Below are positions 1 to 33,855 of a DNA stretch of 33,855 bases, piece by piece. The DNA is from Draconibacterium orientale. Lineage in GTDB: Bacteria > Bacteroidota > Bacteroidia > Bacteroidales > JAADGE01. Numbering within the stretch: the first letter of the stretch is position 1; the number at the start of each line of letters is the position of its first letter. Below the pieces are notes generated by a model, which saw only the letters and a list, made by a program, of their open reading frames with translations, ran no database searches and was not told where the DNA came from. The DNA is taken from positions 1 through 33,855 of the forward strand of contig DYMH01000024.1 of NCBI GenBank assembly GCA_020721645.1. The letters run 5' to 3'. Both the position numbers and the translations under genes were made by a program.

Positions 1-656
1 GCTTTTTTTGTCATTTTCAATCGCAATGTTGTTTCCGATGAGAGGCGAAAATCATCGAAATTGCTTATATCTGGCTGAAAATAAGTGATATGTTTCAACC
101 CGAAAAATTCATTAAAATCGATATACAAAGATGTGTAAGCATCGAGCCGAACAGTTTTCACTCGAGTTGAAGCCGAATCAAGCAATTGTTCGTATTCATT
201 CATAATCAAAGGTGCTGAGTACCATTTTAGTTTTTGGCGATTGTAAATTCTGAACCGCGGACCGATGCCTTCAATAATTCTTTTTCTGAAGAGTTTTATT
301 TCGTTGTATTGATGCTGAACGAAAAATTCGGCGGTTACGGAACCCGAATCACGAAAGGTATAATTGTGTCGAATATGTTGATATCCAAGATTTTGAACAT
401 CAGCATTGTTGTATTTCATGTATCCTAAGTAATTCAGAAAAATAAAACGTGATTTTCCTTTTGCGTATTGCAAATCGGCATTCGTTTTCAAATCCAAAAT
501 ATTATCGCCGATGTCTTTGAGGTTAAATTCGAAATTCAGACTTGCTTCAAATGGTTTTTTTGCCGATTTTCGGCTATTTTCGACATTCACAATTTGTGCT
601 TTTCCGAGAATCGAAATAAAGAAAATCAGGAAAAATATTGAAGGAAATCTACTCAC
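1..656 (-). CDS. DUF481-like outer-membrane protein (partial, 3' end beyond window)
   Basis: Reading the minus strand from a GTG at 656 gives an uninterrupted frame of 218 codons that runs off the left edge. There is no ATG near the start, which explains why simple ORF calling misses it. The product begins with a signal peptide (about residues 1-20, MSRFPSIFFLIFFISILGKA then Q) and continues with alternating aromatic/polar strands typical of outer-membrane beta-barrels. A stretch near residues 125-160 (IIEGIGPRFRIYNRQKLKWY, later MNEYEQL) resembles the DUF481/YdiY family, whose role is unknown. The GTG overlaps the end of the upstream SPOR gene by 8 bases, so the two are probably translated together. 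The open frame is seen directly; the DUF481 assignment is from memory and only moderately sure. The C-terminus is missing. Confidence 0.72.
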   Translation of the reverse strand, partial: MSRFPSIFFLIFFISILGKAQIVNVENSRKSAKKPFEASLNFEFNLKDIGDNILDLKTNADLQYAKGKSRFIFLNYLGYMKYNNADVQNLGYQHIRHNYTFRDSGSVTAEFFVQHQYNEIKLFRKRIIEGIGPRFRIYNRQKLKWYSAPLIMNEYEQLLDSASTRVKTVRLDAYTSLYIDFNEFFGLKHITYFQPDISNFDDFRLSSETTLRLKMTKK

Positions 657-1110
657 TTGCTTTTTCGGGATAATTGATATAATCCTGAACAACCCACGAA
701 TTGGGAAATGTTTTGGCAATAATATCCTTGAATCGCATAGCTTCGGCTCGGGTTCTGAAATCGCCGACACGCAATTTAAAATACGGCGAATCATATACAA
801 TATATGCTTCATATTGAGTTCCGTACTTGGTCAAAAATTTTGTTTTCAAGTCATTTGCTTGGTCGGGTGCCTTTCCTCCGGAACCGAAAAATATTTGTAC
901 GCGCCAGCCTGGAAAAGTATTGTCGTTGATTTGAGCGTGTTTCTTAACCAAATTAAGCAATCGCCAATCTTGATACAAAAAAACATCGCCGTCGGCAACC
1001 GAATGCCCCGAAGGCATAATTCCGGAATCTTCAATGCGAACAGGTGAATATTGTGAAAAACTTGAATTAACAGCCATAATAATTAATAAAAAAAAGAAGA
1101 TTTTTTTCAT
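649..1110 (-). CDS. Secreted SPOR-domain protein
   Basis: The product has about 153 residues. I chose the ATG at 1110 because it opens directly on a signal peptide (MKKIFFFLLIIMAVNSSFS, cleavage before Q); an upstream in-frame start at 1131 would add seven residues. The C-terminal two thirds resemble a SPOR domain: WRVQIFFGSG, a central YIVYDSPYFKLRVGDFRTR stretch and a closing helix with SWVVQDYI. SPOR domains bind peptidoglycan lacking stem peptides, so the mature protein probably sits in the periplasm at glycan strands. The preceding 60 residues match nothing I recognise. The stop codon overlaps the start of the downstream DUF481-like gene, which indicates an operon. The division link is family knowledge; no division gene is adjacent. 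Confidence 0.8.
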   Translation of the reverse strand: MKKIFFFLLIIMAVNSSFSQYSPVRIEDSGIMPSGHSVADGDVFLYQDWRLLNLVKKHAQINDNTFPGWRVQIFFGSGGKAPDQANDLKTKFLTKYGTQYEAYIVYDSPYFKLRVGDFRTRAEAMRFKDIIAKTFPNSWVVQDYINYPEKASE

Positions 1111-1150
1111 ATTTTGATAATTTAGTATCAAGATGCAAGTATCAAGTATT

Positions 1151-1185
1151 AAGACACAAAAACTTTTTTTAAAATCTTGTGTCTT
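1151..1185. other. Inverted repeat between the LEA-like and SPOR genes
   Basis: Perfect 9-bp arms AAGACACAA (1151-1159) and TTGTGTCTT (1177-1185) enclose a 17-base A/T-rich loop. It begins 12 bases past the stop of the minus-strand LEA-like gene. No clear U-tract follows on the minus strand, so it could be a weak terminator or an mRNA-processing hairpin. Just beside it the 9-mer AGTATCAAG occurs twice (1124-1132 and 1138-1146). Confidence 0.45.
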
Positions 1186-1197
1186 GGTAATTGTTTC

Positions 1198-1671
1198 TTA
1201 CATCTTATTAATATTCACTTTTTGTTTTTGGTCGATTTCAATTTTTTTACTGATAAGATATGCTTTAACTTTTGCGTTTCCTTTAAATTGAATTTCGGTT
1301 TCGGGTTGTGCAAATATTTTGTAAACAGCCGTCAGTCCGGTGAAAACATCTTTTATTTTGGTGTTTACTGCAAATTTTTGAATCTCTTCCGAATTTGCTG
1401 GAATTGTAATTGCTTGGCTGCTGCTGATATTTCCGGCAACGGAATTTTCGATTTCCACATCGAAATTGTAATCTACCAAGGTAATTGAGTACGAATTCGG
1501 ATTTTTAACCGGAATCATGACATCGAAATTGATACCTTCGGCTGATATTCCTTTTAATTTAACTCCCTGTATCGTACCAAATGTAACGGGTTTGTAGAAC
1601 GAGCACGATGCAAATAAACCAAAGGTAAAAACGAAGACAAATATCCGGAAGAATTGTCGATTTTTTTTCAT
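1198..1671 (-). CDS. LEA14-like (WHy-domain type) lipoprotein
   Basis: This 157-residue protein starts with a basic, hydrophobic leader ending in the lipobox FASC; Cys23 would be lipidated, anchoring it to a membrane. The remainder has the pattern of a LEA type 2/WHy domain: VKLKGISAEGINFDVMIPV followed by KNPNSYSITLVDYNFDVEI, an N-P-N motif at the end of one beta-strand, then IPANSEEIQKFAVNTKI. Many Bacteroidota carry such small lipoproteins; their molecular role is not established. It is transcribed away from thiL, with only 33 bases between the two start codons, so at least one promoter must overlap coding sequence. The family assignment rests on the strand and NPN pattern and is fairly confident. 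Confidence 0.78.
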   Translation of the reverse strand: MKKNRQFFRIFVFVFTFGLFASCSFYKPVTFGTIQGVKLKGISAEGINFDVMIPVKNPNSYSITLVDYNFDVEIENSVAGNISSSQAITIPANSEEIQKFAVNTKIKDVFTGLTAVYKIFAQPETEIQFKGNAKVKAYLISKKIEIDQKQKVNINKM

Positions 1672-1690
1672 CTTTGCAAAAAATTTAACG

Positions 1691-1698
1691 CAAATTTA
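1691..1698 (-). promoter_or_regulatory. Candidate -7 promoter element for the LEA-like gene
   Basis: The minus strand reads TAAATTTG followed by C, matching the Bacteroidota -7 consensus TAnnTTTG, 19 bases before the ATG at 1671. No TTG lies at the expected -33 spacing. The site is within the 33-base gap between two divergent genes. Confidence 0.35.
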
Positions 1699-1704
1699 GT
1701 GAAC

Positions 1705-2748
1705 ATGTCCGGAATAAAAAAAACTGAAATATCAACAATCGGCGAATTTGGATTGATTGAGCGAATTACAAAAGATACTGTTTTAAAAAACAAAAGCACC
1801 ATCAAAGGTATCGGCGATGATGCGGCAGTTTTGTCGCATCCCGATAAAAATATTGTTGTTACAACCGATTTACTTATCGAAGGCGTTCATTTTAATTTGA
1901 TGTATGTTCCGCTGAAACATTTGGGTTACAAGGCTGTTATTGTAAACCTGTCCGATGTTTATGCAATGAACGCCAAGCCGAAACAAATAGTTGTTTCGAT
2001 TGCTGTTTCCGGAAGATTCCCCCTTGAAGCGATTGATGAATTGTACGAAGGAATCCATTTGGCTTGCGAAAAATACGATGTCGATTTGGTCGGCGGCGAT
2101 ACAACTTCATCGTTTACAGGATTGATTATCAGCATTACAGCTATCGGCGAAGTGGAAAAAGGGAAACAAGTTTATCGCAACACGGCAAACGAAAACGATT
2201 TAATTTGTGTGTCGGGCGATTTGGGAGCGGCTTACGCAGGGCTTCAACTTTTGGAACGTGAAAAAGAAGTTTTTAAATCGAATCCGGAAATTAATCCGGA
2301 TCTGACAGGTTACGAATATATTTTGGAACGACAACTGAAACCGGAAGCTCGCCGAGACATAGTTGAATTTTTTGAAAAATCAGGAATACACCCAAGCTCT
2401 ATGATCGATGTGTCGGACGGACTATCGTCTGAAATTCTGCATATCTGCAAACAATCCAATAAAGGTTGCATTCTGTACGAAGAACACATTTCGATTGACG
2501 AACAGACGAAAAAATTTGCCACGGAAATCAATATCGACCCAAGTGTTTTCGCACTCAACGGAGGTGAAGATTATGAATTACTGTTCACAATTGCACAACC
2601 CGATTACGAAAAAATTAAATCGAATCCCGAAATATCGGTTATCGGACACATCACAAAACCTGAAGAAAAAAAACTTTTGGTAACTCGTGATGGTAATTTT
2701 GTGGAGTTGAAAGCCTTGGGCTGGAATGCACACTTGGAAAATAAGTAA
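1705..2748 (+). CDS. thiL: Thiamine-monophosphate kinase
   Basis: ThiL phosphorylates thiamine monophosphate with ATP to give thiamine diphosphate, the last step of cofactor synthesis, in the cytoplasm. I chose the ATG at 1705 (347 residues); the frame is open for 17 more codons upstream, but those lie across the divergent LEA-like gene and match nothing in the family. Family marks in order: GEFGLIERI near residue 13, GIGDDAAVL at 35-43 (acidic metal-binding residues), TTDLLIEGVHF at about 53-63, NLSDVYAMNA at about 81-90, VGGDTT near 122, the SSMIDVSDGLSSEI block near 232 and NGGEDYELLFT near 285. Length and motif order are typical of ThiL/PurM-fold kinases. It stands alone; no other thiamine gene is in the window. 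Confidence 0.95.
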   Translation: MSGIKKTEISTIGEFGLIERITKDTVLKNKSTIKGIGDDAAVLSHPDKNIVVTTDLLIEGVHFNLMYVPLKHLGYKAVIVNLSDVYAMNAKPKQIVVSIAVSGRFPLEAIDELYEGIHLACEKYDVDLVGGDTTSSFTGLIISITAIGEVEKGKQVYRNTANENDLICVSGDLGAAYAGLQLLEREKEVFKSNPEINPDLTGYEYILERQLKPEARRDIVEFFEKSGIHPSSMIDVSDGLSSEILHICKQSNKGCILYEEHISIDEQTKKFATEINIDPSVFALNGGEDYELLFTIAQPDYEKIKSNPEISVIGHITKPEEKKLLVTRDGNFVELKALGWNAHLENK

Positions 2749-2886
2749 ACTCCAATCGGTTTATATCAATTTTGTCTAATCTATACTACGCACGGTCATA
2801 AATTGCGTTTTATAAATTGTATAACTATTTGATATCAAAAACAATCAGCATATCAGCACATCAAAAAATCAACCAATCAAAATATA

Positions 2887-3642
2887 TTATTCTTGATTTG
2901 CCTTTACTTTTTTCATCAATTCGCCTGCAAACACAAATTCGTTCAATTCTTTGTTATCCGAATTAATAATTTCATGGCGATTTCCGTTCCACCATTTTTC
3001 GCCCTTGTAGATAAAAGCTACGGTATCTCCGATTTCCATGACTGAATTCATATCGTGCGTATTGACAACGGTTGTTATGTTGTAATCAATCGTTATTTCT
3101 CGAATTAATTTGTCTATAACAATTGCTGTTATTGGGTCTAAACCAGAATTTGGTTCATCGCAGAATAAATATTTCGGATTCAATGCTATAGCTCGTGCTA
3201 TTGCAGTTCGCTTTTGCATTCCGCCGCTTGCCTCTGCGGGATAGAGAGAATCGGCACCAACGAGATTCACTCGGTCTAAACAAAAATGAGCTCGTTTCAG
3301 CATTTCGGCTTTGGTCATGGTACTGAACATTTGCAATGGAAACATGACGTTTTCGAGAATCGTTGAAGAATCAAACAAGGCACCACCCTGAAATACCATT
3401 CCAATTTCTTGGCGTATTTGTTTTTTTTCGGTGCTGTTCATGTGCGAAAAAGCTCTTCCGTCATAAGAAATACTTCCGGAATCAATTGCATGTAAACCGA
3501 TTACGGATTTTAAAAGGACTGTTTTTCCCGAACCGCTTTGTCCGATTATTAAATTCGTTTTTCCTTGTTCAAAAACATGCGAGATATTTTTCAAAACTTC
3601 ACGCCCGGCAAATGATTTACAGACATTGGTAACTTCTATCAT
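2887..3642 (-). CDS. mlaF: ABC transporter ATP-binding protein, MlaF-type
   Basis: This 251-residue ATPase powers an MlaE-type phospholipid transporter at the inner membrane. All ABC motifs are intact: Walker A GQSGSGKT (34-41), Q-loop in GMVFQGGALFD (81-91), signature ASGGMQKR (138-145), Walker B YLFCDEP (158-164) with catalytic Glu163, D-loop SGLDP and switch His in VNTHD. The QGGALFD and EASGGMQKR variants are characteristic of the MlaF/Mkl subfamily. The start overlaps the end of the permease gene by four bases, so the two are translationally coupled. No MlaD (MCE) gene follows in the window; it is presumably encoded elsewhere, as is common in this phylum. Substrate is inferred from the family. 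Confidence 0.93.
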   Translation of the reverse strand: MIEVTNVCKSFAGREVLKNISHVFEQGKTNLIIGQSGSGKTVLLKSVIGLHAIDSGSISYDGRAFSHMNSTEKKQIRQEIGMVFQGGALFDSSTILENVMFPLQMFSTMTKAEMLKRAHFCLDRVNLVGADSLYPAEASGGMQKRTAIARAIALNPKYLFCDEPNSGLDPITAIVIDKLIREITIDYNITTVVNTHDMNSVMEIGDTVAFIYKGEKWWNGNRHEIINSDNKELNEFVFAGELMKKVKANQE

Positions 3643-4379
3643 GCGAGCATCATTTGAGTGAATATAACATCTGTCAATAGGATTAAAATACTGCTGTAAA
3701 CAACAGCCCGAGTACTTGCCTTACCTATTTCGAGTGCTCCTCCGCTGACATAATATCCGTGATATGCCGAAACCGAAGTTATAATGAATGCAAAAACCAA
3801 GGTTTTCATCATGGAGTAGGCAATGTAAAATGGAACAAAGGCATAATATAGCCCTTGTATATAGATTTCGGGACTGACCGCATTTGTTAGTAATGCTGCC
3901 AAGTATCCGCCCGTAATGCCAATAAAAATACTTAGAATATTTAAAAAAGGATTGATGATGACGGCAGCAATAATTTTTGGAAAAATCAAATATCCTGCCG
4001 AATTAATACCCATAATTTCGAGTGCATCAATTTGTTCGGTAACCCGCATCGTTCCAATTTCAGATGCAATATTAGACCCGACTTTCCCTGCAAGAATTAA
4101 ACCAACAACGGTCGATGAAAATTCTAATATCATTGAATCCCGGGCAGTCAGCCCTATAAGATAACGAGGCACAAAGGGACTTTCAACATTATATGCTGTT
4201 TGTAATGTGATTACTGCTCCCATAAAAACAGAGATTATAAAGATAATTCCCAAAGAATTAATCCCCAGACTATCTATTTCCCGAAGAATCAAGGAAAAAT
4301 AAATTCTGCCTTTTTCCGGCTTTTTGAAAGCCCTTGCGAGAAGTGCGTAATAACGTCCGATGTGAAATAAAATATTCAT
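3639..4379 (-). CDS. mlaE: MlaE-type phospholipid ABC transporter permease
   Basis: The product has 246 residues counted from the ATG at 4379; a TTG one codon upstream is possible. It is a polytopic inner-membrane protein. Family marks are GAVITLQTAYNV near residue 54, the LTARDSMILEFSSTVVGLIL block and AGKVGSNIASEIGTMRVTEQ (about 97-116), then IDALEIMGINSAGYL, the EQIDALEVMG-type coupling helix that contacts the ATPase. It forms the transmembrane dimer that works with MlaF and an MCE protein to move lipids between the membranes. The gene is first in a two-gene unit; mlaF follows with a 4-base overlap. The length is close to the usual 250-260 residues. Confidence 0.93.
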   Translation of the reverse strand: MNILFHIGRYYALLARAFKKPEKGRIYFSLILREIDSLGINSLGIIFIISVFMGAVITLQTAYNVESPFVPRYLIGLTARDSMILEFSSTVVGLILAGKVGSNIASEIGTMRVTEQIDALEIMGINSAGYLIFPKIIAAVIINPFLNILSIFIGITGGYLAALLTNAVSPEIYIQGLYYAFVPFYIAYSMMKTLVFAFIITSVSAYHGYYVSGGALEIGKASTRAVVYSSILILLTDVIFTQMMLA

Positions 4380-4383
4380 CAAG

Positions 4384-4391
4384 CAAAGTTA
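4384..4391 (-). promoter_or_regulatory. TAACTTTG element abutting the mlaE start
   Basis: The minus strand reads TAACTTTGC, a match to the Bacteroidota -7 consensus, ending only four bases before the mlaE ATG at 4379. If used, the mRNA would have almost no leader. No TTG is found at the -33 spacing, so this could be chance. Confidence 0.25.
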
Positions 4392-4534
4392 AGTAATTTG
4401 GTAAAAATTAAAAATGAATTTCAAAAAAAGAAAAAGATTGAACTCTAAGACCCGAAGTATAGAAAATTCTGCAAAAAAAATATTTTTCAAATTGCATTTA
4501 TTATAAATCGTAAGAAATGTCAGTGCGAAAAATA

Positions 4535-4542
4535 TATCTTTG
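4535..4542 (+). promoter_or_regulatory. Candidate -7 promoter element for the GDP-mannose gene
   Basis: TATCTTTG followed by C matches TAnnTTTG exactly and lies 20 bases before the ATG at 4563. No good TTG is seen at -33 spacing. Confidence 0.45.
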
Positions 4543-4562
4543 CATTTCCAAAACTATCATTT

Positions 4563-5654
4563 ATGAATGAAAATAATTACTGCGTAATAATGGCAGGAGG
4601 TATCGGAAGCCGCTTCTGGCCACTAAGTACAACCAATAAACCCAAACAATTTTTAGATATTTTGGGTTTGGGGCGAACTTTTTTGCAAATGACTTTCGAT
4701 AGATTTACACAGGTTTGCCCAATTGAGAACATCTTTGTTGTTACCAACGAAATGTATTCCCAAATCGTAGCACAACAACTGCCAGCTTTAAAACCCGAGC
4801 AAATACTTGCAGAGCCATTGCGTCGCAATACAGCTCCTTGCATTGCTTACGCTAATATGAAAATCAGGCAGTTAAATCACAATGCCAACATAATCGTTGC
4901 ACCATCGGACCATTTGATTACGCAGGAAGAAAAATTTCTTGAATACGTAAAAAAAGGATTGGATTTTACAGCAGAAAACAACGGCTTACTCACTTTCGGA
5001 ATCACACCAAGCCGTCCCGAAACAGGCTATGGGTATATTCAGATCACCCCCAATACAGCATCGCAAAAGTTTCCTGAAATACTAAAAGTTAAAACTTTTA
5101 CCGAAAAACCCGATTACCAAATTGCCGAACAATTTGTAAAAAGCGGTGAATTTTTTTGGAACTCAGGAATTTTTATTTGGTCGCTCAAAAGTATCAGTTT
5201 AGCTTTTGAGCAGCATCTTCAAGATATTGCAACCCTTTTTATGCCCGGAATGGAAATTTCAACCACGGAAGAGGAAATTGAGTTCGTAAAAAGAGCTTAC
5301 GCTGAATCTAAGAATATTTCGATTGACAAAGGAATTATGGAAAATTCTGACAATGTTTTTGTGATGTGCAGCGATTTTGGCTGGTCTGATTTGGGTACTT
5401 GGGATTCTTTGTACGAAAATTCGATTAAAAATGAAAAAAATAATGTTTTGATAGGAAACAATATATTGACTTACGAAACAAACAACGTTTTAGTACATGT
5501 TCCCAATGACAAACTTGTTGTTTTGCAGGGTTTAGAGAACTATATCGTTTCAGAATCGCAAAACATGTTGTTAATTTGCAAACGTAACGATGAACGGAAG
5601 ATTCGCGAAATTGTAAATGATATTTTAGCCGATAAAGGCGATAGATATGTTTAA
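4563..5654 (+). CDS. manC: Mannose-1-phosphate guanylyltransferase
   Basis: This 363-residue enzyme makes GDP-mannose from mannose-1-phosphate and GTP in the cytoplasm. The N-terminal nucleotide-binding signature is AGGIGSRFWPLS (11-22) followed by KPKQF; further marks are EPLRRNTAPCIA (84-95), the metal/nucleotide region APSDHLI (113-119), RPETGYGYI (151-159), the FTEKP loop (about 179-183), FFWNSGIFIW near 200 and a C-terminal SDFGWSDLGTWDSLYE block. It lacks the roughly 110-residue cupin isomerase domain of bifunctional ManC/AlgA proteins, so it is monofunctional. Its product feeds Gmd, encoded at 18552, and other mannosylation. It sits alone between divergent mlaE and convergent gldN and ends at a shared terminator. 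Confidence 0.93.
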   Translation: MNENNYCVIMAGGIGSRFWPLSTTNKPKQFLDILGLGRTFLQMTFDRFTQVCPIENIFVVTNEMYSQIVAQQLPALKPEQILAEPLRRNTAPCIAYANMKIRQLNHNANIIVAPSDHLITQEEKFLEYVKKGLDFTAENNGLLTFGITPSRPETGYGYIQITPNTASQKFPEILKVKTFTEKPDYQIAEQFVKSGEFFWNSGIFIWSLKSISLAFEQHLQDIATLFMPGMEISTTEEEIEFVKRAYAESKNISIDKGIMENSDNVFVMCSDFGWSDLGTWDSLYENSIKNEKNNVLIGNNILTYETNNVLVHVPNDKLVVLQGLENYIVSESQNMLLICKRNDERKIREIVNDILADKGDRYV

Positions 5655-5661
5655 AAAAAAA

Positions 5662-5687
5662 ACCGCTTAAAAAGCGGTCTTTTTTTT
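5662..5687. terminator. Bidirectional intrinsic terminator between manC and gldN
   Basis: A 7-bp GC-containing stem ACCGCTT (5662-5668) and AAGCGGT (5672-5678) has a three-base loop. It is flanked by a run of A on the left and a run of T on the right (5680-5687), so it gives a U-tract in both directions. It ends the plus-strand manC transcript and the minus-strand gldN transcript; the T-run extends into the gldN stop codon. Confidence 0.88.
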
Positions 5688-6528
5688 AAAATTCCCAGAG
5701 GTCATGTTCAAAATCGAAAATTTTTTCTTTAATATTTTCTGATTCTAACATCACTTCCAAACCCGTTGTGTACGATTGTATGAGACGATTGTTATAAACG
5801 TTTGATTCTTTAAAAATAAAACCTGTAAACATTCTTTTGAAGAAAATATCATCAAAAGTTCTGGATTCAGCTTGATTGTATGGATTGTAAACAGGTTGAT
5901 TCGCAAAAATATTTCGAGCCTCCGGATAATAAACCCAAAACAAAATTGAGTGCTTGGCATCGGTTTGTTCCAAATCATCGGCTCTGTAATATACTCGTAT
6001 GGGTGCGATTCCGATAACACGAACTTCCATAACCGAACGTTGTTTATCAAAAAACCACATTTCTTTGATTAAGACCTCTTCAACCTCACCTAAATCTGCT
6101 TTTTTCTTTTGAATAATGGGCTTAGATTCTCCTGTTTCTGCGTCAATTTCAAAAGTGGTATCAATTGAAGCCCCAAATTTTTCGTCAATTTCATTTATTG
6201 TTAATTGAGACGAAAAATCGTCATTACCAAAAGCTGTCAAACTTTTATTTTTGATACCCCACATGATAATTTGTATTAAACTTTTTCGTCCTTCAATTTC
6301 ATCTGTTGGATAATAAAGAGGCAGATTCATTTTTTCAGTCAAATTGATTCTTCTCCAAATAATTTTAGACCACATCACGTCTGCTTCACGTAAATACTGA
6401 TACGGAATCGGCTTTCGTTCCGATGAGTTATGGTCAAGATAAACACCTGTGAGCACTTGTGCATCACTCTTCAAAGAAGCTGTCAATCCAAAAGATAAAA
6501 ACATTATTATCAAAAATACTTTTTTCAT
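5686..6528 (-). CDS. gldN: Type IX secretion/gliding protein GldN (PorN)
   Basis: GldN is a periplasmic component that joins the GldK lipoprotein ring of the type IX secretion system beneath the outer membrane. The 280-residue product has a signal peptide (about 1-23, ending SDA before Q). Family marks include LREADVMWSKIIWRRINLTE near residue 47, LPLYYPTDEIEGRKSLIQII, the EVLIKEMWFFDKQRSVMEVR block (about 150-170) and RIYYRADD-like VRVIGIAPIRVYYRADD, then ILFWVYYPEARNIFA and FDDIFFKRMFTGFIFKESNV. It is the last gene of the gldKLMN set in the usual order. It ends soon after the conserved core (DLWEF), shorter than the longer C-terminal tails I recall for some homologues. Transcription stops at the terminator at 5662-5687. 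Confidence 0.95.
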   Translation of the reverse strand: MKKVFLIIMFLSFGLTASLKSDAQVLTGVYLDHNSSERKPIPYQYLREADVMWSKIIWRRINLTEKMNLPLYYPTDEIEGRKSLIQIIMWGIKNKSLTAFGNDDFSSQLTINEIDEKFGASIDTTFEIDAETGESKPIIQKKKADLGEVEEVLIKEMWFFDKQRSVMEVRVIGIAPIRVYYRADDLEQTDAKHSILFWVYYPEARNIFANQPVYNPYNQAESRTFDDIFFKRMFTGFIFKESNVYNNRLIQSYTTGLEVMLESENIKEKIFDFEHDLWEF

Positions 6529-6716
6529 GGGATATTGAATTAATTTTTTATAAATACTCGCGTTTGATAAATCAATTTTTTAAAATAAATGTATAATATG
6601 CTTGCTGAAAAAACCAGCTTTATTATTGGTTTAAAAAAATATTTTCGATGACTATTTAAATACAATATATAGTACAAACGCAGAAAATGGAATTTTATTT
6701 TACGAATTTAAACAAG

Positions 6717-6749
6717 ATAATCGCAAATGCGAAGAGCAAATGCGATTAT
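6717..6749. other. Imperfect hairpin and direct repeat downstream of gldM
   Basis: Arms ATAATCGC (6717-6724) and GCGATTAT (6742-6749) pair perfectly; the interior also contains a direct repeat of GCAAATGCGA (6723-6732 and 6736-6745). On the minus strand it begins 20 bases after the gldM stop and lacks a strong U-tract. The 241-base gldM-gldN gap otherwise shows no gene and no good -7 element, so the hairpin may trim or attenuate the transcript going into gldN rather than end it. Confidence 0.5.
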
Positions 6750-6769
6750 TCATTATAATACAATCATAA

Positions 6770-8314
6770 TTATTTTAATTTCAAAACAATGTCATTTAAC
6801 TTTCTAACAGATCCATCAGGTCCCGAGGCTTTAACTTGCTCAATAATCACTTTTTTATTTTTTCCGACTTTACTAATAAGCTGTTTTTGTTGAGGCGTAA
6901 AACTTCTACTTGTTGATTTCACTTCTTCATCAAAACCATCTATGGTTGCGGAGACAATAAATTGAGTTACATTAAAGGTTAATTGAAAATCAAAATTTTC
7001 CATTGTCGCATTTACACCCGACAATGCTATTAATGTTGTTTTATCCATAACACCACCCTTCCAATTTGTTTGATCGCTTCCGATTGTCGTTACAGGGCTA
7101 GGTACTGTTTTCACGCGGAACTCTTTTGTTCCCAAGCTTTTACCACTTGCAGTTACCGAAACTCTAACAGTTCCGGGAGTTTTTACTTTTACAATATAGC
7201 CTCCTTTTCCGTCTTTCACAATAGAACCTGCCGAAATACTGGCATTCACCTTATCAGATGCAACTCCCGCTGCTGTTATATCTACAGGATTATCAACTCC
7301 GATATAAAAGACATTCATTTTTGTAGGTGATACACTGACACTTGGAACTGCAACTTGATATTCACCTTTGAAATCATATGCTTTAATTTCGCCTGAAGGG
7401 AGTTTTAGATTTACAACACCTTTGTAAGTTCTCATACCCGGTGCACCGGTTGGTCCGTTGTAAATTCCCATACCGTTTTCGATTGGCAGTTTTGTCCCTC
7501 CATCAAGAACGACTTCGGGTTCTTGTGTCGAATCGTATGCAGCAATAAATATTTGAGCCTGATATTTCTCACCTACTAAAACATAGTTAACAGGTGAATT
7601 TACAATAGCTTTAATTTTATTGACTTTCATTTCATCTCCGCCTACTTTTGAGAATAAATATGCGATTACATCGCCTTCTGCATTTCTGACGTCGGTTTTC
7701 ATTTTTGAAAGCATCGTTAAAACAGCTGACAATGGCAAATGCTCAAAGTTCGCTTCATCCCAAGCTTTTAAACTTCCTTCATTACTCTTAATTTTTTCGG
7801 TGGACAGTGAGCTTTTCAATGCTTTTACAATGGTTTCACTTCCTTCGGAATATCCAACTAAAAGTTCACGAAACAAATCAATTTTTTTCTTAAGGTCTAA
7901 ACCTTTTTTATTCAAAATCATAATTTCGCCGGGAATATTATTCTCGTCTTTTTTCTGAACAGCTACCGGTCCATTTTTTTTGTAGAGCTCATCGGAGCCA
8001 TCGCCTTTTTTTACAATTTCATTCTGCAAGGCAGTCATATAATCGACCAACTCTTGAGCTTGAACTTTGATGACATCTGCTTTATCTTTCCATGGTTTTG
8101 TTTTTACAGGAAATTGCTCATTAAGTTTATTGAAACTTGAATAAACTGCCTCGTTCTTAGAAACCATGTTTTCAGCGGTTTTAATCAAGCTTTCGTCAAC
8201 TAAAACAAACGCATTTAAAATCTCCGCAGACACATTTAATGCCAATAAAGCTGTAAGCACTAAATACATCATATTTATCATTTTCTGTCTGGGAGATAAC
8301 TTTTTTTCGGACAT
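6770..8314 (-). CDS. gldM: Type IX secretion motor protein GldM (PorM)
   Basis: GldM spans the periplasm and, with GldL, forms the proton-driven rotary motor of type IX secretion. The 514-residue length is typical. A short cytoplasmic N-terminus (SPRQKMINMM, Arg9) leads into one membrane helix (about 14-34, YLVLTALLALNVSAEILNAF). Next come helical domain D1 and Ig-like domains: GEKYQAQIFIAAYDS marks D2, SVSPTKMNVFYIGVDNPVDI marks D3, and the C-terminal domain from about 410 includes FVVSATIDGF-like FIVSATIDGFDEEV and FTPQQKQLI, the part thought to contact the GldK/GldN ring. It lies between gldL (47 bases upstream) and gldN (241 bases downstream). Arg9 matches the position of the conserved membrane-proximal arginine known from GldLM structures. 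Confidence 0.97.
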   Translation of the reverse strand: MSEKKLSPRQKMINMMYLVLTALLALNVSAEILNAFVLVDESLIKTAENMVSKNEAVYSSFNKLNEQFPVKTKPWKDKADVIKVQAQELVDYMTALQNEIVKKGDGSDELYKKNGPVAVQKKDENNIPGEIMILNKKGLDLKKKIDLFRELLVGYSEGSETIVKALKSSLSTEKIKSNEGSLKAWDEANFEHLPLSAVLTMLSKMKTDVRNAEGDVIAYLFSKVGGDEMKVNKIKAIVNSPVNYVLVGEKYQAQIFIAAYDSTQEPEVVLDGGTKLPIENGMGIYNGPTGAPGMRTYKGVVNLKLPSGEIKAYDFKGEYQVAVPSVSVSPTKMNVFYIGVDNPVDITAAGVASDKVNASISAGSIVKDGKGGYIVKVKTPGTVRVSVTASGKSLGTKEFRVKTVPSPVTTIGSDQTNWKGGVMDKTTLIALSGVNATMENFDFQLTFNVTQFIVSATIDGFDEEVKSTSRSFTPQQKQLISKVGKNKKVIIEQVKASGPDGSVRKLNDIVLKLK

Positions 8315-8361
8315 AAAAGTTTAATTTTTATATTGTTAATTTATTTCTCTAACAGAAAATC

Positions 8362-9318
8362 TTAGCCTAACTTCACATTCATTGCTGCGAGCATATTTCC
8401 GTAAACAGTATTGAGGGCTTCAAGCTGACGTCCCAATTTAGATATTTCATCGGTATATTTTTTAGAGTATTGTACCGAACCTTTGAGGTCATTAACCATT
8501 TTATCTAAATCAGCTTCTTCGAGTTGAAGTTCAAAAATAGCGTTAAGAGCAGATAAATTTTTGTTCAAATTACCGATATTCTTACTGTAATCGACATTAC
8601 CTTCTTTTAAGGCAGAGAAATCAACTTCCATCGAACTTGTTAATTTCATGTATGCCTGTGTGAAGTTTTCGCCGGAAGTTGTTACTTTTTGCGAAACCTT
8701 AGAAAGAGAGTCGGAGAGATTTTCGGCAGAATAATTTACCGATTCGGCAGATTTTCCGAAGCTTCCGGCAAGATTTTCCATAGATGAGGTTACTCCGTCA
8801 AAAGATTTTTTGTAACCAATATTCATGCTGCCTACGGTTTCAGCTGCCGATTTCATATTTGCTGAATATTCATTGGTTGCTAATGTTGCATCGGAAATAT
8901 CTGACATTTTTGCAACTTTTTCATTCAAATTTTGGATTCCATCGCCGAATTTTTCAAATATATTGCCTGCTCCGGCTTTTTCTATCATTTGATTGAATTT
9001 TGCCATAGCTTCATTGCTTGTTGCAACTGCTTTGGTATTGTTTTTTTCGGTACGAATATCAATTTCGTCATTTTCACCTAAGCCGGCTAATTCGGGATAA
9101 ACTAATGTCCAATCTACTTCTTCGTGTAGTGGTTCAAAAGCCGAGAAAAAGAAAATGATTGCTTCAGTTCCCAAACCCGCCATCAACATGATATTTGCCC
9201 CGGGTAAGTGCAAAATTTTAAATAATGCACCGACGATTACGACAGAAGCACCTATTCCATACAGCTTTGCCATAAAATTTTTCCATCCGCGTGTTTGTGT
9301 AATTTCTGCTATTCCCAT
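8362..9318 (-). CDS. gldL: Type IX secretion motor protein GldL (PorL)
   Basis: GldL is the inner-membrane stator-like part of the GldLM motor. The 318-residue product has two membrane helices (about 19-36 and 41-61). The second carries Glu52 (GLGTEAIIFFF), aligning with the glutamate known to couple proton flow in homologues; Lys34 and His37 of the first helix (ALFKILHLPG) match the other conserved polar residues. A long cytoplasmic region follows, rich in predicted helix and low-complexity Ser/Asn/Lys with heptad-like spacing (about 95-310). This long tail makes it closer in size to PorL of Porphyromonas than to the shorter GldL of gliding Flavobacterium. It is followed closely by gldM. Upstream lies a terminator, so it may start its own transcript. 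Confidence 0.96.
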   Translation of the reverse strand: MGIAEITQTRGWKNFMAKLYGIGASVVIVGALFKILHLPGANIMLMAGLGTEAIIFFFSAFEPLHEEVDWTLVYPELAGLGENDEIDIRTEKNNTKAVATSNEAMAKFNQMIEKAGAGNIFEKFGDGIQNLNEKVAKMSDISDATLATNEYSANMKSAAETVGSMNIGYKKSFDGVTSSMENLAGSFGKSAESVNYSAENLSDSLSKVSQKVTTSGENFTQAYMKLTSSMEVDFSALKEGNVDYSKNIGNLNKNLSALNAIFELQLEEADLDKMVNDLKGSVQYSKKYTDEISKLGRQLEALNTVYGNMLAAMNVKLG

Positions 9319-9393
9319 TTTGCAAGTTATTTATTGTTTAACAAATGATTAATTATTTTTCTCTATTATTTGGTTACCGTTTAATATTTAATG

Positions 9394-9428
9394 CAATGTA
9401 AAAGTAATACATTATTTTTAATTCCAAA
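9394..9428 (-). promoter_or_regulatory. Weak candidate promoter for gldLMN
   Basis: On the minus strand a TTTTTGG (-33-like TTG, revcomp of 9423-9428) lies 23 bases before TTACATTG (9394-9401), a two-mismatch -7 element about 75 bases before the gldL start. It is downstream of the gldK terminator, the right place for a gldLMN promoter. The match is weak. Confidence 0.25.
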
Positions 9429-9487
9429 AAAAACATTTCTTTTTTTTTAAAAGAATTATTTTGATTTTATTAAACAATTTTCTTGCC

Positions 9488-9526
9488 AAAAAAAAAGTCC
9501 TCTTTACATTTTTGAGGACTTTTTTT
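9488..9526. terminator. Intrinsic terminator between gldK and gldL
   Basis: GTCCTC (9497-9502) pairs with GAGGAC (9514-9519) around an 11-base loop; the stem is extended by an A-run at 9488-9496 and a T-run at 9520-9526. The symmetry gives a U-tract in either direction. It starts 14 bases past the gldK stop on the minus strand, the normal place for an intrinsic terminator, although the T9SS genes run on in the same direction. Confidence 0.85.
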
Positions 9527-9539
9527 ATTTAGTGTTTTT

Positions 9540-10955
9540 TTAAAACCTTGAGGCATCCCAATCAGCTGCGTCACGCCCCATAAAAGATCGCACACATCGA
9601 AAGCCGATATACGATTTTGCCGTATCTTGATATTCATAGGTTCTTACTCCCACTTGCATATAATAAGCAACGTCTTTCCACGAACCTCCTCGTAAAACTT
9701 TTCTTTTCAATGCCGGTGGGTCTTCTTTGAGGGCGTTGTATGTATAATCGGGATTTAAATCGTGTGTAAAACTGTATGCCGATTCATCGAATGCGTTTGA
9801 TGTCCATTCTGCAACATTACCAGACATATCATACAATCCGTATTCGTTAGGGGCAAATTTCATGACTTCAAGCGTTCGGTTTCCTCCGTCATCACCGTAA
9901 TTCCCGCGTAATGGTTTAAAGTTTGCGATAAAACATCCGTGAACATTGCGAGTATAGGGACCGCCCCAAGGATACATCGACAGTGCAAGTCCGCCTCGTG
10001 CAGCGTACTCCCATTCGGCCTCTGTTGGAAGGCGATAGTCTTGAAAGGGTTGTTCGCCGATTGATTTTTGATAGTCTCTCATAAATTGTGTTCTCCAAAT
10101 GCAAAATGCACTGGCTTGTAACCAATCGACACCCACAACAGGATAATCGTTGTATGCAATATGCCAAAAATAACTGCGTGCCAATGGTTCATTGTATGAA
10201 TAGGTATAATCCTGCATCCACACTAAGGTATCGGGATAAACGTTGATTTTTCCGTGCATAATGAAGGACGAACGGTCTTTTATCGGTACAATTTCTCCTT
10301 TTTCGTTCACAACATTTCCTTTATATTGTCCGCCTGTAAAATCATCATTGAAATTGTAACGATTGGCACGTTTTGCGGCTTGTCTCAAATCGACCCAGAA
10401 ATATTCATAGATGAGCTTTCGGGCGTCAATTTCTTTTTGTTTGTAGAATTGTTCGTGTGCTGTGAGGAACAGAGGTCGTATCGCATTGCGATAATCTTCA
10501 TCGGCACTGTTCCACTCAATTTCTTTTTCCCAATTCAAATAACAGGTATTTAAATCTTCCGGATCATACAATTCAGGGTCGATTTTTGCTTCATCAATTT
10601 CTTTTTTGTAGCCGTCAATTTCGGCTTTAACCAGCAATCGTCGTGCCATTGAATCGCGTACCCAATATACAAATTGTTTGTATTCGCTGTTCGTGATTTC
10701 TGTAACATCCATCCAAAAAGGATCAACGGAAACGGTTTTCGATTGAGATGTATATGCGAAGGGTACGTCTTGGTCGTTTGGTCCCATATTGAAGCTTCCC
10801 TGTGGAATAAAAACCATGCCGTAAGGATCGGGCTCGTACCAGTCCTTGCTGTTGCCTATACCTGTCAATTCGCCCATCGGACCTTTTTTCTTGTTACAAC
10901 CGGCTAATATCAGCACAGCAAAAAAAACGTAACTGACAATGCTTAATTTTTTCAT
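9540..10955 (-). CDS. gldK: Type IX secretion lipoprotein GldK (PorK)
   Basis: GldK is an outer-membrane lipoprotein that builds the large periplasmic ring of the type IX secretion system with GldN. The 471-residue product starts with a lipoprotein signal ending in LAGC (Cys20). The body is a formylglycine-generating-enzyme/SUMF-like fold: GMVFIPQGSFNMG (about 46-58), FWMDVTEITNSEYKQFVYWV, YPVVGVDWLQASAFCIWRTQ, YRLPTEAEWEYAARGG, MSGNVAEWTSNAFD and the closing LRGGSWKD...IGFRCVR. The fold is used structurally here; the formylglycine activity is not expected. Length agrees with GldK/PorK. It follows the PorP-like gene by 44 bases and precedes gldL by 221 bases with a terminator in between. GldJ is a related alternative, but the gene order favours GldK. 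Confidence 0.95.
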   Translation of the reverse strand: MKKLSIVSYVFFAVLILAGCNKKKGPMGELTGIGNSKDWYEPDPYGMVFIPQGSFNMGPNDQDVPFAYTSQSKTVSVDPFWMDVTEITNSEYKQFVYWVRDSMARRLLVKAEIDGYKKEIDEAKIDPELYDPEDLNTCYLNWEKEIEWNSADEDYRNAIRPLFLTAHEQFYKQKEIDARKLIYEYFWVDLRQAAKRANRYNFNDDFTGGQYKGNVVNEKGEIVPIKDRSSFIMHGKINVYPDTLVWMQDYTYSYNEPLARSYFWHIAYNDYPVVGVDWLQASAFCIWRTQFMRDYQKSIGEQPFQDYRLPTEAEWEYAARGGLALSMYPWGGPYTRNVHGCFIANFKPLRGNYGDDGGNRTLEVMKFAPNEYGLYDMSGNVAEWTSNAFDESAYSFTHDLNPDYTYNALKEDPPALKRKVLRGGSWKDVAYYMQVGVRTYEYQDTAKSYIGFRCVRSFMGRDAADWDASRF

Positions 10956-10999
10956 AATACCTATATTATTGCTGTTAAATTTGAATTACTTTTTATTTT

Positions 11000-11932
11000 T
11001 TAAAGAAACCGTACACTTTTAAATTTATTGTTTGATACCGGTTTGAAAATATCGAAACAATATCCGACAAAAAATTCATGCGACCCACTGTTGGCTGTTC
11101 TCAATTTTGAGGTTGACAACTCGTAAGCGTATCCTATTTTTAAACCGTTAAATAAACGAAATCCAATCATGGGAACTATTGCGTCTTTATTTCTATATGT
11201 AACGCCTAAGTAAATTTTTTTATTGTATGTACCTGTAATATTATAATCCTGTGCTGTCTTCACCCCGTCTGTCTTAATGAATATTGAGGGTGTCAGCTCA
11301 AGCGGGGTATTAAAAAATCTGAAATTATATCCGCTTGTAAAATAATAATGCCTCTTCAAAAATGATGCCTCAGTTTCGGGATAGGCAATTTTGGGCTGTT
11401 GTATATGTGCTGTGGATATTCCGGCATATAAATTTCCAATTTTATAATAAATTCCCAATCCAAGGTCAAATATCATTTTACGAACATCTTTATCGGGAAT
11501 TAATGCGTCTTGCTCGGGCGAAACTTGGGGTGGATTGAAGGTTCCGCCTAAGTTAAAATTAATGAGTCCGAGTTCGATTCCGATTCCTAATTTTCCGCTC
11601 CCAATTTGTTGATGATATGAATAGGCTAATTTGGCTTGAAATTTTTTCTCGAATCCGTGCCTGTCATCTAAAACAGATAATCCAACTCCATGTATTCTTC
11701 CGAACATTTTGATGTCAGAATTGATTCCAGCCAAGGTTATTGCGGGTGCTCCTTCAAAACCCGACCACTGTTGCCGATTAATAACATAGGTACATATTTC
11801 ACCTTCAATTCCTGCATATCCGGGATTCGAAAATCCAATATTCTGTGCATTGTGTGCAAATTGTGGATCTTGTTGAGAAACCCCCTTGAATGCGGATATG
11901 AGTATAATTAATGAAAGTAATATTTTTTCCAT
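11000..11932 (-). CDS. porP: PorP/SprF family type IX outer-membrane protein
   Basis: This 310-residue protein has a signal peptide (about 1-20, ending VSQ) followed by the PorP/SprF N-terminal signature QDPQFAHNAQNIGFSNPGYA. Then come alternating beta-strand segments of a small outer-membrane barrel: FGRIHGVGLSVLDDRHGFEK, AKLAYSYHQQIGSGKLGIGI, LTPSIFIKTDG, YNKKIYLGVTYRNKDAIVPM and FNGLKIGYAYELSTSKL. PorP works with the PorK-N proteins in P. gingivalis, whereas SprF paralogues assist particular adhesins; the position directly upstream of gldK favours PorP. It ends in an R-F-L tail. It probably shares a promoter and transcript with gldK. Confidence 0.9.
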   Translation of the reverse strand: MEKILLSLIILISAFKGVSQQDPQFAHNAQNIGFSNPGYAGIEGEICTYVINRQQWSGFEGAPAITLAGINSDIKMFGRIHGVGLSVLDDRHGFEKKFQAKLAYSYHQQIGSGKLGIGIELGLINFNLGGTFNPPQVSPEQDALIPDKDVRKMIFDLGLGIYYKIGNLYAGISTAHIQQPKIAYPETEASFLKRHYYFTSGYNFRFFNTPLELTPSIFIKTDGVKTAQDYNITGTYNKKIYLGVTYRNKDAIVPMIGFRLFNGLKIGYAYELSTSKLRTANSGSHEFFVGYCFDIFKPVSNNKFKSVRFL

Positions 11933-11962
11933 TCAATGCAATTTCTAATTTTTTAGCCCAAG

Positions 11963-11994
11963 CAAAGTAAAAAAAAAAAATGGTGCAAAACAAA
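11963..11994 (-). promoter_or_regulatory. Candidate promoter for porP-gldK
   Basis: On the minus strand TTTG (11991-11994) is followed after 20 bases by TTACTTTGC (-7 element at 11963-11970), one mismatch from TAnnTTTG. The end of the -7 element lies 30 bases before the ATG at 11932. The same TTACTTTGC string occurs upstream of topA. Confidence 0.42.
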
Positions 11995-12142
11995 AACCAT
12001 TCAAAAATTTATTTTTATGTTTTTTTTTAATGACTTTTTATAATTTTTTTGATACTGATTACACACCATGTATCTTAAAAAAATTAATCTATACATATTA
12101 TTTGTACGAAAAATGGCTGAATTTTGTTGCATTCGTTTGGTG

Positions 12143-13309
12143 TTAATTTAATTTTTGGAAATATTTAAGCCATTTATCAGGTATTTCGTTATCGCAGGCT
12201 CGAAGATAATCGGAATGTGAACACGAAACAATATAATGTTTTTCGTTTTTTTTTGTGGTATAGGGAACTTCAAACCACCAACGATTTGTTTTTTCGCTTT
12301 GAAGAAAAATTATTTTTTGATCTGACTTTTCTTGGGCTACAATAAATTTTTTATAATTTGTATCGGAATGTTTTGGTTTTTCGTTTTGCCTGAGGTAGTA
12401 TCCTTGAATGAAATGCCAAATGATTTGTGCTGCCAATTCGGCGGTTTGGTTATGAACATCGAATGCAGGATTTAATTCAAATAATCCGAAACTTGTAAGT
12501 TTTTCGCTCAATCCGGCATATTTTGCGAGCTGACACACTTCTTCGGCATAAAAACCATTTACAGAGGGATTTGAGTTTGCCGGAGCATCACATTGTTTGA
12601 TACTCGAAAAATCGAGACTTACAAAATCGGATTCTCTCAGATAGGGCTCGTTTTCGTGTATAATTGAACGTGCTACTCCCAATCTGATGGTATCGAAAAA
12701 CAGATTTTTCATCAACAGAATTTCTTCTTGGGCAGCATAATAGGTTTGAAACCCAATATTTGTAAAATTAAATAAGTATTTGCTCTTTGAAAGTACAATG
12801 TTGCTCAGCCATGTTTTAGAATTGAGCTCTACTTCGGCATTTCCCAAATCAAAGCGTGCATCAATTGATGTAATATTAACCTTTCGTTTTAATTTTTCGT
12901 AGGCGTAAAATACGGGGAGCGACAAATCTTGGGTTCCTCCGAATATAAGCGGAATTACGTTGTTTTTAAGTAATTCATAAACCACGTCTTTTTCTGCTGC
13001 ATAGGTATCTTTTACTGATTTTCCTATTTTTAGATTTCCCAAATCGACAACAGCAATGTTATCGAAAGGTTTGTATAGTTTATAAAACTCACGACGAATT
13101 GAATCTACAGCCTTTCCGCTACCTTTGTTGTATGAATTTCGGTCTTCGGGTATGCCGAATATTGCTACATGATATTTTTCAATATCCTGAATCGGTGTTT
13201 TGAGAGTATTTTTATCGATTGAAAAAAAAAGCGACTCGGTTCGCGACATGAAATTATATTCGGTGTCTGCAAAATCAACGGGTTCAAAATATTCTTTGAA
13301 AATTGTCAT
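12143..13309 (-). CDS. Arginase/formimidoylglutamase-fold protein, probably catalytically inactive
   Basis: The 388-residue product aligns with the ureohydrolase (arginase) fold: HVAIFGIPEDRNSYNKGSGK (about 47-66), VVDLGNLKIG, VIPLIFGGTQDLSLP (119-132), ITSIDARFD (146-154), FVSLDFSSIKQCDAP (229-243) and FGLFELNPAFDVHNQTAELA (about 274-293). In active enzymes six residues hold two Mn ions. Here the GGxH histidine is Gln127, the DAHxD histidine is Arg152 and the second Asp of SxDxD is Ser235, while Asp150, Asp154 and Asp233 remain. Three of six ligands are lost, so hydrolysis of formimidoylglutamate or arginine is unlikely. A roughly 90-residue C-terminal extension (about 300-388) is Lys/Trp-rich. 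It follows topA by 12 bases and precedes the T9SS genes. Function is unknown to me; automatic naming as HutG would be doubtful. Confidence 0.85.
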   Translation of the reverse strand: MTIFKEYFEPVDFADTEYNFMSRTESLFFSIDKNTLKTPIQDIEKYHVAIFGIPEDRNSYNKGSGKAVDSIRREFYKLYKPFDNIAVVDLGNLKIGKSVKDTYAAEKDVVYELLKNNVIPLIFGGTQDLSLPVFYAYEKLKRKVNITSIDARFDLGNAEVELNSKTWLSNIVLSKSKYLFNFTNIGFQTYYAAQEEILLMKNLFFDTIRLGVARSIIHENEPYLRESDFVSLDFSSIKQCDAPANSNPSVNGFYAEEVCQLAKYAGLSEKLTSFGLFELNPAFDVHNQTAELAAQIIWHFIQGYYLRQNEKPKHSDTNYKKFIVAQEKSDQKIIFLQSEKTNRWWFEVPYTTKKNEKHYIVSCSHSDYLRACDNEIPDKWLKYFQKLN

Positions 13310-13321
13310 TGAACGGTGATA

Positions 13322-15844
13322 TTATTTTTTCTTTTTCTTCTCATTTTTTGCCGGACTTGCCTTTACATTGGCAATCAGAAGACAATCTTCGAGTGTCAAA
13401 TCGCCGGCTTCTTTTTTAATTTTCGAGAGGTTAAAATACTTTTTTTTATAATAAACACAAGGTCGCCCCCAACGGTCTTTAATTACACTTATTTCTTTAT
13501 TTTCAGCAAATTCTTTGATAATCCGGTCGGTATCTTTTTTCCTTTTTTCCTGTATCAATTCAATTGCACGGTCAAGTTCAATGGTCATCGGGTCGTCGAT
13601 TTTGGCAAGTGAGACAAATTTCGAATCGTGGGATAGATAGGGTCCAAAACGTCCGACAGCGACCACGACTTTTTTTGATTCAAACAAGCCGATTTCTCGC
13701 GGCAATTTGAATAATTCCATGGCTTCTGCCAGAGTCAGTGTTTCAATGTTCATGCCCTTTTGCAGTGAAGCGTAACGAGGTTTTTCGTCATCATCGGTCT
13801 CACCGATTTGTGCCATGGGTCCAAAACGTCCGACACGAACATAAACATTCTTTTTTGTTTTGGTATCAATCCCCAACAATCGTCCTTTGCCCGAATTTTT
13901 CAACAAATCCAAGGCAATTTCCAAAGTGAGTGTTTCGATATGCATATTTTTTGGTAAACTGACATATTGCGGTTTTTCCGTATCCGTTGCCAAACCAACT
14001 TGTACGATTGGACCGAATTTCCCGAGTCGTGCCGAAATCTGACGTCCGGTTTCGGGTTCTATTCCTAATATTTTTTCTCCGGCATTGCGTTCCGAATTTT
14101 GAATAACATCATCGATTGTGGGCTTAAAATTTTTGTAAAATTTGTCGAGCATTTCAAACCAAACCAATTTTCCTTCTGCAATATCGTCAAATTCTTTTTC
14201 AACGTCTGCCGTAAAATTAAAATCGACGATTCGCTCAAAATTTTCAGTCAGAAAATCAGTTACTACCATGCCTATATCTGTTGGGAATAATTTTGCTTTT
14301 TCGGCTCCGTAGTTTTCATTTTTTGTTTCCTGAGAAATTTTTCCGTTTTTGTAGGTTATAAATTGGTATTCTCGCACCATGCCGTCTCGATTTTCTTTGA
14401 CTACATAGCCTCGTTTTTGAATAGTAGAAATTGTCGGTGCATAAGTAGAAGGTCTCCCGATACCCAACTCTTCGAGTTTACGAACCAGTGTTGCTTCGCC
14501 GTATCGGGCAGCATGTTTGGTAAATTTCTCAATGGCTTCAATTCGATTCAAATCTAAATGTTGTCCAACTTTTACATCGGGCAAAATAACCGAATTTTCT
14601 TCTTCCGAATCCTCATCAACCGGAACCGAATATGCTTTCAGAAATCCATCGAAAGTAATAATTTCGCCTGTGGTTAAAAATTTTTCAGAACCTCCGGAAA
14701 CGGCAATTTCGATGGTCGTTTTTTCGAACGCAGCGTCAGCCATTTGCGATGCCAATGTGCGTTTACGAATTAAATCATAAAGCCTTGTTTCATCTGAAGA
14801 ACCTTTAATATCCTCATTTTCAATATATGTCGGCCGAATAGCTTCGTGGGCTTCCTGAGCACCTTTGGATTTTGTTTTATAATGCCGAATTTTCAAATAT
14901 TTTTCGCCGTATTCTTTTAATATCGTTTGTTTTGCGGCATTTAATGCGGTATCCGAAAGATTTACAGAATCGGTTCTCATATATGTAATGATTCCGGATT
15001 CGTATAAATTTTGTGCCACAAGCATGGTTTTTGCGACCGGGAATCCTAATTTTCGGGCGGCTTCCTGTTGCAAAGTCGAAGTTGTAAAAGGTGGTTGCGG
15101 CGTGCGTTTCCCGGGTTTTTTTTCGATATTGAAAATAGAATAATCCGATTTTCCGTATTGATTGAGGAAATCCAAAACTTCCTTTGTTGTTTTCAACTGT
15201 CGCGATAATTCTGATTTTAGAATGATTTTTTCTCCTTTCTCATTGATGATATTAAAAATGGCATAAACTCTAAAAGATACTTGTTGTTTGAAATTGATAA
15301 TTTCTCGTTCCCTATCCACAAGTAAACGCACAGCAACGGATTGCACTCGACCGGCAGAGAGAGAGGATTTCACTTTTTTCCATAAAACAGACGATAACTC
15401 GAAGCCTACGATTCTGTCTAAAATACGGCGTGCTTGCTGTGCATTGACTAAATCCAAATTAATTTCACCCGGATTATTTACGGCATTTAATATGGCATCT
15501 TTGGTTATTTCGTGAAAAACGATACGTTTGCAATCTTTTTTTTTCAAACCCAAAACCTCATACAAATGCCAAGCAATTGCTTCTCCTTCGCGGTCTTCAT
15601 CGGAAGCCAACCATATTGTTTGCGACTCACTCACTAATTTTTTCAGCTCGGTAATCACTTTTTTCTTTTCAGGAAGAATTAGATATTTCGGAGTAAAGTT
15701 TTTTGAAATATCGATTCCCAAATCTTTCTTTTCCAAATCGCGTATGTGTCCAAAACTTGACTTCACTACGAACTCTTTCCCTAAAAATTTCTCAATAGTT
15801 TTTGCTTTTGCAGGCGATTCTACGATGACTAAGTTTTTTCCCAT
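13322..15844 (-). CDS. topA: DNA topoisomerase I
   Basis: TopA relaxes negative supercoils through a transient 5'-phosphotyrosine bond. I chose the ATG at 15844 (840 residues), which opens directly on the toprim strand MGKNLVIVESPAKAKTIEKF; a TTG three codons upstream is possible. Catalytic features are Glu9, the DxD of LASDEDREGEAIAWH (Asp82, Asp84), SAGRVQSVAVRLLVDRE (163-179), the active-site Tyr288 in GIITYMRTDS, and GIGRPSTYAPTI. The C-terminal part has no Cys4 zinc ribbons. Instead it has three repeats of a topoisomerase C-terminal motif: ARLGKFGPIVQVG, VRVGRFGPMAQIG and VAVGRFGPYLS, each followed by a Y/F-V/A-SL strand; the tail is Lys-rich. It is first in the run leading to the arginase-fold gene, 12 bases away. 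Confidence 0.96.
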   Translation of the reverse strand: MGKNLVIVESPAKAKTIEKFLGKEFVVKSSFGHIRDLEKKDLGIDISKNFTPKYLILPEKKKVITELKKLVSESQTIWLASDEDREGEAIAWHLYEVLGLKKKDCKRIVFHEITKDAILNAVNNPGEINLDLVNAQQARRILDRIVGFELSSVLWKKVKSSLSAGRVQSVAVRLLVDREREIINFKQQVSFRVYAIFNIINEKGEKIILKSELSRQLKTTKEVLDFLNQYGKSDYSIFNIEKKPGKRTPQPPFTTSTLQQEAARKLGFPVAKTMLVAQNLYESGIITYMRTDSVNLSDTALNAAKQTILKEYGEKYLKIRHYKTKSKGAQEAHEAIRPTYIENEDIKGSSDETRLYDLIRKRTLASQMADAAFEKTTIEIAVSGGSEKFLTTGEIITFDGFLKAYSVPVDEDSEEENSVILPDVKVGQHLDLNRIEAIEKFTKHAARYGEATLVRKLEELGIGRPSTYAPTISTIQKRGYVVKENRDGMVREYQFITYKNGKISQETKNENYGAEKAKLFPTDIGMVVTDFLTENFERIVDFNFTADVEKEFDDIAEGKLVWFEMLDKFYKNFKPTIDDVIQNSERNAGEKILGIEPETGRQISARLGKFGPIVQVGLATDTEKPQYVSLPKNMHIETLTLEIALDLLKNSGKGRLLGIDTKTKKNVYVRVGRFGPMAQIGETDDDEKPRYASLQKGMNIETLTLAEAMELFKLPREIGLFESKKVVVAVGRFGPYLSHDSKFVSLAKIDDPMTIELDRAIELIQEKRKKDTDRIIKEFAENKEISVIKDRWGRPCVYYKKKYFNLSKIKKEAGDLTLEDCLLIANVKASPAKNEKKKKK

Positions 15845-15885
15845 TTTCGGCAAAATTATATTCTGTTTTTTTTCAAAAAGTTCTG

Positions 15886-15918
15886 CAAAGTAAAATAATT
15901 AAGTATGTAAGTTCCAAA
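15886..15918 (-). promoter_or_regulatory. Candidate promoter for topA
   Basis: On the minus strand TTTG (15915-15918) is followed after 21 bases by TTACTTTGC (-7 element 15886-15893), 41 bases before the ATG. A second element, TAATTTTG (15851-15858), abuts the start codon and has no proper -33 partner. The arrangement resembles that of porP. Confidence 0.4.
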
Positions 15919-16013
15919 TTTTAAATAAAAGCGAAAATTTTTGAAATTTTTCAGATAAAAAAAGATTGTTAATAACTCATTTCAAAATTTTCCCATATTT
16001 AAGACAATATTAT

Positions 16014-16021
16014 TATATTTG
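16014..16021 (+). promoter_or_regulatory. Candidate -7 promoter element for the PBP1A gene
   Basis: TATATTTG matches TAnnTTTG exactly and lies 21 bases before the ATG at 16043. No TTG is present at 17-23 bases upstream. Confidence 0.4.
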
Positions 16022-16042
16022 TCGGTTTAAATACACGGAATT

Positions 16043-18439
16043 ATGACTTCGAGAACTCAATTATTTATTCGGATATTTTGGATTGTCTTTACAGTTCCCA
16101 TTGCAGGCTTATTGTTGATACTGATACTGATAAATGTCGGAGCATTTGGCTATATGCCGGATTTTCGAACTTTGGAAAATCCCGAAATCAATATCGCTTC
16201 GGAAGTAATCTCATCGGACCAAGAATTGCTTGGTAAATTTTTTAACGAAAACCGAACGGTAATTGACTATAAAGAAATTTCGCCTAATGTTTTGAACGCT
16301 TTGGTAGCCACCGAAGATATTCGATTCTACGAACATTCCGGGGTCGATGTTAAAGCACTTTTCAGAGTGTTCGCCGGGATTTTAACCGGTGGCGGACGCG
16401 GCGGCGGCAGTACAATTACACAACAATTGGCAAAAAATTTATTCCCCCGTGATACAATTTACAATCGCAGTTTCCTTTCAAAAGTCGGGCACATATCCAT
16501 TACAAAATTCAAAGAATGGGTTACGGCAGTGAAATTAGAACGAAATTATACGAAACAGGAAATATTGGCAATGTATCTGAATACCGTCCCCTTTGGCAGC
16601 CAAGCCTTCGGAATAAAATCGGCAGCCCGTACTTTTTTCAACGTCAGTCCTGATTCATTAAAACTTGAAGAAGCAGCCGTTTTAGTCGGTATGCTAAAAG
16701 CCCCTACGGCATACAACCCTCAATTTCACCCCGATTCGGCATATTTCAGACGCAATACAGTGTTGTCTTTGGTCGAAAAAAATCAAAAAGGATTACACAA
16801 ACTACACGGTTTCAAACTCCTGAGCGAAGAACAATACAAGGAAATGAAACGCAAACCGATTATATTGGATTACAATGTTCGCGGACATAATTCCGGAACA
16901 TCAACCTATTTCAGAGAATTTTTGAGAATCATGATGACCCGTTCAAAACCCGAACGTCCCGAAAATGTAGCAGGGAATTCGCCTGAATATAAACGCTATT
17001 TGGAAGATTCGACAAACTGGGCAGACGACCCGCTTTACGGTTGGTGCAACAAACACAAAAAGCCCGATGGCTCGACTTACGATTTGTATAACGATGGTTT
17101 AAAAATATACACCACTGTCAATTCTCACATGCAACAATATGCGGAAGAGGCTGTTGTGGAGCACATGAGTAAAGATTTACAACCATCGTTTTACAAGAGC
17201 ATGAAAAACAGTAAAAAAGCACCGTTTAGTTGGCAATTGACCGATACACAAATCAATCAAATTATATACACTGCCGTTCGACGAAGCGAACGGTATCGGG
17301 TAATGAAGGCTCAAAAATACGATTCGGCAGCTATTGCCAAAGTTTTCAGAACTAAAACTAAAATGAATGTGTTTTCATGGCACGGGAATATTGATACCAC
17401 GATGACTCCGCTGGATTCGATACGCTATTATAAATTTTTTCTGCAAGCCGGCTTTATGTCCTTAGAACCACAGACCGGCTACGTTAGGGCTTATGTGGGA
17501 GGAATTGATTTTGTACATTTCAAATTCGACCATGTTTCCTTATCTCGCCGCCAAGTAGGTTCTACGTTTAAACCTTTTGTCTATTCGGTGGCAATGGCAG
17601 ATAAAATGTCGCCCTGCACCAAAGTACCGAATATCGAAGTAACATTTGATATGCCCAAAGGACAGCAGCCTCCGACTTATACGCCGAAGTTTTCGGTATC
17701 AAAATATACGGGCGAAATGATAAGTTTGAAAATGGGTTTGGCAAATTCATTGAATCAAATATCGGCTTGGATTATGAAAAAATACAGTCCCTTGAAAGTT
17801 GTCCAAATGGCAAGAATAACAGGAATCCAAAGCCCGCTGGATACTGTCTATTCGTTGTGCGTGGGAGCAGCGGAAGTGAAACTCTCGGAAATGGTTGCAG
17901 CCTACGACACGTATGCCAACAAAGGTGTTCATGTGGAACCAATCTACGTAACACGAATTGAAGATAAAAACGGCAACATCATTTCAACCTTCAAGGCAAA
18001 ACAAAACGAAGCTTTGAACGAAAATATAGCCTATCGCATGATAGACCTGATGAAGGGAGTAATTGATTTTGGCACAGGTTCCCGGTTACGTTATTCTTAT
18101 GGTTTTACCAACGAAATAGCAGGTAAAACAGGCACTACGAACGACAATTCCGATGGTTGGTTTATCGGCATGGTTCCCAATCTGGTTTCCGGGGCATGGG
18201 TAGGCGGCGAAGAGAGAAGCATTCGATTCGTCAATTCGAGCGAAGGGCAAGGTTCGGCAATGGCTTTACCGATTTGGGCATTGTATATGAAAAAAGTGTA
18301 TGCCGATAAAAGTTTAAACATATCGAAAGCACCATTTGAAAAACCGTTACGAAGCGATGGCGTTCAGATAGATTGCAACAGCAATGTTGATGATAATAAC
18401 AATTACGGAAATATTATAGAACCGATTGAAAATTATTAA
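16043..18439 (+). CDS. mrcA: Bifunctional penicillin-binding protein 1A
   Basis: This 798-residue class A PBP polymerises and cross-links peptidoglycan. A short cytoplasmic N-terminus leads into one membrane helix (about 9-32). The GT51 glycosyltransferase domain shows catalytic Glu91 in ATEDIRFYEHSGVD, GGSTITQQLAKNLF (121-134) and KLERNYTKQEILAMYLN. The transpeptidase domain has the SxxK motif S507-TF-K510 in RRQVGSTFKPFVY, SLN (569-571) and the KTGTT motif (695-699), so all catalytic boxes are intact. A roughly 130-residue stretch between the two domains (about 300-430) includes a long basic linker. The tail is Asn/Asp-rich (DDNNNYGN). It is divergent from topA with about 200 bases between. 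The symbol is by family analogy (PbpC/MrcB types differ). Confidence 0.93.
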   Translation: MTSRTQLFIRIFWIVFTVPIAGLLLILILINVGAFGYMPDFRTLENPEINIASEVISSDQELLGKFFNENRTVIDYKEISPNVLNALVATEDIRFYEHSGVDVKALFRVFAGILTGGGRGGGSTITQQLAKNLFPRDTIYNRSFLSKVGHISITKFKEWVTAVKLERNYTKQEILAMYLNTVPFGSQAFGIKSAARTFFNVSPDSLKLEEAAVLVGMLKAPTAYNPQFHPDSAYFRRNTVLSLVEKNQKGLHKLHGFKLLSEEQYKEMKRKPIILDYNVRGHNSGTSTYFREFLRIMMTRSKPERPENVAGNSPEYKRYLEDSTNWADDPLYGWCNKHKKPDGSTYDLYNDGLKIYTTVNSHMQQYAEEAVVEHMSKDLQPSFYKSMKNSKKAPFSWQLTDTQINQIIYTAVRRSERYRVMKAQKYDSAAIAKVFRTKTKMNVFSWHGNIDTTMTPLDSIRYYKFFLQAGFMSLEPQTGYVRAYVGGIDFVHFKFDHVSLSRRQVGSTFKPFVYSVAMADKMSPCTKVPNIEVTFDMPKGQQPPTYTPKFSVSKYTGEMISLKMGLANSLNQISAWIMKKYSPLKVVQMARITGIQSPLDTVYSLCVGAAEVKLSEMVAAYDTYANKGVHVEPIYVTRIEDKNGNIISTFKAKQNEALNENIAYRMIDLMKGVIDFGTGSRLRYSYGFTNEIAGKTGTTNDNSDGWFIGMVPNLVSGAWVGGEERSIRFVNSSEGQGSAMALPIWALYMKKVYADKSLNISKAPFEKPLRSDGVQIDCNSNVDDNNNYGNIIEPIENY

Positions 18440-18551
18440 TCCTACGAAACAAAAATATATTGAAATCTGCAAAAAAATTATTCTGCGGAAACATCTCAAC
18501 AGCACTCAAATTGACATTTTGAAATTTAACACCAAATAATTGAACTTATTT

Positions 18552-19670
18552 ATGCCAAAAACCGCATTTATAACCGGAGTTACCGGACAGGATGGTGCAT
18601 ATCTTGCCGAATTTTTACTGAAAAAAGGATACATTGTACACGGATTGAAACGCCGCAGCTCCTCACTCAATACCGACCGTATCGACCATTTGTATCTGGA
18701 CCCTCATGCCAAAAATCCGAATTTTGTATTGCATTACGGCGATTTAACAGACTCGACAAATCTTATACGCATTATACAGGAAATACAGCCCGATGAGATT
18801 TACAATTTGGCAGCAATGAGCCATGTGAAAGTCAGTTTTGACACTCCGGAATATACGGCAAATGCAGACGGAATCGGAACATTACGCATATTAGAAGCCA
18901 TTAGACTGTTGGGCTTATCGCAAAAAACAAGGTTCTATCAAGCCTCCACCAGCGAATTGTATGGCTTAGTTCAGGAAGTTCCGCAAACCGAGCGAACACC
19001 CTTTTATCCTAGAAGTCCTTATGCCGCAGCGAAATTATACGGATATTGGATAACGGTAAATTACCGAGAAGCTTACAATATTTTTGCCTCCAACGGTATT
19101 TTGTTTAATCATGAATCGCCCATAAGGGGCGAAACATTTGTAACTCGCAAAATTACACGTGCCGTCTCGAAAATTGCTTTGGGCATGCAAGATACATTAT
19201 TTTTGGGCAATTTATCCGCCAAACGCGATTGGGGGCACGCCAAAGATTTCGTTAAAGCAATGTATTTAATTCTTCAACACGATACTCCTGATGATTTTGT
19301 AATCGCAACCGGCAAAACAACAGAAGTTCGAGAATTTGTACGCATGGCTTTCCGAGAAGCCGGAGCCGAAATTGAATTTAAAGGACAAGGAGTTGAAGAA
19401 ATAGGCATCATTGCCTCTTCAACCGGCGAATTTGCTGAGAAACTTCGTGTGGGCAGTACGGTGGTACGTATCGACCCGCGATATTTCCGCCCTACGGAAG
19501 TCGATTTACTTATCGGGAATCCTCAAAAAGCCAAAGATTTGTTGGGTTGGGAACCAAAATACGACTTGGCGATGATAGTGAAAGATATGATGGAAAGCGA
19601 TTTAAAATTGATGACAAAAGACAAATATTTAAAAGACGGCGGATTTAATGTTCATAATTATTTTGAATAA
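18552..19670 (+). CDS. gmd: GDP-mannose 4,6-dehydratase
   Basis: Gmd converts GDP-mannose to GDP-4-keto-6-deoxy-D-mannose, precursor of GDP-fucose, GDP-rhamnose and perosamine. The ATG at 18552 gives 372 residues and begins immediately before the Rossmann motif [18 protein letters not shown]; a TTG four codons upstream is less likely. Other marks are the [16 protein letters not shown] cofactor loop, catalytic Thr/Glu in QASTSELYG, the YxxxK pair in [44 protein letters not shown] and [21 protein letters not shown] near the C-terminus. It is in the extended SDR class of usual length. Neither Fcl (GDP-fucose synthase) nor another GDP-6-deoxysugar enzyme is in the window, so the final sugar cannot be told. 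Confidence 0.96.
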
Positions 19671-19732
19671 AATTTTCATCTTTTTTAAATATTCCTGTCT
19701 GAAATATAAATTCTAATCAATAAACACGTCTA

Positions 19733-20485
19733 TTGAAGTACTATTTTGTAACCGGAACAAGCCGTGGGATAGGTAAATCGGTATGTGATAGATTATCGGA
19801 AGATGAAAATCATCAAATTTTTGGATTTTCGCGAAGCGATGTTCAAGATAATAAAAACTACCGCCATATCCCACTCGATTTATCGGATATACAAAAAACA
19901 GCCCAATACGAATTTCCGGAGCTATGCGATGCCGAACTTATTGTATTAATCAATAATGCAGGTTCATTGGGTGAAATAAAACATATTGGGAGTCGAAATG
20001 CGGGAAACATCGTTGAAAATATCAATATCAATTTAACCGCACCATTGTTGTTAATGAACGCTTTTACTGCAAAATATCAAGATTTGAAATGTCAGAGACT
20101 TATTCTCAACATCAGCTCCGGTGCCGGAAGGCATGCTGTTGAATCGTGGAGTTCGTATTGTGCATCGAAAGCAGGTTTGGATATGTTGAGCGAAGTGTTT
20201 AAAATTGAACAAAATATGCGTCCGGCAGAAAATCGAATTACAGTATTTTCTTTGGCACCGGGCATTGTAGATACAAGAATGCAGGACGAAATCAGAAATG
20301 TCGATACTTCGGATTTTTCGGGGAAAGATTTATTTGTTTCTTATAAAAATCAAAATTTGCTATGGAGCTCACAAAAAGTAAGCGAATATATCATCGAAAT
20401 TATTGAAAATACGGAGAAATACAAGGATACCATATTAGATGTTCGCACAATAGAATTACAAAACAAAAAAAATCCTAAAAGATGA
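19733..20485 (+). CDS. Short-chain dehydrogenase/reductase
   Basis: This 250-residue NAD(P)-dependent oxidoreductase appears to start at a TTG (19733). The frame has a stop four codons upstream and no ATG, and the TTG places Met one strand before the Rossmann motif, as in the family. Motifs are TGTSRGIG (7-14), NNAG (74-77), the NISSGAG strand with catalytic Ser128 or 129, Y142-xxx-K146 in SSYCASKAGLDML, and APGIVDTRM-like LAPGIVDTRM. The closest type I recall is the benzil reductase/sepiapterin reductase-like branch, but the substrate is unknown. The stop overlaps the next start by four bases (ATGA), so the hydrolase downstream is probably co-translated. Confidence 0.9.
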   Translation: MKYYFVTGTSRGIGKSVCDRLSEDENHQIFGFSRSDVQDNKNYRHIPLDLSDIQKTAQYEFPELCDAELIVLINNAGSLGEIKHIGSRNAGNIVENININLTAPLLLMNAFTAKYQDLKCQRLILNISSGAGRHAVESWSSYCASKAGLDMLSEVFKIEQNMRPAENRITVFSLAPGIVDTRMQDEIRNVDTSDFSGKDLFVSYKNQNLLWSSQKVSEYIIEIIENTEKYKDTILDVRTIELQNKKNPKR

Positions 20486-21420
20486 AAAAAAACGACCTGT
20501 ATTTGACAACACCCGACAATATTCACCTCATTGGCGACATTTATTTGCCTGATAATCAACCAAAAGCAGCAGTCGTCATCGTTCACGGAATGGCAGAACA
20601 TTGTGCTCGATATGCGGATTTTGCCGAATTTTTAACCACAGAAGACTTTGCGGTTTATACTTACGACCAACGCGGGCACGGACGCACTGCTGGAACGGTT
20701 GAAAAATTAGGTTTTTTTGCCGAAAAAAACGGCTGGCAAAAAGTGGTTGAAGATGTAAAATTATGCGTTGAAACTGCCCGAAAAGATTTGCCGAATGTTC
20801 CGATATTTTTGCTGGGACACAGCATGGGTTCCTTTATTTCGCGTGAATTTGCCTCACACTACGGAAATTTAATTGATGGACTAATGCTTTCGGGTACAGC
20901 CGGCAGTGCAGGTCTGTTGGGTAAATTAGGAATTTATCTGACTTCTTTTATCAAATTGTATAAAAAAAGTATTTCGCCTTCAAAATTACTCGATAAAATG
21001 TCGTTCGGAGATTTCAATAAATCAATAAAAATAAAACGAACGGCTTTTGAATGGCTCAGTCGAGATGAAAAAATGGTTGATAAATACATTGCCGACCCTT
21101 TTTGCGGAACGGTTTTTACGATTGGATTTTTTCACGATTTATTAACCGGTTTGGAAGCTGTGAATACGAAATCTCATGCCAAATCAATGCGTGCTGATTT
21201 GCCGATATTTTTATTTTCGGGCGACAAAGACCCTGTAAGTTTGAATGCACATCAGATTCCGATTGTTTACAAAATGTACAAAGAAGCAGGCGTTTCGGAT
21301 ATTTCGATGAAAATTTATCCCGGCGGGCGGCACGAAAATTTGAATGAGCTCAATCGAGAAGATGTTTATGCAGATATTTTATCGTGGATAAATGCCCGCT
21401 GCAAAAAACAAAAAATATAA
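20482..21420 (+). CDS. Alpha/beta hydrolase, monoacylglycerol lipase-like
   Basis: The 312-residue product is a Hydrolase_4 (serine aminopeptidase S33-like) family member. It shows an oxyanion-hole strand VVIVHGMAEHCARY (32-45), YDQRGHGRTAG (61-71), the nucleophile elbow LLGHSMGSF with Ser114, acid Asp250 in FSGDKDPVS and His284 in PGGRHENLNE. This triad and the HG-MAEH...R motif are typical of monoacylglycerol lipases and lysophospholipases. There is no signal peptide, so it should act in the cytoplasm or at the inner face of the membrane. It overlaps the upstream SDR gene by four bases; the pairing suggests a joint lipid or carbonyl pathway, but that is inference. Confidence 0.88.
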   Translation: MKKNDLYLTTPDNIHLIGDIYLPDNQPKAAVVIVHGMAEHCARYADFAEFLTTEDFAVYTYDQRGHGRTAGTVEKLGFFAEKNGWQKVVEDVKLCVETARKDLPNVPIFLLGHSMGSFISREFASHYGNLIDGLMLSGTAGSAGLLGKLGIYLTSFIKLYKKSISPSKLLDKMSFGDFNKSIKIKRTAFEWLSRDEKMVDKYIADPFCGTVFTIGFFHDLLTGLEAVNTKSHAKSMRADLPIFLFSGDKDPVSLNAHQIPIVYKMYKEAGVSDISMKIYPGGRHENLNELNREDVYADILSWINARCKKQKI

Positions 21421-21489
21421 AACGTAAAAGTCAATCAAAATATTTAATATCAATACGATATACATTTCAACGGAACCGTTTGTTTAAAC

Positions 21490-21514
21490 AAATTTATAAT
21501 GAAATTATAAATTT
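21490..21514. repeat. Perfect A/T palindrome between convergent genes
   Basis: AAATTTATAAT (21490-21500) and ATTATAAATTT (21504-21514) form an 11-bp perfect inverted repeat with a three-base loop GAA. It includes the stop codon of the PAP2-like gene. Directly to its left lie AACGGAACCGTT and GTTTAAAC, two more palindromes. No U-tract follows, so termination is possible but not clear. Confidence 0.6.
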
Positions 21515-22128
21515 ATCATCAAAAAAAGAGGACTTAAACCAACCGACAAACCCACAAAAAAACCAAGATAGATTTGTGCAGGCGTGTGTGCATTGAGTTT
21601 TAGACGCGAGCTTGCGGTTATTACTGCTATTAAAATAAAGACGAGAACAGGAACAAGACTTTCGATGTTCATTGCGAAATGAAATACGAATGTATATCCT
21701 ATAAAACCGCCCAGAGCAAGCATGTGCGAACTTATTTTGGTTTTAAAATTGATAATAACATTCGATAGAACGAGCAAAAAAGTTATCAAATAAAATGTTG
21801 AAATAACTTGGGGCACAATTTCGGACATTCGCCACAGAATAATATAATTTACAGCATAAAAAATGGCAACCATTATTAGCGGAAAGGTACGACTTTTCTG
21901 CGAAGGCAATTGTAAACTGTCTATTTTATTGAAGTTGAGATAAATAAAAAAAGCCAGCAGAGGTGCCGAAAAAGTAAACATAAGGATAATAAAAAACAGT
22001 CCGCGTGTTATTTCGGTCGGATATAAGGAAAGATAGCATGGTGCATTGAAAAAATAGAGAAAGGCAAAAGTCGGAATTAACAAAGGATGAAAGACCCAGG
22101 AAATTAATTTGGAGGGGAAATTTTTCAT
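21505..22128 (-). CDS. PAP2-like integral membrane protein
   Basis: This 207-residue protein has about five to six membrane helices and few charged residues. Near the C-terminus, ISSHMLALGGFIG and SRLKLNAHTPAQIYLGFFVG recall the PAP2 (type 2 phosphatidic acid phosphatase) motifs: a Ser-x-His pair and SR-x5-H. However, the usual Asp three residues after that His is Gln, and the KxxxxxxRP motif is poor (LPSQKSRTFP). A degenerate or substrate-altered PAP2 protein is the best guess; no activity should be assumed. It starts one base after the rpoN stop on the same strand, so the two are almost certainly cotranscribed. Confidence 0.7.
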   Translation of the reverse strand: MKNFPSKLISWVFHPLLIPTFAFLYFFNAPCYLSLYPTEITRGLFFIILMFTFSAPLLAFFIYLNFNKIDSLQLPSQKSRTFPLIMVAIFYAVNYIILWRMSEIVPQVISTFYLITFLLVLSNVIINFKTKISSHMLALGGFIGYTFVFHFAMNIESLVPVLVFILIAVITASSRLKLNAHTPAQIYLGFFVGLSVGLSPLFLMINL

Positions 22129-22129
22129 T

Positions 22130-23602
22130 TTAGAGCTCTTTTCTCAATCGTGCGACCAAAATTCCAAGTTGTTCGCGATATTTGGCTACGGTACGCCGTG
22201 CAATTTGATAGCCTTTTTCTTGCAATATCGTTGCTAATTTTTCATCTGTCAGAGGGCGACGTTTATTTTCCGAACCAATACATTCCTGCAAAATCATTTT
22301 AATTTCACGTGTCGATACCTCTTCGCCGTCTTGGGTTTGCATTCCTTCGGAGAAGAAATATTTTAGAGGGAGGATTCCAAAATTTGTTTGTATGTATTTA
22401 CTGTTTGCCACCCGCGAAATGGTTGAAATATCGAGATTGGTTTTGGTAGCAATATCTTTTAGAATCATTGGTTTTAGCTTTGTTTCATCGCCTTCGATAA
22501 AATATTCCGACTGGTAATCGACAATAGCTTCCATGGTAAGCAAGAGTGTATTTTGACGTTGTTGAATGGCATCAATAAACCATTTTGCCGAATCGATTTT
22601 TTGTTTTACAAAGGTGATGGCATTTTTTTCCTGAACGGCAGGTTTTTGTTTTTTTTCGTTGAAATTTTTAAGCATGTCGGCATAGGTTCTGTTCAACCGC
22701 AATTCGGGTATATTCCGGGAATTTAGGCTTACAAACGGCTTATCGTCAACAACTTCGAGAATAAAATCGGGTGTAACGTGTTGTGAAGATTTTTGGGTTT
22801 CGGAGGAAAACATACTTCCGGGTTTGGGATTCAGTCGAGTGATGATGCTGATAATATCTTTCAAAGAATCTGAGTGAATCCCAAGCCTCGAAATGATTTT
22901 ATCGTAATGTTTTTTGACAAATTCGTTAAAAAAATTATTTAAAACCGAAAGAGCAATAGACAGAATTTCTTTTTCTGCCGGCTCGGCTTTTATTTTTTTT
23001 TCCAATTGCAGCATCAAACAATCTCTCAAATCGAAAGCTCCGACACCGGGCGGGTCGAAATCGCGTATAATATTTAAAATCCTTTCGAGTTCTTTTTCTT
23101 CGGCGATGATGTTGGTCGAAAATGCCAAATCATCTGAAATGGCAGACAATTCGCGGCGAAGGTAGCCGTCTTCATCAATGCTGCCGATGATATATTTTGC
23201 CAATTGATTTTCGCGTTCGCTGAAATCTTGAAGCCCCAATTGATTTTCGAGATGTTCGTGAAACGAATTTCCCTCGGAATAAGGGACTTCGTATTTTTTA
23301 TCGTCCTTAGAAAAATTGCTGATGCTCAATTTGTAAGCCGGCGTTTCATCGTCTTCAATGTAATCTTCCAAAGTAAATTCATCGGTATATTCGTCCGAAT
23401 CGTTGTTTCCGTCATCATCTTGTTCCTTTTCCAAAGGGTTTTCTTCATCATCGCTGCCTTCTTCGAGTACAGGATTTTCTTCAATTTCTTTTTTAATCCG
23501 CTGTTCCAATTGAAGGGAAGGAATTTCCAACAATTTTATCAATTGTATTTGTTGGGGCGAAAGTTTTTGAAAAAGCTTATGTTGAAGTTTTTGGTTGAGC
23601 AT
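22130..23602 (-). CDS. rpoN: RNA polymerase sigma-54 factor
   Basis: Sigma-54 directs RNA polymerase to -24/-12 promoters and needs an AAA+ activator. The 490-residue product has a Gln/Leu-rich region I (MLNQKLQHKLFQKLSPQQIQ and following), an acidic linker (about 44-80, runs of E and D), a core-binding region with DEDGYLRRELSAISDDLA, FDPPGVGAFDLRDCLMLQLE and RLNPKPGS, then an HTH region (DISTISRVANSKYIQTNFGI) and the RpoN box RRTVAKYREQLGI near the C-terminus (about 467-479), which reads the -24 element. All expected parts are present. No sigma-54 activator (GAFTGA protein) is encoded in the window. The PAP2-like gene follows after a single base. Confidence 0.96.
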   Translation of the reverse strand: MLNQKLQHKLFQKLSPQQIQLIKLLEIPSLQLEQRIKKEIEENPVLEEGSDDEENPLEKEQDDDGNNDSDEYTDEFTLEDYIEDDETPAYKLSISNFSKDDKKYEVPYSEGNSFHEHLENQLGLQDFSERENQLAKYIIGSIDEDGYLRRELSAISDDLAFSTNIIAEEKELERILNIIRDFDPPGVGAFDLRDCLMLQLEKKIKAEPAEKEILSIALSVLNNFFNEFVKKHYDKIISRLGIHSDSLKDIISIITRLNPKPGSMFSSETQKSSQHVTPDFILEVVDDKPFVSLNSRNIPELRLNRTYADMLKNFNEKKQKPAVQEKNAITFVKQKIDSAKWFIDAIQQRQNTLLLTMEAIVDYQSEYFIEGDETKLKPMILKDIATKTNLDISTISRVANSKYIQTNFGILPLKYFFSEGMQTQDGEEVSTREIKMILQECIGSENKRRPLTDEKLATILQEKGYQIARRTVAKYREQLGILVARLRKEL

Positions 23603-23650
23603 ATTTTAATATTCCGATTTTTTTTCGAATGCAATGATGACTTTACTTTA

Positions 23651-23678
23651 CAAAGTTAATAAATTTTGTATAAAACAA
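23651..23678 (-). promoter_or_regulatory. Candidate promoter for rpoN
   Basis: On the minus strand TTG (23676-23678) lies 17 bases upstream of TAACTTTG (23651-23658), an exact match to TAnnTTTG with a spacing inside the 17-23 range described for Flavobacterium-type promoters. The leader to the ATG at 23602 would be about 45 bases. Confidence 0.5.
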
Positions 23679-23815
23679 TATTCCCGGAACATTTTTTGTT
23701 ACTTATTGTACTTTTTTTCTTAAATGTTTTGTGGAAAATTTGCGAAAATTGATTTTATCAGGTAAAAATATTTCGTAATTTTCAACGATTTTCTTCAATA
23801 TTTAATTTTTTTGGT

Positions 23816-25762
23816 TTGAAACTTCCAATATTTTTCGCTCTTTTGTTGAAGTTGAGTTCTGTGTATGCTCAACAAATTAGTTTTTTGGATTTTTCGGAGC
23901 CTGACAGCCTTGAATATCAAAAAGCATTAGTAGAAATACGAATCCAAAAAGCAAACGATTTTTCCCGAAACAGAAATTATTCGGTGATTCAGGATTTTAC
24001 AAAAGATGAATCACGATTTCAATTGAATTTTTCGATACAGGAATATCTGGAAAACACGAATATCCAATCCACATCTTTCGGCAATAAAATGCAGATGCTC
24101 GAAAACAGTAATGAACCATGGATACAATTCGTGCCCGCAGAAGGGAAAAAAGAAATAATTTACGGCATTTGGCGGCAAAACCTCATTCATATATCCAATG
24201 AAAATCAACTTCCGGAACGCATTGGTGAAGGATTTGACTTTTTGGTTTCGGAAGGATATTCAGATTTGGCTGTAGATTATTTGCCCTTTATCGGAATGTT
24301 GATGGAAGAGCAATATCTCTATCATTACGACAAAACGCGACTTGCAGCTTTCGGCAAAGGTGCCAAAGGGATTGTAACGACCGTGGATTTATTAAATTCG
24401 CTTGCCACGCAAGACCCCGCAATTGTTGCGGGAGTTTGCCGCGATACACACGATGCCGGATTGCGTATTTTACGAGTCTTGGCTCAGGATTATTACACAC
24501 ATTTTTACCCTGAAAAAAAAATTGATATCGACGATTATATTTTCCTCCAATCGTGGACTACCGACCATTCGCAACACATCACAATTTCGCTTATTAACCC
24601 AACTGATATGTCGAAAGTCTATGAATTGGATTGGGGCAGAACCATTGTTAAAGACCGGACACGCGGCTACGAACACGGTCGCAATTACGGAAACACCTAT
24701 CGGATTTGGAAATTCGACAAACACAGCAACACAACAATTCCTTTGGATTTTAAACGGACACAAATCGGAAAATTATACGATCGTCATTTTTTTTCTTTTG
24801 ATGAAAATACACGATTTATGGGCATTCCGGATTTCGACACGTATTCCGACATCACCTATTTTCAACCCGCAAAACATCGGATAAGTTACACTGCATCTGT
24901 CGGAATTTTACCGATGCAGCAATATTTTGGCTTGTTGGGTTTGATACATCGCTCACGGTTGCGGCACATCGGTCGATTTATTGAATATCGAGGAGCAACC
25001 GGTTTGCAAGTGCTGTACTTTGAAGATCATCTCAAAAAAAATCTTTTATTTCCTATCTATCATTACTCTAAAACTTACAGCCTGCAAGCAATGCCTCGCT
25101 ATATTGCCGCCTTCAAAACCAAAGACATGAGTTTGAGCAACAAGTTGAAACTCGATTTATTTTCGGAGAACACGATTGAAATTTTTTTAACGAGTTCGTA
25201 TTTCGATTCGGACAATCCGACCGATTATAAGCATTACAACAAATCGGGCGACGGCAATGTGATTTTTGTTCAGGGAGCACGCATGCAATACGGAAAGGAC
25301 AAGGACAAATTTTCGGCTCGTATGATTCTTCAAAACCGAAGTTTTCCGATTCCAAAAGATGTTCGCCTAATGTCGCCCAATCCGTTTGAACTTTTTGGAA
25401 ATGCCATCATTGTAAGTCCGGCTAAGGATTTAATTTTAGATTTTAATTACAATGCATTTTCACAGTTTTCGCTCGCATGGGAAACAATCGGCGAATACAC
25501 AAATATGCACGACGTGCTACTTTTTTCACAAATCGTAGTCAAAAAACAGTATAAAAACCAAGCAACTTTGTCAGCCTCAGCATCGATAACACGGCAATTA
25601 AAAGGTTTATCGTATTATTGGTATCCTACCGAAAATATCAGCATTAAAGCCGAATTTGAAACTAAAAACCAAGCAAATTCTTTCGGGATTCTTTTACAAT
25701 TTCCAAAAAATCAACCGCCGGTTTTCGGAATTTCTTATAAAAAGTTAATAAATAATGGTTAA
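23816..25762 (+). CDS. Secreted protein with possible transglutaminase-like Cys-His-Asp core
   Basis: I do not recognise this 648-residue protein by name. It appears to start at a TTG (23816): the frame has no nearby in-frame ATG upstream and the TTG opens onto a good signal peptide (about 1-18, ending VYA before QQ). The middle has a pattern like the transglutaminase/papain fold: GVCRDTHDAGLRIL with Cys208 at the start of a helix, then a strand HSQHITISLI with His254, then VYELDWGR with Asp272. The order and approximate spacing Cys-His-Asp match that family. The part after about residue 345 is rich in alternating aromatic/polar strands (SARMILQNRSF, DLILDFNYNAFSQF, QATLSASASITRQL), suggesting a beta-barrel or beta-sandwich. 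It may act at the periplasmic face of the outer membrane. The enzyme assignment is inference. Confidence 0.72.
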   Translation: MKLPIFFALLLKLSSVYAQQISFLDFSEPDSLEYQKALVEIRIQKANDFSRNRNYSVIQDFTKDESRFQLNFSIQEYLENTNIQSTSFGNKMQMLENSNEPWIQFVPAEGKKEIIYGIWRQNLIHISNENQLPERIGEGFDFLVSEGYSDLAVDYLPFIGMLMEEQYLYHYDKTRLAAFGKGAKGIVTTVDLLNSLATQDPAIVAGVCRDTHDAGLRILRVLAQDYYTHFYPEKKIDIDDYIFLQSWTTDHSQHITISLINPTDMSKVYELDWGRTIVKDRTRGYEHGRNYGNTYRIWKFDKHSNTTIPLDFKRTQIGKLYDRHFFSFDENTRFMGIPDFDTYSDITYFQPAKHRISYTASVGILPMQQYFGLLGLIHRSRLRHIGRFIEYRGATGLQVLYFEDHLKKNLLFPIYHYSKTYSLQAMPRYIAAFKTKDMSLSNKLKLDLFSENTIEIFLTSSYFDSDNPTDYKHYNKSGDGNVIFVQGARMQYGKDKDKFSARMILQNRSFPIPKDVRLMSPNPFELFGNAIIVSPAKDLILDFNYNAFSQFSLAWETIGEYTNMHDVLLFSQIVVKKQYKNQATLSASASITRQLKGLSYYWYPTENISIKAEFETKNQANSFGILLQFPKNQPPVFGISYKKLINNG

Positions 25763-25908
25763 TTATAAATTGTTAGTGGATAATGACGTAATAATTTGAT
25801 TTTGATAAGAATACTGACATTATAAAATACAAATAAATCTGTCCGATTACTTAAATTTTTGCATTGAAAATTAACATTTCGATGTTTATAACTTCTTGTT
25901 GATAATGA

Positions 25909-25938
25909 TTTGATATTAAGCATAAAGTATTAATTTTG
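25909..25938 (+). promoter_or_regulatory. Promoter for the YgjP-like metallopeptidase gene
   Basis: TTTG (25909-25912), an 18-base spacer and TAATTTTG (25931-25938) give both elements of the Bacteroidota promoter with consensus spacing. The ATG at 25971 is 32 bases past the -7 element. This is the best two-element match in the window. Confidence 0.55.
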
Positions 25939-25970
25939 AATCGAATCTTTCTCGCATCAAATTTTACCGA

Positions 25971-26708
25971 ATGGGACTATTCAGCAACGAACGCACAAAA
26001 AATACCAAACTTTTCGGCGAAGTGAAATACATCAAAAGTAAATCAGCCCGAAAAGTGAGCATTGCTTTGAAACCATTTGAGGGAGTGAAAGTTACTGTTC
26101 CGTTTCATGTGAGTTTTGCCGATGCCGAACGCTTTGTTGAGATGAAAAAAGATTGGATTTCGGAGCATTTGGAAACCATTCAGGCAATAGAAAACCGACT
26201 GACAATTTTCACGGAAGAAACCCAATTTTCGACTTATACTCACACATTGCACATGATACGCGGCGAATCGGGACAGACGAAAGTTGCTATGCGAATCTCG
26301 GGTCGCGAATTGTTGGTAACATATCCGGCAAATTTCGATGCGGAAGACGAAAAAATTCAGGAAGCCGTTCGCTACGGATTAACGAGTGTGATGCGTTTGG
26401 AAGCCGAAAAATATTTGCCCGAAAAAGTGGAATATCTGGCGAGAATAAATAATTTTAAATACAGTCGCGTAACGTTTCGCGATACAAAAACTCGCTGGGG
26501 TAGCTGCTCGTGGGATAATAATATCAGCCTAAATATTCAACTGATGCGTCTTCCGGACAGTTTGATTGATTATGTAATTTTACACGAATTGTGCCACACG
26601 GTTGAGAAAAATCACGGTCCGGCGTTTTGGGAATTGCTGCAACAGGTTGCAGGAAACGCTCGCGGAAAAGCACGCGAATTGCAAAAATACAGCACAAAAA
26701 TATGGTAG
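25971..26708 (+). CDS. YgjP/SprT-like zinc metallopeptidase (DUF45)
   Basis: This 245-residue protein carries the YgjP-type metallopeptidase signature: KTRWGSCSWDNNISLNIQLM (173-192) followed by the zinc site HELCHTVEKNHG, with His205, Glu206, His209 and a third ligand His215, and FWELLQQV. The N-terminal half (KSKSARKVSIALKPFEGVKV) resembles the beta-rich part of the family. No signal peptide or membrane helix is seen, so it is cytoplasmic. Family members are widely found and proposed to be proteases, but their substrates are unknown. It has its own promoter match upstream. It converges on the YfhO gene, with a tandem repeat between them. Confidence 0.92.
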   Translation: MGLFSNERTKNTKLFGEVKYIKSKSARKVSIALKPFEGVKVTVPFHVSFADAERFVEMKKDWISEHLETIQAIENRLTIFTEETQFSTYTHTLHMIRGESGQTKVAMRISGRELLVTYPANFDAEDEKIQEAVRYGLTSVMRLEAEKYLPEKVEYLARINNFKYSRVTFRDTKTRWGSCSWDNNISLNIQLMRLPDSLIDYVILHELCHTVEKNHGPAFWELLQQVAGNARGKARELQKYSTKIW

Positions 26709-26714
26709 GTTAAT

Positions 26715-26784
26715 AATGGACAATTGACAATGGACAATTGACAATTGACAATTGAAAATGGATAATTGAAAATGGATAATTGAT
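26715..26784. repeat. 7/14-bp tandem repeat in a convergent intergenic gap
   Basis: The 70 bases are built only of related units: AATGGACAATTGAC twice (26715-26742), the 7-mers AATTGAC and AATTGAA (26743-26756), then AATGGATAATTGAA and AATGGATAATTGAT (26757-26784). Every unit contains AATTG, and CAATTG palindromes allow cruciform pairing. It fills nearly the whole gap between the metallopeptidase stop and the YfhO stop. Confidence 0.9.
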
Positions 26785-26786
26785 AA

Positions 26787-29507
26787 TCAATTACTCTTTT
26801 TTTTCCGGATTATCCAAAATATTAGTACTATCCAGAATAAAAGATTCGCAATTATTGTTATTATTATGGACGGTTTTAAAAATGCGGGTTGGTAATAAAG
26901 TTCAATTTTATAATTTCCTTTATTCAATTTAATGCCCGTAAAACCAATGTTTACACGCTTTAAATCTTCTTCTTTTCCGTTAACTTTAATTTTCCACGAT
27001 TTGTCGTAAGGAATTGTAAAAAAAAGCATTTTTTTTGTTTTCAAACTGATACTTCCTGTGATACGGCTCTGTTGAAAACTTTCGATTTTAAAAGTATCTG
27101 TCTTTAATTCATTGACTGATTTTTGATAAATATCAAAGTTAAAATATTGGGCATCAACAAAAACCGATGTGTCTTTTACGTTTAATTTCTTCAAACCCAA
27201 AGTATCAATAAAATCATCACCGTTTTCGTTCACAAAACACATTAATAGTGCTACTTGATTTCTGAAATTTTGTGTTGAATTTCGTATAAAAGTGAATTTG
27301 AATGCGTTAAAATCCTCAACCGATAAAACAGCTTTCAATGCAGAATAAAAATCAATATCCGAATTAAATTCTTTATTTACAATTGGTTGAACGACTGCAA
27401 ACATTTCGTTAATTTTTTGCGGTGAAATTCTTCTTTTCAATTCGAGTTCGATATTTTTTAAAGAAAATTCGTTGATCTTATATTTTTTTAGACTGATAAA
27501 ATCCTCAAAATCAATGTATTTGTCGTAAGTATATCCGAAAGGTAAAGCATATTGGTTTTTCAAGATGGTGATACCGTTTTGCTTTTTAATGAGTTTGAAA
27601 CCCAAACGTGTAAATTCCGGATTTTCGTTTTTTGAAAGTTGATATTTTACGTTGGCAAAGGTTAGCAGAAGCGGATACGGTCGAAGTCCTGTAATCCAGC
27701 GTGTTGAAGTTTCATCGCCTTTGGGAATGATGCCTGTTTCTTCCAAAAACCGCACGTAATTGATTTGCGAGAACGAAGAATATTGTGCAGTTCCGTAATA
27801 ACCTTGTGCCATTGCATCGTTAAGGCTTCCGTGCATTGCAATTCCGGATTGATAATCTTTAGTGGTTCGATAGAATTTTGAGGTTTCGATGCTTTGTATG
27901 TAATTAACAGCTTGCGGTGTTCCGTCTTTATATCCGCCCATATTTTCGATATATTCTTTTTTTGTAAGCGGATTTCGCTTTTCATAAGATTTATATGAAA
28001 AATATGTCAATTCTAAAATTACGACAATAAGAAGGACAATTTTTGATACGTTTTTATAATTTTCGACCGAAAACAGATAGATTAAAATACTGTAAATCAG
28101 TATTAAAAAAGTTATAATCAGTCGAATATTATTATCAATTGAATCCGAAGAAATACTTTTATAAGGATAATAAATTAATACGAGTAAAAACACAACTGTT
28201 GCCGAAAGAGTGTATAAATTTATTTTAAAACCGGAATCTAATTTGTTCAATGAATAAATGCTTGCAAACAAGAGAATAAACGGAATAAAAAAATCGAAAC
28301 CGTAGCGATAATAATCGCCTGTGTATAAAAGAATTGCATAGCGAATCGGCGGAATGAATACAGATGCAAGCCAAAAAGCTGCAAATATCCCATACACAAG
28401 TGCTTCTCGTTTTTTTATGTGTGTAAATATTTGTGTGAAAAGCAATAACGAAAATATTCCGATGTAAAAAGCCGGCGATTCAAAATAGTTTTGCCAGCCT
28501 CGATATTCGATTCCCGAACCGAGAATGTCGTTTGAAAAAAATCGTAAAATCGAACTTGCATTATGCGAAGTGTAATCTGTTCCCGTATTTCCGGATTGCA
28601 AAACGTTGGCAAGCGAAGAATTTCCGACAACGCGCGGGCTGAAAAACATGATAGAAAAACTTCGCCAAAAATTTACGGAGTTCATCAGTAAACCAACGAT
28701 TCCCAATGCTATCATTTTTCCGGAGAGAATTAAATATCCGGTAAATTTGTTGTCGGACGAACCGAAATATCGAAACAAGCTGTATGTAAGCAAGAAAAAG
28801 GAATAAATGTAGAGCGAAAAAGGATTTCCGGAAATATAAATAACGGCAAAAGGGAAAAAATACCAACGTTTTTTTACAAAAAGTTGCTCAAAAGCAAACA
28901 GCAGAAAAATACCGCCGAACACTTGACCGGCAAAGCCCCAACTGCTTCCCAAGACCATATATCCGGAAAAAACTGCGAACAAAGCCCCGATAACAGAGGC
29001 ATATTTGTCGATGGAAATTGTTCGTAAATAATAGTAAAAGAAAATTCCGCTCAATATAAAATGAAAAACAAACATAATAATAAAACGCCCGTAAACAGCA
29101 AATTCGACACCGAAAATCGCAACACCTGCTTGACTTACTAAATATGAAAAAAATCCGAGCGGTTCGATGGGAATATTTCTGAAATAGGCATTTCCCATGC
29201 CTTGATAAAACGACCATTTTTCGGAATAGCTGTTTCCCAAATAGTGAATCCGACTTATGAGCTCGGGCAAATCTTGGTTAATAGAATCGCTGCCGATGCC
29301 TTTGAAGAAAAATAATTTTTCTGTGAATAAATAATCTTTAAAAGCAACAAGCCCAATTAATACAATTAATGAAACTAAAAACAATAAGGAGTATTTTGAA
29401 AGATATTTTTCGAAAAAATCGACATTAATTTTTTGTTTTTCTTTATTGGGCGTTTTTATGACCGTTATTTTTTCGGGGGATTTTATGGGTGTTTTGGTGC
29501 GTTTCAT
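26787..29507 (-). CDS. YfhO family multi-spanning membrane protein
   Basis: This 906-residue protein has a Lys-rich cytoplasmic N-terminus (about 1-30), a first helix (YSLLFLVSLIVLIGLVAF), then about 12 further helices up to residue 500, a large soluble domain (about 510-870) and a final helix (SIIITIIANLLFWIVLIFWI) with a basic tail. GYMVLGSSWGFAGQVFGG and GYYRYGFDFFIPF-like DYYRYGFDFFIPFILL match the YfhO family, and the C-terminal stretch FTIPYDKSWKIKVNGKEEDL then IGFTGIKLNKGNYKIEL is the YfhO/GT-C-associated sandwich. Family members are putative lipid-linked sugar transferases (GT-C-like) in cell-surface glycosylation. The acceptor is unknown. It lies near three glycan genes but is separated from them by the toxin-antitoxin pair. 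Confidence 0.9.
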   Translation of the reverse strand: MKRTKTPIKSPEKITVIKTPNKEKQKINVDFFEKYLSKYSLLFLVSLIVLIGLVAFKDYLFTEKLFFFKGIGSDSINQDLPELISRIHYLGNSYSEKWSFYQGMGNAYFRNIPIEPLGFFSYLVSQAGVAIFGVEFAVYGRFIIMFVFHFILSGIFFYYYLRTISIDKYASVIGALFAVFSGYMVLGSSWGFAGQVFGGIFLLFAFEQLFVKKRWYFFPFAVIYISGNPFSLYIYSFFLLTYSLFRYFGSSDNKFTGYLILSGKMIALGIVGLLMNSVNFWRSFSIMFFSPRVVGNSSLANVLQSGNTGTDYTSHNASSILRFFSNDILGSGIEYRGWQNYFESPAFYIGIFSLLLFTQIFTHIKKREALVYGIFAAFWLASVFIPPIRYAILLYTGDYYRYGFDFFIPFILLFASIYSLNKLDSGFKINLYTLSATVVFLLVLIYYPYKSISSDSIDNNIRLIITFLILIYSILIYLFSVENYKNVSKIVLLIVVILELTYFSYKSYEKRNPLTKKEYIENMGGYKDGTPQAVNYIQSIETSKFYRTTKDYQSGIAMHGSLNDAMAQGYYGTAQYSSFSQINYVRFLEETGIIPKGDETSTRWITGLRPYPLLLTFANVKYQLSKNENPEFTRLGFKLIKKQNGITILKNQYALPFGYTYDKYIDFEDFISLKKYKINEFSLKNIELELKRRISPQKINEMFAVVQPIVNKEFNSDIDFYSALKAVLSVEDFNAFKFTFIRNSTQNFRNQVALLMCFVNENGDDFIDTLGLKKLNVKDTSVFVDAQYFNFDIYQKSVNELKTDTFKIESFQQSRITGSISLKTKKMLFFTIPYDKSWKIKVNGKEEDLKRVNIGFTGIKLNKGNYKIELYYQPAFLKPSIIITIIANLLFWIVLIFWIIRKKKSN

Positions 29508-29681
29508 TGGATGAAATGTTAAAATATAAATCTAAAACAGGTTCTCAAAATTATAATATTTTTTTTGATATTTTATGTTGCCTACATTGTCGTTATGCAT
29601 AATAGGAATTATCAATAATCCATTAATTGATAGAAACCGAAAAATTTAATAATATTTTGTATATTTACAAAAAAGATAATT

Positions 29682-29981
29682 ATGAAAATAGATAAACGAT
29701 ATATTATCAATACACTGATCAATAATAAGCCAAAAATTTCAGATTTTGGAATTTCTCAAATAGGTTTATTTGGTTCTTATGCAAGAAATGAACAAAATGA
29801 AAAAAGTGATATTGATATTTTTGTAGATTTTCAACCACAAAAAGAAACGTTTGATAATTTTATGGAATTTTGTTTTTTTCTTGATGCTTTATTTAATGGT
29901 TTTAAAGTTGAAGTTGTTACAAAAAACGGTTTAAGTCCGATTATTGGTCCAAAAATTTTAGAAGAAGTAGAATATGTCTAA
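29682..29981 (+). CDS. mntA: MntA-type nucleotidyltransferase antitoxin
   Basis: The 99-residue product is a minimal nucleotidyltransferase with the motif GSX10DXD: Gly31-Ser32 in LFGSYARNEQNE and Asp43-Ile-Asp45 in SDIDIFVDF. In HepT-MntA pairs, MntA neutralises HepT by adding AMP units to the tyrosine next to the HepT active site. The expected third Asp/Glu lies in the strand FKVEVVTKNGL. It overlaps hepT by eight bases in the standard order (MntA first). The pair has noticeably more A/T than the envelope genes around it, consistent with later acquisition. Confidence 0.93.
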   Translation: MKIDKRYIINTLINNKPKISDFGISQIGLFGSYARNEQNEKSDIDIFVDFQPQKETFDNFMEFCFFLDALFNGFKVEVVTKNGLSPIIGPKILEEVEYV

Positions 29982-30327
29982 ATCATCAATAGATTATTTA
30001 ACTCATATTTTAATTGAATGTGAATACATTAACAATACACTACACAGTGTCGATTTTGATAATTTTATTGCAGATGAAACACTTAAAAGAGCCATTGTTA
30101 GAAGTTTAGAAATAATAGGTGAAGCGACAAAACAAATTACAGCCGATTTAAAATATAAATGGAGCAATATAAAGTGGCGAAATATTGCCGGAATGAGAGA
30201 CAAATTAATCCATGATTATTTTGGTGTCAACTATTCAATAGTTTGGGACGTAGCAAAAAATAGAATTCCTGAATTAATTATTCAAATTAACGAAGTGATT
30301 GAAAACGAAAAAGACAAATTTATATAA
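29974..30327 (+). CDS. hepT: HepT-like ribonuclease toxin (DUF86)
   Basis: This 117-residue helical protein carries the HEPN ribonuclease motif R-x4-H-x-Y: Arg75, His80 and Tyr82 in MRDKLIHDYFGVNY. Tyr82 is the residue modified by MntA in characterised pairs. Preceding helices (FIADETLKRAIVRSLEIIGE and ATKQITADLK) match the DUF86 consensus, as does NIAGMRD. The start lies inside the last codons of mntA, so they are translated together. All key residues are intact, so the toxin should be active. It is followed by a short GC-richer island before the convergent GT9 gene. Confidence 0.94.
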   Translation: MSKSSIDYLTHILIECEYINNTLHSVDFDNFIADETLKRAIVRSLEIIGEATKQITADLKYKWSNIKWRNIAGMRDKLIHDYFGVNYSIVWDVAKNRIPELIIQINEVIENEKDKFI

Positions 30328-30446
30328 CATGTGCTGGTCGATAATTGTCAGAATTCTGTTGCCTCAGAGTGCGAAAATTTGTTACTTTGGTGTTTTTAAC
30401 GAACCGAGGTACATTTTGCGATAGAAGACCTTGTAAAATCCTGCGA
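30328..30446. other. GC-richer intergenic island with a 25-codon overlapping frame
   Basis: This 119-base gap is less A/T-rich than its surroundings. On the minus strand a 25-codon frame (30459 to 30382, ATG to TAA) overlaps the GT9 stop by 13 bases in another frame and reads MEAVVAGFYKVFYRKMYLGS and five more residues. Its content looks protein-like but is too short to call a gene. No terminator hairpin with a T-run was found. Confidence 0.35.
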
Positions 30447-31613
30447 CTACGGCTTCCATTTTTTGATAATCGCATTGAAAACATTTTTTACCGAAACTGC
30501 TTCAACACAAGGAAATGCTTTGTTTTCAAACCGATTCAAATATTTGCACTTCCAATTACAGTTAAAACAATCCATTTTAAAATATTGAATCACAGGGAAA
30601 TATTCCGAATTATTTTCGGTTTCGGTTTTATACGGCAAAAATCTTCCGAAATGTCCGCCACCTAGAATACAAAAACTTTTTGTGCGAAGCGCAGCCGCTA
30701 AATGAACAGCAACTGTATCGTTTGTTACTACAAATTCCGATTTTTTAATGATATAAGCAAGCTGCGATAATTTTGTTTTTCCGGTTTTATTGTGGATATT
30801 TTGTGTCGAATTATGAATAAAATCGGCAGTTTCAATATTGTTTTTTCCGCCGCATAAAATACAATCAATTCGGTATTTTTGTGTTAATTGCAAAATAAGT
30901 TCAACAAAATTTTCTTTTGCCCATTCTTTTTTCTCGGAACTTGCTCCGGGAAAAACAACGAAATATTTTTCGGGCAAATCATCAACTTCAATACTTTGAA
31001 AAAAATCATTGGGAAATTCGTAAACATTTGCAGAATAATCTATTCCGAGTTTCCTCAAAAATTTTGCATTTACAATAAATTCATGTTCGTTTATATATTC
31101 GATATCTATAATTTCGGAATACCATGAATCGGAAATCCGTAATTTTAATTTCGAGCTGTTTGTGTAATCGGGTTTTAAAGCAATTTTTCGGTCGGCGGAA
31201 ATGAAGCGTGAAATACTATCGTCGATCCAAAAAACTCTCGAAAAAACAACATTTATATTTTCTTTGTAATGTAATTTTTTCAATTTTCGCAGAATCGAAA
31301 TACGATAAAATATCTTTTCATAAAACAAATTTGTTTTAATTGCAATAATTTCGCTCCAATAAGGCATTTTAGCTGCAATTTCATAATTTATTTCGTTTAC
31401 TGCGAGCGTTATGTTTTGCCTGCCGAAATGTTCGGAAAATGCACGTGCCGAATCGAGCCAAATAATAAAATCTCCTATTGCATCGGTTTTTATCAAGATA
31501 ATTTTATCGGATTTTATTTTCTTTGGGAAATAGAAATATTTCAGAATAAAATCAATAAAAAACAATGTAATAAAATGAACTGTTTTACCAATAAAATCAA
31601 ATAAATATCTCAT
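30447..31613 (-). CDS. Glycosyltransferase family 9 (heptosyltransferase-like)
   Basis: The 388-residue product resembles ADP-heptose:LPS heptosyltransferases. It shows the N-terminal strand-loop ILIKTDAIGDFIIWL (39-53), the central FPGASSEKKEWAKENFVELI (221-240) that begins the C-terminal Rossmann domain, CILCGG (251-256), the GKTKLSQLAYIIK stretch and FVVTNDTVAVHLAAAL (294-309) binding the nucleotide. A C-terminal four-cysteine cluster (Cys349, 352, 356, 369: CFNC, KC, PC) is found in some GT9 proteins of this phylum and may bind metal. The N-terminus adds a hydrophobic segment (about 9-29) that may tether it to the membrane. It should transfer a sugar to a lipid- or LPS-linked acceptor. 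The start overlaps the pyruvyl-transferase-like gene by four bases. Confidence 0.9.
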   Translation of the reverse strand: MRYLFDFIGKTVHFITLFFIDFILKYFYFPKKIKSDKIILIKTDAIGDFIIWLDSARAFSEHFGRQNITLAVNEINYEIAAKMPYWSEIIAIKTNLFYEKIFYRISILRKLKKLHYKENINVVFSRVFWIDDSISRFISADRKIALKPDYTNSSKLKLRISDSWYSEIIDIEYINEHEFIVNAKFLRKLGIDYSANVYEFPNDFFQSIEVDDLPEKYFVVFPGASSEKKEWAKENFVELILQLTQKYRIDCILCGGKNNIETADFIHNSTQNIHNKTGKTKLSQLAYIIKKSEFVVTNDTVAVHLAAALRTKSFCILGGGHFGRFLPYKTETENNSEYFPVIQYFKMDCFNCNWKCKYLNRFENKAFPCVEAVSVKNVFNAIIKKWKP

Positions 31614-32716
31614 AGAATCGAGTCTGTGAAAATTGTGAGATAATCTTGTTCTGCTTGGGCTTTGATGATTTTAAACCTGTTTTCGAAATCATTGGCACCG
31701 GTTTTTAACCACTTATAAATTTCAGTCAGTTTTTCAAAATTCATGTCATTTACAAAATATGAGTGCGAACCGACAACTTCTGCCATTTTTGCCCGAGAAT
31801 CGTTACCAATAATCACGGCAGGGCGACCGAATGAAATGATTGGAAAAGCTCCGTGAATGCGATTCATGATTCCGTATTTAACTTTTGCATAAAATTTTAT
31901 ATAATCAACGTAATTTTCGGAATAAAAAGTTTCAGAATCAGGAAATTTGGTTTTTGCCGTTTTTAATTCTTTTTTGCTGTGGCAAATAAAAACGGTTTTC
32001 TCTTTGTCTTTTATTTCATTATAAAACTTTGTAAATTCATTGTCCCATTTTTCGTAATCAATTTTTTGCCCAAACTCGTAATGACCTCCGCCGCTCATAA
32101 AATTCAATGCCAAATATTCCGGATTTTCGGGTTTGATATTCAGCAAATCGGACACAAATATTGATGTGCAAGGAATAACAGGAGCCGCGATTTTCAATGA
32201 ATCGAGCATTTGAGATGCAATATTGTCGCGAAGTGTTGTTAATGCAGACACAGAGCTTAATTCTTTGATGTATTTTGAACATTTTGGGCATTTTGTGACT
32301 TCTTTTCCATTGCTTTCCCACGTTTGACACGAACCGGCTGCAATATTAAAAAATTTTGCTTTCGATTTGCATAATCTTTTTTTTATCAAAGGCTTATACC
32401 ATTCGTTGTCGGCACAATGAGCTTCCGGTTTGCCCGAATGACACCAATAAACAGGTGCTCCGCTTTGAATGACGATGTCGGCTTGCAAAATTTTATCTTT
32501 GTTTGAAAGTATCGGCAAAATGAATTCGAGAAGTTGCGAAATGCGGTAGTTTCTGAGACGTTCAAACCCCTTTACAACCGTTATCGGACTGTGTTTGTGG
32601 ATATATTCATATTCTATCGGGCGATTTAATTTTGAGAGTAAATATTTTATTCCTTCCCGAATAAAATCGTCGCCAACGTTGTGATTTATTGTTGTTATAA
32701 AAGTAATTTTAAGCAT
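31610..32716 (-). CDS. Polysaccharide pyruvyl transferase family protein
   Basis: The 368-residue protein fits the PS_pyruv_trans family: N-terminal FITTINHNVGDDFIREGIKYL (about 6-26), IVIQSGAPVYW (81-91), a FICHSKKE strand (243-250) and the diagnostic YGIMNRIHGAFPIISFGRPAVIIGND (about 281-306) with His288. Family enzymes attach pyruvate ketals to surface sugars, but some members have other roles. A middle insert carries Cys143-Pro-Lys-Cys146 together with Cys92, Cys101 and Cys130, not usual in the core family, and may form a metal site. It overlaps the methyltransferase gene by 8 bases and the GT9 gene by 4 bases, a tightly coupled operon. Confidence 0.87.
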   Translation of the reverse strand: MLKITFITTINHNVGDDFIREGIKYLLSKLNRPIEYEYIHKHSPITVVKGFERLRNYRISQLLEFILPILSNKDKILQADIVIQSGAPVYWCHSGKPEAHCADNEWYKPLIKKRLCKSKAKFFNIAAGSCQTWESNGKEVTKCPKCSKYIKELSSVSALTTLRDNIASQMLDSLKIAAPVIPCTSIFVSDLLNIKPENPEYLALNFMSGGGHYEFGQKIDYEKWDNEFTKFYNEIKDKEKTVFICHSKKELKTAKTKFPDSETFYSENYVDYIKFYAKVKYGIMNRIHGAFPIISFGRPAVIIGNDSRAKMAEVVGSHSYFVNDMNFEKLTEIYKWLKTGANDFENRFKIIKAQAEQDYLTIFTDSIL

Positions 32717-33557
32717 CGTTTTTAAATTTTAGAAATGCAAGATAAGGTTTTGATAAGCCGACTGGTGTTTTACTTTTAAGCATGAAGATTTTGGAAATTA
32801 AATTAAAAAATCGACCGAATATGAAACCGAATTTTCCGGAACCTAATATCGTTCCCAATCTTTTATGAATATTATTTTTAAAGAAAAAGCGTTCTCCTAT
32901 GTAAGTTTGGTCGATTAATTTTAAGCCCGTCGGAATTATTATTTGATTTCTCAATGTTTCTTCATCATAAAATCTTTGGAAAAATATTTTTTCATTCCTC
33001 TTATTATCAATGTAATACACGTTTTTATAGGTATATTCGTGAAAAAATTTTTTATAGAAAGGAACCGAAATTGTGAAAATTCCGGTTGTGTTTAAAAGTG
33101 ATTTTATAATTTTCGAAGCTTCAATATCTCCGCCGTTTTCGGGATAAATGTGTTCAAAAACCGAACTCGAAAAAATGTAATCGAAACTCCCGATTTTGTT
33201 CTTTAAATCTTGATTTTTAATGTCTTCTTGTATTGTTTTAATATTTTTCAATTTTAAAACATTGATTCTCTGTTTCATATCCAAAATTTCATCATCAAAC
33301 GGGTTCAAATAAAGTATTTCCCATTTCGGATTGTGATATGCCAAACTCAACGACAATAATTGCGGCGATGAAATATCCAAAATCCTCAACTTGTTTCTTT
33401 TTTCGTTCAGAATACCGCTGATATCAATCACTTCCGGAATTTCTCGTGTGCGAGTATAAGCTACGGGCATCAGTAAATTTTGAACCGCAGCTTTCATTAA
33501 ATTCAACGAAAACTTATTATAGGTTTTTCTGAATATTTTTTTTGCTTGATATTTCAA
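32709..33557 (-). CDS. SAM-dependent methyltransferase-like protein
   Basis: This 282-residue protein has the shape of a class I methyltransferase: a strand LRILDIS (about 57-63) in place of motif I, a second strand WEILYLNPFDDEI with an acidic residue, then the strand FDYIFSSSVFEHI (about 126-138), the usual Methyltransf_11 motif, and GIFTISVPFY. Motif I lacks the usual G-x-G glycines (DISSPQLLS), so SAM binding is uncertain. A basic N-terminus (MKYQAKKIFRKTYNK) and a C-terminal hydrophobic patch (GFIFGRFFNLISKIFML) could attach it to the membrane. It is the first gene of the three-gene glycan operon and overlaps the next by eight bases. Confidence 0.78.
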   Translation of the reverse strand: MKYQAKKIFRKTYNKFSLNLMKAAVQNLLMPVAYTRTREIPEVIDISGILNEKRNKLRILDISSPQLLSLSLAYHNPKWEILYLNPFDDEILDMKQRINVLKLKNIKTIQEDIKNQDLKNKIGSFDYIFSSSVFEHIYPENGGDIEASKIIKSLLNTTGIFTISVPFYKKFFHEYTYKNVYYIDNKRNEKIFFQRFYDEETLRNQIIIPTGLKLIDQTYIGERFFFKNNIHKRLGTILGSGKFGFIFGRFFNLISKIFMLKSKTPVGLSKPYLAFLKFKNDA

Positions 33558-33707
33558 ATGAACGATTTAATTTTTTAATGTAACTTATCATAAAAAAAAA
33601 CAATAAACAGTTTTAATTAAATATATAGTGAAAAATAAAATCTTTGAAAATAATTGTGGATACAAATAATCGAATATTTTAAATAGAGTCTGTATTTAAA
33701 GTGAAAA

Positions 33708-33715
33708 TAAATTTG
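33708..33715 (+). promoter_or_regulatory. Candidate -7 promoter element at right edge
   Basis: TAAATTTG followed by C matches TAnnTTTG and lies 43 bases before the ATG at 33759. No TTG is found at -33. A 9-codon frame (33733-33762, MYFRAKYML) ends in TGA overlapping that ATG, and might be a leader peptide. Confidence 0.35.
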
Positions 33716-33758
33716 CATACATTATTGATTATATGTATTTTAGAGCAAAATATATGCT

Positions 33759-33855
33759 ATGAAATTATACAACGAAATCAAGCTCCGCTTCAACGAACCT
33801 CTTTGGGCATTAACACCCGAATTAGCACTCTTTGATGTCATATTGGAACAAAAAC
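33759..33855 (+). CDS. Unrecognised protein, N-terminal fragment (cut by window end)
   Basis: An ATG at 33759 opens a frame of 32 codons to the end of the window: MKLYNEIKLRFNEPLWALTP then ELALFDVILEQK. It looks coding (no stop, helical amphipathic pattern, no signal peptide) and has a -7 element upstream. I recognise no family from so short a piece. It is divergent from the methyltransferase gene. Confidence 0.55.
   Translation, partial: MKLYNEIKLRFNEPLWALTPELALFDVILEQK

Follow-up and report, generated by a model that had tools for sequence, protein, structure and literature searches.

LapG, whose fold has been described as transglutaminase-like (PMC4359373, PMC4866520), is a periplasmic protease that releases an adhesin from the cell surface by cutting it. 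Its partner LapD keeps it at the inner membrane (PMC4241560), according to the excerpts of the papers that are cited in this paragraph. The same excerpts present HvyA as a restriction factor of capsulation that is transglutaminase-like and has the residues C192-H226-D241 (PMC4241560), and they align E171 of VASH1, the cysteine of which is C169, with the calcium-binding D139 of LapG (PMC4866520). DUF4105 is described there as Lnb, the lipoprotein N-acyltransferase of Bacteroides, a permuted NlpC/P60 protein (PMC12994826).

The protein presented here is encoded in a window of 33,855 nucleotides, which is the whole stretch of DNA that was analyzed (contig C193 of a draft genome of 3.8 Mb that is 97% complete). 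In the reading proposed below, LapG and HvyA (C93, PF06035) are its functional analogues: it is likewise predicted to be exported and has a cysteine, a histidine and an aspartate in the same order. LapG is not known to have a barrel. HvyA comprises a signal sequence and one domain, as drawn in the part of PMC4241560 available to us, whereas the window protein adds a barrel. As far as these excerpts give the positions, the distance from cysteine to histidine is 46 in the window protein vs. 34 in HvyA, 11–12 longer than in VASH1 and HvyA, while the distance from histidine to aspartate (18) is near those of HvyA (H226-D241, 15) and VASH1 (H204-S221, 17). The aspartate two positions after the cysteine is likened to that of LapG through the VASH1/LapG alignment, in the same excerpted form. 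Lnb resembles the window protein as an envelope thiol acyltransferase of Bacteroidota, but differs from it, in the excerpt of PMC12994826, by its permuted NlpC/P60 topology, and the two have no sequence match.

The gene and its product

The gene is an intact ORF, the coordinates of which are given in Table 1 together with those of the features assigned to its product. Upstream of the start there is no in-frame ATG, GTG or TTG before the preceding stop codon, and a methionine of the relative L016 (also numbered L007) aligns with the TTG. Both the frame and the start codon given by the first-pass annotation were thus found again. Judged by eye, the N-terminus (LKLPIFFALLLKLSSVYAQ) resembles a type-I signal peptide without a lipobox cysteine, in line with the signal peptide claimed earlier; hydrophobic N-termini were also seen in the relatives L016, L017, L018 and L009. 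The helices at residues 60–177 occur in both structure models described below, of which the trimmed one spans residues 105–345 only, and the stretch DxLPFxxMLMxE...HY consists of residues that are invariant in the alignment of relatives. All three residues to which the first-pass annotation had drawn attention are present: C208 in AGVCRDTHDAG, H254 in HSQHITISLI and D272 in YELDWGR.

Table 1. Positions in the window of the gene and of the features assigned to its product
Feature	Residues	Positions	Strand	Basis or remark
Whole gene	648 aa	23816..25762	+	TTG start, intact ORF
Signal peptide, no lipobox, cut assumed after VYA	1–18	23816..23869	+	by eye
N-terminal region, predicted mostly helical, with the conserved DxLPFxxMLMxE...HY stretch	60–177	23993..24346	+	
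Putative transglutaminase-like core, best conserved part	178–300	24347..24715	+	identity and model topology
Cys208, putative nucleophile, sole cysteine of the protein	208	24437..24439	+	alignment and model
His254, putative general base	254	24575..24577	+	invariant in 4/4; directly before a strand in both models
Asp272, putative orienting residue	272	24629..24631	+	invariant in 4/4; last residue of the next strand in both models
Predicted C-terminal beta-barrel, 14 model strands	346–648	24851..25759	+	model and fold matches

Relatives and distribution

Sequence searches of Pfam and PADLOC (both E up to 1) and of NCBIfam and the PDB (both E up to 10) yielded nothing for the window protein, which agrees with the earlier impression of a protein unlike any family that could be named. 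As the versions of Pfam and NCBIfam that were searched do not cover the family, it could merit an entry of its own. Its relatives gave three rows against Pfam, all below the curated cut-offs and all N-terminal of the core. Searches with tblastn returned no match among plasmids for the window protein or L016 and none among phages for the window protein; no match was found in viral contigs. The PHROGs profiles gave weak rows alone, the best of them at E 0.0032 over 28 residues of L016.

Genomes were searched with a single protein, with alignments or with a relative, in samples that overlap one another. Relatives were accepted in five genomes besides the window's own, all of the same order. Those of G406 and G278 are of full length and share 28–33% identity with the window protein in the alignment, that of G798 comprises the first 339 residues and that of G104 the first 208 (both end at a contig end), and that of G799 consists of two fragments. 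Within the window's own family (21 genomes) there was no match at E <= 0.001 beyond the window's genome, which was also the sole match at this threshold in two samples of the phylum (395 and 287 genomes). A collection of genome contigs yielded no match to the single sequence and three loci when the alignment was the query: L016 and L017, from Bacteroidales MAGs, and L018, from Bacteroidetes bacterium 4572_117.

Several further candidates were dropped. L010 (G206, E 7e-4) overlies an ORF read by eye as a MoxR-type ATPase and was not recovered when 393 genomes of the order were searched with a profile. From this profile search, G001, G089, G196 and G354 (E 0.002–0.008) were set aside as false or unproven, two of them having internal stops; G001, a member of the window's own family, had no match at E 0.001 in the family scan. 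G852, G871 and G1060 (E about 0.003, in a sample of 395 genomes of the class) were weak rows, and G028, G053, G041 and G059 (E 0.01–0.14) were discarded as false or unproven.

The accepted sequences show the mark of purifying selection, dN lying far below dS in all five pairs compared, among them L016–L015 (dN 0.09, dS 0.89), L016–L014 (0.21 and 1.30) and L016–L017 (0.34 and 2.1). Such selection on its counterparts elsewhere shows that the ORF is more than a chance reading frame. Judging from the sequences compared, its product is a rare, conserved exported protein of some Bacteroidales bacteria.

Conservation of the putative catalytic residues

Four sequences reach the core, namely those of the window, L016, L017 and L018; L009, L014 and L015 stop short of it and are left out of the counts for the three residues. 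Cys208, His254 and Asp272 stand in the order expected of PF01841 and are invariant in 4/4 of these sequences with identical spacing (46 and 18), so that the conservation of the triad, which the first-pass annotation had asked to be checked among homologues, was borne out. As 44 of the 123 columns of the core are invariant, this invariance alone is modest evidence. It is strengthened by the finding that C208 is the lone cysteine of the 648-residue protein. The same holds for L016; the available part of L018 has no cysteine besides that of the core, L017 has one extra in the barrel, and L009 and L014 have one each within their first 30 residues. With a single cysteine in the chain, there is no intramolecular disulfide by which the conservation of Cys208 could be explained. 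Asp210, at Cys+2, is also invariant in the core alignment.

In each of the three pairs compared, the core was better conserved than any other segment. Between the window protein and L016, identity amounted to 44% in the core, 36% in the helical stretch before it and 26% in both the N-terminus and the barrel, and the corresponding values for L017 were 44%, 40%, 28% (N-terminus) and 24% (barrel). L016 and L017 share 70% identity in the core and 62% in the barrel, which is nearly as conserved between these two.

Sequence comparison with thiol-enzyme families

The G-V-C-x-D motif at the start of a helix, followed by histidine and aspartate on neighboring strands (in the window protein, according to the models), is a likeness to Transglut_core (PF01841), with GVCQD found in L037, L041 and L046. 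By HMM, however, PF01841 did not match the window protein (E up to 1), the three core-reaching relatives or the four cores alone (E up to 10 for both), and neither C93/BTLCP (PF06035, LapG) nor Lnb/DUF4105 (PF13387) matched the window protein, its relatives or the cores. To compare profiles, we aligned 33 PF01841 cores (those with loci given), drawn from a set of 41 genomes of the order and in part from the window's own. The best local hhalign match covered 17 columns, pairing AGVCRD...R with the transglutaminase G-C motif in the right register. Its score of 15.75 (reversed control, 9.64) was attained by 23 of 200 column shuffles; the similarity is therefore not significant, and a link to PF01841 at the profile level was not upheld. 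The HaW and GIPAR motifs, which many of the aligned PF01841 cores contain, are absent from the window core. Searched against PDB sequences, the core profile returned two chance-level rows only, a terpene cyclase and Rop (E 0.89 and 1.1), whose names point to other folds. We do not claim membership in PF01841, C93 or DUF4105 by sequence; the resemblance that we propose is one of working mode only, in that the protein would work like such enzymes.

Two PF01841 proteins lie near each other elsewhere in the window's genome (G000 C38 16247–18360). They are presumably of the DUF3857-like type, and in one of them, L024, the residues aligned with the catalytic GDC are GNS.

Structure models of the core

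Two AlphaFold models, each built from four sequences and of low confidence, were compared: one of the full-length protein (mean pLDDT 40.7, pTM 0.32) and one trimmed to residues 105–345 (mean pLDDT 58.1, pTM 0.63). They agree on a topology of helices, then a helix starting at about Cys208 (207–230 / 208–230), then strands. In the trimmed model Cys208 is the first residue of its helix (104–126 in model numbering). In both models a strand begins directly after His254, and Asp272 closes the strand that follows; the two strands are likely hairpin partners, and a hairpin would set the two residues opposite each other. A cysteine helix followed by strands with histidine and aspartate is the transglutaminase order, predicted here by models of low confidence. 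Between core and barrel, both contain a short helix (316–324 / 316–325).

Fold searches leaned the same way. Foldseek returned 532 matches to the trimmed model, 0 of them with E <= 0.001, and the first row was an unrelated protein. Of 995 of the matched chains compared by VIA-align, 100 reached Z >= 2 and none reached Z >= 5; the best Z (4.8) is a value that common arrangements can also give. By our own count, papain/transglutaminase-fold enzymes make up 18 of the best 50 rows and represent eight different proteins: LapG (4 rows, with 4u65_E counted as LapG), NTAQ1 (5), Ceg10 (3), MCF (2), and GdmF, SseI, USP1 and USP28 (1 each), all of which, besides LapG, we take to have this fold; 8ebv_H (XPC/TFIIH), perhaps a transglutaminase-fold chain, was left out of the 18. 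The top enzyme row was Ceg10 (9b8d; Z 4.8, 5.1 A, 127 residues), and the LapG rows spanned Z 4.2–4.6, including 4fgo (Z 4.6, rmsd 4.6 A, 128 residues). None of the best 50 rows is named as a PF01841 enzyme. Since unrelated rows (2r41, IMPase, DUF4467) stand beside the enzymes with similar values (Z 4.0–4.6), we regard the fold matches of the core as a lean, not as proof. The comparison with the transglutaminase and papain folds that had been suggested earlier thus came out in part: the order of the topology agrees, while the matches by fold are weak (Z <= 4.8, no Foldseek E <= 0.001).

A predicted outer-membrane barrel

The full-length AlphaFold model, of low pLDDT, has 14 strands within residues 346–648. 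Its seven Foldseek hits with E <= 0.001 are all outer-membrane barrel proteins, two BamACDE chains among them being taken as BamA from their length. In VIA-align, 498 of 988 chains had Z >= 5 and 454 had Z >= 8. The best rows were those of CymA (Z 15.2, 4.1 A, 249 residues) and OmpG (Z 14.6, 3.9 A, 214 residues); taken together, the rows of these two proteins have Z 14.1–15.2 over 214–256 residues, about residues 350–648 of the window protein. CymA and OmpG are monomeric porins with 14 strands. The likeness thus concerns the barrel part and its number of strands, whereas sequence identity to the window protein is only 4–7%, and to our knowledge neither porin carries an enzyme domain. A beta-rich, barrel-like C-terminal part of about 300 residues had been claimed from the sequence, and the porin-like model with Z up to 15.2 speaks for it. 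The prediction that the C-terminal part is an outer-membrane beta-barrel is well supported, albeit by a model of low pLDDT from few sequences.

Proposed function and alternatives

We consider it rather probable that the product is an outer-membrane-tethered, probably periplasm-facing, putative thiol hydrolase or acyltransferase, for which we infer catalysis, sidedness and substrate. After export by the Sec pathway, the C-terminal 300 residues would insert into the outer membrane as a 14-stranded barrel, from which the helical segment and the transglutaminase-like thiol domain would hang, with the periplasm as the most likely side. His254, itself oriented by Asp272, would activate Cys208 at the head of its helix, and the cysteine would attack a carbonyl (of an amide, ester or thioester) in an envelope substrate to form an acyl-enzyme. 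This intermediate could then be resolved by water, as in a hydrolase, or by an amine or hydroxyl, as in a transferase. As Asp210 is at the LapG-type calcium-binding position, calcium dependence is possible by analogy. The first-pass annotation had suggested a periplasmic cysteine hydrolase or transferase fused to a barrel. Conservation of the triad, order of the topology and the barrel argue for this interpretation; yet the matches do not settle the fold, and it is only partly supported because of the core pLDDT (58.1), the best Z of 4.8 and the non-significant profile comparison.

The strongest rival, which we regard as unlikely, is an autotransporter-like protein whose enzyme domain would pass through or beside the barrel to the cell surface and there cut or cross-link external proteins. 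It holds this rank because the order of domains fits type V proteins, which are built as signal peptide, passenger, short helix and C-terminal barrel, and the models place such a short helix before the barrel. Against surface display, the model has 14 strands and matches CymA and OmpG best, an autotransporter title is missing from the 50 barrel matches listed from VIA-align, and the Pfam autotransporter barrel (PF03797) gave no HMM match with the window protein or its relatives. It also seems improbable to us that the core has the transglutaminase-like fold without being an enzyme, acting instead as a module for binding or scaffolding that is attached to a porin, with its cysteine kept for another reason. 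Papain-fold domains without activity exist, such as the Rad4 family in the excerpt of PMC10318531, and the missing HaW and GIPAR motifs would suit a scaffold, but the three catalytic positions are invariant in 4/4 sequences and the cysteine is the only one of the protein.

We give very little weight to a relative or mimic of Lnb, the permuted NlpC/P60 lipoprotein N-acyltransferase of Bacteroides (DUF4105). It shares the phylum and a thiol chemistry on the envelope with the proposed enzyme (excerpt of PMC12994826), but PF13387 was not matched in Pfam, the third conserved residue is an aspartate 18 residues after the histidine, and the strands come after the cysteine helix in the models, so that the order looks unpermuted. 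Hardly credible, finally, is that a shallow alignment produced both barrel and core as artefacts and that the gene encodes a conserved exported protein of some other fold. The mean pLDDT values of 40.7 and 58.1 and the weak matches of the core could be read in this way; the barrel nevertheless reaches Z 14–15, and the order of the triad was read from the sequence before any model was built, its conservation being independent of the models.

Relation to described envelope enzymes

In a full-text search, of which titles and the openings of abstracts were considered, we found no description of a transglutaminase-like, cysteine-protease or DUF4105 domain joined to an outer-membrane barrel or porin. 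A term search of the main text of a classification of papain-like enzymes (PMC10318531) did not find 'outer membrane'. The parts of the putative outer-membrane thiol enzyme are of known kinds, while their combination and the sequence family appear to be undescribed within the literature searched. We put forward as a tentative, rather doubtful idea that it represents a new enzyme family, in which a transglutaminase-like thiol domain and a 14-strand outer-membrane barrel share one chain and the pore or the lipid-facing edge of the barrel feeds the active site with a glycan, a lipid or an exported protein at the outer membrane. If this is true, the protein would be a self-contained station for modification or release at that membrane. 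The barrel enzymes PagP, PagL, OMPLA and OmpT have their active site within the barrel itself; a barrel to which a thiol domain for acyl transfer or proteolysis is covalently joined would be another route for such chemistry at the outer membrane.

Genetic context

In the window, the gene has a divergent sigma-54-like gene upstream of it and a gap of 208 bp before the start of the next gene downstream, an arrangement that fits the earlier statement that the gene is not in an operon. Another family is different: in four of its genomes (L016, L017, L018 and L014), the gene is found 12, 16, 87 and 19 bp, respectively, behind a same-strand hutG-like gene, and because of these gaps the two may be co-transcribed there. 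The hutG-like identity was tested by HMM in L016 only and judged by eye in the other three. A WecA-like gene precedes the hutG-like gene in L017, L018 and L014 (HMM tests in L018 only, the others by eye), and WcaF-like and family-2 glycosyltransferase genes follow the gene in L017. No hutG-like gene adjoins the gene at the window locus, nor does one adjoin it on the upstream side in L064 (by eye), and other polysaccharide genes of the window are kilobases away from the gene. The context in the relatives hints at most at polysaccharide, a weak lead on which we base no function.

In L017, the hutG-like gene is split (1295–2309) into ORFs at 1295–1714 and 1851–2309, by a natural frameshift or an assembly error. 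An arginase-family protein encoded in the window (12143–13309, minus strand) and the hutG-like neighbor in L016 share 30% identity across 269 positions. The minus strand also carries a type IX secretion cluster (5686–15853) with GldN, GldM, GldL, an FGE-sulfatase-domain protein that is GldK-like by position, and PorP/SprF, after which come the arginase-family protein and a topoisomerase. At 30447–33557 (minus strand), a family-9 glycosyltransferase, a polysaccharide pyruvyl transferase and a protein with a weak match to a methyltransferase are encoded in a row, probably as a surface-glycan operon. A small LEA_2-domain protein (Pfam E 6.5e-9) is encoded at 1198–1671 on the minus strand, and the start of its gene overlaps that of a divergent AIR-synthase-related gene.
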